From assembly GCF_001541925.1 (NCBI RefSeq), contig NZ_LQMW01000017.1, positions 62,001 through 126,000 of the forward strand: DNA of 64,000 bases, given 5' to 3'. The stretch comes from Nitrosopumilus sp. Nsub (GTDB lineage Archaea; Thermoproteota; Nitrososphaeria; Nitrososphaerales; Nitrosopumilaceae). Below, one piece after another: positions 1 to 64,000 of the stretch. A program made the translations under genes and the position numbers. Position 1 is the stretch's first letter. Every line of letters starts with the position of its first letter. The notes beneath the pieces are model-generated. The model did not search any database. It was not told the DNA's origin and was given only the letters and a program-made list of their open reading frames with translations.

Positions 1-91
1 TAACTGTAAAATATCAGATAAGGAACTTGGTAAAATGGTTAGTTTGTTAGGATTGAGTAATGAAATTGGATCAAGAGAGGTATTAGGTTGA
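1..91 (+). CDS. 3' end of an upstream gene, probably nurA
   Basis: An open frame enters from the left edge (first whole codon at base 2) and stops at TGA 89-91, overlapping the TTG start of herA. The 29 visible codons end in residues REVLG. NurA is the 5'-3' nuclease that works with HerA, and the two are usually adjacent in archaea, so a NurA C-terminus is the natural guess from position. The fragment is too short to prove this from sequence alone. Confidence 0.5.
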   Translation, partial: NCKISDKELGKMVSLLGLSNEIGSREVLG

Positions 92-1620
92 GTTTAGGAT
101 TTGTCGTAGGAGAATCAAAACCTACATCAGTTACAGCAATTACATCTCGATCATTATCGGTTGGAGAATATATCAAAATCAGTATTGATGAAGGAGAAAT
201 CTTAGGATTAGTGGAAAGATCATCAGTTTCAAGTGCAGCATTTACAGATGTAAGAAATTTTCATGAAGCAGAAGAAAGTACAGAAATTGCAGACATTAAC
301 AAGAGAGATAAAACATTCACAGCTCATATTGGAATTTTAGGATTTTTAGAGAATTTACGCAGAGGTCAGTCAATAATACCTGCAATTCCACCAATCCCAG
401 GTACAGAAATTACACAGCCAACAAATCAAGATTTAGAAGAAATTTTCAGTCCAAAAAAAGATGGATGGTTAAAAATTGGTAATTTATTGAGAAATAAAAA
501 AATTGAAGCTAAAATCAATCTAGATAGAATCGTTTCAAGACATCTAGGAATTTTAGCTATGACGGGAATGGGTAAAAGTAACCTAGTTTCATTAATCACA
601 AAAAAGATTTCAGAAGTAAAAGGAACTGTAATAATTTTTGATTACCATAATGATTACACAACACTAAACATTCCAAATGTGAATGTAATTGACGCAAAAA
701 TTAATCCAAGGTTGTTAGAAGCAGATCAATTTTCAGAAGTTTTAGAAATTAGAGAAAATGCAGATGTGCAACAACGAGTATTAAGAATGTCATTTACTCA
801 AGAAGTTAAAGAGGCAGGAGAATTTTGGAATAAATTAGAATATGAAGTAGATTTACTTGTAAATTCAGAGGATAAAAAATTAAAAGAAATCAGAACATCA
901 GCATACAGAGTGCAAGACATCATTGAAGATGCACAAAGAAGATTTGATGATATTTTGGATCCAGAAATTGGAAATCCAATGGACTACATCAAAGAAGGAT
1001 GTACAAACATCATTAACATTTCAGAATTATCAGAAAAACAAGCCAATGTAGCAATGGGATTTTATTTACAGCAATTACTAAAAGATAGAAAGAATGCAAC
1101 GATTGCAAAACATGGAAAATCAAAAAAGCAAAAAGATTACAAATTCTTTGAACCTGTTTTCATAATCCTTGAAGAAGCACATGTATTCATTCCAAAAGAT
1201 CATGATACTGCAGCAAAATATTGGGCTGCAAAAATTGCAAGAGAAGGAAGAAAATTTGGAGTGGGCTTAGGCATAGTCTCTCAAAGACCACGCAGTGTGG
1301 ATCTTAATATTCTGAGTCAAATGGGCTCATTTGCAATAATGAAAATCATTCAAGAAGATGATCAACGACAAATAGCCTCAGCCACAGAATCTACTAGTCG
1401 TGAATTGATATCACAATTAACATCATTAAACGTAGGAGATGCAGTTCTTGTTGGCCAATGGACAAATTTACCATCAATGGTACACGTAGAAGAAGTTAAA
1501 GAAAAGAAAATGGGAGCAGATCAAAGTGCAACTAAAGCTTGGATAAAGGCAGATAAAATGAAAAATGTCGGAATAGAATCCACACAAGGGTTAGTTCAAA
1601 AAGATTTGTTGTTAGACTAA
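88..1620 (+). CDS. herA: HerA-type DNA-translocating ATPase
   Basis: Hexameric DNA pump of the HerA/FtsK superfamily that partners NurA and Mre11-Rad50 to resect double-strand breaks. The N-terminal 130 residues look like the HAS-barrel region. Walker A TGMGKSN lies at residues 159-165 and a Walker B strand ending ILEEAH at about 359-365. The arginine-rich stretch REGRKFGVG and the SQRP motif follow, as in HerA. The length of 510 aa is normal. The start is TTG at 88, overlapping the stop of the preceding frame, and the stop overlaps the mre11 ATG by one base, so the genes are translationally coupled. Family assignment is firm; the pairing with NurA is inferred from context. Confidence 0.93.
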   Translation: MSLGFVVGESKPTSVTAITSRSLSVGEYIKISIDEGEILGLVERSSVSSAAFTDVRNFHEAEESTEIADINKRDKTFTAHIGILGFLENLRRGQSIIPAIPPIPGTEITQPTNQDLEEIFSPKKDGWLKIGNLLRNKKIEAKINLDRIVSRHLGILAMTGMGKSNLVSLITKKISEVKGTVIIFDYHNDYTTLNIPNVNVIDAKINPRLLEADQFSEVLEIRENADVQQRVLRMSFTQEVKEAGEFWNKLEYEVDLLVNSEDKKLKEIRTSAYRVQDIIEDAQRRFDDILDPEIGNPMDYIKEGCTNIINISELSEKQANVAMGFYLQQLLKDRKNATIAKHGKSKKQKDYKFFEPVFIILEEAHVFIPKDHDTAAKYWAAKIAREGRKFGVGLGIVSQRPRSVDLNILSQMGSFAIMKIIQEDDQRQIASATESTSRELISQLTSLNVGDAVLVGQWTNLPSMVHVEEVKEKKMGADQSATKAWIKADKMKNVGIESTQGLVQKDLLLD

Positions 1621-2762
1621 TGTTATTTTCGCATATTTCAGATACACATTTGGGATTAGTACAATATGGTTCCAATGAAAGAGAACAAGATGTGTATGAT
1701 GTTTTCAATCAAGCAATTGATAAATCAATTGAGGATAATGTAGATTTTGTAATTTTTGCAGGAGATATTTTTCATGTGCCAAATCCAAATGGAACTGCAA
1801 TCGTACAAATGGGAAATGCACTAAAACGTCTTAAAGAAAATAACATTGATTCATTTTTTATTTTAGGAGAACACGACATTAGTAGAATTAGAACAACACC
1901 AATTCCATACATATACCATAATTTAGGATTTTCAAAATACATAGGAAATGGAAAACCAATTGAATACAAAGGAATCATGTTAGCAGGATTAGATAAAATC
2001 AGAAAAACAGAAATGCCTCAATATGAAGAAATATTTTCAGATTTAGAAAAAAATGTAGAAAAATTTGCAGGGCATAAAATACTGGTATTACATCAAGGAA
2101 TTACAGAATTTAACAAATTTGCAGGAGAATTGCAATCAACAGACTTGCCAAAAAATTTCACATATTATGCAATGGGTCATTTACATGACAAAGATATCAA
2201 ACAGTTCAATCATCTTAAAGGTCCAATCGCATATCCAGGTTCCATCGAATTAACAACTAGTGAAGGAATTAAAGAAATCAAAAAGGGGTTTTTTGAAGTA
2301 GATATTTCAGGAGATGAAGCAGTACCAAAATGGATTGAATTAGACATTAGACCCCAATTCTCATTTAATACAGAATACAAAGAACTAGCAAAAACAATTG
2401 ATCAAATTGTAGAAAAAATCAGTAATCTCACAAAAAAACCAATTATTGAAGTAAAAATACAAGGTGAAGAGATAGAAACAGACCAGATTCAGGCACAAAT
2501 TGCCAGATTGAATACATTATCACTAAGATGTTTTTGGAAAATCACTACAAAACAAACATCAGATTCATCAGTATTTCTAGATAGACCAAATGTCATTGAA
2601 GATGAAATGTTTAGACTTTCAGCAAAAATCTTAGATTCTGAAAAAGATATAAATTTTGCAATAAAAGAACTACTACCAAAATTATCAACTGACGGAATTA
2701 ACGAAGCACTTGAAATAATTGTAGACGATTATGAAAAATTCAAAAAGGAGGAAGAACAATGA
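1620..2762 (+). CDS. mre11: Mre11 nuclease
   Basis: Metal-dependent phosphoesterase of the Mre11-Rad50 complex, which opens and trims broken DNA ends. Visible phosphoesterase motifs are SDTHLG (residues 6-11), AGDIFH (about 49-54), LGEHD (82-86), a conserved His in LHQG and GHLHD further on. The third motif normally reads GNHD; here residue 84 is Glu in place of the metal-coordinating Asn, while the catalytic His85 is kept. The length of 380 aa is typical for archaea. It starts inside the herA stop and overlaps rad50 by four bases (ATGA). Identity is clear; the effect of the Asn-to-Glu change is unknown. Confidence 0.93.
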   Translation: MLFSHISDTHLGLVQYGSNEREQDVYDVFNQAIDKSIEDNVDFVIFAGDIFHVPNPNGTAIVQMGNALKRLKENNIDSFFILGEHDISRIRTTPIPYIYHNLGFSKYIGNGKPIEYKGIMLAGLDKIRKTEMPQYEEIFSDLEKNVEKFAGHKILVLHQGITEFNKFAGELQSTDLPKNFTYYAMGHLHDKDIKQFNHLKGPIAYPGSIELTTSEGIKEIKKGFFEVDISGDEAVPKWIELDIRPQFSFNTEYKELAKTIDQIVEKISNLTKKPIIEVKIQGEEIETDQIQAQIARLNTLSLRCFWKITTKQTSDSSVFLDRPNVIEDEMFRLSAKILDSEKDINFAIKELLPKLSTDGINEALEIIVDDYEKFKKEEEQ

Positions 2763-4828
2763 TTACTTCAATTGAATTAGGAGATTTCTTAGCACATTCA
2801 GAAACAAAATTAGATTTTGAGAAAGGAGTAACAATTTTTGTTGGAGAAAATGGTGCTGGAAAATCAAGCATAATTGATGGAATTACATTTTCACTATTTG
2901 GACAACATACAAGAAAGTCAAATAAAGGATTGATTAAAAGAGGATCAAATCAAGGTTATTCAAAAATTGAATTTTCAATAAATGGTAAAAAATATGAAAC
3001 AGTCAGAAAAATAGACAGTAAAGGAAGTTTAGTTGCAACATTTTCTGAAATAACAGATAACAACAGAATAGAAATTGCAGCAGGAGAAAGAAAACAATTT
3101 GGAGAGTCAATGACAGAACAAGTTGAAAAAACAATAGGAATGGATTTTGAGAAATTAAAAATTGCATCAATTGTACAGCAAGGGGAATTAAATTCAATAA
3201 TTAATGCAAAACCAAAAGAATTCAAAGAATTACTTAATGCAATAATTGGAATAGATAAATTAGATGTCGCATCAGAATCAATGAAAAAAGTAATAAAGGA
3301 ATTTCGTGAAAAAATTAAAACAGATTTAGGATATGATGATACACATATTGATATTTTAGAACGAGATTTTGAGAAATATTACCAAGATATCAAAGAATCT
3401 GAGCCTGAAAAAAATCAATTAGAATTAAAACAAAAACAGATTCAAGAAGAGTTAAAAAAATTACAAAAAGAATTGGAAACGGAAACACCAAAAATTGACA
3501 AAATCAACCAATTAGAATTACGAAAGGAAGAATTATCAAAATACGTAAAAGAAACAATGAAAGGAATTCAGCAAAAAATTAGTGAAAATGAGCGTAAAAT
3601 ACGTGATTGTGAAGGATGTTTTGACGTAATTAAACTGAAAATCGATTTTGAGACAAAAATCCAGAAAGTTGAGGAAGCATTAGAAGATTCATTAAATAAA
3701 ATTCAAGAAATGACAAATCAAATTGTATCTTTAAAAGAAAAACAAATTCTAGCATCAAAACTACAATTAAAAGACAATAAATGTCCAGTCTGTGATTCAA
3801 CGGTAGAAAAATTAAATCCGCTTTTCCAAGTAGATCATATCAATGAAGAGATAGTCAAATTACAAGAAAATATCAAATTAAAAGAAGAAGAAAGAGAATT
3901 GTATACTCAAAAGAAAAAAGAATTTTTGGAAAAAGTACAAAAAACAAGAGATGCAGAAGCAACTCTCAGAGCACACTCAATAAATACAAAAGAAGAATTA
4001 ATTGAAATTCAAAAAGAAACCCAAATTCAAAAAGAAAAATTACCATTAACAAATAATAATGATTTAAAACAAATATCACAAATAGATGAACATGCGAAAT
4101 TAATTTTTGAAAATATTTTGAAATTAGAATTAGAAACAAATGGATTTAATGAAAAAGAATTTGAAGATCTTAAAAATACAATTATAGAAAAACAAACAAG
4201 TTTATCTCAAATTGATCAACAAATAGGAGGAATTTTAGAAAAAATAGATAAAGCTGAAAAACAAATAGATGTGATTGAAAAATCAATTTTAGAGCTTAAA
4301 AAAGTGAAAAAATATATTTCAAAATTAGATAAAGTTCAAGCAAATATTTTCAGCAGAGATGGTTCTGTTGCAATAAGTTTAAGATCATGGGCATTGAATT
4401 CAATTTCAGTAAAAGCCTCAGAATATCTATCATTTCTCAATACAAAAATTCAAAGAATCGCATTATCAGAAAAAGCAAGAGATGTTTCAATTACATGTTA
4501 TTCAAAAACAGAAGTTTTGGAATTAGAATCACTAAGTGGTGGAGAAAAAGTAAGCGTAGCATTAGCATTAAGATTGGGAATGGCAAGTTTACTAGGCTCA
4601 TCAAATCTAAATTTGATGATACTTGATGAACCAACAACTCACCTTGATGTTGAGAGAAAAAAATCACTAGTTAGAGTATTGTCACAATTATCAGATATTT
4701 CTAATTCAGAAGCACCCATGCAATTTTTAATTATCACTCATGATGCAGAAATTTTTGAAGACTCAAATGTTGAGCAAATTTACAAATTTGAATCAAAAGA
4801 AGAAGGAAGTAAAGTCATTGCACTTTGA
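2759..4828 (+). CDS. rad50: Rad50 SMC-like ATPase
   Basis: ATP-driven tethering subunit of the Mre11-Rad50 complex. Walker A GENGAGKSS is at residues 29-37, followed by a Q-loop segment, a long charged coiled coil, the zinc hook CPVC at 342-345 at its apex, the returning coil, the ABC signature SLSGGEK from about residue 591, and Walker B LMILDEPTTHLD near 620. At 689 aa it is on the short side for Rad50, with coils of roughly 150 residues each way. The ATG overlaps the mre11 stop, and the 3' end runs 14 bases into the convergent gene that follows. Confidence 0.95.
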   Translation: MITSIELGDFLAHSETKLDFEKGVTIFVGENGAGKSSIIDGITFSLFGQHTRKSNKGLIKRGSNQGYSKIEFSINGKKYETVRKIDSKGSLVATFSEITDNNRIEIAAGERKQFGESMTEQVEKTIGMDFEKLKIASIVQQGELNSIINAKPKEFKELLNAIIGIDKLDVASESMKKVIKEFREKIKTDLGYDDTHIDILERDFEKYYQDIKESEPEKNQLELKQKQIQEELKKLQKELETETPKIDKINQLELRKEELSKYVKETMKGIQQKISENERKIRDCEGCFDVIKLKIDFETKIQKVEEALEDSLNKIQEMTNQIVSLKEKQILASKLQLKDNKCPVCDSTVEKLNPLFQVDHINEEIVKLQENIKLKEEERELYTQKKKEFLEKVQKTRDAEATLRAHSINTKEELIEIQKETQIQKEKLPLTNNNDLKQISQIDEHAKLIFENILKLELETNGFNEKEFEDLKNTIIEKQTSLSQIDQQIGGILEKIDKAEKQIDVIEKSILELKKVKKYISKLDKVQANIFSRDGSVAISLRSWALNSISVKASEYLSFLNTKIQRIALSEKARDVSITCYSKTEVLELESLSGGEKVSVALALRLGMASLLGSSNLNLMILDEPTTHLDVERKKSLVRVLSQLSDISNSEAPMQFLIITHDAEIFEDSNVEQIYKFESKEEGSKVIAL

Positions 4829-5360
4829 GAGATAATTCAACTTGATTTAACATAAATTTTAGAAATTTAGATAAGGACTCTCCTTCATGTTTTGAATTCC
4901 ATTCCCTTACAAGAACATCATAAAACTTCCATTCAAGTTCATCTTTTTTTAGATGAGGCATCATCATTTCTTTAAAACCATTAAGATCCCAGTCAGTAGG
5001 ACACAGGATATCACTCATTTGAGATAACTTACCATTTTTCATTTCAAACGGATATGATTTGCATACACCAGGTTTGAAATCATTAACGGTGCATCTAAAA
5101 ACATCATCAGTTTCTTCAAGAAATTTACATCCACCATTATTTTGTTTTAAGGCAAGATCTACTAAACCCTCTTCAACTTTTATTCCCAAAGAATAATCTT
5201 TTGCACCAATTAATTCCAAGAAAGTTTCAGGTTTAGAATTCAACCCATTTGAAAGTCGATGAACATCATGAGCATTAACAAAAATTGTGTATTCCTTACA
5301 GCAATCAGTATGACAATCAATACAAGGAAACTTTGGAGTTTTTTGATTAATAGACAACAT
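4815..5360 (-). CDS. YkgJ-family cysteine-cluster protein (putative metal binding)
   Basis: A 181-aa soluble protein with the N-terminal cysteine pattern CIDCHTDCC followed by an FVNAHDVHRL segment, then further cysteines in GGCKFLE, RCTVNDFKPGVCKSYPF and ILCPTDW. This is the layout of the YkgJ/UPF0153 family, proposed to bind zinc or an iron-sulfur cluster; its function is unknown. The gene is convergent with rad50 and overlaps its last 14 bases. ATG start at 5360. Family call is confident, role is not. Confidence 0.75.
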   Translation of the reverse strand: MLSINQKTPKFPCIDCHTDCCKEYTIFVNAHDVHRLSNGLNSKPETFLELIGAKDYSLGIKVEEGLVDLALKQNNGGCKFLEETDDVFRCTVNDFKPGVCKSYPFEMKNGKLSQMSDILCPTDWDLNGFKEMMMPHLKKDELEWKFYDVLVREWNSKHEGESLSKFLKFMLNQVELSLKVQ

Positions 5361-5396
5361 AAATCACAAAATTAATTTTAGATTTAATGTAAAAAA

Positions 5397-6197
5397 TTAT
5401 TCTATGATAATTGTTCCCTGCATCCAAGTATGTAATAGACAGTAGTAGGGTACTTCGCCTATACTTTCTGGAACCCATTCAAAAGTGTCATCTCCACTCA
5501 TGATTCCAGTATCAAATGTTCCACTTGGGGAAGGAGTAAATCCATCAACTGTGCCTGCAGTAAAAGAATGCATTGCGGCAGTAGAATCAGAATTTATCAT
5601 GGTTACTACATCACCAACACTTACTGTAACAATACTAGGAGTATAGCAATCTAATGATGCTTGACAATCCATACTCATTCCAGAATTATCTGCAGTTCTA
5701 ATTTCAGTACTAGTTGCAGTTTGTGCTGCAACTACTGGAGTTAAAGTAAATGCAGTTTCAACCCCTTTAGGACCAAAAATATCATCTCCATGACCTAAAC
5801 CTTGTACAACAACTTTAATGTCAACAGTTGAATCATCTAATGTACTACTTTCATGAACAGGATATTTTCCAGGGTGACGATGTGCTGCAGAATCTGAAAG
5901 AATTGAATCAGAACTTTGAGTTGCAACGACATCATAGTTTACATGGTCGACAATGTTTCCATCATCATCCATAAATTCAACTTCAAACACTAATGCTTCA
6001 CCAACATTACTTGTGCTAGTAAGTAAACTAGGGTTTACTGAAATTTGATTAAGTTCTTCTTCAATTTGAGCAATATTATTTTCAGGAATTGTAAGCTCAC
6101 GAGATTCTGGTGTTTCATTTGGATCAGCAACAATTAGAAATAAAGTTATTGCAACTAAAACTCCAACAACTGCAATTACACTATATGTAAGATTCAT
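5397..6197 (-). CDS. Membrane-anchored cupredoxin (plastocyanin-like)
   Basis: Predicted extracytoplasmic electron-transfer protein. An N-terminal hydrophobic helix (about residues 5-25 from the ATG used here) anchors it, a linker and a middle domain of roughly 100 residues follow, and the C-terminal 90 residues form a cupredoxin with His in AAMHSFTAG and a C-H-M cluster in YYCLLHTWMQG, which together give the His-Cys-His-Met type I copper site. Ammonia-oxidizing archaea have many such proteins in place of cytochromes c. ATG 6197 is preferred; an in-frame GTG at 6206 overlaps the stop of the upstream HEAT-repeat gene, so the two are probably one operon. Confidence 0.85.
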   Translation of the reverse strand: MNLTYSVIAVVGVLVAITLFLIVADPNETPESRELTIPENNIAQIEEELNQISVNPSLLTSTSNVGEALVFEVEFMDDDGNIVDHVNYDVVATQSSDSILSDSAAHRHPGKYPVHESSTLDDSTVDIKVVVQGLGHGDDIFGPKGVETAFTLTPVVAAQTATSTEIRTADNSGMSMDCQASLDCYTPSIVTVSVGDVVTMINSDSTAAMHSFTAGTVDGFTPSPSGTFDTGIMSGDDTFEWVPESIGEVPYYCLLHTWMQGTIIIE

Positions 6198-6198
6198 C

Positions 6199-6687
6199 TC
6201 ATCCACCTGTTAATTTAGCAAATTTTTCATTCTTACTTAAAGTTTCCATAAATTCAATATTAGATAGTGCCACAACAGCTGATTCTACTACAGGTTCATC
6301 AGGATCGTTTAGTGCTTTTTGTAAAGCCTCTTTAGCATCTTTATTTCCTACCACTCCCAAAGCTATTGCTGCTTCATGTCGTACAAACATACTTGGATCA
6401 TTTAGAGTTGAGTCAATAAGCGGAGGAATAGCTGAAGAATAAGACATTTGACCTAATGAAAAAGCAGCTTCGTGACGAACCAATTCATTGTCATCATTTT
6501 TTAAAACTTTAGCAATATGTGGGATTTTATCCTCTCCACCAAAATCTACCAAAATGCAAGTAGCTCTTGTTCTAACAACATAATCAGAGTGATCCAAAAG
6601 GGAAACAAAATATTCAGTATCATTATTTTCATATTTTGATTCCATTTCTGCAAAAAGGGCTAATCTTTCATCAGTTACTGCTTGCAA
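6199..6687 (-). CDS. HEAT-repeat (PBS-lyase-like) protein
   Basis: A helical-repeat protein with at least three HEAT-like units, each with alternating helices and phrases such as VRHEAAFSLGQMS and VRHEAAIALGVVG, typical of PBS-lyase HEAT repeats used as protein-binding scaffolds. The open frame extends upstream to 6846, but that part is hydrophobic, unlike the family, and overlaps the divergent gene, so I place the start at TTG 6687 (about 162 aa); ATG 6645 is the next option. It sits directly before the cupredoxin gene and may help assemble or dock it; this is inference from adjacency only. Confidence 0.72.
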   Translation of the reverse strand: MQAVTDERLALFAEMESKYENNDTEYFVSLLDHSDYVVRTRATCILVDFGGEDKIPHIAKVLKNDDNELVRHEAAFSLGQMSYSSAIPPLIDSTLNDPSMFVRHEAAIALGVVGNKDAKEALQKALNDPDEPVVESAVVALSNIEFMETLSKNEKFAKLTGG

Positions 6688-6776
6688 TTTACTTGAAAAT
6701 TTTCGCTGTTCTATATTAGCGTACTTAAAAAGAAAAAGGGGGTATGTATTTAACGTAAAAAATATGGTTGATAGAT

Positions 6777-7442
6777 ATGACTGTAAAAATAGGTGAAAAA
6801 GCACCAAATTTTGGAGTTTCAGAATGGGTCCAAGGAACCCCAACAAATTTTGATCAGGAAAAAGATCACATTGTATTACTAGAAGTTTTTCAAGTAAATT
6901 GTCCAGGATGTTTTATGCATGCAATTCCAGAAGCAATTAACATTTATGAAAAATACAAAGATGAAGGAGTAAGAGTTTTAGGTCTTGCAACTGCTTTTGA
7001 AGACTTTGATAAAAATACTTTAGATAACTTGAAGATGTTAGCAGAAACTGGCGAAGTAGTTGGTGAAACAAAAAGTGCTTTATCACAATATGGTCAATTA
7101 CAAGATGGAAGCAAATTATCATTTAAAATTCCATTTCCATTAGGAATGGATATGTTAACAAAAAATTCTGGTGAAATTAGTCAAGAAAAAATATTAGAAT
7201 TTATCTATCCTCAAATTCCAAACTTTGATTCACAACCAGAAGACTATAGAAATCAAATAATTCAGAGAGTCAAAGACCACATGAAATCGAAAGAGTATTC
7301 TGCAGAAACATTTGAAAATTTTTCACTTCAAGGTACCCCTTCAGTAATTTTAGTAGATAGAAAAGGAATTCTAAGAGATGTATCATTTGGTCAAACAGGA
7401 CATATTGATGGAATGATTCAACAGATACTTGACGAAGATTAA
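6777..7442 (+). CDS. Thioredoxin-fold redox protein (TlpA/AhpC-like)
   Basis: About 221 aa with a thioredoxin fold: the strand before the active site reads LLEVFQVNCPGC, giving a C-x2-C pair near residues 43-46, and the cis-proline loop is the GTPSVILVD segment near the C-terminus. A long helical insertion lies between these elements. No signal peptide is visible, so it is probably cytoplasmic. The start is ATG 6777; an upstream TTG at 6768 adds three residues. The gene is divergent from the HEAT/cupredoxin pair. It could be a thiol-disulfide reductase or an atypical peroxiredoxin; the substrate is unknown. Confidence 0.75.
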   Translation: MTVKIGEKAPNFGVSEWVQGTPTNFDQEKDHIVLLEVFQVNCPGCFMHAIPEAINIYEKYKDEGVRVLGLATAFEDFDKNTLDNLKMLAETGEVVGETKSALSQYGQLQDGSKLSFKIPFPLGMDMLTKNSGEISQEKILEFIYPQIPNFDSQPEDYRNQIIQRVKDHMKSKEYSAETFENFSLQGTPSVILVDRKGILRDVSFGQTGHIDGMIQQILDED

Positions 7443-7446
7443 ATTT

Positions 7447-8025
7447 TTATTTTTTAACAAACTTTATTGCAACAACCACAACTATTGCAACTACAATTCC
7501 ACCCACAATAAGCCACACTAAATTATTATCAAATGACGTTGTATCAAATTGTCCATCAGGAGGCAAAAAATCATCATCAGATGTTTCAGAAGAATCATTT
7601 TCAAGGGGAATTATCTCATCCATGCCAACTAAATATTCAGTACCACTAATTGAAATCACATTAGAGCCAGAGCCAGAAAATTCCATAGTGATGAAATGAA
7701 CTCTTTCACTAGATTGGATTTTTGGAAAAAATTCTTGGTCATTAAGATAAAACGTTAAATCGCCATTTAGCAAAGTAGAGGGAATAACTAATTCGCCCAA
7801 ATTATTTTCGAGTCCACTATCAAGGTAAAGGGTAAATTGTTTACTATTTTTATCAAAACTATAATCGATTAAATCAAAATTTGAAGTTAATACAACTTCA
7901 AAATCATGGCCAGAAGTTTGAATATCGATTCGATTAATTAATCCAGTTGCATCAGATAGTAATTGTCCATAAGCAGGAGTTATTACAAAAAGTAATACTA
8001 TTGAAAATATGATTAGTGATTTCAA
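7447..8025 (-). CDS. Secreted protein with C-terminal membrane anchor, unknown function
   Basis: A 192-aa protein with a clear signal peptide (about residues 1-20, ending near PAYGQ), a beta-rich extracellular region of roughly 120 residues without cysteines, an acidic linker around residue 145, and a C-terminal transmembrane helix rich in Val and Ile followed by KFVKK. No known domain is recognised. The TTG start at 8025 lies one base after the stop of rpl15e, so it is probably transcribed with that ribosomal gene. Likely displayed on the cell surface. Confidence 0.6.
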   Translation of the reverse strand: MKSLIIFSIVLLFVITPAYGQLLSDATGLINRIDIQTSGHDFEVVLTSNFDLIDYSFDKNSKQFTLYLDSGLENNLGELVIPSTLLNGDLTFYLNDQEFFPKIQSSERVHFITMEFSGSGSNVISISGTEYLVGMDEIIPLENDSSETSDDDFLPPDGQFDTTSFDNNLVWLIVGGIVVAIVVVVAIKFVKK

Positions 8026-8026
8026 T

Positions 8027-8482
8027 CTATGCAGATTGTGTAACTCGTCTGTTTAATTCCTTATCTTGTGCAATTCTTGGATGAGATGGATCTGCAAGAA
8101 TTACTTCAAACCAATAATGTTTACCATCTTTATAGATAAAGTATGAACCTAAAAGTTTCATATTTGGATAACGTTCAAGAACTCTTCTTTCTGCAACAGT
8201 TTTCATATCATCATCAGCTTTAATTCGAGTTACACCAAGATGTTTTGGTCTTCTACCACCAGTAGGTCTTTGTTTTCTCATACCACCAGTACCAACTCTC
8301 ATTCTAACAACAACAATACCTTGTTTTGCTTTGTAACCTAATCTTCTAGCTCTTTCTAAACGACTTGGTTTATCAATTCGAGTGATAGCATTTTGTTTCC
8401 GCCATCCAATTACACGTGAACGAAGTTCAGGTGCATTTTCTTTCCAAAGTCGGATCCAGGTTTTATCTTGATGACTAGGCAT
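8027..8482 (-). CDS. rpl15e: 50S ribosomal protein L15e
   Basis: Archaeal/eukaryotic large-subunit protein L15e, 151 aa and strongly basic. Family hallmarks include the N-terminal WIRLWKENAPE segment, RLERARRLGYKAKQGIVV, the glycine/arginine loop GGMRKQRPTGGRRPKHLGV, and YPNMKLLGSYFIYKDGKHYWFEV near the middle, all as in L15e. ATG start at 8482. The secreted-protein gene downstream follows after one base. Confidence 0.96.
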   Translation of the reverse strand: MPSHQDKTWIRLWKENAPELRSRVIGWRKQNAITRIDKPSRLERARRLGYKAKQGIVVVRMRVGTGGMRKQRPTGGRRPKHLGVTRIKADDDMKTVAERRVLERYPNMKLLGSYFIYKDGKHYWFEVILADPSHPRIAQDKELNRRVTQSA

Positions 8483-8619
8483 ATAAGAAATGATAAAAAT
8501 CCCCTATAATAACTGATTTCAGAAAATTAAGAAAAATTGTAATTTTTCACAGATTTTAGCACAAATTTCAGCACATATAAAATGGTTGAATTCAATCTAA
8601 GCAACACTAGTGAATTAAA

Positions 8620-8703
8620 ATGTCTTTGAGTGATGAATTAACATCAACTCAAAGATATGCTTCCGCAGAAAACGCTATGACTACTTTTGTTCAGAGTGAT
8701 TAA
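8620..8703 (+). CDS. Possible 27-codon small ORF
   Basis: The stretch between rpl15e and the next forward gene (8483-8760) holds a TATA-like sequence around 8573-8581 and, about 40 bases later, an ATG opening a 27-codon frame (MSLSDELTS, ending FVQSD). The Ser/Thr-rich composition is protein-like and the G/C content is slightly higher than the surrounding spacer. Nothing recognisable. It may be a small protein, a leader or chance. Confidence 0.22.
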   Translation: MSLSDELTSTQRYASAENAMTTFVQSD

Positions 8704-8760
8704 AAAAGATTACCAAGTATAAATTTCAGATATTTATTGATCAAAATTAATTCTAAATCC

Positions 8761-9423
8761 ATGGTATCTATGAAAATTATATTTTTTGTTGTATTAATTG
8801 GAAGTACTGGTAGTATTTCATCATCAGTATTTGCAGAACCACAAATGACAGCTACAATTGAAAAAACAACTTACACATATTGTGAAAAATTATCATACAC
8901 CATTGTAGTATCTGAAATTACAGGAGAACATGCAATAATTCACATCAGAGATGAAGCAGATAAAAAAAGTAGTGCAATTCCAATTCCAATAGAAAAATTA
9001 TCAAATCCAATACCATCATCATATCCATTTCAAAAAGACATTTTCCCATCAGGAAAATATTTTATAGATATTGAATATTCAGGAGCAACAATAACTTTAG
9101 AATTTGATTTAATTGATTCAGATAACTTGTGTATTTCAGATACTATGAAACCAGTAATAATTAGATGGATTAATGGAGAATTTACAGATGGAATGTTACT
9201 CAGTGGATTTCAAAATCTTGTTGATAAAAAATTAATAGAAATACCATTTGAGATTACTGAAGAAAATATTAGTAAAATAAAAATTCCCCAATGGGTCAAA
9301 AGCATAGGCAATGGATGGATAATGGGAATGATTTCAGATCAAATGTTTACAAAAAATTTGCAATATTTAATTGATGAAAAAATTATTTTAATTGCAGATA
9401 ATAGAACTAACGAGTTAGGATAG
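8761..9423 (+). CDS. Secreted protein of unknown function
   Basis: About 220 aa with a signal peptide (MKIIFFVVLIG..., cleavage likely after VFA), then a beta-rich region and a C-terminal helical region containing tryptophans (IPQWVKSIGNGW). In many thaumarchaeal surface proteins, similar W-containing C-terminal repeats follow an Ig-like domain; here RWINGEF and PQWVKSIGNGW are two such segments. ATG 8761 is used; ATG 8770 removes three residues and also gives a good signal peptide, and the open frame extends back to TTG 8737. A TATA-like TATAAAT lies about 45 bases upstream. Function unknown. Confidence 0.6.
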   Translation: MVSMKIIFFVVLIGSTGSISSSVFAEPQMTATIEKTTYTYCEKLSYTIVVSEITGEHAIIHIRDEADKKSSAIPIPIEKLSNPIPSSYPFQKDIFPSGKYFIDIEYSGATITLEFDLIDSDNLCISDTMKPVIIRWINGEFTDGMLLSGFQNLVDKKLIEIPFEITEENISKIKIPQWVKSIGNGWIMGMISDQMFTKNLQYLIDEKIILIADNRTNELG

Positions 9424-9516
9424 ATTTTTAATTATTGAAATTTTAGTAATTATTTTTTAGCATATTCATGATTAGGAGCATCATAAATTCTGAAAAATTA
9501 AGGATTGGAACTGAAA

Positions 9517-10833
9517 CTAATCTTTCTTTTTGTGTGCTTTAGCAATTAAAGCCAAAATAATTGCAACAACTCCAGCAACTCCAAAAGCAATTGCAAAACT
9601 GATTATCATTTCTTTATTAGATGAAGGAGATGCAGAACTTGCAGTAGAACTGGATTCAGAGGAATCTAACACACAGACATTATTTTCTAAAATAGTTCCA
9701 GGACCACAACGTTGATCTAATACACAGACATTATTTTCTAAAATAGTTCCAGGACCACATTCATTTGTAGGAAGGGTTTCAATAACAGGGGTTTCAATAA
9801 CAGGGGTTTCAATAACAGGGGTTTCAATAACAGGGGTTTCAATAACAGGGGCAGAAATTACTTTTGAGAAACCAAATTCTGAGCCAATTATTTCTAATTC
9901 TTCAGTTCCCAAAGGAACATCAATACTTAATGTTCTACTTTCAAAGGTAGTTTGAGTTTCTCTGAAAATTGTTTCATCCCCATCAGATAAAATAAAGAAT
10001 TTATCATCAACACCGTCATAAATGGAATCAAAGAAATTTCGATCAAATGTGACATCTAGTTTTCCAGATGAGTCATTTACATTAACATAAAAAATTAGAG
10101 ACATTGAATCAGTATCAGATTCTATTTCATATACAGTCAAACCCATGGCAGTAAAATCAACATCAAAAGGCATACCATCAACAGTTACTGAAAGAGTTTC
10201 AATAGAAGGAATGGCTGTAGGTTCAGAGATAGATGTTTGTTCTGCAGTTTCCTCATCTATAGGGAATCCAGAGTTAACATTGTTAGATGAATCGGAATCA
10301 GGAAAGCTATAGATAACAAATTCAATCCAAGGATAATCAGGATCAATTATTCGATAAGTTCCAAGTTCAGTCAGTGTAAATGAAACAGATTCCCCAGGAG
10401 GAATTATGTCAGTAACTATTCTATTATCTTTGTTAAAATCACATGGGTTATCATCAGTTTGAGTATCAGATGTTTGAGTATCATTAGGATCAAATTCACA
10501 AACTAAAAAAGTATCATAATTAATGGTTGATGCTCGATTAGAATTTGCATTACCACTAACTAACACATGTGAAACAACATCATTATTGATTATAGTAATC
10601 GTTGAGCCAGGGGAAGATGAAAATAAAGTATTGTCAAGGTATTGACTATTGTCTTCAAGATAACCATTTTCAATAATTTGAACAACTCCATTATCAGATG
10701 TTTCAGCATAAACTAACACTGTAGAAATCATTGTAAAGAGAATCAAACCTAGAGAAATTTTCATCAAAGTACTAACATTAGGAAAATGCAAAGTTTCAGA
10801 CTTTAAATTACCAACATTTTGTTTTTCTAACAC
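9517..10833 (-). CDS. Cell-surface repeat protein with cupredoxin-like domain and C-terminal anchor
   Basis: Modular surface protein of up to 438 aa. After a hydrophobic signal helix (MKISLGLILF) comes a beta domain resembling a cupredoxin fold (PGSTITIINND, then PPGESVSFTL) but without an obvious Cys-His-Met copper site. A second beta domain follows, then five PVIET pentapeptide repeats, two copies of a 17-residue cysteine motif (CGPGTILENNVCVLD), a Ser-rich linker and a C-terminal transmembrane helix with a Lys-rich tail. GTG 10833 gives the longest form; ATG 10764 would place the signal peptide at the very N-terminus and may be the true start. Likely envelope-exposed; ligand unknown. Confidence 0.65.
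   Translation of the reverse strand: MLEKQNVGNLKSETLHFPNVSTLMKISLGLILFTMISTVLVYAETSDNGVVQIIENGYLEDNSQYLDNTLFSSSPGSTITIINNDVVSHVLVSGNANSNRASTINYDTFLVCEFDPNDTQTSDTQTDDNPCDFNKDNRIVTDIIPPGESVSFTLTELGTYRIIDPDYPWIEFVIYSFPDSDSSNNVNSGFPIDEETAEQTSISEPTAIPSIETLSVTVDGMPFDVDFTAMGLTVYEIESDTDSMSLIFYVNVNDSSGKLDVTFDRNFFDSIYDGVDDKFFILSDGDETIFRETQTTFESRTLSIDVPLGTEELEIIGSEFGFSKVISAPVIETPVIETPVIETPVIETPVIETLPTNECGPGTILENNVCVLDQRCGPGTILENNVCVLDSSESSSTASSASPSSNKEMIISFAIAFGVAGVVAIILALIAKAHKKKD
9666..9767 (-). repeat. Two 51-bp tandem repeats coding for the CGPGT cysteine motif
   Basis: The period is 51 bases (17 codons) with a 38-base block identical in both copies (9671-9708 and 9722-9759). Each encodes CGPGTILENNVCVLD plus two residues. 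The near-perfect DNA identity points to a recent duplication inside the gene. Confidence 0.8.
9776..9850 (-). repeat. Five perfect 15-bp tandem repeats (PVIET)
   Basis: Unit gtttcaataacaggg on the plus strand, five exact copies in frame, coding PVIET five times. This is a proline-rich stalk between the beta domains and the cysteine motifs of the surface protein. Identical units suggest slippage-driven length variation. Confidence 0.9.
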
Positions 10834-10945
10834 AAATTTTTAACTCAAAAATGGTGTTAAAATCAAAGAGCCGATTATTAATCACGTACAAGTCAATTTT
10901 TTTGAATATTTTTTAATGTCAGGCACAAACTATAGTGTTTAAATT

Positions 10946-11878
10946 CTAAATTACGCCTCTAAGGATTTGAATAATTTTTTCACCAATGACATTTGCAGCC
11001 AAAGATTGAGCCTCTTTTGTTTGAGCACCAATATGAGGAGTTAAAATCACATTATCAAGTTCTGCCAATTTATTACCAGTTGCAGGTTCTTGTTCAAAAA
11101 CATCTAAAGCTGCTCCACCCAAAGTACCATTTTTGATTGCCTCATACAAAGCATCCTCATCAACAACACCACCTCTAGAAGTATTGATAATTTTTGCAGT
11201 ATTTTTCATTGTTGACATTTTTTGTGCATCCAATAAATGATGAGTTGAATCTAACAATGGAACATGAATTGAGACATAATCACAACTTTGTAACAAAGTA
11301 TTCAAATCAGCTTTCATTAAACCAACCTCTTTTGCAAATTCCTCATCAATTGGCATTACATCATATCCAATAATATTCATGTTTAGTGCACGTGCTAATC
11401 TACCTAATCTTTTACCAATATTTCCTAATCCAATAATACCCAAATATTTTCCACGAAGTTCTGTTCCCTTTAGTTCTTTTTTGAGCCATTTTCCATCACG
11501 GATTGCCCTATCACCTCTAGCAGTTTGACGTGCCAAAGATAACATCAAACCTAAAACTAATTCAGCAACAGCATTCATTGCACCTTCTACAGCATTAATT
11601 ACACGAATGTTTTTTGCTTTAGCAGCTTCTTGATCAACATTATCTAATCCAACACCAACACGTGCAATTATTTTACAATTATCAGCTTTGTCAATAATCT
11701 CTTTTGTTATAGTTGTCCTACTTCTCACAATAACAATGTTAAAAGTAGAAATTTTTTCTAAAATTTGTGCAGGAGTTATTTCTGGTTCATATGCAACCTT
11801 TAGACCATTATCAGTTAAAATTTTAGTTAGTACTGGATCTACTTCATCACAAATTAGTACAGAATCTTCAAAACTCAA
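10946..11878 (-). CDS. serA: D-3-phosphoglycerate dehydrogenase-like 2-hydroxyacid dehydrogenase
   Basis: NAD-dependent D-2-hydroxyacid dehydrogenase, 310 aa. The split catalytic domain surrounds a Rossmann domain with IIGLGNIGKRLGRLA. Catalytic residues are visible in INTSRGG (Arg), DVFEQEPA (Glu) and LTPHIGAQTKEA (His). It closely resembles the short SerA form without the C-terminal ACT domain, hence first step of serine synthesis, probably without serine feedback through ACT. TTG start at 11878. Close relatives act on glyoxylate or other hydroxyacids, so the exact substrate is likely but not proven. Confidence 0.85.
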   Translation of the reverse strand: MSFEDSVLICDEVDPVLTKILTDNGLKVAYEPEITPAQILEKISTFNIVIVRSRTTITKEIIDKADNCKIIARVGVGLDNVDQEAAKAKNIRVINAVEGAMNAVAELVLGLMLSLARQTARGDRAIRDGKWLKKELKGTELRGKYLGIIGLGNIGKRLGRLARALNMNIIGYDVMPIDEEFAKEVGLMKADLNTLLQSCDYVSIHVPLLDSTHHLLDAQKMSTMKNTAKIINTSRGGVVDEDALYEAIKNGTLGGAALDVFEQEPATGNKLAELDNVILTPHIGAQTKEAQSLAANVIGEKIIQILRGVI

Positions 11879-11944
11879 TAAAATCTAAAATGAAATGCGG
11901 CATATAATTCATTAAAAAAAATAAAAAAATAAAATAAAATTGGT

Positions 11945-13372
11945 CTAGATACGACCTAAGTCTGTCATTACTTCAATGATTGGTCCAGCTAATTCAGGAA
12001 CTACTTCCCATAGTGGGATAGCACCGTCTGCTTTCAAATCAGAAATAACTTCATCGGTATACATACCATGGATGTTTAATGCTGGGTGAGCAATGCTGTT
12101 TTGACCCATTGGTGGGACTGCATCACTTGGATTACCTAAGACATATGCGTATGATGGTACTGCGTCCATACCTAAGCCTTCAACGATTGGGTTTAAGTTG
12201 AATGGATCACCTGCAACAAATACTGTTACTGCACCGGAATAGATTGCTGCATAGTCGTGGTTAACTGCTGCATAAACTCCTGGCTCATCAAATACCAAAT
12301 CTACAATCATACCTTGTGAACCTCCGACTAACCATGTTTCAGTGGCAGCAGATTGAACTCTGTTACCTTGTGTAACTCTATCCAAGATTTCTCCTACAAT
12401 GTGGAAGAAGACTGGTTCGTTACCTTGGTTCTCAATGAAAAGTCTTACGTGTTGATCATTTTCAACAAATAAGAGTTGTCCTTGTTGTTCTTCTAAGTCA
12501 AGACCATCTCTGGCTTGTAGAACAGCACTGATTTTCTTTTCTGGGTCACCCATTACAAGTAAGTTGTGTGCCATGTTTGGAACATAACCAAATTGCATGC
12601 CGTTGACTACTGTTGCAGTGTTTTGATGAGACATCATTTTGCCCATATCATAATTACCGTCAGTTAAGTACAACTGGCTGTATTGTAGCTGGAACTCTAA
12701 TGCATCAGCATCGTAGAAAACTCTGTCTAATTCACCGCTTCCACTGGTTTTCTCAACCATTAATTTCTTGTAACCGTTTGCTGGGTCAACGATTGCAATT
12801 CCGTACATGCCGGAAAGTACGTGTTGATCCATAGCAGCGAGTTTAACACCAGAACAATGGTATTTGAAAATTCCTGCGGATTCAGCAATATAACAGTAAG
12901 TTGTGGATTCACCTGGATTAACGGATTCAAATGCTCCTGCAGTTATCTGAGATGCGTGCATGTCATTTCCGTGTCCTACCATTTCATCAGATGGAATAGT
13001 TAGTGTCATCTTTACAACGTCACCTTGGGTAACTCTCAATGTTGGACCTGGGATTTGTCCACTAAAGGTCATTGCATTGTAAGTTTCACCAGTTACGAGA
13101 GGCATTTCATGGCTCTCACCGGTTAGTTGAAAGTCGTGTACTGTTCGTCCAGAGGACTCAAGTACTCCACAATCGGTTTCTGCGAATGCTTTTGGCATTA
13201 CAAGTTGTAAGCCACCCATTTGATGGATTTTCTCAATTACATCGGCATCCATTTTGTTGATGTCGAGTGATTGTCCACTAATTTGGGTTTGTGTGTATGT
13301 GCTTCCGAATAAGGTTGCTCCCATTACAGCTACTGCTGCAATTGTAAAGAGCATACTGAATTTCTTATTCAT
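11945..13372 (-). CDS. nirK: Copper nitrite reductase NirK (multicopper oxidase family)
   Basis: Two-domain copper enzyme of the ammonia-oxidizing archaea, 475 aa with an N-terminal signal sequence and therefore extracytoplasmic. Copper ligands sit in GHGNDMH (about residues 140-146), in KYHCSGVKLAAMDQH with the following GMYG (type I Cys, His, Met and a type II His) and in VFFHIVGE (type II His) in domain two. NirK makes NO from nitrite, and NO is thought to be needed for archaeal ammonia oxidation. Codon use is enriched in G/C-ending codons relative to its neighbours, a sign of very high expression. ATG start at 13372, about 25 bases after a TATA box. Confidence 0.92.
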   Translation of the reverse strand: MNKKFSMLFTIAAVAVMGATLFGSTYTQTQISGQSLDINKMDADVIEKIHQMGGLQLVMPKAFAETDCGVLESSGRTVHDFQLTGESHEMPLVTGETYNAMTFSGQIPGPTLRVTQGDVVKMTLTIPSDEMVGHGNDMHASQITAGAFESVNPGESTTYCYIAESAGIFKYHCSGVKLAAMDQHVLSGMYGIAIVDPANGYKKLMVEKTSGSGELDRVFYDADALEFQLQYSQLYLTDGNYDMGKMMSHQNTATVVNGMQFGYVPNMAHNLLVMGDPEKKISAVLQARDGLDLEEQQGQLLFVENDQHVRLFIENQGNEPVFFHIVGEILDRVTQGNRVQSAATETWLVGGSQGMIVDLVFDEPGVYAAVNHDYAAIYSGAVTVFVAGDPFNLNPIVEGLGMDAVPSYAYVLGNPSDAVPPMGQNSIAHPALNIHGMYTDEVISDLKADGAIPLWEVVPELAGPIIEVMTDLGRI

Positions 13373-13392
13373 GGTACAAATACCGAATTTCC

Positions 13393-13402
13393 CTATAAAT
13401 AC
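13393..13402 (-). promoter_or_regulatory. TATA box of nirK
   Basis: Read on the minus strand, TATTTATAG-type sequence centred about 25 bases before the nirK ATG, the distance expected for a leaderless or near-leaderless archaeal transcript. Confidence 0.5.
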
Positions 13403-13525
13403 TAAACCTGAATTTTCATCATTCTAACGATCTTTTCTAGTGTTTATTTTAATAGATTCTCATTCTATATGTTTAGAATCAGTTCAAAAGAAATGAATAA
13501 TAAAAGTGAAAACGGTAAAGTCAAC

Positions 13526-14887
13526 ATGAAGTTTCGATCAGATCAAGATTCATTAGGCAAAGTCAAAATTCCTGCAGATGCATATTATGGAGCATTTACG
13601 GGTAGAGCAATTAATCAATATCATGTAACAGGAAACAAAGCTCACAAAAATTTGATTGATGCCTTTGTAATGATCAAGAGATCTGCTGCAGTTGCAAATA
13701 TGAAAACAAAAGTAATTGATACTAAACGTGGAAAAGCCATTGTATCAGCATGTGACAAAATTTTGTCAGGTAAATTCACTGACCAATTTGTTGTCGATAT
13801 GATCAATTCAGGTGCAGGAACTGCATTTAACATGAACTCTAATGAAGTTATTTCAAATGTGGCATTAGAAATTCTACATAAGAAAAAAGGACAGTATGAA
13901 TTCTTACATCCAAATGATCATGTAAACATGTCACAGTCAAGTAACGATACATATCCAACAGCAATGCATGTTGCAATTTTGATGAATCTTAAAGAAACAA
14001 TTCCAGCAGTAGAAATTTTAATTAAATCATTATCTAAAAAAGCAAAAGAATTTTCATCATTTAAAAAAATTGGAAGAACACATTTGATGGATGCATTGCC
14101 AATTACATTGGGCAGTGAATTTGCAGCTTACACCACATCCATAACAAAAGCCAAAAACAATCTCGTTGCAGCACAAAAAGAATTACAAAATGTTGCACTT
14201 GGAGGCACAGCAGTCGGCAATGGTGCAAACACACCAAAAGGATATAGGAAAATTGCAATAACAGAACTAAGTAAAATTTCTAAACTTAAATTAAAACCAG
14301 AACCTGACATGCAATTTAGCTTACAAAGCAAATTCCCAGTTGCAAATGCATCAGGAGCATTAAGAAACTTGGCATTAGAGATTGGAAAAATTGCAAACGA
14401 TGTCAGATTAATGGCATCAGGCCCAATTGCAGGTTTGGCAGAATTAGGAATTCCAGCAGTTCATGCAGGTTCATCAATCATGCCAGGTAAAGTAAACCCA
14501 TCACTGGCTGAATGCATGAACATGATTTGTTTTAATATCATAGGAAATGATACAGCAGTATCATATGCAGCACAAGGCGGACAATTTGAACTAAATGTAA
14601 TGTTACCTGGAATGCTAAAATCAGTATTAGAATCAACAGATATGCTCAAGAATTTTTTACCAATATTTTCTGCAAATCTAATTGATGGATTGACTGCAAA
14701 TAAACAAAAACTTCAAGAAAATATCGAAAACAGTCCAGTAATAGTAACTTTACTTACTCCAAAGATAGGATATTTGAAGTCAGCAGAACTATTCAAAGAA
14801 TCACTAAAAACTGGAAAGACAATTAGAGAATTAGTAGTTTCAAAGAAACTAATGACCAACAAAGAAATAGATTCACTGTTTAGATAA
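13526..14887 (+). CDS. fumC: Class II fumarate hydratase (fumarase/aspartase superfamily)
   Basis: Interconverts fumarate and malate, used in the TCA reactions and the succinate branch of the HP/HB cycle. From ATG 13526 it begins MKFRSDQDSLGKVKIP like other class II fumarases. Signatures: MSQSSNDTYPTA, GRTHLMDALP, and the superfamily loop GSSIMPGKVNPS. Aspartase and fumarase share these motifs, so aspartate ammonia-lyase is the main alternative. Upstream in-frame ATGs at 13469 and 13493 exist; a TATA-like stretch near 13442-13451 would put transcription start close to 13469, leaving the start open. The next gene follows after three bases. Confidence 0.83.
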   Translation: MKFRSDQDSLGKVKIPADAYYGAFTGRAINQYHVTGNKAHKNLIDAFVMIKRSAAVANMKTKVIDTKRGKAIVSACDKILSGKFTDQFVVDMINSGAGTAFNMNSNEVISNVALEILHKKKGQYEFLHPNDHVNMSQSSNDTYPTAMHVAILMNLKETIPAVEILIKSLSKKAKEFSSFKKIGRTHLMDALPITLGSEFAAYTTSITKAKNNLVAAQKELQNVALGGTAVGNGANTPKGYRKIAITELSKISKLKLKPEPDMQFSLQSKFPVANASGALRNLALEIGKIANDVRLMASGPIAGLAELGIPAVHAGSSIMPGKVNPSLAECMNMICFNIIGNDTAVSYAAQGGQFELNVMLPGMLKSVLESTDMLKNFLPIFSANLIDGLTANKQKLQENIENSPVIVTLLTPKIGYLKSAELFKESLKTGKTIRELVVSKKLMTNKEIDSLFR

Positions 14888-14890
14888 GTT

Positions 14891-16159
14891 ATGGCAAAAA
14901 TCTTTGTAGAAGCCTATGGCTGCTCTGCTAGTTTTGCAGATTCAGAAATGATTTCAGGATTGATTGTCAATGGAGGACACACATTGGCAACAGATTCAAC
15001 AGAATCAGATCTTAATCTCATAGTTACATGTTCAGTTAAAGATACAACAGCAGATAAAATGATGTACAGAATCAAATCATTAAAAACAAAACCACTAATC
15101 GTTGCAGGATGTCTACCAAAAGCCGAAAAAGAAAATGTTGAAAAATTTACAAAAAATGCAAGCTTACTTGGCCCAAGTTCATTAGGAAAAACATTAGAAG
15201 TGATTAACTCCACATTAGGAGGCAAAAAGCAAATTGCCCTAGAAGATTCAGATGTATCAAAAGTAGGATTACCAAAAGTCAGATTAAATCCAACCGTAGG
15301 AATTGTGGAAATTGCAAGTGGATGTATGAGCGAATGTACATTTTGTCAAACTAAATTATCAAAAGGGGATCTTTCAAGTTACAGATTAGGAGACATTGTG
15401 AGACAAGTTAAAACAGAAATTAAAGAGGGGTGTAAAGAAGTTTGGCTGACATCAACAGACAATGGATGTTACGGATTGGACATAGGAACAGATTTACCTT
15501 CATTAGTAAATACAGTTTCAGAAATTCCAGAAGATTTCATGATAAGAGTGGGAATGATGAATCCAATGTATATGCCAAGAATTAAAGAAAAGTTAATTGA
15601 GTCATATGATAACAAAAAAGTTTTCAAGTTTTTACACATTCCAGTTCAAAGCGGAAGCGATAAAGTACTAAATGACATGAAAAGAGGACATACTAGTCAA
15701 ACATTTAGAGAAATTGTAAAAAAGACAAAAGAGAAATTTGACAACTTTACAATTTCAACAGACATAATTGTTGGATTTCCATCAGAAACAGAAGAAGATT
15801 TTCAAAAAACTATCCAATTATTGGATGAAACAAAACCAGATGTTGTCAATTTATCAAAGTATAGTGCCAGACCAGGAACAGATGCAGCAGAATTAGAACA
15901 AATTGATGCAGCAGAAGTTAAGAGAAGAAGTAAAGTAATTTTTGATCAGATCAACAATATATCCTTAGAAAGTAACAAAAAATGGATCGGATGGAAAGGA
16001 AAAGTATTGTTTGATGAAAACACAGAGGAAGGAATCAAAGGAAGAAACTATGCTTACAAACCTATTGCAGTGGATGAAAAAGTCAAAATTGGAGATTCAC
16101 ACATTGTTGAAATCACCAACGCTACCAGAAAAAGGCTAATTGGGAAGATCGCAAGCTAA
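14891..16159 (+). CDS. tRNA-t6A37 methylthiotransferase (CDKAL1/MtaB type, radical SAM)
   Basis: Converts t6A to ms2t6A at position 37 of ANN-decoding tRNAs. The three domains of the MiaB family are visible: UPF0004 with its three cluster cysteines (YGCSASFADSE, VTCSVKD, AGCLPKAE), the radical SAM domain with CMSECTFC (C-x3-C-x2-C, about residues 144-151), and a C-terminal TRAM segment (WKGKVLFDEN onward). The length of 422 aa fits the archaeal e-MtaB group rather than MiaB. ATG start four bases after the fumarase stop, so probably cotranscribed. Confidence 0.9.
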   Translation: MAKIFVEAYGCSASFADSEMISGLIVNGGHTLATDSTESDLNLIVTCSVKDTTADKMMYRIKSLKTKPLIVAGCLPKAEKENVEKFTKNASLLGPSSLGKTLEVINSTLGGKKQIALEDSDVSKVGLPKVRLNPTVGIVEIASGCMSECTFCQTKLSKGDLSSYRLGDIVRQVKTEIKEGCKEVWLTSTDNGCYGLDIGTDLPSLVNTVSEIPEDFMIRVGMMNPMYMPRIKEKLIESYDNKKVFKFLHIPVQSGSDKVLNDMKRGHTSQTFREIVKKTKEKFDNFTISTDIIVGFPSETEEDFQKTIQLLDETKPDVVNLSKYSARPGTDAAELEQIDAAEVKRRSKVIFDQINNISLESNKKWIGWKGKVLFDENTEEGIKGRNYAYKPIAVDEKVKIGDSHIVEITNATRKRLIGKIAS

Positions 16160-16231
16160 ATTTTTTCGATCTAAAATTTGATAAAAAAAACGTAAGAAGG
16201 TTTTTTATGTAAATCTGAGAATAAAATTAGA

Positions 16232-17179
16232 ATGAGTTTTCAAGTAAAAGAACCAGTATTAGTAATAGGATTAGGCGGAGTAGGCTCAAAATTAGCAAAC
16301 GAAGCAAAAGATGCCCTAAATTCAGATTGCTTAGTCATCAGTAACGATTCAAAAGATTGCTCATCAAGTAGTGACTCAATTCACATATCTACAGATTCAA
16401 TAATTAATCCATCAGTTCAATTGATTAGAGGTTCAACATACAAAAAATCTGAAGACATCAAATCCAAAATTTCTCAATACTCCACAGTTGTTTTAATGAG
16501 TAATTTGGCTGGAAAAGCAGGTGCAGCAATTGCTCCAGTAATCTCAGAAATATGCAATAATGCAGACAAAGGACTAATCACATTTGCAATTATGCCATTC
16601 AAATATGAAAAAGAAAAAATATTCAATTCAGGAATTTCACTAAAGAGAGTCAGAGAAGATTCACAATGTACAATTGTATTAGATAATGATTCATTACTAG
16701 AAAGCAACCCAGAGTTAACTCCTAAAGCATGTTACAATATTGCTAACTCAGCAATTATGCACGTAGTAAAATCACTTGGAACAACTGAAATAAATTCTGA
16801 AACAAATATTCTCACAACAAGTAAAGATGGAAACAGTATGGAAGAATCTCTAAGAGATTCATTAAAAATGCTATACCAAAATGCTCCACCAAATGCAGTT
16901 AAGAGTTCAATGTTGTATGTAGCAGGAGGAGAAAATATCCCAGTAGGAATAATCAATTCAATTAAAAATATTTCAAATGGAATCACAAATCAATCAAATT
17001 CACAAATTAATGTGTCATCATCAGATGAATCCAAAGTAGTAATGCTATCATCAGTACAAACAATGACAAAATTTGACAACTACGATCCATTAGGAATGAT
17101 ACCAAAAGAACAGACCCTCGATTGGGATACTCCAGATTGCAGTATAGATTGCAAATTAGAACTATATCAATTAGAATAA
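16232..17179 (+). CDS. Divergent FtsZ/tubulin-superfamily protein
   Basis: A 315-aa protein whose first two thirds follow the FtsZ GTPase domain: an opening strand and loop (VIGLGGVGSKLANEA), a position matching the T4 loop that reads SNLAGKAGAAIAP instead of the GTP-binding GGGTGTG, then ITFAIMPFKYE (compare the TLPF segment) and TIVLDNDSLLE (compare IPNDRLL). Thaumarchaeota are known to carry such an FtsZ-like protein although they divide with Cdv/ESCRT proteins. The glycine-rich signature is strongly eroded, so canonical GTP binding and polymerisation are doubtful. ATG start; its own promoter region is AT-rich. Confidence 0.72.
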   Translation: MSFQVKEPVLVIGLGGVGSKLANEAKDALNSDCLVISNDSKDCSSSSDSIHISTDSIINPSVQLIRGSTYKKSEDIKSKISQYSTVVLMSNLAGKAGAAIAPVISEICNNADKGLITFAIMPFKYEKEKIFNSGISLKRVREDSQCTIVLDNDSLLESNPELTPKACYNIANSAIMHVVKSLGTTEINSETNILTTSKDGNSMEESLRDSLKMLYQNAPPNAVKSSMLYVAGGENIPVGIINSIKNISNGITNQSNSQINVSSSDESKVVMLSSVQTMTKFDNYDPLGMIPKEQTLDWDTPDCSIDCKLELYQLE

Positions 17180-17209
17180 AAAACTTTTAGAAATTCTAAC
17201 AATTATTTG

Positions 17210-17437
17210 TTAATTTAAAACATCATTTTCATCTTTAGAGTCAGATGAAACAATTGCCTTCATTTGTGAAGTATCAGAACAAGTTTTTCTAAATCCAATA
17301 TTATGTTCTAAAACTCTAACCATTCCAGTTCGCCTATAACCCTGAATAGATTCATCGTATTCCTTTTCATGAACTGTAAGAACTACAGCTTTTACTTTTT
17401 TTCCACAAGTTTTACAATAAACGTAGACCTCAGGCAT
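17210..17437 (-). CDS. Small cysteine-containing protein of unknown function
   Basis: 75 aa. The N-terminus MPEVYVYCKTCGKKVKAVVL contains a C-x2-C knuckle and a third Cys occurs in RKTCSDTSQ, so a metal site is possible but incomplete by eye. Basic in the first half, acidic at the end. ATG start 17437. Convergent with the FtsZ-like gene. No family recognised. Confidence 0.5.
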   Translation of the reverse strand: MPEVYVYCKTCGKKVKAVVLTVHEKEYDESIQGYRRTGMVRVLEHNIGFRKTCSDTSQMKAIVSSDSKDENDVLN

Positions 17438-17672
17438 AGTTAATTTTACTAAAAAATACCTGAACTTAAAATTTGAGTTATTATCAAAAGGATATTAAAA
17501 CAACAAGGAAATATGGAAAAGAAAGGATTCCATTACTCTCCACCATTCAATCCTGCAAATAATGGCATTTTCTTGTTATAATATTTATGTAAAAAAAATA
17601 TTTAAGTTTGATCCAACCAAGATATCAAAAAACAAGAGAAGAAGATAAATCAAAGAAAAACATTATAGATCA

Positions 17673-17807
17673 ATGAAAAATGAACTGACAAATGCTATTG
17701 AAAAAAAAGTATTTTGTTTCATAATGGATTTACCAGAATCCAGTTCAAACAAAAAAATAGGATCTAAAATGAAGGGTCATCCCATTGATGATCATTACTC
17801 ATTTTAG
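17673..17807 (+). CDS. Possible 44-codon small ORF in a 400-base spacer
   Basis: The spacer 17438-17843 contains no clear gene. The best frame runs from ATG 17673 (MKNELTNAIEKKVFCF) to TAG 17807. A second ATG frame of 22 codons begins at 17513. Neither has a recognisable motif or strong ribosome-binding site. TATA-like stretches occur near 17580-17605. The spacer may hold a short protein or an untranslated RNA, but the evidence is weak. Confidence 0.22.
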   Translation: MKNELTNAIEKKVFCFIMDLPESSSNKKIGSKMKGHPIDDHYSF

Positions 17808-17843
17808 AAAACTAATTTTGTTAAATTAAGAAAAAGTTAATTT

Positions 17844-18284
17844 TTAGTCCTTTGATGGTGCTTCTTCTTTAGCTGGTGCTTCTTCTTTAGCTGGTGCTTC
17901 TTCTTTAGCTGGTGCTTCTTCTTTAGCTGGTGCTTCTTCTTTAGCTGGTGCTTCTTCTACAACATTATCAACTTTGTCTTCAACTTTTTTAGTTTCTTTT
18001 TCAGGAGTAACAGCAGATTCGACATCATCAGTAAATGAAGTAACAAGAACATAACCTTCATCAGTTTTACTCATTCTAACTTTAATTTTTCTTGGAGGAC
18101 TGCGAGCACCTCTAGACCAAATTTGATGAGACAGTTCTTCATCAATTTTGATAGTTTCCACTTTCATGTGGTGTTGAGCAAATTCTTTAATCATATTGAT
18201 AGCTCGTACTGCACGATGTTGGGATTGAGAAAGTAATACTTTACCTAATGGAATTGTATAAACACGTTCTAATTCTTGTGACAA
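17844..18284 (-). CDS. rpl31e: 50S ribosomal protein L31e with a long acidic repeat tail
   Basis: The first 85-90 residues are a standard L31e (ERVYTIPLGKV, RAVRAINMIKEFA, DEELSHQIWSRGARSPPRKIKVRM). L31e usually ends there. Here about 55 more residues follow: a Val/Glu/Lys-rich segment and then repeated APAKEE hexapeptides to the stop. The tail is low-complexity, acidic and probably disordered on the ribosome surface. TTG start at 18284, directly abutting the stop of rpl39e, so the two form one operon. Confidence 0.93.
   Translation of the reverse strand: MSQELERVYTIPLGKVLLSQSQHRAVRAINMIKEFAQHHMKVETIKIDEELSHQIWSRGARSPPRKIKVRMSKTDEGYVLVTSFTDDVESAVTPEKETKKVEDKVDNVVEEAPAKEEAPAKEEAPAKEEAPAKEEAPAKEEAPSKD
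17857..17946 (-). repeat. Five perfect 18-bp tandem repeats in the L31e tail
   Basis: Unit ggtgcttcttctttagct (plus strand), five identical copies plus a partial sixth, coding the hexapeptide AKEEAP. Exact identity indicates recent expansion by slippage, and copy number may differ between strains. Confidence 0.92.
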
Positions 18285-18443
18285 TTATCCAACCTCCACA
18301 TCTGTTGATCTCCAAGCTCTACGTTTTGGATTAGTTCTAACAGTTCTGTTAGTTTTTAGTATAATCCAAGCTGGAACTGCTGAAGCCTGCTTTGTTTTTT
18401 TTAGCAGACGAATTTTTCTTGGAGAGGACTTGCGTGCAGCCAT
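18285..18443 (-). CDS. rpl39e: 50S ribosomal protein L39e
   Basis: 52-aa, highly basic protein found by reading the minus strand: MAARKSSPRKIRLLKK at the start, then the conserved SAVPAWIILKTNRTVRTNPK and RRAWRSTDVEVG at the end. This is the L39e pattern (W-I-x-L-K-T/T-R and N-x-K-R-R-x-W-R). L39e lines the nascent-peptide exit tunnel. ATG start at 18443 and the stop immediately precedes the rpl31e start codon. Confidence 0.95.
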   Translation of the reverse strand: MAARKSSPRKIRLLKKTKQASAVPAWIILKTNRTVRTNPKRRAWRSTDVEVG

Positions 18444-18469
18444 AGTTTTTCAGGCACGAAGAGCTCTTT

Positions 18470-19021
18470 TTAAATGAATCTCAGTGTATTTTCAATTTGT
18501 TTTAATATTCTAGCCGAAGCGCCCCAAACAATTTGATTTTCATACTCAAATGTGTACATTTCATCCATCAAATTATGACTAGGATCGCTATCTATTGCAA
18601 AAGTTTGAAGAAAAGGAGTTAAAGGGATATGAAGAATTTTCTCAACTTCAGAATTTGTTACGAGTGGAGGAATTTGTTTCAACATAGACACAAATGGTAA
18701 AATTAGAAATTTTGTTGTTAGTGTTTGTACAGGTGCTAATTGACCAATAACATCATTTTTTGAAACGTTCAATCCAATTTCCTCCCTTGTTTCACGTAAT
18801 GCAGTATCTAAAAGAGTGGAATCATTTTGGTCAAATTTTCCACCAGGAAATGAAATTTCACCTGCATGAAATTTCATACTTTTTGGTTTTTCAGTCATAA
18901 TGATTGTTGGGTGTTCACCATAAATTACAATTAGAACAGATGCTAATTTGTAATCCACATCAGATTTCATTTCAGGAGCAATAGGAGTAGACAAAATAGA
19001 TTTTAAATTATCAAATTGCAT
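18470..19021 (-). CDS. Nudix hydrolase, CoA-pyrophosphatase type
   Basis: 183 aa with a full Nudix box: GGKFDQNDSTLLDTALRE followed directly by TREEIGL, i.e. G-x5-E-x7-REUxEExGU with the glutamate at the first position changed by local spacing, preceded by FHAGEISFPGG, a phrase of the NudL/CoA-diphosphatase (UPF0035) subgroup. Probable function is cleavage of CoA or another nucleoside diphosphate derivative. ATG 19021. Divergent from the MTHFR-like gene with a 71-base spacer. Confidence 0.82.
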   Translation of the reverse strand: MQFDNLKSILSTPIAPEMKSDVDYKLASVLIVIYGEHPTIIMTEKPKSMKFHAGEISFPGGKFDQNDSTLLDTALRETREEIGLNVSKNDVIGQLAPVQTLTTKFLILPFVSMLKQIPPLVTNSEVEKILHIPLTPFLQTFAIDSDPSHNLMDEMYTFEYENQIVWGASARILKQIENTLRFI

Positions 19022-19092
19022 TATGTTTTCCTATAATTCCACAGGGGTTTTAGTATTCAAAGGTTTTAACCAAGTATTGAAAAAATGAAAAT

Positions 19093-19824
19093 ATGACAAT
19101 TCGGTATGAAGCAAATCCACCTAAAATTCTACCAGGCATTAACAAAGATGACTCTATTGAAAAATTTGTAGAAAAAATTAAAACAATATCAAAAAAATGT
19201 GATGCAATTCACTTAACTGAAAATGTGTTAGGCCATGAAAGAGTATCACCATTAGAAATTGGGAAAATTTTGAAAAAAGAGATTCCAGAACATCCAATTA
19301 CAGTAAGCCTTAGAGTTAGAGACAAAAAAGAAGAAGAGATTGAAAAATTTGTAGAAAATTGTATTTCCACAAACATTGAAGGGATTTTGATACTTATGGG
19401 AGATCCATCACAATTAAAAACTCAGGATTTAGGCTTAATTCCTAGTTCAGTAGTTTCAAATCTGAAAAAAAAATATGAATCAAAAATTGATTTGTATCTT
19501 TCAATTTCAAATAATCCAAATTTCTCAAAAATTGGAAAAAAAATTAAAGCAAATCCAAAAGGATTCATGACGCAAGTAATTCAAAACATTCAACAAGTTC
19601 AAAATCTTTCAGATAATCTAAAACAATTTTCAATAATTCCAATCATATTATTTCCATCTGAAAAAAATCAAAAATCAGCAGATTTTTTGGGATTAAATTT
19701 AGAAGAATACAATAAGGAATTTCATAAATTAGTAACTGAAACATACAAAATTACAAAAGACATTCTAATTACATCACCAAATGATTTTAAAGGATTAAGA
19801 GATTATTTAGAAAAAAACTGGTAA
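19093..19824 (+). CDS. Methylenetetrahydrofolate reductase-like protein
   Basis: 243-aa TIM-barrel protein of the MetF family. YEANPPK near the start matches the E-x-x-P-P-K catalytic segment, LRVRDK matches the region after beta-strand three, and ILILMGDPS matches the LxGDP motif that contacts folate/flavin. It is shorter than bacterial MetF (about 290 aa). The reaction would supply methyl-THF (or a pterin relative) to MetH, encoded convergently right next to it (adjacent stop codons). ATG start about 10 bases after an AT-rich stretch. Electron donor unknown. Confidence 0.75.
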   Translation: MTIRYEANPPKILPGINKDDSIEKFVEKIKTISKKCDAIHLTENVLGHERVSPLEIGKILKKEIPEHPITVSLRVRDKKEEEIEKFVENCISTNIEGILILMGDPSQLKTQDLGLIPSSVVSNLKKKYESKIDLYLSISNNPNFSKIGKKIKANPKGFMTQVIQNIQQVQNLSDNLKQFSIIPIILFPSEKNQKSADFLGLNLEEYNKEFHKLVTETYKITKDILITSPNDFKGLRDYLEKNW

Positions 19825-22323
19825 TTAAATAACAAAATATTGTGCATGGGGGTGATGAATGACAATTGCTGCAGTTGATTGTTCAGGTACAATTTGACCA
19901 GATTCAGTGATAGTCATTCCAGATTTTTCAGGTTGTAATAACTTCCATACTAAATGATGTTGTGAAACATCAGGGCAACTAGGAAATCCCCAACTATATC
20001 TTAAACCGCCTTTATCTAATTTCAATTCAGATTTAATTTTTACATTAATCCATTGTGCTAAAGCTTCTGCTAATTCAACAGCAATACCATGAAGATAATA
20101 TGCATCAGAATATTTATCCTCAGCATCCCATTTTTCAAGAACATCAGCAACCTTTGTTCCAACAGTTACAGATTGAAATGCAACAACATCATTTTCACCA
20201 AAATAATCAGTCAAACACAAATGTTCTGGACGAGTTGAGCGTGGAAAATCAAATTCAACATCATCTCCAGAGGGATTTTCAACCAATAATTTTTGTCCAT
20301 TATTATGGCACTTGAAATACCCATAGACAATTTCAGGCTCAATTAATTTTTCACGTAATAATTTCATTTTCCATTCAGTAAGTAATTGTTCATGTTCTTC
20401 TTCAGATTCAGAACCTGCTTTACCACGCAATCCCCAAGATAATTTAAACAAAGATTTCTTATCAATCATCGTCCAAACTTCAGCCATATTGATTTGGTCC
20501 AATTTTAAACGAATTGGTCGACCAATAATTTCTGGAGTAGGAGGAGTTACGGGTTGTATATCACTTCTTGGAAGAGTGGAAGGATCCACAGTTGTATTTG
20601 ATTTTTCTTTCCAATTTTCTAATTTTGTTCTCCATTCTTCCAAAAGTTTGGGTTTATCATCAGAGATTAAAGCATCCATAGTTTTTAGACCTTCAAACAT
20701 TGTGTTACAATAAAATACTCCAGGATCATAAATTCCACCTTCTTTAGCAATTCGATTAATGTAATTACTGTTAATTGCAGCTCCGCCACAAAGAATTGGA
20801 ACAGTCATGTTATTTTTTCGGGCATGTTCAACAAAAAATTGCATTTGTTTAGATGTTGAAACTAGTAATGCAGATAAACCAATAGCATCAGGTTTAACTT
20901 CATCAATTTTTTCTAAAAATTTTTGAAGCGGAACTTGTTTTCCTAAATCATATACAGAATACCCATTATTTTGAAAAATTGTTTTTACGAGATTTTTTCC
21001 AATATCATGAACGTCACCATAAACTGTTCCTAAAACAAGTGTACCCTTACTGGTACCCTCTTCTTTAACAAGATATTTTTCAAGTTCTCCAACAGAGGCT
21101 TTCATACACTCCGCAGACTTTAAAACAAATGGTAGAATCAATTCACCGGCTCCAAACTTATCACCCACTTCTTTCATTGCAGGCAATAAATCCTCATTAA
21201 GGGTCTTAATGGCTGCTTCATGAGTTACATCTTTAGGGAGATCTAGGCTCAAAATTCCATCATTGTTTTGGATTAAATCAGTTTTTCCAAGTTTATCAGC
21301 AATTGCACAAACAACGTCATTTTGAATTCCATCTTTGAGTCTATTTATAATTCTAAAATTAGCTCGTTTTCCAGGAGACCATGATGGATCAACATCAACT
21401 TTTTTTACATTATCAGTGGTTTTAGGTCCAACCTTTTCAAAATAAGAAATTAATTCAGATAGAGCATTAGGATGTGTATTAAAAATTAAATCTTCAGCAA
21501 GTTTTTTTTCTTTAGGATCAATCTCACCATATGGAATAATTTCTTTAGCATTTACTATTGCAGAATCCAATCCCACTTTAACTGCATGATGTAAAAATAC
21601 AGAATTAACAATTTTTCTAGCATAAGGCATCAATCCAAAACTAATGTTACTCAATCCTAAAGTAGTAAAGCAATTTGGAAATTTTTCTTTTACAAGACTT
21701 ATTCCCTCTAAAGTATTTTTACCAGCATCAAGAAATTCATCCTCACCAGTTGCTAAAGTAAATGTAAGCACATCAAAAATAAATTGTTCAATTTTTAATC
21801 CATAATTTTTACCAGTTTCATAAAGTAATTCTGCAGTATCTACTTTTTGTTGAGAAGTTTTTGCCATTCCATTTGGACCAATGCACAATGCTATTGCAGG
21901 CAATCCATATTTTGCCATTACAGGAGCTAGTTTTTTGAATCGACTTCCATCACCTTCTAAATTAATAGAATTGATTATTGGCCTACCAGGAATTTGTTCT
22001 ACAGAAGACGTAATCACATCAGGATCAGTAGAATCAATAACTAAAGGAGCATCAATTTCTAAACTTAATTTTTTCACCAAAGTTAGCATGAATTCACGTT
22101 CATCAGAACGTTCAGTTGTTGCAACACACACATCCAAACAATGTGCACCATCTTCAGCCTGAATTCGTGCTAAATCGACTAGACCATCAAAATCATCAGT
22201 AAGAACTAATTTTTTGGCTTTTCTAGAACCTTGAGTGTTAATTCTTTCACCAATAATCAAAGGTGCAGGAATTTGTTTTAGATCAACTGCTTTTAATGCA
22301 GAACTTACTCTTGGAATAGCCAT
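19825..22323 (-). CDS. metH: Cobalamin-dependent methionine synthase, pterin/B12/activation subunit
   Basis: 832 aa. Domains in order: pterin-binding TIM barrel (GERINTQGSRK at the start, VIDSTDPDV), cobalamin-binding cap, cobalamin Rossmann domain with the base-off motif GDVHDIGKNLV, then the AdoMet-dependent reactivation domain ending with RYSWGFPSCPDVSQH, close to the RxSxGYxxCPD consensus. The homocysteine-binding domain is missing here and is encoded by the next gene upstream (22355-23317), so methionine synthase is split into two polypeptides. ATG 22323, 31 bases after the partner gene. Confidence 0.92.
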   Translation of the reverse strand: MAIPRVSSALKAVDLKQIPAPLIIGERINTQGSRKAKKLVLTDDFDGLVDLARIQAEDGAHCLDVCVATTERSDEREFMLTLVKKLSLEIDAPLVIDSTDPDVITSSVEQIPGRPIINSINLEGDGSRFKKLAPVMAKYGLPAIALCIGPNGMAKTSQQKVDTAELLYETGKNYGLKIEQFIFDVLTFTLATGEDEFLDAGKNTLEGISLVKEKFPNCFTTLGLSNISFGLMPYARKIVNSVFLHHAVKVGLDSAIVNAKEIIPYGEIDPKEKKLAEDLIFNTHPNALSELISYFEKVGPKTTDNVKKVDVDPSWSPGKRANFRIINRLKDGIQNDVVCAIADKLGKTDLIQNNDGILSLDLPKDVTHEAAIKTLNEDLLPAMKEVGDKFGAGELILPFVLKSAECMKASVGELEKYLVKEEGTSKGTLVLGTVYGDVHDIGKNLVKTIFQNNGYSVYDLGKQVPLQKFLEKIDEVKPDAIGLSALLVSTSKQMQFFVEHARKNNMTVPILCGGAAINSNYINRIAKEGGIYDPGVFYCNTMFEGLKTMDALISDDKPKLLEEWRTKLENWKEKSNTTVDPSTLPRSDIQPVTPPTPEIIGRPIRLKLDQINMAEVWTMIDKKSLFKLSWGLRGKAGSESEEEHEQLLTEWKMKLLREKLIEPEIVYGYFKCHNNGQKLLVENPSGDDVEFDFPRSTRPEHLCLTDYFGENDVVAFQSVTVGTKVADVLEKWDAEDKYSDAYYLHGIAVELAEALAQWINVKIKSELKLDKGGLRYSWGFPSCPDVSQHHLVWKLLQPEKSGMTITESGQIVPEQSTAAIVIHHPHAQYFVI

Positions 22324-22354
22324 ACTCTAAAGTCACATCAGTTTTTCTAAATAC

Positions 22355-23317
22355 TTAACCCTTGATAGAACTGGCTTTTTCGTCAATAATTTTACGTAAT
22401 GATTGAATATGTTCAGGATTTGTGCCACAACATCCACCAATTATTCTAACTTTGTCAAATTGATCTATAAAATCACCTAAAGCATCTGCCATTTTTTCAG
22501 GAGTCATTTTGTAAACAGCTTTACCACCATCATTTTCAGGCATTCCAGCATTTGGAACTACTAACAGATTATGTTCATTTTGTTCATCCAACCATTGAAC
22601 ACTAGGGTTCATTTCAATTGGTCCAGTGGAACAATTTAATCCAAAAACATCAATTCCCATATCAGATACAGTGGTATATGCAGATTGAATGTTAGTGCCA
22701 AGTAACATTTTTCCGTATTGATCAAGTGTAGTATTAGAAATAATCGCAACTTTTTTTCCAGTCTTAGACATTGCATTATGACATGCTTCAATTACTAATT
22801 TGACTTCTAAAATATCCTGACTTGTTTCAATTAGTAATGCATCAACACCACCGAGAATTAATCCTTCAGCTTGTAATTCAAAAGCTTCACGAATTTCATC
22901 AAGGGGTTTTTGACCCAAATCAGGATCGTCAGAACTTGGCAAATATCCAGTTGGTCCCATAGAGCCAATGACAAATCTAGTAGTATCAGAATATTCATCA
23001 CAAACTTCCGATGCTAATAGAGCAATTTTTTTATTGAAATCAACTGTTTGATCACCAAAACCATATTCATCCAATTTTATTTTATTAGAACCAAAAGAAT
23101 TTGTTTCAATACAATCAGCACCGGCATCTAAATAATTTCTATGAATTTGTTTTATCCAATCAGGATGAGTTAAAACTAAACCATCATTAAATCCGTCTTG
23201 ATTATTTGGGAAATCTTCAGGTGTAGGATCATATTTTTGAATTTCAGTACCCATTGCTCCATCAAATAGTAAAATTCTATTTTTTAATGCATCTAAGAAA
23301 GATTCCTTTTCAGTCAA
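22355..23317 (-). CDS. metH: Methionine synthase, homocysteine S-methyltransferase subunit
   Basis: About 320 aa zinc-dependent homocysteine methyltransferase domain: LFDGAMGTEIQK at the N-terminus, GLNCSTGP with the first zinc Cys, and GGCCGTNPEHI with the other two. It corresponds to the first domain of MetH and precedes the remaining domains in the same operon. I choose the TTG at 23317 (LTEKESFLDALKNRIL) because homologs begin there; the open frame continues to another TTG at 23365. BHMT-like stand-alone action is an alternative, but the neighbour makes a split MetH more likely. Confidence 0.9.
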   Translation of the reverse strand: MTEKESFLDALKNRILLFDGAMGTEIQKYDPTPEDFPNNQDGFNDGLVLTHPDWIKQIHRNYLDAGADCIETNSFGSNKIKLDEYGFGDQTVDFNKKIALLASEVCDEYSDTTRFVIGSMGPTGYLPSSDDPDLGQKPLDEIREAFELQAEGLILGGVDALLIETSQDILEVKLVIEACHNAMSKTGKKVAIISNTTLDQYGKMLLGTNIQSAYTTVSDMGIDVFGLNCSTGPIEMNPSVQWLDEQNEHNLLVVPNAGMPENDGGKAVYKMTPEKMADALGDFIDQFDKVRIIGGCCGTNPEHIQSLRKIIDEKASSIKG

Positions 23318-23428
23318 TAATTTTAAAAAATACTTGGACAGTTTAACTCTTTTCAGATAAAGCAAGGAACTAGACTAAAATGTACACGTATGTTGAAATT
23401 AGGTCAAAATGGAATTTTTTTTATATTT

Positions 23429-24529
23429 ATGTCAAAGTTACAAGTTAACAACTTAGTTCGTATTGCTACATTTTTTCAACATGCAGGGATTTCCATTGTC
23501 TTTGTATTCATGCCAATTATTGGAAAAGGAGTCACAGATTCCATTTTTGAGATTGGATTATTGATAGCATCATTTAGTTTTGCACAGATTTTATCAGAAA
23601 TTTATTTTGGAAGGTATTCCGATAAAAAAGGAACTAGACTCAAATTTATCAGAATTGGTTTCATTGGATGTGCCATTGCATTCGGATTACATTATTTTGC
23701 AGATGATCTAACATTATTATTTCTAGTAAGAATTGCTGCAGGAATAGCAAGTGGTATAATGATTCCAGCTATGATTGCATACACATACGAAGCAAATATT
23801 GACAAAAAAAGAGCAGCAACAGTCATCTCATTTCACGCTTTAGGATGGTTAGCAGGAATAGCTGCTGCAGGAATAGCAAGTGATCTTAGATTAATTTTCT
23901 TAATTAGTGCAGCATCATTTGTAATTGGTTTAATTTTTACAATTAAACTTCCAAATCCAGAACAGAAAAAAGAGATTGAGCCAGGAACAACAAAGTTAGT
24001 AATTTTAAAAAATAAATTTCTATTTTTGTCATTATTACTAAGACATATTGGTGCTGCTGCCGTATGGACAATTCTTCCAATAATGATTGTTGAAAGATGG
24101 GGAGGGGATTTGTATCATATTTCTGTAGTATATGTTGCCAACACACTGACAGCGTTCATTTTGATGAATGTAATGGCAAGCAAAATTCATCTTTCAAATG
24201 TAACAAAATTCAAAATAGGAATTGGATGTACAACTTTTGTCTTTGTAGGATTATCATTTGTCACAGAATGGTGGATGGCAATGCCATTCATGTCATTAGT
24301 GGGTGCAACATGGGCATTTTTGTTTATTGGAGGAAACTTTCATCTAATGGAAAACAATCCACGTTCAACATCAACAGGAATATTTAGTTCAACATTATCA
24401 ATTTCAACAGTAATAGGACCAGTTATTGCAGGAAGTATTGCATTCATGTTTGATTATGTTGCTGTAATGTATTTTGCAATAATCATTATTATTTGTGCAT
24501 TTTTAGTTTCATTAAAAATTAAAAAATAA
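23429..24529 (+). CDS. MFS transporter
   Basis: About 366 aa with roughly 11-12 hydrophobic helices and the MFS loop motif in FGRYSDKKGTRLKFI between helices two and three. A second half resembles the first (GGDLYHISVVYVANTLTAF). The substrate cannot be read from sequence. ATG 23429 (MSKLQVNNLVRI) is preferred; an in-frame ATG at 23390 adds 13 residues. Divergent from metH, so it could be linked to methionine or cobalamin use, but that is only position. Confidence 0.8.
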   Translation: MSKLQVNNLVRIATFFQHAGISIVFVFMPIIGKGVTDSIFEIGLLIASFSFAQILSEIYFGRYSDKKGTRLKFIRIGFIGCAIAFGLHYFADDLTLLFLVRIAAGIASGIMIPAMIAYTYEANIDKKRAATVISFHALGWLAGIAAAGIASDLRLIFLISAASFVIGLIFTIKLPNPEQKKEIEPGTTKLVILKNKFLFLSLLLRHIGAAAVWTILPIMIVERWGGDLYHISVVYVANTLTAFILMNVMASKIHLSNVTKFKIGIGCTTFVFVGLSFVTEWWMAMPFMSLVGATWAFLFIGGNFHLMENNPRSTSTGIFSSTLSISTVIGPVIAGSIAFMFDYVAVMYFAIIIIICAFLVSLKIKK

Positions 24530-24532
24530 AAT

Positions 24533-25300
24533 TTATCTCAATCCCCATCGAGACATTACTTTAGTTTCTAATCGTTTGAAAATAACTCCATCAATAATCA
24601 AACCAATTAACATAATCACAACCATTATTCCAATAACTTGAGATACATCATTTAGTGAACGTCCAGCATTAAGTAAAAATCCTAATCCCAAAAATGAGAA
24701 TAAAATTTCAGCTCCTATTACCCCCCTCCATGCAAAAGCCCAACCTTGTTTAAATCCAGAAATCATGTATGGGAAAGCAGCAGGGATAAGCACAGATATG
24801 ATTAATTGAGTTCCTTTGGCACCCATATTTCTGGCTGCTTCAATAAAATGAGGATCAATATTCTTGACTCCAGTATACGTATTGATTGTGACAGCAAATA
24901 TTGCTCCAATTGCAGTAACAAAGATTATTCCACCATCTGTTAGTCCAAACCAAAGTATGCCTAAAGGTACCCAAGCAATAGATGGAATGGACTGTAATCC
25001 CAAGACTAGCGAACCTACTGTTTGATTGATTACTTCAATTCTTGCCATAAAGATTCCCAAAACAATACCACCAGCAATTGCAATAGCTAATCCAATAGCT
25101 AATCTCCACATACTGGTTGCAATACCATAAAACAAACTACCATCAGCACCACCATAAAACAAATCTTCAGCGACTTCATAAGGTGAAGGGAAAATATTGT
25201 CAGGCCAAACTCCAGCCATAGCAACAATTTGCCACACTACTATTATTCCAATATAAAATGCAATTCTGTGAGGGGTGAAATTTTTTGCCATAATTATCAC
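24533..25300 (-). CDS. ABC transporter permease (SsuC/TauC family)
   Basis: 255 aa with about six transmembrane helices and the EAA-type loop EAARNMGAKGTQLIISVLIPAA that contacts the ATPase. Close in layout to the sulfonate/taurine/nitrate importers. The GTG start at 25300 overlaps the stop of the ATPase gene (GTGA); ATG 25291 is a second choice. Last gene of a three-gene importer operon. Confidence 0.88.
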   Translation of the reverse strand: MIIMAKNFTPHRIAFYIGIIVVWQIVAMAGVWPDNIFPSPYEVAEDLFYGGADGSLFYGIATSMWRLAIGLAIAIAGGIVLGIFMARIEVINQTVGSLVLGLQSIPSIAWVPLGILWFGLTDGGIIFVTAIGAIFAVTINTYTGVKNIDPHFIEAARNMGAKGTQLIISVLIPAAFPYMISGFKQGWAFAWRGVIGAEILFSFLGLGFLLNAGRSLNDVSQVIGIMVVIMLIGLIIDGVIFKRLETKVMSRWGLR

Positions 25301-26061
25301 TCTATGTTTTTCTTTACCTCAGGTCGTAGTTCTACTAGAATATCTTGTTGGAATTTTGTTAAAGATTCATCTTCAGCTGTTCTAGGTCTAGGAAAGTCAT
25401 TAGTGAGTTCTTTTTTAATTGTTGAAGGTCTGTTGCTAAAGATTGCAACTTTAGTTCCAAGTACAGCTGCTTCTGCAACATTATGTGTTACAAACAAAAT
25501 AGTTTTTTTTGTTTTTTCCCAAATTAATTGCATTTCAACTAATAGTAAATCTCTAGTTTGTGCATCAAGAGCTGCAAAAGGTTCATCCATTAACAAAACA
25601 TCAGGATCCATTACAAGAGCTCTAGCAATAGCTACACGTTGTTTCATTCCAGTGGAAAGTTGGTACGTATAAGAATCTGCAAACTTTGTTAATTGCATCA
25701 TGTCAAGATATCGATGAGAAATCTTTGCACGTTCTTCTTTGGAGATACCAGCCATTTTCAATCCAAATTCAACATTATCTTGAACCTTTAACCAAGGAAA
25801 CAATGCACCCTCTTGAAAAACCATAATTCTTTCAGGTCCAGTTTCACTTACAGGACGACCATCAAATATTATTTGACCATCATCAGGTTTTTCCAAACCT
25901 GCAACTATTCGTAAAAAGGTAGATTTTCCACATCCTGAAGGACCAACTAAACATACAAAATCACCAGATTCAATTTTCAGATTCACACCTCCAAGTGCTT
26001 TAAGTTTATGAGAATCATGACTGAAATATTTTACAATATTTTTAGCCTCTAATTTGGTCAT
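25297..26061 (-). CDS. ABC transporter ATP-binding protein (SsuB/TauB family)
   Basis: 254 aa. Walker A GPSGCGKST near residue 40, Q-loop MVFQEGALFPW, signature segment YQLSTGMKQRVAIARAL (the usual LSGG reads LSTG), Walker B LLMDEPFAALDAQTR, and the switch His in FVTHNVAEA. Middle gene of the importer operon, starting directly after the binding-protein stop and overlapping the permease by four bases. Confidence 0.92.
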   Translation of the reverse strand: MTKLEAKNIVKYFSHDSHKLKALGGVNLKIESGDFVCLVGPSGCGKSTFLRIVAGLEKPDDGQIIFDGRPVSETGPERIMVFQEGALFPWLKVQDNVEFGLKMAGISKEERAKISHRYLDMMQLTKFADSYTYQLSTGMKQRVAIARALVMDPDVLLMDEPFAALDAQTRDLLLVEMQLIWEKTKKTILFVTHNVAEAAVLGTKVAIFSNRPSTIKKELTNDFPRPRTAEDESLTKFQQDILVELRPEVKKNIE

Positions 26062-27087
26062 CTACGTACCCTCTCCAGAGTTAGAATTTGAATCAATAGT
26101 GTAAAAAATTTCAGATAAATCATATCCATTTCTTCCCAAATATCCCAAAGCATCAGCTTTTTCTGCAAAAGAATAGACAGAATCACTCACAGGATCAGAT
26201 GTAATTTCAAGATTAGACAAGGAAATATCAACAACATCATCAGATAATGATTGTCCTAAATGGGATTTTAAAAAAGTATTAAAAATATTTCTTGTTTCAA
26301 TAGGATTTTCATTTATCCAGTTCACGGTATGATGATGAGATAAAAGATAGTTTGAGATAATTTCAGGATTTTTTTCAGCATAATTAGAATTTACAATTAA
26401 CAATACAGATGCAAATTGTTTATTTGGCCACAAATCTTCTTCAAAAAACAATCTATTTCCACCCAATTCAGTTTCCAAAATTGTTGCCCATGGTTCTGCA
26501 ACCCATGCACCATCAATTTCACCTTTAACAAATAATGTGTAAATATCAGGATTAGAAATGTTGTAAACAATTACAGAGCCTCCTTTTTCAGCAGGTTTTA
26601 AATTATTTTCAGACAAATAATGTCGTAAAGAAACATCTTGAGTATTTCCAATTTGAGGTGCAGCGATTTTTTTTCCAATAAAGTCGGATGCAGAATTTAT
26701 TTCAGAATTTGGATGAACAATAAAGCTTGCACCACCACTTGCAGCTCCAGATAAAATTTTAATATTTTTATTTTCAGAATTTAAAAATCCATTAATTGCA
26801 GGTCCCGGCCCAACATATGCAATATCAACAGAATTTGCAAAAAGAGATTCAATTACCTGAGGTCCGCTATCAAAAACTCTGCTTTCAATTTTTGTATCAG
26901 AATTAAAATTTTCTAAAAAGAATCCTTCTTCAATTCCTACAATAGGGATCACATGTCCAACATTTGGAAAGTATGCAATTCTCAGATTATTTTCTTGAGA
27001 TTGTTCATTTGAATTCAGTACAACTGCCCCAATTGAACCCAGTAAAACTGCTGCAATACCTACAAACAGTATCATTTTGATTGTCAT
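26062..27087 (-). CDS. ABC transporter substrate-binding protein (SsuA/TauA/NMT1-like)
   Basis: 341 aa. An N-terminal hydrophobic segment (about residues 4-24) serves as signal or anchor, then LRIAYFPNVGHVIPIVGIEEGFF, typical of the SsuA/NMT1 periplasmic-binding family, followed by DIAYVGPGPAING and GAWVAEPWATILE, which line the ligand cleft in relatives. No lipobox Cys is visible. Substrate could be a sulfonate, nitrate-like anion or thiamine precursor; the sequence does not decide. ATG 27087 (ATG 27075 also possible). Divergent from argG. Confidence 0.87.
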   Translation of the reverse strand: MTIKMILFVGIAAVLLGSIGAVVLNSNEQSQENNLRIAYFPNVGHVIPIVGIEEGFFLENFNSDTKIESRVFDSGPQVIESLFANSVDIAYVGPGPAINGFLNSENKNIKILSGAASGGASFIVHPNSEINSASDFIGKKIAAPQIGNTQDVSLRHYLSENNLKPAEKGGSVIVYNISNPDIYTLFVKGEIDGAWVAEPWATILETELGGNRLFFEEDLWPNKQFASVLLIVNSNYAEKNPEIISNYLLSHHHTVNWINENPIETRNIFNTFLKSHLGQSLSDDVVDISLSNLEITSDPVSDSVYSFAEKADALGYLGRNGYDLSEIFYTIDSNSNSGEGT

Positions 27088-27220
27088 AAAACAGCGTTAT
27101 ATTCGGTGGTTAAATAATCATCGAATTTTAGCTCAAGCTAGTCGTAATTTCTTTGAAAAAAATGAAAAAGGAGGCACATCACAAAAGATAAATTCCAAAA
27201 TGCTACGGGAATATTGTTTT

Positions 27221-28420
27221 ATGACTCAAAAAGGAATTCTTGCATTTTCAGGAGGACTGGATACATCAGTTGTGGTGAAATATTTACAAGAAGAACAAGA
27301 CATGGAGGTAATCACAGTCACAGTTGATGTAGGTCAAGGTGACGATGCAAAAAAAATTGCTGCAAAAGCAAAAAAACTCGGAGTGAAAAAACACTACAAT
27401 ATTGATGCAAAAAAAGAATTTGTTAAAGATTACATTTTTCCAGCAATTAAAGCAAATGCACTTTATCAAAAAAAATATTGTTTGGCAACAGCTCTTGCAA
27501 GACCACTTATTGCAGAAAAAGTTTTAGAGATTGCAAAAAAAGAAAAAGTTACTTCGTTAGCACACGGCTGTTCAGGTAAAGGAAATGATCAAGTACGTTT
27601 TGACATCACATTACGTTCTGGTTCAGATCTTCCAATCATAGCACCAATTCGTGATAAAAATTTAGATAGAGATACAGAATTAAAATTTGCCAACAAACAT
27701 GGAATTGAAATAGATTCAGTTGCTAAAAAATTTAGTATTGATCAAAATTTGTGGGGACGTGCAATAGAAGGAGGAGTTTTAGAGGATCCATACAACGAAC
27801 CACCAGATGATGCATTCATTTGGGTAAAAACAAAAGACTTACCAGACAAACCAACTTATTTAGAAATTAAATTTGAAAAAGGAATTCCAGTTGAAGTGGA
27901 CGGAAAAATAAAAGAATCACAAAAAATTATTGAATATATTAACAAAAAAGCTGGTGCAGCAGGTGTGGGAATAATTGATCATATTGAAGACAGAGTTGTA
28001 GGAATTAAATCACGTGAAGTGTATGAAACTCCTGCAGCAACTTGTTTAATTGAAGCACATGCAGATTTAGAAAAAATGGTTCATACAAAACATGAAAACA
28101 AATTCAAATCAATAATTGATGATGAATGGGCACATTTAGTATATTCAGGACTTTGGCAAGATCCACTCAAATCAGATCTGGATGGATTTATTGAAAGATC
28201 TCAAAAACCAGTATCTGGAACTGTAAAATTAAAGATGTATAAGGGTAGTTTGAGAGTAGTAGGAAGAAAATCAAAGAATTCATTGTATAGTCACGATATT
28301 GCTACTTATGGGGTAGAGTCGACATTTGACCAAAGATTAGCTAAAGGATTCGTAGAATTGTGGGGAATTCAGTCAACGGAAGCTAATAAATTACAAAAGA
28401 AAAGGAAATCAAAAACATGA
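27221..28420 (+). CDS. argG: Argininosuccinate synthase
   Basis: Joins citrulline and aspartate using ATP. From ATG 27221 the protein begins MTQKGILAFSGGLDTSVV, containing the P-loop-like SGGLDTS of the family; KGNDQVRFD and the C-terminal region also match. About 399 aa, the usual length. The open frame extends 144 bases upstream, but the family start and a TATA-like ATAAATT about 30 bases upstream favour 27221. The stop overlaps the start of lysW (ATGA), linking the last stages of arginine synthesis with the carrier. Confidence 0.94.
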   Translation: MTQKGILAFSGGLDTSVVVKYLQEEQDMEVITVTVDVGQGDDAKKIAAKAKKLGVKKHYNIDAKKEFVKDYIFPAIKANALYQKKYCLATALARPLIAEKVLEIAKKEKVTSLAHGCSGKGNDQVRFDITLRSGSDLPIIAPIRDKNLDRDTELKFANKHGIEIDSVAKKFSIDQNLWGRAIEGGVLEDPYNEPPDDAFIWVKTKDLPDKPTYLEIKFEKGIPVEVDGKIKESQKIIEYINKKAGAAGVGIIDHIEDRVVGIKSREVYETPAATCLIEAHADLEKMVHTKHENKFKSIIDDEWAHLVYSGLWQDPLKSDLDGFIERSQKPVSGTVKLKMYKGSLRVVGRKSKNSLYSHDIATYGVESTFDQRLAKGFVELWGIQSTEANKLQKKRKSKT

Positions 28421-28584
28421 ACTGTCCAGAATGTGACGCAAAACTCAACATCCCAGACGATGCCGCAGTAGGAGAAATTGTCTCCTGCCCTGATTGTGGA
28501 GCTGACTTTGAGATTTCTAAAAAAGAAGGATCAAATATCGAGCTCAAAGAAGCAGAAAGTGTAGGCGAAGACTGGGGAGAGTAA
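28417..28584 (+). CDS. lysW: LysW amino-group carrier protein (copy 1, ends in Glu)
   Basis: 55 aa acidic protein, MNCPECDAKLNIP then ISCP-like VSCPDCGADFEI, giving two C-x2-C zinc knuckles, and the C-terminal tail GEDWGE. In the known system the terminal Glu side chain is ligated to the amino group of glutamate or alpha-aminoadipate, protecting it through the pathway. It overlaps argG upstream and the ligase downstream (TAATG), placing it in the arginine set. Confidence 0.95.
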   Translation: MNCPECDAKLNIPDDAAVGEIVSCPDCGADFEISKKEGSNIELKEAESVGEDWGE

Positions 28585-29441
28585 TGTCGAAAATTAGCAT
28601 TGTTTTTGACCGTCTGAGAACGGAAGAAAAAATGCTCCAAAAGGAAGCCGCCGAATTAGGTCATACTGCAGAAATGTTGGATGCCAAAATTACACAAATC
28701 AACACAGATACTAAAAAAGATGATTTAGATTTAGGAGATGTAGTCTTAGAAAGATGTGTTAGTTATTTCAGAGGTCTTCATTTTACATCAGCTTTAGAAT
28801 TTTTAGATATTCCAGTTTTGAACAAATTTGATGTTGCAAGTATTTGTGGAAATAAAATGTTCATGACATTACTATTGAAAAAAAATAATATTCCAACACC
28901 TAAAACATATTTTTCATTTTCAAGTCAAAGTGCTACAGAAAATTTAGAAAAAGTTGGTTATCCTCTTGTAATCAAACCAGTGATTGGTAGTTGGGGAAGA
29001 GGAGTCATACCAATTAAAGATAAAGATACAATGGATGCAGTTGTAGAAGTAAGAGAGATTACAGACAGTCCTCATGATAGAATTTACTATTTACAAGAAG
29101 TGGTAAAAAGACCTCCAAGAGATATCAGAATCATTACAATAGGAGATGAACCAATTGCAGGAATGTATAGAAAATCATCAGGCGGATTTAAAACAAATAT
29201 TGCATTAGGTGCAGATCCTGAAATTTGTGAGATAACAAAAGAAATGGAAGAGATGGCAATTAAAGCATCACAAGCTATGGGTGGAGGAATTTTAGGAATA
29301 GACATGATGGAAGATGAAGAGAAGGGAATAGTAGTTCACGAAGTGAATAATACAGTGGAATTCAAAGGGTTAGCAAAAGTTGCGAAAAGAAACATACCAA
29401 AAGAAATGATTGAATTTGCTTTAGATTATGCCAGAAAATAA
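28584..29441 (+). CDS. argX: LysW-glutamate ligase (ArgX type)
   Basis: 285-aa ATP-grasp ligase of the RimK/LysX family, joining an amino acid to the LysW C-terminus. Motifs: KPVIGSWGRGVIP, RPPRDIRI, and the metal-binding EVNNTVEFKG. Compared with the second copy at 36256, the substrate region reads RKSSGGFKTNIALG rather than HWKTN, and LysX enzymes typically have an HW pair there, so I assign glutamate (arginine route). The neighbour argG agrees. Specificity is inferred. Confidence 0.86.
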   Translation: MSKISIVFDRLRTEEKMLQKEAAELGHTAEMLDAKITQINTDTKKDDLDLGDVVLERCVSYFRGLHFTSALEFLDIPVLNKFDVASICGNKMFMTLLLKKNNIPTPKTYFSFSSQSATENLEKVGYPLVIKPVIGSWGRGVIPIKDKDTMDAVVEVREITDSPHDRIYYLQEVVKRPPRDIRIITIGDEPIAGMYRKSSGGFKTNIALGADPEICEITKEMEEMAIKASQAMGGGILGIDMMEDEEKGIVVHEVNNTVEFKGLAKVAKRNIPKEMIEFALDYARK

Positions 29442-29473
29442 TTCATCTGAAAACAAATTTAAAAAAAATAAAA

Positions 29474-29803
29474 TTATCTAGGAAAATAAAACATTACTGC
29501 AATTCCAATTAAAACTACGATAGAACCAATTATTTCAAATTTATCAGGTTTTTTCTTATCTATCCAATATCCCCACAATAATGAAGATATTACAAAAAAT
29601 CCACCGTATGCAGCATAGACTTTTCCAAAATTTTCAGGTTGGAAAGTCATTACAATTCCATATGAAAATAAGATCAACCCTCCAACTAATCCAAAAATTT
29701 TTCCTTGATGATGCTTCAACCACCTCCATATCAAATAACCACCAGTAATTTCTAGTAATGCTGCAAAAAAGAAAATCCCCAAAGAACTCAGCGTATCAAT
29801 CAT
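29474..29803 (-). CDS. YnfA/UPF0060 small membrane protein, copy B
   Basis: 109 aa with four transmembrane helices and family phrases LEITGGYLIWRWL and VYAAYGGFFVISSLLWGYWID. YnfA proteins resemble small multidrug resistance (SMR) exporters. This copy overlaps the preceding paralog by eight bases and shares its layout, so they may form a hetero-oligomer like paired SMR proteins. Substrate unknown. ATG 29803. Confidence 0.85.
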   Translation of the reverse strand: MIDTLSSLGIFFFAALLEITGGYLIWRWLKHHQGKIFGLVGGLILFSYGIVMTFQPENFGKVYAAYGGFFVISSLLWGYWIDKKKPDKFEIIGSIVVLIGIAVMFYFPR

Positions 29804-30149
29804 TTTTTTCTCCTTTTCTCGGAATATAGAAAATTATCAAAATTCCAATTACAGCAATTGTTGCTCCAATTATCTCATATTGGTCAGGAAGTACTCCATC
29901 AATTAACCATCCCCAAAAAACAGACATTATAATAAAAACACCACCATATGCAGCATAGATTCGATGAAAATGCGTTTTTTGAAAGGTTGGAACTATTCCA
30001 TAAAGAAATAAAACAAATCCACCTAATGCACCCAACATCCAACTGAAATCATTTCTCAACCATAACCAAACAAGATAACCACCACCAATTTCTAAAAATC
30101 CAGCAATCACAAAAAGAAGAATAGAAGTCAAAATAGTTTTGGGAAACAT
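29796..30149 (-). CDS. YnfA/UPF0060 small membrane protein, copy A
   Basis: About 117 aa, four transmembrane helices, with LEIGGGYLVWLWL and IYAAYGGVFIIMSVFWGWLID matching copy B at the same places. ATG 30149 chosen; a GTG at 30158 would add three residues. First gene of the pair, overlapping the second by eight bases. Confidence 0.85.
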   Translation of the reverse strand: MFPKTILTSILLFVIAGFLEIGGGYLVWLWLRNDFSWMLGALGGFVLFLYGIVPTFQKTHFHRIYAAYGGVFIIMSVFWGWLIDGVLPDQYEIIGATIAVIGILIIFYIPRKGEKND

Positions 30150-30247
30150 TACAATCACAATAATTTCTAAATGTAAGAATAAAAAGTTGCATTAAAAAAA
30201 TAATTTATTATTTTTAAGAGAATGAAATCAAAAAGATGGAAACAATT

Positions 30248-31192
30248 TCAATTCTTTTTTAATTTTGATAATAGTGCAGCATAAATGAAAGGCAGAATTG
30301 TTGTTACTTCTGCATGCAATGTTGCCTGACGCGCAATTTTTGTTACCTTTCCCCATGAAATTGCTTCTCTTACTAATGCCCCACTAAGACTTCCATCAAA
30401 TTCTTGAGCTGTTGTAATATAGAATGCATAATCTAATCCTTCTCTATATTGATTCCACCACAAGGTATGATGTTTTGAAATTCCACCACCAATCATAAAT
30501 GCTCCAGATTTTTCTGCTTTGAAAATATAACCTGAAAGTAAATTTGCATCTCCAACTAAATTTAATTTGAAATCACTATGATTTTGTGCAAACATCCAAA
30601 TTTGACTTCCAACTGCACCATCCATTATTCCAGGTACTACTACACTGATATCATTTTTGTATGCCCAATAAAGAAAAGAATCTTCACCCATATGTTTGCC
30701 AATCATTTTACAAATTTCTGCAGTAGACATTTCTTTAACTCCATTTTTGTATTCTTCTTCAAGAAATGATTGCATTTTTTCTTCTATTAGTGGTCCATAA
30801 TTATCCATTGGAACCAATACGTTTCCTAATCGATGAATATTTTGATCTGCTAATTCATTATCATCCATTGTAAAAGAACCTTCATTATAATTTGAGAAAT
30901 GTTTTGCAATATCATGATCTAATGCACCACAGGTTGTAATCACTACATCAAACCATTTGTTTTTGATCATATCTTTGATAATTCCTCTTAATCCTGTTGA
31001 AACAACTGCACCTACAAATGAAACAAATTTCAAACATTTTTCATCAGAAATCATTTTTGTCAAAATATCTAATCCATCAGAAAGATTAACAGATTCAAAA
31101 CCACCAGATTGCGATAATTCCTCAAAAATTTTTTCAATCGAAGTATTTGAGTCAATTTCAATATCTTTTACAGGACGGCCTATCTCAACCAT
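30248..31192 (-). CDS. dys: Deoxyhypusine synthase
   Basis: Uses spermidine and NAD to modify a lysine of archaeal IF5A. 314 aa. Visible family segments: FVGAVVSTGLRG (about 58-70), TTCGALDHD, VPGIMDGAVGSQ, GGGISKHH with the active-site lysine at residue 240, and TAQEFDGSLSGA. Normal length for archaea. ATG start. It sits between the YnfA pair and the arginine/lysine genes, transcribed away from argC. Confidence 0.93.
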   Translation of the reverse strand: MVEIGRPVKDIEIDSNTSIEKIFEELSQSGGFESVNLSDGLDILTKMISDEKCLKFVSFVGAVVSTGLRGIIKDMIKNKWFDVVITTCGALDHDIAKHFSNYNEGSFTMDDNELADQNIHRLGNVLVPMDNYGPLIEEKMQSFLEEEYKNGVKEMSTAEICKMIGKHMGEDSFLYWAYKNDISVVVPGIMDGAVGSQIWMFAQNHSDFKLNLVGDANLLSGYIFKAEKSGAFMIGGGISKHHTLWWNQYREGLDYAFYITTAQEFDGSLSGALVREAISWGKVTKIARQATLHAEVTTILPFIYAALLSKLKKN

Positions 31193-31323
31193 AAGGGGAG
31201 ATTTGCCAGACTTCCTATAAATTTATTTTAAAAATAGAAATTTTATGAAATTGAAACAAGTTTTTCTAGAAAAATCCTGGATTTAAATAAAAAATTAGAC
31301 AATCAGGGTTCAATATAACAAGA

Positions 31324-31332
31324 TAAATTATA
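31324..31332 (+). promoter_or_regulatory. TATA box of the argC operon
   Basis: TAAATTATA centred about 26 bases before the ATG of argC, implying a leaderless transcript for argC-argB-argD-lrp. Confidence 0.6.
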
Positions 31333-31353
31333 CTACTTTTGATGTGATTTATC

Positions 31354-32400
31354 ATGAAAGTAGGAGTTGTAGGAGCATCAGGGTATGTAGGTGGAGAAAC
31401 ACTTCGTTTACTAGTTAACCACCCAGATGTTGAGATCACAACAGTAACTTCAAGACAACATGTAGGAGAATATCTTCATAGAGTTCAACCTAGTTTAAAG
31501 GGATTCACAGATCTAACTTTTTCAGAATTAGATTATGATAAATTAACTGATAAATGTGATGTAGTATTCACAGCAGTTCCTCATGGAACAGCAACAGAAA
31601 TTGTAAAAGCATTATACGATAGAGGAATCAAGATTATTGACTTAAGTGCAGATTACAGATTGCATAATCAAGAAGCATACGATAAATGGTATGGCTGGAC
31701 ACATCCACATCCAGATTATTTACCAAAATCAGTTTTTGGAGTTCCAGAACTACATAGAGAAGAAATTAAAAAAGCACAACTTGTCTCATGTCCAGGATGC
31801 ATGGCAGTTACATCAACACTAGCACTTGCACCATTAATTAAAAATGACCTCATAGATACAAATCACATAATTGTAGATTCAAAAATTGGTTCATCGGGTG
31901 CAGGTTCAGGTTCTGGAACAGCACATGCAATGCGTGCAGGGGTAATTAGACCATACAAACCAGCAAAGCACAGACACACAGGCGAAATCGAACAAGAATT
32001 AAGTGAAATTGCAGGAAGTAAAATCAAAGTATCAATGAGCCCACATGCAGTAGATGTTGTTAGAGGAATTTTGTGTACAAATCACACATTTTTGAAAAAA
32101 GACATGGAGCAAAAAGAATTGTGGAAAATATATCGTGAAGCTTATGGTGATGAAAAATTTGTTAGACTAATCAGAGATAAAAAAGGACTTTACAAATTCC
32201 CTGATCCAAAATTCTTAGTAGGTTCAAACTTTTGTGATATTGGATTTGACTTTGATGAAGACAATAATAGATTAATTGCATTATCAGCATCAGATAATTT
32301 AATGAAAGGTGCAGCAGGTTCTGCAATTCAAAACATGAATGTTATGTGTGGTTTTGATGAAATGAGCGGATTAAGATATACACCGTTAACTCCTGTTTAG
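31354..32400 (+). CDS. argC: LysW-glutamyl/aminoadipyl-phosphate reductase (ArgC/LysY)
   Basis: 348-aa NADPH-dependent reductase. Rossmann start VGVVGASGYVGGETLRLL, catalytic Cys in VSCPGCMAVTS, and the GSSGAGSG segment after it, all as in ArgC/LysY. In the LysW pathways one enzyme usually serves both the glutamyl (arginine) and aminoadipyl (lysine) phosphates, and only this copy is seen in the window. First gene of a compact operon; argB follows after two bases. Confidence 0.92.
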   Translation: MKVGVVGASGYVGGETLRLLVNHPDVEITTVTSRQHVGEYLHRVQPSLKGFTDLTFSELDYDKLTDKCDVVFTAVPHGTATEIVKALYDRGIKIIDLSADYRLHNQEAYDKWYGWTHPHPDYLPKSVFGVPELHREEIKKAQLVSCPGCMAVTSTLALAPLIKNDLIDTNHIIVDSKIGSSGAGSGSGTAHAMRAGVIRPYKPAKHRHTGEIEQELSEIAGSKIKVSMSPHAVDVVRGILCTNHTFLKKDMEQKELWKIYREAYGDEKFVRLIRDKKGLYKFPDPKFLVGSNFCDIGFDFDEDNNRLIALSASDNLMKGAAGSAIQNMNVMCGFDEMSGLRYTPLTPV

Positions 32401-32402
32401 AA

Positions 32403-33206
32403 ATGATCACAATTAAAATCGGCGGAAGTGTAGTAGATGATTTACATCAATCAACAATTTCAGATATTAAAAAAATTGCTGAGACAGAAGGCATCATAAT
32501 AGTTCATGGAGGAGGAAAAGAAGTCACAAAAGTATGTGAGCAATTAGGAAAAGAACCAAAATTTGTTACATCACCAAGTGGAATTAAGAGTAGATATACA
32601 GACAAAGAAACTGCTGAAATTTTTACAATGGTCATGTCAGGTCGAATAAACAAAACAATCGTTCAGATGCTTCAAAAAAATGGAATTAACGCAATTGGAT
32701 TGTCAGGCGTAGATGCTAAAGTCATCGAAGCAGACAGAAAAAAGAAACTCCTCATAATGAATGAGAAAGGAAGAAAACAAGCAATTGACGGAGGATATAC
32801 AGGTAAAATTAAAAATGTCAATTCGGAATTTATCAGATCATTATTAGATAGAGGGTTAACACCAGTCATTTCCCCAATTGCAATTAGTGAAGAGGCAGAA
32901 TTTCTCAATATAGACGGAGACAGAGCAGCAGCATACGTTGCAGGTAGTGTCAAAAGTGACAAAGTATTATTCATTACAAATGTAGACGGGCTTTTAATGG
33001 AGGATAAAGTTGTTCCAAAATTGACATTGGCTGAAGCAAAAGAAATTAGACCTAAAATAGGTCCAGGTATGGAAAAAAAGATTTTGGCGTCAACTGAAGC
33101 ACTAGACATGGGAGTAAAACAAGCTTTTATTGCAAATGGACAAAAAGAGAATCCTATTTCTACAGCTATTGCACATGATAATTGTACGGTGATTGAACAT
33201 GAGTGA
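32403..33206 (+). CDS. argB: LysW-aminoadipate/glutamate kinase (ArgB/LysZ)
   Basis: 267-aa amino-acid kinase that phosphorylates the side carboxylate of the LysW-bound substrate. IKIGGSVVDD binds ATP, VHGGGKEVT binds the substrate, INIDGDR-like FLNIDGDRAAA and GPGMEKKI near the end bind nucleotide. The archaeal LysZ/ArgB clade uses LysW substrates, fitting the two lysW genes nearby. ATG 32403; the stop overlaps the next start. Confidence 0.92.
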   Translation: MITIKIGGSVVDDLHQSTISDIKKIAETEGIIIVHGGGKEVTKVCEQLGKEPKFVTSPSGIKSRYTDKETAEIFTMVMSGRINKTIVQMLQKNGINAIGLSGVDAKVIEADRKKKLLIMNEKGRKQAIDGGYTGKIKNVNSEFIRSLLDRGLTPVISPIAISEEAEFLNIDGDRAAAYVAGSVKSDKVLFITNVDGLLMEDKVVPKLTLAEAKEIRPKIGPGMEKKILASTEALDMGVKQAFIANGQKENPISTAIAHDNCTVIEHE

Positions 33207-34380
33207 AGATCAACACATGGGAAATCTGTATCAGAGATTTCCAGTTACAATTGAAAAAGGAGTTAAAGCCCATGTTTGGGATACTGATGGAAAAGAATAC
33301 ATCGATTGTATGGGAGGTTATGGTGTTGCACTAGTAGGACACCAAAATCAAAGAGTTAACAATGCAATAAAAGAACAAGTTGATAAAATAATTACAGTTC
33401 ACAGTTCACTTTACAATAAAACAAGAGAAGAATTTTTGAAAAAATTAATTGAGATTGCCCCTGAAGGTCTAACACAAGTACATTTGAACAATAGTGGTGC
33501 AGAAGCAGTTGAAGCTGCAATGAAATTTGCAAGAAAGTTTACAGGGAAAAAAGGAATGGTTGCAATGAAAGGTTCGTACCATGGAAAATCATTTGGTGCG
33601 TTATCATTAACGTTTAATCCAAAATATAGAAAATCTTTTTCACCTTTAGTTGAAAAAGTATCTTTTTCATCTTTTGGAGACATAGAATCACTTCGCTCTG
33701 TAATTGATGAAGATACAGCATTCATAATTTTAGAACCAATCCAAGGAGAAAGTGGAATTGTTGTTGCTCCAGACGGATTCTTACAAGATGTTAGAAAACT
33801 ATGTGATGAAAAAGGAATTTTATTAATTTTTGACGAAATTCAAGCAGGATTAGGAAGAACAGGTCGATTATGGGCAGGAGAACATTGGAATACGATTCCA
33901 GATATTCTATGTCTTGCAAAGGGAATTGCAGGAGGGATACCAATGGGCGCAACACTAGTTCGACCAGACATATTATCTTCAATTAGTAAAGGAGAACACT
34001 CATCAACATTTGGAGGAAATCCAATATCTTGTGCAGCAGGATTGGCAGCACTTACAACAATTACTGAAGATGGATTAATTGAAAATTCTAAAAAAATGGG
34101 AGAAATTTTTAGAGAAGGGTTAGAAAAATTAAAAGAAAAACACACGATGATTAGAGAGATAAGAGGAAAAGGGTTAATGATTGGTGTCGAAATGAAATTT
34201 GAAGTCAGAGATATTTTGATGGGTTTAATTCAAGAAGGTGTCCTAATGTTATATTCAGGAAGAAACATACTAAGAATATTACCACCGTTGGTGATTGAAG
34301 AAGAAGACGTAACAAAAGTTTTACATGCTTTAGATATTGTATTAACAAGAGAGGAAGAAAAGAGAAATGTACAAGGATAA
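33199..34380 (+). CDS. argD: LysW-lysine/ornithine aminotransferase (ArgD/LysJ)
   Basis: Class III PLP aminotransferase, about 393 aa. NNSGAEAVEAAMKFAR, IILEPIQGESG, the DEIQ motif and CLAKGIAGG with the PLP-binding lysine are present. It transfers an amino group from glutamate to the LysW-bound semialdehyde. ATG 33199 lies inside the argB 3' end; TTG 33193 is an alternative. Its 3' end overlaps the Lrp-type gene by 14 bases. Confidence 0.92.
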   Translation: MSEDQHMGNLYQRFPVTIEKGVKAHVWDTDGKEYIDCMGGYGVALVGHQNQRVNNAIKEQVDKIITVHSSLYNKTREEFLKKLIEIAPEGLTQVHLNNSGAEAVEAAMKFARKFTGKKGMVAMKGSYHGKSFGALSLTFNPKYRKSFSPLVEKVSFSSFGDIESLRSVIDEDTAFIILEPIQGESGIVVAPDGFLQDVRKLCDEKGILLIFDEIQAGLGRTGRLWAGEHWNTIPDILCLAKGIAGGIPMGATLVRPDILSSISKGEHSSTFGGNPISCAAGLAALTTITEDGLIENSKKMGEIFREGLEKLKEKHTMIREIRGKGLMIGVEMKFEVRDILMGLIQEGVLMLYSGRNILRILPPLVIEEEDVTKVLHALDIVLTREEEKRNVQG

Positions 34381-34786
34381 AATAGATGAAAAAATCATAG
34401 GGTATCTTAAAGAAGACTCAAGAGAATCTTTTGTAGATATTGGTAAAAAACTCAAACTTTCAGAATCAGCTGTACGAAGAAGAGTAAAAAATTTAGTGGA
34501 TAGTAAAACGATAAGTAAATTTACCATAGAGATTGGAGAAGACAATGTTACAAGTGCAATTGTTTTAGTTTCAGTTGATTCAGCTACAGACACATCAAAA
34601 GTTTCAGCAAAACTTGCCAAACTGGAAGGAGTAAAAACGGTTTATGAAATTACAGGACAATACGACATTACTACAATTATGAGTGGTTCAAGTATTGCAG
34701 AAATTAACAATAGTATTGATGCATTAAGAAAAATTTCAGGGGTAGTAGATACCAACACTGTAATTATTTTAAGAAAAGTTGCGTAA
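34367..34786 (+). CDS. Lrp/AsnC-family regulator (LysM-like)
   Basis: 139 aa: an N-terminal helix-turn-helix (KIIGYLKEDSRESFVDIGKKL then SESAVRRRVKNL) and a C-terminal RAM ligand-binding domain (VYEITGQYDITTIMSG). Lrp-type LysM proteins control lysine genes in Sulfolobus, and this gene lies inside the arginine/lysine operon, directly upstream of a promoter with repeated motifs. It likely senses lysine or arginine. Overlaps argD by 14 bases. Confidence 0.9.
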   Translation: MYKDKIDEKIIGYLKEDSRESFVDIGKKLKLSESAVRRRVKNLVDSKTISKFTIEIGEDNVTSAIVLVSVDSATDTSKVSAKLAKLEGVKTVYEITGQYDITTIMSGSSIAEINNSIDALRKISGVVDTNTVIILRKVA

Positions 34787-34802
34787 AACGAGTTTCGTTT
34801 TA
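34784..34802. promoter_or_regulatory. 8-bp inverted repeat after the Lrp-type gene
   Basis: Perfect dyad TAAAACGA-gtt-TCGTTTTA beginning at the Lrp stop codon. It could be a transcription-end hairpin or a protein-binding palindrome; the ACGA core also occurs in the repeats bracketing the next promoter. Confidence 0.45.
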
Positions 34803-34844
34803 AAAATTTAATTCAAAACTAATTTAGGATCAATTAAAAATATT

Positions 34845-34902
34845 TTCAACGAAAATAGTACGAATATGTTTATATCATCAATTTTGTTCAACGAAATTAG
34901 TA
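34845..34902 (+). promoter_or_regulatory. Homocitrate synthase promoter bracketed by 16-bp direct repeats
   Basis: TATA box GTTTATATC at 34868-34876 is about 30 bases before the ATG, giving a leaderless message. Repeat TTCAACGAAAATAGTA at 34845-34860 lies just upstream and TTCAACGAAATTAGTA at 34887-34902 overlaps the transcription start, 42 bases apart (four helical turns) with one mismatch. The placement suits control by the adjacent Lrp-type protein. Confidence 0.55.
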
Positions 34903-36069
34903 ATGAAAGATCCGAATCACTATGCAAATATGTATAATTCATATGAAAAAAATCCAAAAAAAATTAGAGTGTTAGACAGTACTTTAAGAGAAGGTGAACA
35001 ACATCCAGGAGTCTCATTTACAAATAAACAAAGAATTCAGATTGCATGGATGTTAGATTATTTTGGAGTGGATCAAATTGAAATTTCCCCAGTAGTATCA
35101 AAAGATCATCAAGAAGCAACTAAAACAATTATCAAACAAGGGTTAACAGCAGACATAGTTTCTCACGGTCGTGCACTTAAAGAAGACATAGATGTTTCAT
35201 TAGATTGTGATGCAAAATGGTGTGCAGCATATTTAGGAATATCAGATATACATCTTAAAGACAAACTCAGAATATCAAGAGAAGAAGCATTAGAAAGAGC
35301 TGTAGAAACTGTAGAATATGCAAAATCTCATGGATTAAAAATTAGATTTACAGTAGAGGATGGTAGTAGAGCAGAACCAGAATTTCTACTTAAAGTTTGT
35401 AAAGCAATTGAAGAAGTAGGTGTAGACAGAATCAGTTTGCCAGATACTGTAGGAATTTTACGTCCAATTGGAATGTTTAACTTTGTAAAAAAAGTTAGAG
35501 AAGTAGTAGACGTACCATTAGATGCACACGTACATAATGATATTGGATTGGCTGTTGCAAATGCATTTTCAGCTTGTGATGCAGGTGTTGATCAAATTCA
35601 TACAACAATTGATGGAATTGGAGAAAGAACAGGAATTCCGCCACTTGCAGAAGTAGCAGTTGCATTAACTTACTTGTACAAATCACCAAATGATTTTAGA
35701 TTAGATATGTTATTGGATTTATCGAAATTAATTGAAGATTATACAGAAATTAAACCATATGATTCAAAACCAATTGTGGGTTCAGCTGCATATAAACACA
35801 AAGCAGGTACACACCTTGCAGCAATTCTTAGAAATCCAGCAGCCTATGAGCCAATCCCACCAAGAGCTGTAGGAAATAGAAGAAGAATAGTTTTTGGAGA
35901 ATTAGCAGGAAAAACAGGTGCAGCCTATCTAATGTCATTATTAGGATTAGAAAAAGATGACACAGGTGCAAAAGCAGTTGCGTCAGGACTAAAGAATCTA
36001 AGAATGGGAGATCTAATTGAAATACCACTTGAAGATAGACTAGAAAAAAAGATGATTGAAGATAAATAA
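34903..36069 (+). CDS. Homocitrate synthase (alpha-aminoadipate lysine pathway)
   Basis: 388-aa member of the DRE-TIM/isopropylmalate synthase family. The DRE-type catalytic start is VLDSTLREGEQHPGVSF, the metal-binding HxH is DAHVHNDIGLAVANA, and PPLAEVAV and AYKHKAGTHL follow. Condenses acetyl-CoA with 2-oxoglutarate as the first step of lysine synthesis. Isopropylmalate or citramalate synthase are family alternatives, but lysW and lysX directly downstream make homocitrate synthase most likely. Probably leaderless. Confidence 0.86.
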   Translation: MKDPNHYANMYNSYEKNPKKIRVLDSTLREGEQHPGVSFTNKQRIQIAWMLDYFGVDQIEISPVVSKDHQEATKTIIKQGLTADIVSHGRALKEDIDVSLDCDAKWCAAYLGISDIHLKDKLRISREEALERAVETVEYAKSHGLKIRFTVEDGSRAEPEFLLKVCKAIEEVGVDRISLPDTVGILRPIGMFNFVKKVREVVDVPLDAHVHNDIGLAVANAFSACDAGVDQIHTTIDGIGERTGIPPLAEVAVALTYLYKSPNDFRLDMLLDLSKLIEDYTEIKPYDSKPIVGSAAYKHKAGTHLAAILRNPAAYEPIPPRAVGNRRRIVFGELAGKTGAAYLMSLLGLEKDDTGAKAVASGLKNLRMGDLIEIPLEDRLEKKMIEDK

Positions 36070-36091
36070 AGAGGAGAAATAAAGAAGAATT

Positions 36092-36259
36092 ATGTCAAAA
36101 TGTGAAGAATGTGATGCAGATATCTCAATTCCAAGTGATGCACTTGAAGGAGAAATTGTAACATGTCCCGAATGTGGCGCAAGTTTTGAATTAGCAAAAG
36201 GTTCAGATGGTTTTGATCTTAAGCCTGCTCAAACAGTTGGCGAGGATTGGGGCCAGTGA
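36092..36259 (+). CDS. lysW: LysW amino-group carrier protein (copy 2, ends in Gln)
   Basis: 55 aa, MSKCEECDADISIP then VTCPECGASFEL, with the two zinc knuckles and a tail reading TVGEDWGQ. The last codon is CAG (Gln), whereas LysW normally ends with the Glu that carries the substrate. Its stop overlaps the GTG start of lysX (GTGA), and homocitrate synthase lies 22 bases upstream with a GAGGAGA-type ribosome-binding site between. So it should be the lysine carrier; the Gln would need deamidation, an unusual linkage, or a sequence error. Confidence 0.92.
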   Translation: MSKCEECDADISIPSDALEGEIVTCPECGASFELAKGSDGFDLKPAQTVGEDWGQ

Positions 36260-37098
36260 ATCCTGATGTTACAATTCTTTACGATTCCATACGTTGGGAA
36301 GAAAAAGCTCTACTAGAAGCAGGTAAGAAAAAAGATATCAACATTCAGATGGTTGATTGTAAAAAACTTGCTTTAGATTTAGAAAAAAAGCCTAAAGATT
36401 ACGGAGTAGTTATTCAACGATGTGTTAGTTACTATAGAAATTTGCATTCAACAGCTGCTCTTGAAGGAATGGGAGTCAAAGTAATCAATTGTTTAAACAC
36501 AGGAGTATTTGCAGGAAATAAATTATTCACCCACATGCTATTAAAAAAATCAGGAGTTCCAACACCTGATGCAACAGTAGCATTCTCTAAAGATGCAGCT
36601 ATTGAAGCATTAGAAACTGATGGATATCCAAAAGTTATCAAACCAACAGTTGGTAGCTGGGGAAGATTAATTTCAAAAATTAATGATAAAGAATCGGCAG
36701 AAGGAATTATTGAAAGTAGGGAAACAATGTATCCAATTTATCAAATTCATTATTTAGAGGAATTTGTAAAAAGACCTCCAAGAGACATCAGAGCAATCAT
36801 GGTAGGAGATAAAATAGTTGCTGCAATATATAGAAAATCAGAACATTGGAAAACAAACATGGCATTAGGAGGAATTGCTGAGCCATGTGAAGTTACACAA
36901 GAAATGGAAGAAATGTGTATCAAAGCAAAAAAAGCTGTACAGGGAGATATCGTAGGCGTAGATTTAATGGAAAGTGAAGAAAAAGGGTTAGTGGTTCACG
37001 AAGTTAACAATACAACAGAATACAAAAACACTGTTAGAGTATGCGATGTAGACATACCTTCTCTAATGCTGGATTACGCAATGAAAGTAGAACGATAA
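36256..37098 (+). CDS. lysX: LysW-alpha-aminoadipate ligase (LysX type)
   Basis: About 280-aa ATP-grasp ligase. KPTVGSWGRLISK, RPPRDIRAIMV and VHEVNNTTEYKN are the nucleotide and metal sites. RKSEHWKTNMALGG matches the RRSxHWxTN segment of characterised LysX enzymes, which together with the homocitrate synthase neighbour supports alpha-aminoadipate as substrate. GTG 36256 overlapping lysW is preferred over the in-frame TTG at 36247. Paralog of the ArgX-type gene at 28584. Confidence 0.88.
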   Translation: MNPDVTILYDSIRWEEKALLEAGKKKDINIQMVDCKKLALDLEKKPKDYGVVIQRCVSYYRNLHSTAALEGMGVKVINCLNTGVFAGNKLFTHMLLKKSGVPTPDATVAFSKDAAIEALETDGYPKVIKPTVGSWGRLISKINDKESAEGIIESRETMYPIYQIHYLEEFVKRPPRDIRAIMVGDKIVAAIYRKSEHWKTNMALGGIAEPCEVTQEMEEMCIKAKKAVQGDIVGVDLMESEEKGLVVHEVNNTTEYKNTVRVCDVDIPSLMLDYAMKVER

Positions 37099-37100
37099 AA

Positions 37101-38228
37101 ATGGACGAACATTTTACAGTAACACCAAAATTCACAACAAAAATGTTGGAAAAAGCACTTCGACTTTACACACCATCACTTAGCGAAAGACCAATGGCAG
37201 AATTTTTAGCAGATAAATGCGATGATTTGGGATTTGAAGACATACAAATTGATGAAGTAGGAAACATTATTGCAAAAAAAGGTTCAGGTTCACCAAAAAT
37301 TTTGTTATGTGGGCACATGGATGTAGTTCCAGGAAAAGTAAAAGTTAGAAAAGAAGGAGATTCACTTTATGGACGTGGTGCATCTGATGCAAAAGCACCA
37401 TTAATGGCAATGCTATTTGCTGCAGCGTCAGTTAAAGAAAATCAAGGAACAGTAACTTTCGTAGGAGCTGTAGATGAAGAAGGAAATGCCATAGGAATCA
37501 AAAATATTGTAAAAAAACAAATGGATATGGATTATGCAGTATTTGGAGAACCTAGTGGAATCAAACAAGTAACGATTGCTTACAAAGGAAGGTTAGCAAT
37601 TAAACTAAAAATTAGTGTTTCAGATAGTTCACATGCTAGTGCCCCTTGGCTTTCAAAAAATGCAATTGAAGAATCAATAATTTTTGTTAAAGAATTAAAA
37701 GAAAAATTAGAAGCAAATCAAGAAGGTAAAACAAAAGGAATGTTACTTACTGCAACAATGACAGAAATTAAAGGTGGAACAAGTCATAACATCACACCAA
37801 AAGAATGTGAAATTCTTTTTGACATTAGAATTCCAGTAGATATGAATTGTAAAAACATTGAACAAAAAATTGCAACTTTAGTTAAAGAGATTTCTCAGAA
37901 AAGGGAGGTAGATGCATTTTATTCAATTTTAGATGAAACTGAACCATTCGAAGCAGCTCATAACTCATCATTAGTTAGAGCATTTACTCTAGGAATTATG
38001 CAAGTAGAAAAATCCAGACCAACATTAATTCGAAAAACAGGTACAGGAGACATGAATGTTTTAGGAAATCAATGGAAAATTCCAGTAATCACATATGGTC
38101 CAGGAGATCCACACGAAGCACATACAATTGATGAAAAAGTTTCAATTGAAGAATACCTTAAAGGCATAGAAATTTTCAAGGCTTCCTTACAGCATTTAAA
38201 AAGGCTACATGATAAAAAATTGCAATAA
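37101..38228 (+). CDS. lysK: LysW-lysine/ornithine hydrolase (LysK/ArgE, M20 family)
   Basis: About 375-aa zinc peptidase that releases lysine or ornithine from LysW. Metal-site motifs: CGHMDVVPG, GRGASDAKAPLMAML, VDEEGNAIG and FGEPSG, with a dimerisation domain between. ATG 37101 is two bases after the lysX stop; the frame stays open upstream inside lysX but without family similarity. It overlaps dphB by one base. Confidence 0.92.
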   Translation: MDEHFTVTPKFTTKMLEKALRLYTPSLSERPMAEFLADKCDDLGFEDIQIDEVGNIIAKKGSGSPKILLCGHMDVVPGKVKVRKEGDSLYGRGASDAKAPLMAMLFAAASVKENQGTVTFVGAVDEEGNAIGIKNIVKKQMDMDYAVFGEPSGIKQVTIAYKGRLAIKLKISVSDSSHASAPWLSKNAIEESIIFVKELKEKLEANQEGKTKGMLLTATMTEIKGGTSHNITPKECEILFDIRIPVDMNCKNIEQKIATLVKEISQKREVDAFYSILDETEPFEAAHNSSLVRAFTLGIMQVEKSRPTLIRKTGTGDMNVLGNQWKIPVITYGPGDPHEAHTIDEKVSIEEYLKGIEIFKASLQHLKRLHDKKLQ

Positions 38229-39265
38229 TGTTAGCTTTTGTAGGTTTAGGAATATCAGGTTTTGAATCCATCCCCATAGAAGGATTAGAAATAATTTCAA
38301 ATGCAGATATTGTGTACTTGGAGCAATTTACTAGCCCAATTAGTGAATCAGATTTGGAAAAAATTAAAAATTCAATCAAAGGGGAATTCAAACTAGCTAA
38401 AAGATGGCTAGTTGAAGATGGAAATGAAATTTTAGAAATGTCAAAAGAGAACAACGTGGTTTTATTGGCATATGGAGATCCCTATATTGCAACAACACAT
38501 ATCGAATTAAGAGCAAGGGCAATTGAAAATAAAATTCAAACACATTCAATCCATGCTTCTTCATCATTGACATCTATGATTGGAGAATGTGGTTTACATT
38601 TTTACAAAATTGGAAGAATTGCAACAATTATGAGTGAAATGAAATCACTTACAACACCATACTATGTAATTTATAAAAATTTGATTGAAGGAAATCATAC
38701 GGTTCTTTTGTTAGAATATAATCAAGACAAAGATTTTTTCTTAGATCCCAAAGATGCATTAAATGGATTATTAGAAACGGAAAAAGGGCAAACAAGAAAA
38801 GTAATTACAGAATCAAATTATGCTATTATTGCATCAAGAATTGGTTTTAAAAATCAAGCAATTATTTCAGGGAAGATATCTAGTTTGAAAGAAACAGATT
38901 TTGGAAAACCACCACATACAATCATCATTCCAGGTAAATTACATTTTACAGAATCAGATGCTTTGAAATTATTTGGAAAATGCGTAGATGAACCATTTGA
39001 TAATTCTGAAAAAACAGAAAAAATTTCAAATCAAATGATGAGAAAATATGTTCCAATGGTTAGAGAAGCACTAGAAGAGGTTGAACCATTTTACAAAAAT
39101 CAAAAAGAATTTGAAGTGATTTTAGATAATGCTGAACGATACATTAAGGATGCAGAGGTATTTTTAGGCGAGGGTCGAGATGAAAATGCAATTTTGAGTA
39201 TTGGATATGCTGATGGATTAGTAGACGCGCTAAGATTAGCAAAAGGCCTTGAATTTAAAATGTAA
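38228..39265 (+). CDS. dphB: Diphthine synthase DphB fused to a DUF357-like domain
   Basis: Residues 1 to about 255 are a tetrapyrrole-methylase-fold enzyme (MLAFVGLGISGFESIP, LAYGDPYIATTH, PPHTIIIPGKLHF), methylating elongation factor 2 in diphthamide synthesis. DphB is normally about 260 aa; this one is 345 aa. The extra C-terminal 80 residues (ILDNAERYIKDAEVFLGEG followed by NAILSIGYADGLVDAL) resemble the stand-alone archaeal DUF357 domain. The fusion is seen as one uninterrupted frame. Confidence 0.87.
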   Translation: MLAFVGLGISGFESIPIEGLEIISNADIVYLEQFTSPISESDLEKIKNSIKGEFKLAKRWLVEDGNEILEMSKENNVVLLAYGDPYIATTHIELRARAIENKIQTHSIHASSSLTSMIGECGLHFYKIGRIATIMSEMKSLTTPYYVIYKNLIEGNHTVLLLEYNQDKDFFLDPKDALNGLLETEKGQTRKVITESNYAIIASRIGFKNQAIISGKISSLKETDFGKPPHTIIIPGKLHFTESDALKLFGKCVDEPFDNSEKTEKISNQMMRKYVPMVREALEEVEPFYKNQKEFEVILDNAERYIKDAEVFLGEGRDENAILSIGYADGLVDALRLAKGLEFKM

Positions 39266-39308
39266 GATTATCAATAAATTAAAGAGGAGGTCAAAAGATA
39301 AAAAAACA

Positions 39309-39926
39309 TTGGAACAAATTGAAAAAAACATCTTATCAGCAATATACGTAAGTCAAATTACTGGAGAAAATCCAATAGAGAAAATTTTAGAAAACAAAAT
39401 GATCTCTGAAGAACAGATTTCTGAAAGAATGGATAAATTAATTCGAGAAAATCTAATTAATCAAGATAAAACAACATTAACTGAAATTGGTAGAGGTTTA
39501 TTACGAGTAGTATTAGCAGGAGGTGTTTTTGATATCATACACCCAGGACATATTTCTACATTAAATGCAGCAAATGCATTAGGAGATGTATTAGTTGTTG
39601 TTGTAGCGACAGACAACACAGCAGTAAAAATGAAAAAAAGAAGACCAATACACAGTCAAGAACAAAGACAAGAATTAGTCAATTCATTATCAGTAGTGGA
39701 TTTATGTTTAATTGGACAAGAAAATAATATTTTTAAGACAGTGAATTTAGTAAAACCACAAATAATTGCATTAGGGTATGATCAAGTCCATCAAGAACAA
39801 TTCATTACAGAAGGATGTAAGAAAATTGAATTAGATGCAAAGGTTGCCAGATTACAATCACCCATTCCAGAAAGCTCCAGTTCTAAAATAGAAAAGGAGT
39901 ACGGGGAATCAATTCACGGAATTTAA
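39309..39926 (+). CDS. ribL: Archaeal FAD synthase (RibL-type nucleotidyltransferase) with N-terminal wHTH
   Basis: About 205 aa: an N-terminal winged-helix-like segment (roughly 60 residues) then a cytidylyltransferase-fold domain with AGGVFDIIHPGHISTLN (HxGH nucleotide site) and a C-terminal ISSTKS-like SSSSKIEKE. RibL makes FAD from FMN. The start is uncertain: TTG 39309 is used, but the frame is open back to TTG 39249 inside dphB, and a GAGGAGG sequence lies at about 39283-39289. Glycerol-3-phosphate cytidylyltransferase is the family alternative; the convergent riboflavin kinase gene favours FAD synthase. Confidence 0.8.
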   Translation: MEQIEKNILSAIYVSQITGENPIEKILENKMISEEQISERMDKLIRENLINQDKTTLTEIGRGLLRVVLAGGVFDIIHPGHISTLNAANALGDVLVVVVATDNTAVKMKKRRPIHSQEQRQELVNSLSVVDLCLIGQENNIFKTVNLVKPQIIALGYDQVHQEQFITEGCKKIELDAKVARLQSPIPESSSSKIEKEYGESIHGI

Positions 39927-40606
39927 TAATTTACTTCAATTTTTATTGAAACTTTTGAACCATCCTTCAATTTAGTGTTTTTACGTATACATGTTTTAGA
40001 GATTAATTCAATTACAGATTCATCATGATGAGTTCGTTCAAGAATAATTAATTGGCATTTAATTGAATTATTTAATTTGGCAGAAAAACACTTGACCCAA
40101 CCATATGTTCTCTTTCCATCAGAAAAACTTTTAATTTTAATTCCATCTAAAGTTTCAAATTGTTTTATTGCTTCTTGATGAATTTTTTTGTCTAAACGAA
40201 CATTTAGAGTTCCAGGAAATGGAACATATCCAATTTTAGATTTAAATTGTTTTGTGTATCCTTTCAATCCCATATAGTATGCACCCTCACCCATTCCTGA
40301 AACTAAAGTTCCTCGAAGATTAACAATTGAAGGTGAAGAGTCTAAACTTTTTTGGAGAAGTGAGGATAATTTTACAATCTCAGAATAACCTTTACCAGTA
40401 ATTTTTACAGATAAATTTCTTCCACTAATTATTCGAGTGATGGATTTGTTTTGTTCTAATTCTAACAAATGCTTTGATGCAGCTTGTTGTGATTTATTGA
40501 TATTTTTTCCTAAAGCAGATGTTGTTATTGTAACGTAATTGTATTTTGCTCCTTTAGATAATAGATAAGAGAGAGTTAAGAGGTGCTGAATTTTTAGTTC
40601 AGTCAT
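39923..40606 (-). CDS. ribK: CTP-dependent riboflavin kinase with N-terminal HTH
   Basis: 227 aa. The N-terminal 90 residues form a winged helix (KNINKSQQAASKHLLELEQ) and the C-terminal DUF120 domain has LRGTLVSGMGEGAYYMGL, GYVPFPGTLNVRL and ILERTHHDES, all typical of archaeal RibK, which uses CTP to make FMN. The HTH suggests flavin-linked regulation. Its stop overlaps the FAD synthase stop by four bases, so the two final steps of flavin synthesis are encoded tail to tail. Confidence 0.92.
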   Translation of the reverse strand: MTELKIQHLLTLSYLLSKGAKYNYVTITTSALGKNINKSQQAASKHLLELEQNKSITRIISGRNLSVKITGKGYSEIVKLSSLLQKSLDSSPSIVNLRGTLVSGMGEGAYYMGLKGYTKQFKSKIGYVPFPGTLNVRLDKKIHQEAIKQFETLDGIKIKSFSDGKRTYGWVKCFSAKLNNSIKCQLIILERTHHDESVIELISKTCIRKNTKLKDGSKVSIKIEVNY

Positions 40607-40614
40607 CTAAAATC

Positions 40615-41757
40615 CTAAGATATGCCTAAATCACTGAATGTCTTTAACGTCATGCCATCAGAGTTGGTTAATTTTGCAACTCTATGTCCAATTACACATT
40701 CAATTCCAGCATTTTTAGCACCTTCCAATAATCTCTTGGTGATAATTCCATCCAATAGAAGATACTTGATGCCAGATTGAGAAGATAATTTACTTACTAC
40801 TTCACTAATTGGAACTTTAAAGATTTCATTTTGATCACCATCTAAAGCAACTGCTTCTAAAGTTTCATTAAGATTTGGGAAAATTTTAGATGCAACATCT
40901 GCAATGGATTTATCATCTTCACTTTTCAATGATGGAGTAGGTTTGCCATTTTTAATTTCATCAACAATTGGTTGTAAAATTTCATCTAATCTTTGAGGAG
41001 TTAATTCTTCTACTTCAACACCAGTATCAGCTTGTAATTCATAATCAAGTGTTACAACAGATTTTAATTCTTTGAGAATAAAACCACCTGCTCTATCACC
41101 ATCAATAAATGCAACAACAGTATCTTTTTCAGAACATAATTCTTTAATGGATTCATCAATTTTTGCACCTTCAATTGCAAGGACATTATCATATCCTGCT
41201 CTCAATAGATTAATGACATCAGCTCTACCTTCAACCAAAATAATCCAATTTGAATTAAAAACTCCAGAACTGCATGTTAATTTAGATGGTCCATAACTAG
41301 ATAATTTTCCAGAATCACCTTGATGAACATCATTTAACATTGTTTCACCTTCACTAACTGTTTTAGTTGCCCATTTTTGCTTGATTTCTTTTGCACGTTT
41401 TACAATATCATCTTTCTTTGCTGCACGTACATCATCAATTGCATCCAAATTAAATTTACAATCAAATGGACCAACTTTATCAATACTTTCGATACCAGCT
41501 GCAATTAATGCACAAGTATCAATATCAGTACTCATTGGAATAACAGCATTACCACTTGTAGTATTAGATGTTGATTTAGCAATAACTTCAATACGTCCTA
41601 CTTTAGAAACTCGTTGCAGTTCATTCAAATTCATCTCTGGGCCTAACAGTCCTTCTGTTTGGCCAAAGATGGCTCCGATTATATCTGCTCTTTCAACGAG
41701 TCCATCAACTTCATAGGAAAGCTTAACGTGATATTTGACAATTCCTGATTGAGGCAT
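40615..41757 (-). CDS. dnaG: Archaeal DnaG (TOPRIM domain) protein
   Basis: 380 aa. Starts MPQSGIVKYHVKLSYEVDGLVERADIIGAIFGQ, as in archaeal DnaG, with the TOPRIM domain at about residues 165-270 (WIILVEGRADVINLL, FIDGDRAGG). Archaeal DnaG is bound to the RNA-degrading exosome and has been shown to act as a primase in some species. A Shine-Dalgarno-like AAAGGAGAT is about 10-17 bases before the ATG. Eight bases upstream of ribK on the same strand. Confidence 0.93.
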   Translation of the reverse strand: MPQSGIVKYHVKLSYEVDGLVERADIIGAIFGQTEGLLGPEMNLNELQRVSKVGRIEVIAKSTSNTTSGNAVIPMSTDIDTCALIAAGIESIDKVGPFDCKFNLDAIDDVRAAKKDDIVKRAKEIKQKWATKTVSEGETMLNDVHQGDSGKLSSYGPSKLTCSSGVFNSNWIILVEGRADVINLLRAGYDNVLAIEGAKIDESIKELCSEKDTVVAFIDGDRAGGFILKELKSVVTLDYELQADTGVEVEELTPQRLDEILQPIVDEIKNGKPTPSLKSEDDKSIADVASKIFPNLNETLEAVALDGDQNEIFKVPISEVVSKLSSQSGIKYLLLDGIITKRLLEGAKNAGIECVIGHRVAKLTNSDGMTLKTFSDLGIS

Positions 41758-41780
41758 AAATTCTTCATCTCCTTTATCAT

Positions 41781-41808
41781 TATATCCTCAATTCTAACTT
41801 AGGATATA
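41781..41808. promoter_or_regulatory. Inverted repeat in the dnaG upstream region
   Basis: TATATCCT (41781-41788) and AGGATATA (41801-41808) form a perfect 8-bp dyad separated by 12 bases, 24 to 51 bases before the dnaG ATG. The arm nearer dnaG includes a TATA-like sequence, so a protein bound to the dyad would cover the promoter. Confidence 0.35.
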
Positions 41809-41885
41809 TGAGGGTATCGCAATAGAAAAAAAATCGGAGTATAGCATAAGCTAGAGATATTAAAAAATGAAATAATGATACTAGT

Positions 41886-42236
41886 TTATTCAGTACTAAA
41901 TGAGTGACCACATGAACAGGATTTTGTAACATTCGGATTATTAATTTTAAATCCAGATCCCATCAAGCTCTCAATATAGTCAACGTTTGCACCTTGTAAA
42001 TGATCAACACTGTAACTATCAACTAAGAGTTTAACTCCATTTTCTTCAAGAATAAGATCATCTTCTTCTGGTGCTTTTTCAAAGCCCATACCATAAGATA
42101 ATCCAGAACAACCACCACCTTGAACATATACTCGTAAGTATTCAGGGGATTCGGCTTCCTCTTTCATGAACTCTTGGATTTTCTCAGCTGCTTTTGCAGT
42201 AACTGTAACCATTTTTTGTGTTTGTTCAGTTGCCAT
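41886..42236 (-). CDS. IscA/ErpA-type iron-sulfur carrier
   Basis: About 116 aa HesB/IscA-family protein with the three conserved cysteines: one in VQGGGCSGLSYGM and the C-terminal pair in TKSCSCGHSF. It accepts and delivers Fe-S clusters. ATG 42236 (MATEQTQKM) is preferred over GTG/ATG options nine bases upstream. Confidence 0.9.
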   Translation of the reverse strand: MATEQTQKMVTVTAKAAEKIQEFMKEEAESPEYLRVYVQGGGCSGLSYGMGFEKAPEEDDLILEENGVKLLVDSYSVDHLQGANVDYIESLMGSGFKINNPNVTKSCSCGHSFSTE

Positions 42237-42343
42237 TATGATCAAAAACCATTTCCAAATTATAATAATCTTTTCCCCTTCAACATACTAGTAATTCAGA
42301 TAGGCTCAAAATATAATAAAAATAAAAAAGAGACTGAGATAGC

Positions 42344-43114
<771 letters not shown>

Positions 43115-43141
43115 TCAAGTCATGCAAGAATTAAATGTTAT

Positions 43142-45301
<2,160 letters not shown>

Positions 45302-45985
45302 TCAAAGCGAAAATTGAGATTTAAAATTTTTGTAAAAAGTTTCCATGTTGGATTTAACAGTGAAAATATTTTGTTCAATATCTGAACGGATTTGGCGTGG
45401 ATCAATATGAGGGATTTTATCCAATTTTTCTTCAGTTTTATCTAACCAAAGATTCACCATTTGTTCATTTACTTCAAGATGAAATTGGAGTCCAATTGCA
45501 CTTTTGTATTGAAATGCTTGATTTTGGTAATTCTTAGATGAGGCTAATCTGGTAGCACCCGAAGGTAAATCAAAAGTATCACCATGCCAATGAAATACAG
45601 AAAAAGGATTTTGAAATCCAGAAAATAATTTAGAATTATCAGAGAGAGTTAAGTCATGATAAAATCCAATCTCAGTAATTGGTCCTCGATATACTGAAGC
45701 TCCAAAAGTTTTTGCAATTAATTGAGAACCTAAACAAATTCCCAATACAGGGATTGAATTTTCAACATAATTTTTAATCAATTTTTGCTCTTCAATCAAA
45801 TAAGGTAAATCATCATTTGCACTTTCTGGAGCACCCAAAATTATTGCAAATGAAAATTTTTTCTTGGGAATTTCTTCATGTTTTGCATAAACAGACGTAA
45901 TATCAAATCCATCATCAGACAATAATTGACCTAAATGCCCTGAACCTTCAATTCTAGTATTTTGAATGAGTAAAACGTCAGACAA
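45302..45985 (-). CDS. Class I glutamine amidotransferase-like protein
   Basis: 227 aa with the GMP-synthase-like GATase fold: nucleophile Cys in LGICLGSQLIAKTFG, catalytic His in GLQFHLEV with the following Glu. Stand-alone members act with unknown partners or as hydrolases of gamma-glutamyl compounds. TTG start 45985. Lies between glutamate dehydrogenase and the acyl-CoA synthetase on the same strand, so nitrogen metabolism is plausible but unproven. Confidence 0.82.
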   Translation of the reverse strand: MSDVLLIQNTRIEGSGHLGQLLSDDGFDITSVYAKHEEIPKKKFSFAIILGAPESANDDLPYLIEEQKLIKNYVENSIPVLGICLGSQLIAKTFGASVYRGPITEIGFYHDLTLSDNSKLFSGFQNPFSVFHWHGDTFDLPSGATRLASSKNYQNQAFQYKSAIGLQFHLEVNEQMVNLWLDKTEEKLDKIPHIDPRQIRSDIEQNIFTVKSNMETFYKNFKSQFSL

Positions 45986-46009
45986 TGTAAAAATTAAAAA
46001 ATAATCAGA

Positions 46010-47284
46010 CTAAGGCCAAATGCCTTTTTGATTAAATGCTTCCAAAACACGTTCAACTGCTAAAACCATTGTAGCTTTTCGCATGTCAACTTTGTGTTTT
46101 TTAGATAATGCATATGCATCTTTGAATCCTTGTGTGATATTTTTCTCCATCTTTGATGCAACTTCATCAAAACTCCAATAGTATCCCATATTGTTTTGAA
46201 CCCATTCCAAATAAGAAATACAAACACCACCAGAATTTGCTAAAATATCAGGAACCACAAGAATCTTTTTCTTTTCAATTACAGGATCTGCTTCAGGCAA
46301 TGTTGGGCCATTTGCAGCTTCACCGATAATTTTACAATTTAATTTTTCTGCGATTTTTGCAGTAATTTGATTTTCTAAGGCTCCAGGAATCAAAATGTCA
46401 CATTTTGCAGTTAGTAATTCTTCAGTTGAAACATCTTTACTTCCAGTAAATCCTACAACGGAACCAGTTTTTTCTTTGTGTTCTAAAATTTTACTTACTT
46501 TAGCACCTTTAGGAATTAAAATTGAACCTTTAGAGTCACTTACTCCAACTACAACTGCACCCATTTTTTCCAAATATTCACCAGCAAATGTGGAAGCATT
46601 TCCAAATCCTTGTAAAACTACTTTTGCACCTTTTAATTTAATTTTCAATGTTTTTGCAGCTTCTCTTACAGTGTAAGCAGTGCCCAATCCAGTAGCAACA
46701 TTTCTTGCTAAAGAACCACCCATAGAAATTGGTTTTCCGGTAATTACACCAGGAGAATATTTGTTTCCGTTTAATTTACTAAAAGTATCCATAATTTGGG
46801 TCATTTCTCTTCCAGTTGTATAAACATCAGGTGCAGGAATATCTTTCTCAGGTCCAATAATTTCTGCAATTTTGTAAGCAAAACCACGAGTTAATCTTTC
46901 CATTTCACCATCACTGAGTTTTTCAGTTTTTGGGTTTACGTAAATAGCACCTTTTCCTCCACCAAGCGGAACATCAACAATAGCACATTTCCATGTCATC
47001 CATGAAGACAGAGCCATTACTTCACGTTCCATGTATTCAACACCACCCTCCGGGTTGAAATAACGAATACCACCTTTGTATGGACCTCTATCGTTATTGT
47101 GTTGACTTCTAAAACCAGTAAATACTCTAATTTTTCCATTATCCATTTTTACAGGAATTTTTACTCGCAACATTTTATTTGGCATTGCAAGATATTCACG
47201 AATTCCCTTATCCTTAATTCCAAGAATGTCACAAGCATCATTTACTTGCTTAGTTGCATTGGCAAATGGATCGGATTTTACCAT
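46010..47284 (-). CDS. gdhA: Glutamate dehydrogenase
   Basis: 424 aa, hexameric family. KMDNGKIRVFTGFRSQHN, the substrate site GPYKGGIRY, PLGGGKGAI with the catalytic lysine, the Rossmann segment VVLQGFGNAST, and NSGGVCISYLEWVQN are visible. Makes glutamate from ammonium and 2-oxoglutarate, the entry of ammonium nitrogen into the amino acids built by the arginine/lysine block. NAD versus NADP use cannot be read with certainty. Confidence 0.94.
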   Translation of the reverse strand: MVKSDPFANATKQVNDACDILGIKDKGIREYLAMPNKMLRVKIPVKMDNGKIRVFTGFRSQHNNDRGPYKGGIRYFNPEGGVEYMEREVMALSSWMTWKCAIVDVPLGGGKGAIYVNPKTEKLSDGEMERLTRGFAYKIAEIIGPEKDIPAPDVYTTGREMTQIMDTFSKLNGNKYSPGVITGKPISMGGSLARNVATGLGTAYTVREAAKTLKIKLKGAKVVLQGFGNASTFAGEYLEKMGAVVVGVSDSKGSILIPKGAKVSKILEHKEKTGSVVGFTGSKDVSTEELLTAKCDILIPGALENQITAKIAEKLNCKIIGEAANGPTLPEADPVIEKKKILVVPDILANSGGVCISYLEWVQNNMGYYWSFDEVASKMEKNITQGFKDAYALSKKHKVDMRKATMVLAVERVLEAFNQKGIWP

Positions 47285-47309
47285 AATAATAATAATAGTC
47301 CTATTCAGA

Positions 47310-47319
47310 TTATATAAGT
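47310..47319 (-). promoter_or_regulatory. TATA box of gdhA
   Basis: CTTATATAAT-type box on the minus strand, about 30 bases before the gdhA ATG, giving a nearly leaderless transcript. Confidence 0.55.
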
Positions 47320-47421
47320 TTGGTTCAAAAAGGAATATTGAAATTATAAATTTTTAAAAAAATTCTAAAATTATTGAGAGATAATTACCCTTAAATTGAC
47401 TGAGAATGAAGTTGACATATC

Positions 47422-48147
47422 ATGATGGCATCACGCGGTTACGATATGACACCAACAATGTATTCTCCTGATGGCAGAATCTATCAAGTCGAATATGCAA
47501 TTGAGACTGTAAAAAGAGGAACTTTAGCTATTGGTATCAGTACCAAACAAGGAGTCATTATGGCAGTAGAAGAAAAAGCAAGAACTTTACAAACTAAAAA
47601 CATTACACAGAAAATTTTCCAAGTTGATTATCACATAGGAGTTGCAGCAGCAGGATACATTCCAGATGCACGTGTTCAAGTTGATAATGCCAGAGCATTT
47701 TCACAAGGAAATAGAATGACATATGATGAATCAGTAGAAATTGCTACAGTTTCAAAATATTTAGCAGATACAGCTCATCAATTTACTCAATATGGAGGAG
47801 TACGTCCAAATGGCGTTTCAATGATTATTGCAGGAATTGATCAAAAAGGAGAAGCAATCTATGTAATAGATCCTAGTGGAACATACGTACAATTTTCTGC
47901 AGTTGCAATAGGGGCAGGTGCTGATGAAGTTAATTCATTTTTAGAAAAAAATTATAATCCAGACATGAGTTTAGAGGACGCAGCAGCATTAGCTATTGCA
48001 TCAGTAAATTTGAAAGCAGAAGCCAAAGATGAAATTAAAAATGTCAAAATGGCAAAAGTTTCATCTGAATCAAAAGTTTTTGAAAAAGTTTCAGAATTAG
48101 ATTTAGAAAATTATTCTAAAAATGTATCAAAATTTTCAAATGAATAA
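47422..48147 (+). CDS. psmA: Proteasome alpha subunit
   Basis: 241 aa with the alpha-subunit N-terminal signature RGYDMTPTMYSPDGRIYQVEYA split by one helix turn, and typical fold residues after. Forms the outer rings of the 20S proteasome; no processed Thr as in beta. ATG 47422 or 47425. A TATA-like TTAAATT lies about 27 bases upstream. The beta subunit is not in this window. Confidence 0.95.
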   Translation: MMASRGYDMTPTMYSPDGRIYQVEYAIETVKRGTLAIGISTKQGVIMAVEEKARTLQTKNITQKIFQVDYHIGVAAAGYIPDARVQVDNARAFSQGNRMTYDESVEIATVSKYLADTAHQFTQYGGVRPNGVSMIIAGIDQKGEAIYVIDPSGTYVQFSAVAIGAGADEVNSFLEKNYNPDMSLEDAAALAIASVNLKAEAKDEIKNVKMAKVSSESKVFEKVSELDLENYSKNVSKFSNE

Positions 48148-48197
48148 AAGTTTTAGATTTGAAAAATATTCAATCAGAGACAAGGAGGATTTAGATA

Positions 48198-48890
48198 ATG
48201 GGTTTAGGTAGTAGTTATTGGAGTGAAGTAATTGAAGTACTTCGCGATATAATTCCAATTTATGATAAAGTTAATTCAATAATTTCATTAGGTAAAGATA
48301 TAGAACACAGAAATCGAGGAATTTCAGGAAGAGTTCTCAAAGGAAATAAAATTTTAGATGCAGGTTCTGGTTTTGGAAACATGTCTAAAACAGCATTAAA
48401 ACTAACAGATGGTAAAATCTCAATCACTCTTTATGATCCTCTAGTACCTATGCTCAAAAATACAGGTTCACATTTTGAAAAAGTTCCAGACATGGCAAAT
48501 GGTGTTTTTGAACATATTCCATTTAGAGATGAAGAATTTGATGCAGTACTATGCGGTTATTCATTAAGAGATGCAATTAATTTGAGAGTTGCAATTTCTG
48601 AAATTCATCGAGTATTAAAAAAAGAAGGACGAATGGTAATTGTAGATTTAGGCAAACCAGATGAAGGTTTTATCAGAGCAGGTGTTGCATTTTATCTTAG
48701 ATGTATTTTACCAATTCTAGCATTTAGTGCTGGTGGAAGATTGGGACTAAAATTCGGTACACTTTATGGTACATTCCAAAGATGGCCACAAAATAAAAAA
48801 TTAGAAGAAAAATTACTAGAAAAATTTTCACGAGTAGAATTTGAAAAGGATCTTATGGGTGGCGCAATAATGGTTGCGGCATACAAATGA
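48198..48890 (+). CDS. Class I SAM methyltransferase, UbiE/MenG-like
   Basis: 230 aa with the UbiE family start region IYDKVNSIISLG, SAM motif I ILDAGSGFGNMS, and VLCGYSLRDAIN plus VLKKEGRMVIVDLGKP. Most likely methylates a quinone ring or a related lipid. A strong AAGGAGG ribosome-binding site at 48182-48188 precedes the ATG by nine bases. Overlaps the next gene by four bases. Confidence 0.8.
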   Translation: MGLGSSYWSEVIEVLRDIIPIYDKVNSIISLGKDIEHRNRGISGRVLKGNKILDAGSGFGNMSKTALKLTDGKISITLYDPLVPMLKNTGSHFEKVPDMANGVFEHIPFRDEEFDAVLCGYSLRDAINLRVAISEIHRVLKKEGRMVIVDLGKPDEGFIRAGVAFYLRCILPILAFSAGGRLGLKFGTLYGTFQRWPQNKKLEEKLLEKFSRVEFEKDLMGGAIMVAAYK

Positions 48891-50044
48891 ACAGAGTTCT
48901 AATTTTAGTTAATTTAACAGGATTAATCATAGGCATTTCATATGGACTTCATGGTCCAATTCTACCAATTTTTGCAAAAAATGTTATTGGTGCAACATAT
49001 TCAGAATTGGGTATTATCGGACTAGCAAATTTTGTTCCATACATGTTCATTCCACTTTTTGTTGGAATTTTATTAGATAGAATGAACAATGCACATCTAT
49101 TAGCAATAGGAGCAGCAATCAATTCAGCATCAATCTATCTTTTATCCATTGCACAATCAGTTCCAGAAATATTGGGATTTAGAGTAATGACAGGAGTAGC
49201 TCATGCATTTTTCTGGCCACCATGTGAATCAATTATTTCAAATGAAAGTACAGAAAAGAACAGAGTCAAAAACATCTCTTGGTTTACAATGTTTTTTGTA
49301 ATGGGTTTCATGATTGGACCCCTATTAGGTACAGCATTTTTAGAGAATCTCGATGTAACATATAGAATATTATTCCAAATTGCAGCATTCATTTTAGCTG
49401 CAGGAATTATTACAGCATTATTAGCATCAAGAAAGAGAGTCAAAGTACATCACGAGAGATTTTCTTTTTCAGCAATTAAAGATATGAAGAAATTTCCAGA
49501 AGTGATCACATTACTGATTTTCTGTACATCTTCATTTGGCATAATTCTAACAATTTTTCCAGCATTTCTTAATGACAAAGGAATGGATCCAACAGATGTT
49601 TTGTATTTATTTTTTGCATTTGGAATTTCACGAGTAGTTTCACTTGCATTAGCAGGAAAATTTGCAAAGAAAACAAGTCAAACATTGATTGCAGCAACAT
49701 TAGCAGTTTCAATAGGACTAGCTATTTCTGTGGTTGCAGATTCAATAATCACATTTGGAATTGCTTTAGTGTTAATGGGATTTGGATTTAGCATATTTTT
49801 CCCGCTAACTTTAGAAATAATTTTAAGCAAAACAAAGAAAGGTATATCTGGAAAAATTATCGGAGCTTATGAAACAATTTTTGGATTAGGATGGGCATTA
49901 GGGCCAACAATCGGAGGACCGATAACACATTCATTTGGGGATGAAACACCATACATAGTATTTTCAATAATTGGAATAGGCATTACAGTATTAGCAATAA
50001 TTTCAAGAAAGAAATTAGAGCCATTAAAGATTCAGGAAAAATAG
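48887..50044 (+). CDS. MFS transporter
   Basis: 385 aa, 12 predicted transmembrane helices, with a conserved MFS-type loop after helix two (GILLDRMNNAHLLAIG). ATG overlaps the methyltransferase stop, so the two are coupled. Substrate unknown; a drug/metabolite exporter is possible. Confidence 0.82.
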   Translation: MNRVLILVNLTGLIIGISYGLHGPILPIFAKNVIGATYSELGIIGLANFVPYMFIPLFVGILLDRMNNAHLLAIGAAINSASIYLLSIAQSVPEILGFRVMTGVAHAFFWPPCESIISNESTEKNRVKNISWFTMFFVMGFMIGPLLGTAFLENLDVTYRILFQIAAFILAAGIITALLASRKRVKVHHERFSFSAIKDMKKFPEVITLLIFCTSSFGIILTIFPAFLNDKGMDPTDVLYLFFAFGISRVVSLALAGKFAKKTSQTLIAATLAVSIGLAISVVADSIITFGIALVLMGFGFSIFFPLTLEIILSKTKKGISGKIIGAYETIFGLGWALGPTIGGPITHSFGDETPYIVFSIIGIGITVLAIISRKKLEPLKIQEK

Positions 50045-50120
50045 TAATTCAAAATAATAAAACAAAATTAGGCACAATTTCAAACATTACGTTTAATTTT
50101 AAATTAGAAAATACCTGAAC

Positions 50121-50465
50121 ATGTTAGAATTTTCATTGAATATAGGTGGAAGTGAATGGATGATAATCATATTTGTTGCAGTCGTACTAGTTTTAGGAAC
50201 AGGTAAACTTCCAGGTGCAGCCAAAAAAATGGGAAAAGTTGTTAGTGAATACAACAGTGCCAAAAATGAAATTCAACAACAAATGAAAGAAGTAACGGAA
50301 GAAGTGCCAAAAATTTCAGGACCAGTTGAAACTGAAAGAGAGAAATTAGAAATGATTGCGAAATCTGCAGGTATTATTACTGAAGGTAAGACAGATGATG
50401 AGATTCAAAAAGAAATATCTACAAAAATGGGTCAAAAAACAACAGAAACATCTGAAAAAAAATAA
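50121..50465 (+). CDS. tatA: Twin-arginine translocase TatA/E-like protein
   Basis: 114 aa. Short N-terminal segment GGSEWMIIIFVAVVLVLGTGKLPG with the transmembrane helix and the hinge FGxxKLP-like GTGKLPGAAKKMGK, then an amphipathic helix and an acidic tail. Exports folded proteins such as copper enzymes. Possible promoter TTAATTTTAAAT about 25 bases upstream. TatC is not in the window. Confidence 0.85.
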   Translation: MLEFSLNIGGSEWMIIIFVAVVLVLGTGKLPGAAKKMGKVVSEYNSAKNEIQQQMKEVTEEVPKISGPVETEREKLEMIAKSAGIITEGKTDDEIQKEISTKMGQKTTETSEKK

Positions 50466-50467
50466 AA

Positions 50468-51244
50468 TTATTTTGATTTTTTAATTCGATAAAGATCCTT
50501 GTCTAATCTTTTTTTAGCAAATTTGTAATAATCAGGAACAATTTCAAATCCAAGATAACGACGATTAAGAGATTTACTTACAACTGCAGTTTGTCCAGAA
50601 CCCAGAAAAGGATCAAATACAATATCTTTTTTTTCACTAGAATATTCTAATAATTTTTTTATTATTTCAGAAGGGAGTTTGGTAGGAGTTTTTTCATCAC
50701 CAGACCAATATTCTCTTTTGATATCCCAAACATCTTCTTTATCACGATAATGAAGGCTTCTACCATCTGGCGATTTATCACCTTGTTTAAATCTAGAAAA
50801 GGGAAAGAATTTCCTTTTTTTGTCATCTTTACAAACGTAAAGACAATGATAATGAGAAGTAACAAATTTCTTTTTTGTGACAACACCAAATTGATATTTC
50901 CAAATAATATGGTTAATAGTCACAAATCCAACATCATCTAATGCACGTAAAATATCTTTGAGATTATTCCATCCTGAAAAAACATACATGCTTCCAGAAT
51001 CTTTTAAAATTCGAAATACCTCACTCATCCAAGAAAATGTGAAATCATAATAATTTTCAGGTTTAATCTCATTATATCCAGATAACACTCTAGAAGCAGT
51101 TCTATTGTAATTAGCCTTTTTTGCTTTAAAATTAATAGCAAATGGAGGATCAGTTATGACAAGATCAATTTTATTTTTAGAGATTAATTTCATACCATCA
51201 ATACAATTTTTATTGTAAATTTTGTCAATTTCCACTTTATTCAT
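50468..51244 (-). CDS. Orphan DNA methyltransferase (amino-methylating, beta order)
   Basis: 258 aa from ATG 51244. Catalytic motif ITDPPFAIN (about 30-38) precedes the AdoMet motif FDPFLGSGQTAV (210-221), which is the order of beta-class N6-adenine or N4-cytosine methyltransferases. The target-recognition region lies between. No restriction nuclease is adjacent, so it is probably a solitary methylase. The frame stays open to 51316. It is divergent from the helicase gene, with which it shares a spacer of about 90 bases. Confidence 0.85.
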   Translation of the reverse strand: MNKVEIDKIYNKNCIDGMKLISKNKIDLVITDPPFAINFKAKKANYNRTASRVLSGYNEIKPENYYDFTFSWMSEVFRILKDSGSMYVFSGWNNLKDILRALDDVGFVTINHIIWKYQFGVVTKKKFVTSHYHCLYVCKDDKKRKFFPFSRFKQGDKSPDGRSLHYRDKEDVWDIKREYWSGDEKTPTKLPSEIIKKLLEYSSEKKDIVFDPFLGSGQTAVVSKSLNRRYLGFEIVPDYYKFAKKRLDKDLYRIKKSK

Positions 51245-51337
51245 TTTTAAATTAAAGATTGTTTCTAGGTTAATAATCTCATTGGTTAATAAAGAAATTA
51301 AACAATAAATCATCAAATATTTCTAATTAAATAGATC

Positions 51338-53848
51338 TTGAAATTTTCATGTCCAAAATGTAAATCAAAAATTGAAATTCAAAAAACATTTAACAAAAAA
51401 ATACACGTATCTTGCAATAAATGTGGGATTCAAGATATTTTAGAATTTTCAAAAAATCCGGATGAAGTGTTTTTAGAATTTTTATCAAGATTTGACAAGG
51501 GGTTAGTCACTCAAAAAGAACTAACAATAGAATTAGCAGATGAAGGGATAATCAGGACAGAGAAAGAAATTAATGAAATGATCGGGGAATCAACTCCAGA
51601 AAAATTTCTTGAAGAAATTTTACGTTCAAAAAAAGATTTTATTTCAGATTATAAAATTTTGAAGAATTCTGAGCCTAAAATGGGATGCAAAGTTGAAGAT
51701 TTAGGATTAGATGAAAATATTTCAATTTTTTTAAATGAATTAAAAATTAAACAATTTTACAAATTCCAAGAGGATGCAATTCAAGAAATAGTATTTGGAG
51801 AAAATATTGTTATTGAGGCACCAACAGCATCAGGAAAAACAGAGGCATTTTTGATTCCAGTTATTCAAAGAATAAAAAAAGAATCCAACAAAGGTAAAAT
51901 TTTTGCAATTTTTGTGTATCCAACAAAGGCATTAGCCAGAGATCAGTTTCCAAAAATCAAAAAATTTGCAGATAAAATAAAAATAAACGTTAAAGTCTTT
52001 GACGGAGATACAAAAATAGAAGAGAGAAAAGAAATAATTGAAACACCTCCTGAAATCATAATTACAAATTTTGATGTGTTACATTATCACTTATGGCACC
52101 AAACAAAATTTTCAAGTCTACTAAATTCAACAAAAATTTTAGTGGTAGATGAAGCACATGTTTATTCAGGAATTTTTGGTTCTAATGTTCATTATATCAT
52201 AAAAAGATTAAAACGAATATGTAAAGACAAATTACAATTTGTTGCAGCATCTGCAACACTGGAAGATGCCAAAACATTTTGTGAACAATTATTTGGTGAA
52301 AAAATGCAATTGGTTAAAGGTTCTGGTAAAAAAGGAGAAACAGATTTTGTAATGTTATTTCCATCACTTAGAACTCAAAGAAACCTAATGGTAGAATTAA
52401 CAAAAAAATTGACAGATAAAGACCACAAAACAATGATTTTTAGCAATTCGCATTTGAATGCTGAACTTTTAGCAATGCAAACAAAAAAGCAAAAAATCAA
52501 CATCAAAGTACATCGAGCAGGATTAATGTCAAATTATAGAATGTCAGTTGAAAAACAATTCAAAGAAGACAAATTACAAGCAATTTCATGCACTCCTACG
52601 CTTGAACTAGGTATAGATGTGGGAAATGTAGATTGTGTGATTTCATCCACAATTCCAGTAAATAGGCTCACTCAAAGAATAGGAAGAGCTGCAAGAAAAG
52701 GACAAAGAGGATATGCATTTTTAGCATTAGGAAATGATCCAATTTCACAATATTACAAAAATCATCCCGATGATTATTTTGAAGATATAGAAAAAACATA
52801 CATTGATCCAAACAACCCATTTGTAGAAGAATTTCAAATACTAGCAATGGCTTGCGATAAACCAATTTCAAAACATGAATTAAAAGAACATCAAAAAATG
52901 ATTGAACATCATTTAAAACAAGAAAACATCATAGAATCAAATAATCGAATCATACCTAACTTTGAAAAAATTAGTTCAATTTTAAACGATTACAGTATCA
53001 GAGGAATTGGAAAATCAATAGATATTTTTTTGAATGAAAGAAAAGTAGGTGACAGAATACTTCCTATTGCATTAGAGGAATTACATAAAGATGCAATTTA
53101 TTTTCTAGCTGGTTCTCGTTACAAAGTTAAAGAATTGAATTATCCTAAAGAAAATTATGCTAAAATCGAAAGAATTCAAAAAGACTATCCATATTACACA
53201 AAATCATTAACAGAAGAATGGCCAACAATTGAAAGCATTTTTGAAAAAAGAAATGCAGGGGGAATTGAAATAGCATTTTGTAAATTGCATATAGAAAAAA
53301 AAGTCTATGGTTATGTGAATATTGAATTAGGACAAGAAGTTACACAGGGTGAAAAAGTAATGTTGGATACACCTCTAGAATATGATTTCATTACAAAAGG
53401 TATTGTATTTCATGCACCAAGTCCTTTAAAAATTATTGAAAAATCTGAAGATGAAGAATATACTGAAGCAAGTGGATATCATGCTACTGAACATGTCGTA
53501 ATTGAAGGTAGTAATATGATTACAGGAGGAGTTTCTCAAGATTTAGGAGGAATTTCACTAGGCACATCAGGCTTAATTTTCATTTATGATGGCGCAATTG
53601 GAGGCAGCGGTGCAAGTAAAGCACTATACGATAGATTTGAAAAAGTGCTTGAAAGAAGCATGCATATTGTAAAAGAATGTCCATGTAAAAATGAGGCAGG
53701 ATGCCCAAGATGTACATTTTCCTACAGATGTGGAAATAATAATGAATTTTTACATAAATATTCAGCATTAGAAATTTTAGAAAGAATCAACAAAGGAGAA
53801 AAAACAAAACTAATCGATCCTATGGAAGGAGACAGACCGTTAGTATGA
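51338..53848 (+). CDS. DEAD/DEAH helicase with C-terminal DUF1998 four-Cys domain
   Basis: 836 aa. The N-terminus (CPKCKSKIE and SCNKCGIQ) is a zinc ribbon, then helicase motif I APTASGKTE (161-169), VDEAH (270-274), SATLE, and motif VI RIGRAARKGQRG. The C-terminal DUF1998 region ends with ECPCKNEAGCPRCTFSYRCG, four cysteines as in MrfA/Hrq1-type repair helicases. A role in DNA repair or in defence both fit. Start is TTG 51338, because the zinc ribbon begins there. Confidence 0.86.
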   Translation: MKFSCPKCKSKIEIQKTFNKKIHVSCNKCGIQDILEFSKNPDEVFLEFLSRFDKGLVTQKELTIELADEGIIRTEKEINEMIGESTPEKFLEEILRSKKDFISDYKILKNSEPKMGCKVEDLGLDENISIFLNELKIKQFYKFQEDAIQEIVFGENIVIEAPTASGKTEAFLIPVIQRIKKESNKGKIFAIFVYPTKALARDQFPKIKKFADKIKINVKVFDGDTKIEERKEIIETPPEIIITNFDVLHYHLWHQTKFSSLLNSTKILVVDEAHVYSGIFGSNVHYIIKRLKRICKDKLQFVAASATLEDAKTFCEQLFGEKMQLVKGSGKKGETDFVMLFPSLRTQRNLMVELTKKLTDKDHKTMIFSNSHLNAELLAMQTKKQKINIKVHRAGLMSNYRMSVEKQFKEDKLQAISCTPTLELGIDVGNVDCVISSTIPVNRLTQRIGRAARKGQRGYAFLALGNDPISQYYKNHPDDYFEDIEKTYIDPNNPFVEEFQILAMACDKPISKHELKEHQKMIEHHLKQENIIESNNRIIPNFEKISSILNDYSIRGIGKSIDIFLNERKVGDRILPIALEELHKDAIYFLAGSRYKVKELNYPKENYAKIERIQKDYPYYTKSLTEEWPTIESIFEKRNAGGIEIAFCKLHIEKKVYGYVNIELGQEVTQGEKVMLDTPLEYDFITKGIVFHAPSPLKIIEKSEDEEYTEASGYHATEHVVIEGSNMITGGVSQDLGGISLGTSGLIFIYDGAIGGSGASKALYDRFEKVLERSMHIVKECPCKNEAGCPRCTFSYRCGNNNEFLHKYSALEILERINKGEKTKLIDPMEGDRPLV

Positions 53849-53950
53849 AAAAATATCAACATGGCAAACTAAACAATTAGTTATATCTCAAAAATTACTC
53901 CATACTAAAATCACATAAGATAATGTAATACTTGTTTTTTTAATCAGAAA

Positions 53951-54172
53951 TTAATGAGAGGATTTGATGTCTAGTTTTAATTTTTTAATCAGAAATAGTG
54001 CTGCTGCTCCAATGTTAAGCATAATTCCTCCAGATATTATTCCCACATATGAAATCCAATTAATTGGAGCTGTCAAGAAATACAAAATCGTTGCAGACAA
54101 TATGGCAATTCCAGCAATGATCAGTAAACATGCAACTAATTTTGCAACAGATATTGTCTTTTCACGTTCCAT
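53951..54172 (-). CDS. Small membrane protein, two helices
   Basis: 73 aa with two hydrophobic helices (LLIIAGIAILSATILYF and GIISGGIMLNIGAAAL) and a Lys-rich C-terminus. Function unknown. ATG 54172, three bases after the stop of a similar small membrane protein. Confidence 0.55.
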   Translation of the reverse strand: MEREKTISVAKLVACLLIIAGIAILSATILYFLTAPINWISYVGIISGGIMLNIGAAALFLIKKLKLDIKSSH

Positions 54173-54175
54173 ATC

Positions 54176-54436
54176 TCAATCCTTATTTTCGTCTTCTTTT
54201 GAAACATCATCATCTAATAATTTGGAGATAGTGTAATCATGATGTTCTTTTCGATTTTTAGCATTTAATTTTTTGATTTTTCTTTTAAGATCTATTCCTG
54301 CTATCAACATTGCACTTCCAAAAAAGAGAGAAATACCTGAAAAAAATGTCAAACCATAAGACAGTACAAGATTTATTCCAACCAACAGAACTGCTATTCC
54401 AACTACAACTAACAACAGAGGAATTTGTTTTATCAC
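54176..54436 (-). CDS. Small membrane protein, two helices with charged tail
   Basis: 86 aa: two hydrophobic helices in the first 50 residues, then a basic and finally acidic tail (KLLDDDVSKEDENKD). GTG start 54436. Forms a pair with the next gene, both of unknown function. Confidence 0.5.
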   Translation of the reverse strand: MIKQIPLLLVVVGIAVLLVGINLVLSYGLTFFSGISLFFGSAMLIAGIDLKRKIKKLNAKNRKEHHDYTISKLLDDDVSKEDENKD

Positions 54437-54603
54437 AATTTACCAAGAAAATTGGCCTTGATAATGATTCCTCTTGTCTACTTTAACGTTCCAAACACAT
54501 CAGAATTCCACATTCAGAGAAGGTCATTGATATATTATGTTTGATTTTTTCTTAGTATAGAAAATCAAAATGGGATAAATATAAGAAAAAAGATAACATT
54601 ATT

Positions 54604-55434
54604 ATGAAAAAGGTTGCTCTTGTGACAGGCAGTTCATCAGGTATTGGACTAGAGACAGTATTAGCACTAGCAAGAGACGGATATGAAACATATGCAAGCA
54701 TGAGAGATGTAAAAAAATCTGCAGAATTAGAGTATGCTGCAAAAAAAGAAAATATCAAAATAAAAATTATCGAATTAGATGTAAATAAAGAAGAATCAAT
54801 AATTTCAGCAATAAAAAAAATATCATCAAATAGTGGAAGATTAGATGTTTTAGTAAATAATGCAGGGTACGGTCAATTTGGATGTACTGAAGATATTACA
54901 TTAGATGATTTTAGAAAACAGTTTGAAACAAATTTTTTCAGCATTGTTAAAATTATTCAAGAGGTTTCTCCAATAATGAGAAATCAAAAATCAGGAATTA
55001 TAGTAAATATCAGTTCAGTTGTTGGAAAAATTGGATTGCCAGGTTCTCCAGCTTATATCAGTACAAAATTTGCTTTAGAAGGGTTTAGTGAATGTTTAAG
55101 ATATGAACTAGGTCAATTTGGAATTAAAACAACATTGATTGAACCAGGAGTGATTAAAACAAACTTTTTCAATTCAATGAAAATTCCTGAATCAAAAACA
55201 GATCCAAAATACAAAGAATTAACAGATCATATTTTAGCAGGTCTTAAGATGATGGCTGAAATGGGAACTGCTCCATCACAGGTTGCAGACGTCATAATGA
55301 AAGCCATTCATAGTGATGAAATACTTCCACGATATATTGTGGGTACTGATGCAGCCATGTTTATGGAAGCAAAACAAGCCAAAACAGACCTAGAATTTGA
55401 AAAATATATGAGTAAAGAGCTATTTCCAGGCTAA
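54604..55434 (+). CDS. Short-chain dehydrogenase/reductase
   Basis: 276-aa SDR: cofactor motif TGSSSGIG (8-15), NNAGYG, the catalytic Ser in INISSVV and Y-x3-K in AYISTKFALEG. The C-terminal part is longer than in minimal SDRs. It resembles the retinol/keto-reductase group; substrate unknown. A TATA-like TTAGTATAG lies about 45 bases upstream. Confidence 0.88.
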   Translation: MKKVALVTGSSSGIGLETVLALARDGYETYASMRDVKKSAELEYAAKKENIKIKIIELDVNKEESIISAIKKISSNSGRLDVLVNNAGYGQFGCTEDITLDDFRKQFETNFFSIVKIIQEVSPIMRNQKSGIIVNISSVVGKIGLPGSPAYISTKFALEGFSECLRYELGQFGIKTTLIEPGVIKTNFFNSMKIPESKTDPKYKELTDHILAGLKMMAEMGTAPSQVADVIMKAIHSDEILPRYIVGTDAAMFMEAKQAKTDLEFEKYMSKELFPG

Positions 55435-55508
55435 AATTTACTTTATGTTAAATTATATACAGATGTTAAGGAGTTTTTGTCAAAGTCCACAACTAAAAAT
55501 GAGATAAA

Positions 55509-57170
55509 ATGAAATGGAAAAAATTACAACATAATGGAATCTTGTTTCCTCCAGAATACGAGAAACAAGGAATTAAAATAAAAATTAAAGGAGAGGCTGT
55601 CAATCTTGACATAAATCAAGAAGAGATGGTATATCAGTGGGCAAAGAAAAAAGATACTCCTTATGCACAAGACAAAGTTTTTCGAAAAAACTTTACAGAT
55701 GATTTTATTAAAACATTAGATTCAAAATTTAAAAAAATATCATATGAGGATATTGATTTTTCAACTGCTTACAAAATTGTAGATAAAGAAAAAGATCTCA
55801 AAGAGATGATGACAAAAGAAGAAAAAAAGGCATTAGCTGCAAAAAGAAAAGAATTACGTGAAAAATTAAAAACAAAATATGGAATTGCCATCATGGATGG
55901 AAAAGAAGTGGAAGTTGGAAACTATATGGCAGAACCTCCAGGAATATTCATCGGCAGAGGCGAACATCCACTTAGAGGTAAATGGAAACCAAGAGTTACA
56001 GCAAAAGACGTGACATTAAACTTAGGAAAAGATGCAAAAATACCAGAAGGTGATTGGGGTAAAATTATTCATGATAACGATTCAATGTGGTTAGCCAGTT
56101 GGATGGATTTCCTTACACAAAAAAGAAAATATGTTTGGTTAGCAGATACTGCAGGATTAAAACAAGATAGAGATAAGCAAAAATATGAAAAAGCAGTCAA
56201 GCTCGGAAATGAAATTGAAAAAATAAAAGATCGAATAGTCAATGACATGAAAAGTAAAGATCCTAAAATTAACAAAATATCTACTGCATGTTATTTGATT
56301 TATAGAACTGCTATGAGGGTAGGAGACGAAAAAGATCCGGATGAAGCAGATACAGTAGGCGCAACAACACTAAGAAAAGAGCACATCAAAATTACAGCAA
56401 ATGCAATTAAATTTGATTTTCTAGGTAAAGATAGTGTAAGATGGCAAGAGACAGTTGTTGCAGAAGGTCACGATAAGCAATTTCATGAGAATCTTAAAAA
56501 CATAATTGAAAAGAAGAAACCTAAAGATGAAATTTTTGAAGACATTACATCAAGACATGTCAATCAATATTATTCAAGTATTGTAAAAGGACTAACTGCC
56601 AAAGTGTTTAGAACATATCTTGCAACTACAGTTGTTAAGAATTATCTAGTAAAACATGATACGATTAAAACAAAAACTGCAAATGAGAAATTGTATCATG
56701 CGAAATTAGCAAACTTAGAAGCAGCAATGATGTGTAACCACAAAAGAACGATTCCTAAAACATTTGAACAAACTTTACAAAAGAAAAGGGATTCAATTAA
56801 AAAATTAGAAAAACAAAAAGTCTGGGAAAAAACTAAAGAGACTCTTAAAAAAGTTGAGGAAAAAGAACCTAAAACAGAAATTCAAAAGAAAAGTAAAACA
56901 AAAAGAATTAAGACATTAAATGAACAGATTAAAAGACAAAAAGCTAAACATAAAGAAAGATTACAAAAACTTGAGCTGCAATTAGATTTATCAGAAAAAA
57001 CTAAAGATTATGCAATTGGAACATCATTAAGAAATTACATAGATCCACGAGTTTTCAAAGCATGGACTGGTGAAGTGGGAGTTGAATGGGAAAAATTGTA
57101 TACAGCAGCATTACAAAAAAAATTCCTTTGGGTTAAAGACGAAGATGTCAAATGGAAAGATCTAAAGTAA
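55509..57170 (+). CDS. topIB: DNA topoisomerase IB
   Basis: 553 aa eukaryote-type topoisomerase I. N-terminal core matches GILFPPEYE and PPGIFIGRGEHPLRGKWKPR; catalytic arginine region YRTAMRVGDEKD, KDSVRW, and a coiled linker of Lys/Glu before the C-terminal TSLRNYIDPR with catalytic Tyr510. Topoisomerase IB of this type is one of the traits that set Thaumarchaeota apart from most other archaea. Relaxes supercoils. ATG start; a GGAG lies about 40 bases upstream. Confidence 0.96.
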   Translation: MKWKKLQHNGILFPPEYEKQGIKIKIKGEAVNLDINQEEMVYQWAKKKDTPYAQDKVFRKNFTDDFIKTLDSKFKKISYEDIDFSTAYKIVDKEKDLKEMMTKEEKKALAAKRKELREKLKTKYGIAIMDGKEVEVGNYMAEPPGIFIGRGEHPLRGKWKPRVTAKDVTLNLGKDAKIPEGDWGKIIHDNDSMWLASWMDFLTQKRKYVWLADTAGLKQDRDKQKYEKAVKLGNEIEKIKDRIVNDMKSKDPKINKISTACYLIYRTAMRVGDEKDPDEADTVGATTLRKEHIKITANAIKFDFLGKDSVRWQETVVAEGHDKQFHENLKNIIEKKKPKDEIFEDITSRHVNQYYSSIVKGLTAKVFRTYLATTVVKNYLVKHDTIKTKTANEKLYHAKLANLEAAMMCNHKRTIPKTFEQTLQKKRDSIKKLEKQKVWEKTKETLKKVEEKEPKTEIQKKSKTKRIKTLNEQIKRQKAKHKERLQKLELQLDLSEKTKDYAIGTSLRNYIDPRVFKAWTGEVGVEWEKLYTAALQKKFLWVKDEDVKWKDLK

Positions 57171-57263
57171 ATGTATAGAAAATTATTTCAAAAATAGTCA
57201 AAAAAACAGGCAAAATATCCTAGTAGAATCATTTAATTTCCCATATTTTCAACCATATATTAT

Positions 57264-57378
57264 GCCGGGGTAGCTCAGCCTGGTTAGAGTGCCAGTTCAA
57301 TTGGTAAACTCTAACGGTTCTCCAACTAAGGCAATACTCATAATCTGGAGGTCGCGAGTTCGAAACTCGCCCCCGGCA
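57264..57378 (+). tRNA. tRNA-Met (CAT), elongator type, with intron
   Basis: Acceptor GCCGGGG pairs with CCCCGGC, D arm GCTC/GAGT, T arm GCGAG-TTCGAAA-CTCGC, discriminator A. The anticodon loop CTCATAA puts CAT at 57339-57341. The cloverleaf closes only if a 40-base segment (57296-57335) is removed between positions 30 and 31, inside the anticodon stem, rather than at the usual 37/38 site. The G1-C72 pair and A73 fit elongator Met better than initiator; tRNA-Ile2 is the remaining option. Confidence 0.9.
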
Positions 57379-57427
57379 CACAGATTATTCTTAAAAATTG
57401 TAAGATGGGGGTTTCTATGAAAAATTT

Positions 57428-57871
57428 TTAAGAATAGTATTCTTTAAAGCCCTTATCTGTAGGGACTAATTCAGTTTTCATACCAAATAATCCAGATTTT
57501 TGTTGGGCTTTCATCAATCCATTATTTTCCAAATCTTCTAAAATGGAATTAAGTTCCTCAGTAGTTAAACCTGTATTTTTTTGAATATTTTCAAATAATC
57601 TAACTCCTCTATGTAACTCACCTAAAACAAGCATGTTTTTGGTTTGGGGTTTTGAAGATTTTGGAGATTCTTGGTATTCAGCAAGGTTTGATTCAAATTG
57701 TTCATCAGACTGTTTTTCAAATCTACCAAAATCAGAGCCATATTGTCTTTGTGAAATGTCTTGAGAGTTAAAATCACCAGTTTTGAGTTTTCTCAACACA
57801 CGTGGCAAAATTCTTGCCAATGGAATCATTAAGAAGATAATCAAATAAACCCATGAAAAATCAGCTTCCAT
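57428..57871 (-). CDS. Membrane-anchored winged-helix protein, unknown function
   Basis: 147 aa. One N-terminal transmembrane helix (WVYLIIFLMIPLARILP), a polar linker, then a C-terminal winged helix (VRLFENIQKNTGLTTEELNSILEDLENNGLM is interrupted only for brevity here: helix-turn-helix from VRLFENIQ to EDLENNG). Could sense or tether DNA at the membrane. ATG 57871. Divergent from the SPFH gene with about 100 bases between. Confidence 0.6.
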   Translation of the reverse strand: MEADFSWVYLIIFLMIPLARILPRVLRKLKTGDFNSQDISQRQYGSDFGRFEKQSDEQFESNLAEYQESPKSSKPQTKNMLVLGELHRGVRLFENIQKNTGLTTEELNSILEDLENNGLMKAQQKSGLFGMKTELVPTDKGFKEYYS

Positions 57872-57977
57872 ACCATTTTCACGTATTAATAAGATAAATT
57901 TGTTGATGATTATTTTCCCTAGTTTAGGAATGAAAAGAGTGATGGGTATAATAGTAGGAAAAAATCTACCATCATAG

Positions 57978-58841
57978 ATGTCAAAATATCAATCATCTCC
58001 AGTTAAAGTTAACATGAGTGCAGCCAAAGTGGTTGTGGGTGCCATTATTCTTCTAATTATAATTGGAGTTGTGGCAGGAGCATCAGTTAAAATTGTAGAA
58101 TCAGGTAATAGAGGAGTACTTACACAATGGAGTGCAGTAGATTTAACAGCACCACCACTTGATGAAGGTATTCACTTTGTTGTTCCATTTCAAGATGAGG
58201 TAGTACAAGTTGAAGTTCGTACTCTAAAGTATGATAAAGAAACTAGAAGTGCATCAAAAGACCTTCAGACTGTAGAAACTACAGTTACTGTAAACTATCA
58301 TGCAGAATATGAGAAAGTGAATTATCTTTACAAGGAAATTGGATTAGATTATGAAAGTAGGGTTATCGGACCAGCAGTTGAAGAAACAGTAAAACAAGTT
58401 ACAGCAAATTATAATGCAGAAGAATTAATTACAAAAAGACCACTAGTTAAGGGAGACATTGAAAATGCAATTAGAGATAGATTAAACCAATTTTACGTAA
58501 CTACAGAAGTTATTTCAATTACAGATTTCGAATTTTCACCATTATTTGCTCAAGCAATTGAAGCTAAAGTAGAAGCAGAACAAAAAGCCCAAAAAGCAGA
58601 AAATGATCTTATAAGAATTGAAGTTGAAGCCAGACAACTTGAAGCTCAAGCAGTAGGTTTGGCAGCAGCAAATATTGCAGAAGCAAATGGTGAAGCAGAA
58701 GCAATTGCAATTATCAATAACGCACTTTCACAAAACCCATATTATTTAGAGTGGTTGAAGACACAAGCATGGGACGGTAAACTTCCTCTAGTAGTTGGAG
58801 AAGGTGGAACACCATTTATTCAAATTCCAGTACAACCTTAA
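57978..58841 (+). CDS. SPFH/Band 7 (prohibitin-like) membrane protein
   Basis: 287 aa. An N-terminal membrane helix (VVVGAIILLIIIGVVAG) is followed by the Band 7 domain (RGVLTQWSAVD, GIHFVVPFQDEVVQVEV) and an Ala/Glu-rich coiled coil from about 190 to 240. Oligomerises into membrane scaffolds and often associates with proteases. No NfeD partner is adjacent. ATG start. Confidence 0.9.
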   Translation: MSKYQSSPVKVNMSAAKVVVGAIILLIIIGVVAGASVKIVESGNRGVLTQWSAVDLTAPPLDEGIHFVVPFQDEVVQVEVRTLKYDKETRSASKDLQTVETTVTVNYHAEYEKVNYLYKEIGLDYESRVIGPAVEETVKQVTANYNAEELITKRPLVKGDIENAIRDRLNQFYVTTEVISITDFEFSPLFAQAIEAKVEAEQKAQKAENDLIRIEVEARQLEAQAVGLAAANIAEANGEAEAIAIINNALSQNPYYLEWLKTQAWDGKLPLVVGEGGTPFIQIPVQP

Positions 58842-58856
58842 GTAAATTAAAAAAAA

Positions 58857-59189
58857 TTATTTTTTATCCTTAGATTTTTCTCTTATTGCATCATACATTG
58901 CAAGAAATTGTTCAGGTTCATTTCGAGTATAATTTTTTTCAAGTTTTTGAATTTCCTCATGGGTTAAGTGCTCACCTTTATTCTCATGATATTCTTTAAT
59001 GATTTGAGAAGGGGTTTTCTGAATATTATATTTCTCAAGAGTTTGGGAAATTGAACGTTTTGCCAAGAAGTTTTTTAAAAATAACTGATATACAAGATAA
59101 GTAGAGATTGCAACTATACTAACGATTAAAATTGGAATTATTATCACACCAGCAGCCATACAACAACTAGAGATAATTGCATATTTCAT
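58857..59189 (-). CDS. Membrane protein with soluble tail, unknown function
   Basis: 110 aa. N-terminal hydrophobic stretch (CCMAAGVIIIPILIVSIVAI) with a vicinal Cys pair, then a positively charged helical tail. Convergent with the SPFH gene. ATG 59189. No recognisable family. Confidence 0.5.
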   Translation of the reverse strand: MKYAIISSCCMAAGVIIIPILIVSIVAISTYLVYQLFLKNFLAKRSISQTLEKYNIQKTPSQIIKEYHENKGEHLTHEEIQKLEKNYTRNEPEQFLAMYDAIREKSKDKK

Positions 59190-59274
59190 TGTTATTCTTT
59201 TTTGTGACTAGATTTTGCATTTTAAGAGAAATTCAAGTTAATGTTAAATGTAGTATTTCCAAATTTTTATCAAA

Positions 59275-60468
59275 TTGGGAGAATTTCAAGAGTTTACTGA
59301 GGCATTATTTGGGCAATTATCAGTTGAAATTGATGAAGAAAAAGAGATTATCAAATTAGCAAGTAGAGCAAAAGAAGATCTAAAAGGAAAGGTGGAATTC
59401 AATAATTTAGAAAATATAGCAGCAGAGGTTTTTTCCACATATAAAAATAAAGTTGAAGAATTTCTAGACGTTAAAATCCCTGAAAATATTGAGTTAAAAT
59501 TTCCAGAATTAACAGATTTGAAAAGATTGAAAGGGGAAAAAGTATTTGCAGATAAAGAATCAAAAGTATTTGTTACAGAATTATTTAATGCAGTTGCAAA
59601 AGAGAATAAAACAAGAATCGCAGAATTAATGCAAGAGGATACAGCCAAGTATTTAGTATATTCAACATATGCAATTCAATACATTTCTAAAATTACAACA
59701 ACATATGGAGATTATTTAGATTCAATTATTTATTTGAACAAATTCATCCTATCAAGATATCCAGAAATAATTCTTCACAAGCAAGGTGAACCATATGATG
59801 CAAAATTTGAGAATGTTAATTCAGGTTATTTGGGTGCTGTAAAAATGACTGTTGTTGAAGAATTAATTCATGCTGCTCAAAAAAACCTACAACAAGTTAA
59901 CAAAAATGCTGCAATAGAAGTAAATAAAATTAATGAAGAATTAGCAAGAATAATTTTATCACTAGATACTGAAACAATTAACAAGCTTTCAGAATATTGT
60001 CAATTACAAGCTGTTCCAGATGATTTTCCATTTGCAAAAAAGGCAAATCTATTCTTCTTTTTGAATCCAGATCATTTCTTAATTGAACAAATAGGTCCAG
60101 ATGTAATGACATTTACCCACGTAGAGATAGATCCAAAAATAGGAGAAGCAATTCCTCAATTATTAGATATTTACAAAAAATGGTTAGTTCCAATCCAACA
60201 ACATCATGCAGCATTTACAGCAATGGAAGGAATGGCAGCTTTTGCAATTGAAAATATTCTAAAAGACGACAAAGATTTTCAAAATTATCTTACAACATTC
60301 ATGGGAACTGATTTTTCATCATATCAAGTAAGAAAAAGTATGGGAAAAGACTTTACAAAAATAATTTATGAAAAATTAGGCACAAAAACATTCAAGAAAA
60401 TGATTGAAGTTCCTCCAAATACAAAAGAATTGAAAGATCCTCAGTTATACCTAAAAAAACTGAGTTAG
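59275..60468 (+). CDS. Unknown helical protein with a degenerate HExxH-like site
   Basis: 397 aa, mostly helical. Residues 192-199 read TVVEELIH: the HExxH zincin motif would need His at 195, which is Glu here, while Glu196 and His199 are kept. A second helix with HAAFTAMEGMAAFAIE around residue 318 is like the Glu-bearing third-ligand helix of gluzincin peptidases. I infer a possible inactive or altered metallopeptidase, not a proven one. TTG start, next gene starts six bases after the stop, so the two may be cotranscribed. Confidence 0.55.
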   Translation: MGEFQEFTEALFGQLSVEIDEEKEIIKLASRAKEDLKGKVEFNNLENIAAEVFSTYKNKVEEFLDVKIPENIELKFPELTDLKRLKGEKVFADKESKVFVTELFNAVAKENKTRIAELMQEDTAKYLVYSTYAIQYISKITTTYGDYLDSIIYLNKFILSRYPEIILHKQGEPYDAKFENVNSGYLGAVKMTVVEELIHAAQKNLQQVNKNAAIEVNKINEELARIILSLDTETINKLSEYCQLQAVPDDFPFAKKANLFFFLNPDHFLIEQIGPDVMTFTHVEIDPKIGEAIPQLLDIYKKWLVPIQQHHAAFTAMEGMAAFAIENILKDDKDFQNYLTTFMGTDFSSYQVRKSMGKDFTKIIYEKLGTKTFKKMIEVPPNTKELKDPQLYLKKLS

Positions 60469-60474
60469 TAATAA

Positions 60475-61293
60475 TTGAGTGAAAAATTTGACCCACTAGT
60501 TGCAGAATGGATATCATTTGTAAAAAATCCCAATTTCAATTTAATTGAAAAATGCCTTAAATTTTCACAATTAATAGAATATCCAGAATTACAAGTTGAT
60601 GAATACATTAAAAAAATTCATAGAATGGGAATGTCATTAAAAGAATCAATTAGTGATGTTAAAAATCCAACATATCTAATTTCAATGTTAAATGAACATC
60701 TTTTTGAGAATTTAGGGTATAGCGGAGATGATGATGATTACTATAATCCAAAAAATAATTTCCTTAATGAAGTAATAGATAAAAAAACAGGTCTTCCAAT
60801 TACAATATCAATTCTATATGTTGAAATTGCTAAATTTATTGGATTAGATCTTAAGGTGGTAGGATTTCCAGGACATGTATTAGTAAAATATAATGAAGAA
60901 ATGATACTTGATCCATTTTATGATGGTCGTTTATTAGACATTGACGATTTACAAGAAATTTTAGATGTGAATTTTGATGGAGAATTAGAATTCAAACCAG
61001 AATTTCTTGACGAAGTTAAATCAGAACAAATTCTTATCAGAATGGTTCGTAATTTAAAAAATTCATACATCGGATCATATGTTTATGATAAGGCATTACG
61101 TTGTGTTGATATGGTGTTAGCAATTGAACCAGAATCTCCAGAAGACATTAGAGATAAAGGAATTTTAGAACAAAGATTACAAAATTCTGAAAATGCTTTG
61201 AAATATTTGAATAAATATTTAGAAATAAATCCTAATGCAGAAGATGTAGATTTTATTTTAGAATTAATTAGAAGTATTAAGATTAAAGATTAA
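60475..61293 (+). CDS. SirB1-type transglutaminase-like protein with TPR
   Basis: 272 aa. The middle (NEVIDKKTGLPITISILY, VGFPGHVLVKY, LDPFYDGRLL) follows the SirB1/transglutaminase-like family; the C-terminal 70 residues are tetratricopeptide-like helices. The usual Cys of papain-like enzymes is not seen, so it may be non-catalytic. TTG start 60475. Confidence 0.75.
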   Translation: MSEKFDPLVAEWISFVKNPNFNLIEKCLKFSQLIEYPELQVDEYIKKIHRMGMSLKESISDVKNPTYLISMLNEHLFENLGYSGDDDDYYNPKNNFLNEVIDKKTGLPITISILYVEIAKFIGLDLKVVGFPGHVLVKYNEEMILDPFYDGRLLDIDDLQEILDVNFDGELEFKPEFLDEVKSEQILIRMVRNLKNSYIGSYVYDKALRCVDMVLAIEPESPEDIRDKGILEQRLQNSENALKYLNKYLEINPNAEDVDFILELIRSIKIKD

Positions 61294-61460
61294 TCAATAA
61301 TAGAATTGACATCTTGACCTTTTTTGATCATTGATATTTCATGACGAGCAATTTTATTTCGTAAAGCGCCTTTCAAGATATCTACTTCACTTCTAAGTAG
61401 TGCAATTTCATCTTCAAGTTTTGCAACTCTCTCATAAATGGTTTCAGCATCTGAACTCAT
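61290..61460 (-). CDS. Small coiled-coil protein, 56 aa
   Basis: Found by reading the minus strand: MSSDAETIYERVAKLEDEIA then ALLRSEVDILKGAL, a heptad-like Leu/Ile/Val pattern typical of a short coiled coil, ending DVNSIID. The stop overlaps the stop of the SirB1-like gene by three to four bases. Function unknown. Confidence 0.55.
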   Translation of the reverse strand: MSSDAETIYERVAKLEDEIALLRSEVDILKGALRNKIARHEISMIKKGQDVNSIID

Positions 61461-61530
61461 AATGAATTATGAATAAAAAATTGTATTAAAAAGTTATGGG
61501 TAATGGTTTAGTAACTAGATGAATCTTAAA

Positions 61531-61692
61531 TTATAATTCAAATTCTTGACGACATTTTTCACATTTTGCCCTTTCTTCACCAGGTGAGCCTAAAAGGAAG
61601 ATTTTTCCAATTGTTTGACATAAAGGACACATTCCAGTTGTAGCATTTTTTGGGCCTGTACGAATAATTTTTTGACTTTTTCTTCGTCCCAT
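61531..61692 (-). CDS. Small zinc-ribbon protein, 53 aa
   Basis: Reading the minus strand from ATG 61692: basic N-terminus MGRRKSQKIIRTGPKN, then C-x2-C in MCPLCQ and C-x2-C in KCEKCRQEFEL, a zinc ribbon. It could be a transcription or translation accessory protein. A 39-base spacer separates it from tRNA-Ser on the same strand. Confidence 0.7.
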   Translation of the reverse strand: MGRRKSQKIIRTGPKNATTGMCPLCQTIGKIFLLGSPGEERAKCEKCRQEFEL

Positions 61693-61730
61693 GAAAAAAC
61701 TCACTTATCCGGTCTATTAAGTTTTAATGG

Positions 61731-61814
61731 CGCGGGGAGAGGGATTTGAACCCACGAGTTCTTGCGAACATAGGATTAGCAATCCTACGCCCTACCAGGC
61801 TAGGCGACCCCCGC
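61731..61814 (-). tRNA. tRNA-Ser (GCT)
   Basis: Read on the minus strand: acceptor GCGGGGG pairs with TCCCCGC, anticodon stem TAGGA/TCCTA with loop TTGCTAA (anticodon GCT at 61778-61780), a long variable arm (TGTTCGCAAGAAC) as expected for serine, T loop TTCAAAT, discriminator G, followed by CC. No intron. Confidence 0.95.
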
Positions 61815-61908
61815 ATAATTAGACCTAGAAGTATCTGTAAATAAATTCATTCGTTATCAAATAATGCAGTGGTAGAATTAATTAGAAGTAATTCAGAATC
61901 TTGCAATA

Positions 61909-62940
61909 ATGAGTAAAAAAGCAGCTGTAATGAAAGGAGATGGAATTGGACCAGAAGTAGTGGATTCAATGTTAAGGGTCCTAAAAGAATGTAATTTTCA
62001 ATCAGAATTAATTTTATGTGAAGCAGGTTCTGAACAATGGGATAAAAACGGTAGAAAAGATGCATCATATATCCCAGATTCAACTATGAAAACATTAGAA
62101 GAAGTAGACTGTTGTTTTAAAGGACCAACCACAACGATTCCAGTACCAGGTGCCCCTAGAAGTGTTGCAGTAACATTAAGACAAAAATTTGATCTTTACG
62201 CTAACATTAGACCAACAAAAACATATGATAGATTAACACCAAACAGAAAACTTGATTGTGTATGTTTTAGAGAAGCAACTGAGGGTCTCTATACAGGAGT
62301 AGAAGCAAAAATTACAGATGATGCAGCAATTGCAATAAGAAAAATCACAAGACATGGTAGTAGAAGATTAATTGATTCTGCAGTTGATTGGGCAAATAAA
62401 TTTGAAATGAAAAAAATGGTTGCAATTACAAAAAGAAATATCTTAAAACAAACAGATGGAATATTTTGGGACGAAACACAAAAAGCAGTAGAAGGTACAG
62501 GAATTGAATTATCTGAAATATACATAGACAACATGGCACAACAAATGGTAATTGCAACTGAACAGTTTAATGGTTCAGTGTTAGTTAGTACCAATTTATT
62601 TATGGATATTATTTCAGAACTTGCATCAGCGTTAGTTGGTTCAATTGGATTAATTTATTCTGCCAATATCGGAGACAATTATGCAATGTTTGAAGCAGCG
62701 CATGGAAGTGCACCTCAATTCGCAGGACAAAATAAAGTAAATCCAACAGCAACAGTATTGTCAGGAGCATGGATGGCAGATTATTTAGGTGAAAGAGAAA
62801 TTAGAGATGCAATATTTGCAGCTACTGAACAAGTAATTAACGAAGGTAAAGATGTAACATGGGATATTGGTGGAAATGCATCCACTACACAAATGACAGA
62901 TGCAATAATTACATATGCAAAAAATAATTTAAGAAAATAG
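61909..62940 (+). CDS. icd: Isocitrate dehydrogenase (isopropylmalate dehydrogenase family)
   Basis: 343 aa. MKGDGIGPEVV at the N-terminus, SVAVTLRQKFDLYANIRP for substrate binding, AANIGDNYA-like SANIGDNYAMFEAAHGSAPQFAGQ and NPTATVLSGAWM later. This is the beta-decarboxylating dehydrogenase fold. Isocitrate is the likely substrate because the SxxxxLRxxLDLY region matches isocitrate rather than isopropylmalate enzymes; homoisocitrate (lysine) or isopropylmalate remain possible. NAD/NADP use not determined. Confidence 0.8.
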   Translation: MSKKAAVMKGDGIGPEVVDSMLRVLKECNFQSELILCEAGSEQWDKNGRKDASYIPDSTMKTLEEVDCCFKGPTTTIPVPGAPRSVAVTLRQKFDLYANIRPTKTYDRLTPNRKLDCVCFREATEGLYTGVEAKITDDAAIAIRKITRHGSRRLIDSAVDWANKFEMKKMVAITKRNILKQTDGIFWDETQKAVEGTGIELSEIYIDNMAQQMVIATEQFNGSVLVSTNLFMDIISELASALVGSIGLIYSANIGDNYAMFEAAHGSAPQFAGQNKVNPTATVLSGAWMADYLGEREIRDAIFAATEQVINEGKDVTWDIGGNASTTQMTDAIITYAKNNLRK

Positions 62941-62959
62941 ATAGTAATCAAAACCACAT

Positions 62960-62977
62960 AGTTACCGACGGGTAACT
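62960..62977. repeat. Hairpin downstream of icd
   Basis: AGTTACC-GACG-GGTAACT, a perfect 7-bp stem with a four-base loop, 20 bases after the icd stop codon, in an intergenic space of about 220 bases (62941-63161) otherwise AT-rich and without a clear gene. It is not followed by a T-run. May be an RNA hairpin, an operator or a remnant. Confidence 0.4.
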
Positions 62978-63161
62978 CCACTACACATTCTAACACCCTA
63001 ACATGCAATGTTTGGAATTATTCGATTGCTATCAAACAATAATACAGATTAATTGAATAAAAATATGATTTAGAAAAAAATGATCAAATGTTTATTTTTA
63101 AAAAATTTTTTAAATAATATTTCAATGAATTTCAGTCATTAGAGAGAGAACAAAATACATG

Positions 63162-63698
63162 TTAATTTATTGCCTCTACAAGAATTAATTCTTCAAAAAA
63201 TAATTTTTTTTGAGCAATAATTTTTGTTGTTAAACCTAATTTTTCTGCATAATCTATGAGTTTAGAATAATTTGATAATGAAGAAGTAACAAAAATGAAT
63301 TTTCCATTTTTTTTCAAATTTTTTAAAACAGAATCAAAAATATTTTTGGGAATTTCAAAACCTTCAGAACCACCATCAGTTGCAATATCCAAAATTTCAT
63401 CTGTTGCAAGATAGGGTAAATTACAAACAATAAAATCAAATTTTATTTTTAGTGCATCAGAACTATTACAGCAAATCAAATTATCTGTTTTGTAAGAACT
63501 TTGATTTTGTAATACTTTATAATTAACATCAGTTCCAATAACAAATGAAAAATTTTTACAAAGTAATTTTGTTAAATAACCAGAGCCACTTCCAACATCT
63601 AAAGCACACTCACCTTTTTCATTTTCAATATTATTGGCTATAAAAAAAGTATCTTCAGATGGAGGATATTCATCAGTTTTTAAGAATTTGTTTGGCAA
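63162..63698 (-). CDS. Mtq2/HemK2-like N6-glutamine methyltransferase
   Basis: 178 aa. SAM motif I ALDVGSGSGYLTKLL, catalytic NLPYLA (NPPY-type) and the N-terminal YPPSEDTF of the Mtq2/HEMK2 group, which methylates the GGQ motif of release factor aRF1. TTG start 63698 overlaps the ksgA 3' end. Confidence 0.87.
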   Translation of the reverse strand: MPNKFLKTDEYPPSEDTFFIANNIENEKGECALDVGSGSGYLTKLLCKNFSFVIGTDVNYKVLQNQSSYKTDNLICCNSSDALKIKFDFIVCNLPYLATDEILDIATDGGSEGFEIPKNIFDSVLKNLKKNGKFIFVTSSLSNYSKLIDYAEKLGLTTKIIAQKKLFFEELILVEAIN

Positions 63699-64000
63699 GA
63701 TTAACTATTTCATCTCCTGTTAGGTCATCAATTCGTTTCTCTATTGTACTTTGTTGATTGAATTGTTTTAAAATATTTTTTACAGTTTTCCGCCTGTAAG
63801 AAAATATATCATTAATTAATGAAATTAATTGTTTGTCCAAATCAGTTTTCTTAGATATTTTTAAAATCATAGAATCAACTTTAGGAGGGGGAGAAAAATT
63901 ATTCTTTCCCACTATAGAAATTTTTTTGATATCTAGAGTATATGTTGCAATAATACTTACAGCTCTTCGATCTTTTGATTTTGCAAGTAGTTTTTCAGCA
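63673..64000 (-). CDS. ksgA: rRNA dimethyladenosine transferase KsgA/Dim1, 3' part
   Basis: The frame enters from the right edge and ends at TGA 63673-63675. It shows the KsgA C-terminal domain: EKLLAKSKDRRAVSIIATY, NNFSPPPKVDSMILKI (the FxPPPKVDS hallmark), and a helix with YRRKTVKNILKQF. About 108 residues are visible; the SAM-binding part lies outside. Overlaps the Mtq2-like gene by 26 bases. Confidence 0.93.
   Translation of the reverse strand, partial: AEKLLAKSKDRRAVSIIATYTLDIKKISIVGKNNFSPPPKVDSMILKISKKTDLDKQLISLINDIFSYRRKTVKNILKQFNQQSTIEKRIDDLTGDEIVNLAKQILKN

Follow-up and report, generated by a model that had tools for sequence, protein, structure and literature searches.

The window (the whole stretch of DNA analysed, 64,000 nucleotides of Nitrosopumilus sp. 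Nsub) carries a joint arginine/lysine cluster distributed over three blocks (27164-29441, 31354-34786, and 34903-38228; Table 1), with two LysW carrier genes, which are the only two found in the 1.38-Mb genome. The LysY/ArgC reductase is probably common to both branches, and the gene preceding LysW2 was taken, from its context, as the homocitrate synthase. The EHWKTN of LysX2 aligns with the HWITN of 3vpd and 5k2m, so that LysX2 shares the HW-type substrate motif of the Thermus and Thermococcus enzymes (TtLysX and TkLysX), whereas ArgX has GF; the Gln-ended copy therefore belongs to the lysine branch. Within the same region, two adjoining small hydrophobic ORFs of 109 and 120 aa, on the minus strand at 29474-30158, look like related membrane proteins. 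In LysY, six columns (residues 47, 126, 193, 205, 299, and 346) separate the ammonia-oxidizing archaea (AOA) from the other families, which columns outnumber those of any other enzyme of the cluster.

Table 1. Features of the arginine/lysine cluster, in coordinates of the window
Feature	Position	Strand	Evidence or remark
argG, argininosuccinate synthase	27164-28420 (start codon approximate)	+	NF001770 523 bits
LysW1 (ArgW), Glu-ended, tail EDWGE	28417-28584	+	NF041070 90.8 bits
ArgX, glutamate-type LysW ligase, GF motif	28584-29441	+	TIGR02144 291 bits; adjoins argG and LysW1
LysY/ArgC reductase	31354-32400	+	TIGR01850 420 bits
LysZ, [LysW]-aminoadipate/[LysW]-glutamate kinase	32403-33206	+	NF010662 308 bits, cut-off 194
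LysJ aminotransferase	33193-34380	+	TIGR00707 434 bits, cut-off 410
Lrp-like regulator	34367-34786	+	Sequence reading; conserved in the cluster
Homocitrate/isopropylmalate synthase family gene	34903-36069	+	TIGR02146 377 bits, below cut-off 413.6; adjoins LysW2
LysW2, Gln-ended carrier, 55 aa (stop included)	36092-36259	+	NF041070 and PDB matches
LysW2 tail and stop, GAG GAT TGG GGC CAG TGA	36242-36259	+	Sequence
Terminal Gln codon CAG of lysW2	36254-36256	+	Followed by TGA 36257-36259; conserved in AOA
LysW C-terminal peptide, this species			GSDGFDLKPAQTVGEDWGQ
LysX2, aminoadipate-type LysW ligase	36256-37098	+	TIGR02144 333 bits, cut-off 275.6
LysK, [LysW]-lysine hydrolase (M20)	37101-38228	+	TIGR01902 285 bits; 5xoy E=2e-55

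LysW2 and its terminal residue

The sequence confirms what the preliminary description had read from it, namely that LysW2 ends in EDWGQ with CAG as the last codon, and that LysW1, beside argG, ends in EDWGE; the complete tail of LysW2 is V-G-E-D-W-G-Q, followed by TGA. The profile, the cysteines, and the synteny identify the protein as a LysW: NF041070 scored 89.2 bits, above its cut-off of 75 (the narrower TIGR01206 remaining under its cut-off of 53.2 for both copies of the window, at 31.3 and 35.3), the zinc-binding Cys 4, 7, 25, and 28 are all kept in the translation, the PDB matches are 3vpb_E and 3wwl, and the gene is overlapped by that of a LysX-type ligase. In profile, in the four cysteines, in the EDWG tail, and in adjoining LysX and pathway genes, LysW2 is thus like the LysW/ArgW carriers of Thermus, Sulfolobus, Thermococcus, and Natrinema; but whereas the characterised members end in the Glu that bears the cargo (PMC10433800), the residue encoded in LysW2 is Gln, and on the strength of its sequence we have filed the protein as a putative variant of LysW/ArgW, not as a standard member. 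Sites matching GARGAYTGGGG occur in the window only twice, in the tails of LysW1 and LysW2, the chance expectation being 0.07.

The GTG start of lysX2 (36256-36258) and the stop of lysW2 share an overlap of 4 nt (GTGA). We rejected this overlap as the cause of the CAG, because GAG would keep it as well and because in relatives the Gln end is also present without any overlap with the lysX start, as CAA TAA or CAG TAA.

Distribution of the Gln end

Two patterns, GEDWG(E/Q)-stop and a Gln-only one, served to survey 400 genomes of the class. A Gln-ended LysW was found in 262 of the 290 genomes of three families (f1, f2, and f3), which we infer to be AOA families from the names of the matches and the LysX2 tree, and in none of the 110 genomes that represent 21 further families of the class. 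Loci of the genus to which the window belongs, and of other genera of its family, have CAG TGA at the end of LysW. A GTDB-wide scan for VGEDWGQ-stop, which pattern needs the V-G before EDWGQ and is therefore no proof of absence elsewhere, returned at least 116 stop-ended matches, all of the AOA lineage among the matches listed; the names of these are either of that lineage or of unclassified Thaumarchaeota, Nitrososphaerota, or archaea with a LysW of the same type, and the genera comprise Nitrosopumilus, Nitrosarchaeum, Nitrosotalea, Nitrosotenuis, Nitrosopelagicus, Cenarchaeum, Nitrososphaera, Nitrosocosmicus, Nitrosopolaris, and Nitrosocaldus. Three non-AOA matches (L168, L181, and L233) have TGG in place of the stop and were set aside as chance.

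In the loci examined, the last residue was either Glu or Gln in all 326 intact LysW. No LysW ending in a residue of the DBN codon set was found in the 400 genomes, Lys, Asp, Asn, and His lying outside that pattern. A match to EDWGV (L322:280-1521, G286) was rejected as a LysW, being the end of an ammonium-transporter-like ORF whose terminal GEDWGV resembles the LysW tail, probably by chance.

To the question, raised by the preliminary description, of whether Gln is conserved in the homocitrate-linked copies of Thaumarchaeota, the AOA survey and the loci with gene context answer largely in the affirmative; nevertheless, Gln was found in either or both copies, and some lineages have reverted to Glu. 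If the states are written as Arg copy/Lys copy, from those loci, the Nitrosopumilaceae are mostly E/Q; the Nitrosocaldus-type g23 is E/Q, and so is g26; g31 is E/E; the Nitrososphaera-type g28, along with g46 and g48, is Q/Q; and in the Nitrosopolaris-type g30 and g36 the states are swapped, Q/E. The Nitrosocosmicus-type g24, and also g58, have one LysW only, which is Gln-ended, though both ArgX and LysX are present; in these (L122-L125, L274) no LysW lies beside argX, the sole copy being the one beside LysX2, and in g24 argG directly adjoins argX. In g41 (G286, G309) there are one Gln-ended LysW and one LysX, and both ArgX and its LysW are missing between argG and LysY (L134 of G309; G286), so that the single LysX may serve both substrates. 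A second LysW located away from argG/argX was seen in G001 (VAEDWGE, L304) and in the g15 genomes (EDWGQ; L302, L303, L319, and L320 of G015 and G033).

With these patterns a Glu-ended LysW was not found in any of the 17 Nitrososphaera-type (g28) or the 15 Nitrosocosmicus-type (g24) genomes, in all of which the count of Gln-ended copies equalled the total of Glu- and Gln-ended ones; the protein search covered a subset of these genomes, single-contig ones included, and the gene context was read as well. N. viennensis grows in a mineral medium with vitamins and pyruvate, without amino acids (PMC4129164). Unless another route exists, a Gln-ended LysW would therefore support both the arginine and the lysine pathways in the Gln-only species, and the Gln-only genera, together with the swapped and reverted states, imply that Gln-ended carriers must work.

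Exchange of Glu and Gln and the ligase

On the LysX2 tree the neighbouring LysW switches between Glu and Gln at least six times, and on the ArgX tree at least three times, several inner branches being weakly supported; many of the tree rows were found by the Gln pattern, which circumstance over-represents Gln without inflating the minimum count of changes. The clearest instance is a clade of four species inside the Gln-ended Nitrosopumilus, whose LysW2 ends in GAG (Glu); five fixed positions set the LysX2 of that clade apart from its sisters, three of them N-terminal and none in a conserved motif. Of the LysX2 columns invariant with Gln-ended partners, 49 of 60 are also invariant with Glu-ended ones; GSWGR—the motif that recognises EDWGE (PMC10433800)—as well as PPRDIR and YR..W.T are invariant with either carrier end, and a scan of some 280 columns of LysX2 detected no residue that consistently tracked that end. 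Gln and Glu thus look exchangeable at the end of LysW, and such an exchange without a change in the active site of the ligase would favour deamidation over a different LysX chemistry.

Two positions of LysX2 were considered in this regard. Position 168, which is Glu in nearly all AOA and Gln in the other families, was rejected as a compensating swap: ArgX keeps Gln there with Gln-ended partners, the Nitrosocaldus-type LysX likewise has Gln with a Gln-ended partner, and the LysX of g30, g36, and g31 keep Glu with Glu-ended ones, so that the residue marks the clade and does not vary with the last residue of the carrier. At position 34, three of five Glu/Gln contrasts show a change from D to N; both Nitrosopumilaceae reversions nevertheless keep the D, and N is seen with some Gln-ended partners too, which makes this position a weak lead only.

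Proposed activation of the Gln-ended carrier

The LysW of other species holds its cargo on the gamma-carboxyl of the last residue, a Glu, and replacing that Glu by Ala abolishes arginine synthesis in Natrinema (PMC10433800); a terminal Gln blocks the usual site. Genera without a Glu-ended carrier thus point to an undescribed way of activation, most simply a prior removal of the amide. We propose that LysW2 would be a working LysW that is translated as a precursor with a Gln end, and that the side-chain amide of this Gln would be hydrolysed to Glu after translation; by the usual ATP-dependent reaction LysX2 would then join aminoadipate to the new gamma-carboxyl. The lysine would be completed and released by LysZ, LysY, LysJ, and LysK. 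If a single LysZ/LysY/LysJ/LysK set handles both Glu- and Gln-ended carriers, which are served by near-identical ligases, a conversion of Gln to Glu before ligation is the simplest solution. To the whole account, with LysK as the likeliest deamidase, we assign a probability of about 0.58; the deamidation as such seems to us rather probable. We would give similar credence to the broader statement that one of two things happens to the carrier: its activation by a protein-glutamine deamidase, dedicated or moonlighting, that has no relation to Dop, or else its loading at the alpha-carboxyl.

LysK is the only enzyme of the cluster from which the cleavage of a gamma-amide at the end of LysW is expected and, since lysine release is the hydrolysis of a gamma-amide on the very residue in question, would be the leading candidate for the deamidase. 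The enzyme is present in single copy in the genome, directly downstream of lysX2; each AOA genome checked has one LysK adjoining lysX2, which is the sole close relative of its kind in them, the two f2 genomes having in addition a distant second M20 protein. We know of no deamidase activity of LysK, and the only AOA-specific change in it is one conservative column, with none standing out. Furthermore, LysK is general among the users of LysW, yet the Gln end was seen only in the AOA, which leaves something AOA-specific unexplained; we hold the role of LysK as the deamidase to be less likely than not. CheD was rejected as a candidate because, though present in the same genome, it is missing from several Gln-bearing genomes, the Gln-only Nitrosocosmicus-type included. 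Peptidase_C26 gave partial matches only, in every genome and every control alike, and was uninformative for this reason.

The precedent that the preliminary description had seen in Pup is useful in principle. Like LysW2, Pup is small and is encoded with a C-terminal Gln, which is made Glu before side-chain ligation in Pup and would have to be in LysW2; furthermore, Dop both deamidates PupQ and cuts the isopeptide bond on the same residue (PMC8599861), and as an example of one enzyme performing deamidation and cleavage it suggests that LysK may do both. LysW is nevertheless an unrelated carrier and LysX an ATP-grasp ligase of another fold; the conversion of Gln to Glu, known for Pup, is for LysW2 a proposal by analogy; and a profile search for Dop/PafA homologues (PF03136), which found the Corynebacterium control, found none in 20 genomes.

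The main rival to deamidation is that the LysX and ArgX of the AOA act on the alpha-carboxyl of the last residue, activating it and linking it to the substrate by an ordinary peptide bond, so that the amide of the Gln side chain stays untouched. The statement in the preliminary description that a Gln cannot be ligated directly was an inference, since the alpha-carboxyl of Gln stays free. LysX2 belongs to the same superfamily as RimK, CofF, and MptN, of which the RimK-type alpha-L-glutamate ligases work in this way, and with an unreactive side chain an exchange of Glu and Gln would be almost neutral. Against such a possibility, which we judge unlikely, stand the restriction of the terminus to Glu or Gln in all 326 LysW, the lack of any DBN-codon-set end in the 400 genomes (Lys, Asp, Asn, and His not being covered), the near-identical ligases that serve both carrier ends without motif changes, the shared downstream enzymes, and the use of the gamma-carboxyl by the characterised LysX (PMC10433800), whose GSWGR is retained in LysX2; the latter, moreover, fits LysX best (333 bits; the general family scored 288 and MptN 174).

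A direct amide exchange, in which the Gln amide nitrogen would be swapped for the amine of aminoadipate with release of ammonia and without a free Glu intermediate, would yield the normal gamma-linked product that the shared downstream enzymes expect; LysX2, however, retains the conserved positions of LysX, and the Glu-ended orthologues would need another route, for which reasons we hold this reading to be quite improbable. That the Gln-ended copy is a regulatory or inactive paralogue, with the Glu-ended one doing all the work, would agree with the two LysW of this genome, but hardly with the Nitrososphaera- and Nitrosocosmicus-type genomes devoid of a Glu-ended copy or with the states swapped between copies in g30 and g36, and has very little probability. 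Finally, the wrong base entertained by the preliminary description, CAG for GAG, would be a single change in sequencing or assembly, but the relatives exclude it for practical purposes, with a Gln end in 262 surveyed genomes encoded by both CAG and CAA.

The AOA rank with the most abundant archaea, and the synthesis of arginine and lysine via LysW is thought to depend on the terminal Glu. That this residue has changed across the whole clade, and that some genera are Gln-only, indicates an activation step missing from current pathway models. The genome-scale model of N. maritimus, for example, adds the LysW ligation as a plain step (PMC6038301). In the literature searched, which was poor in subscription papers, we encountered neither EDWGQ nor a deamidation of LysW, and others may have noticed them before. 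A natural experiment is provided by sister species whose ligases are nearly the same and whose carriers end in either Gln or Glu. The two main answers are an independently evolved Pup-like deamidation or an alpha-ligation. If true, either the deamidase or the alpha-loading would be a new chemistry for amino-group carriers, and the latter would mean a biosynthesis carried out on an ordinary peptide bond at the C-terminus of a protein.
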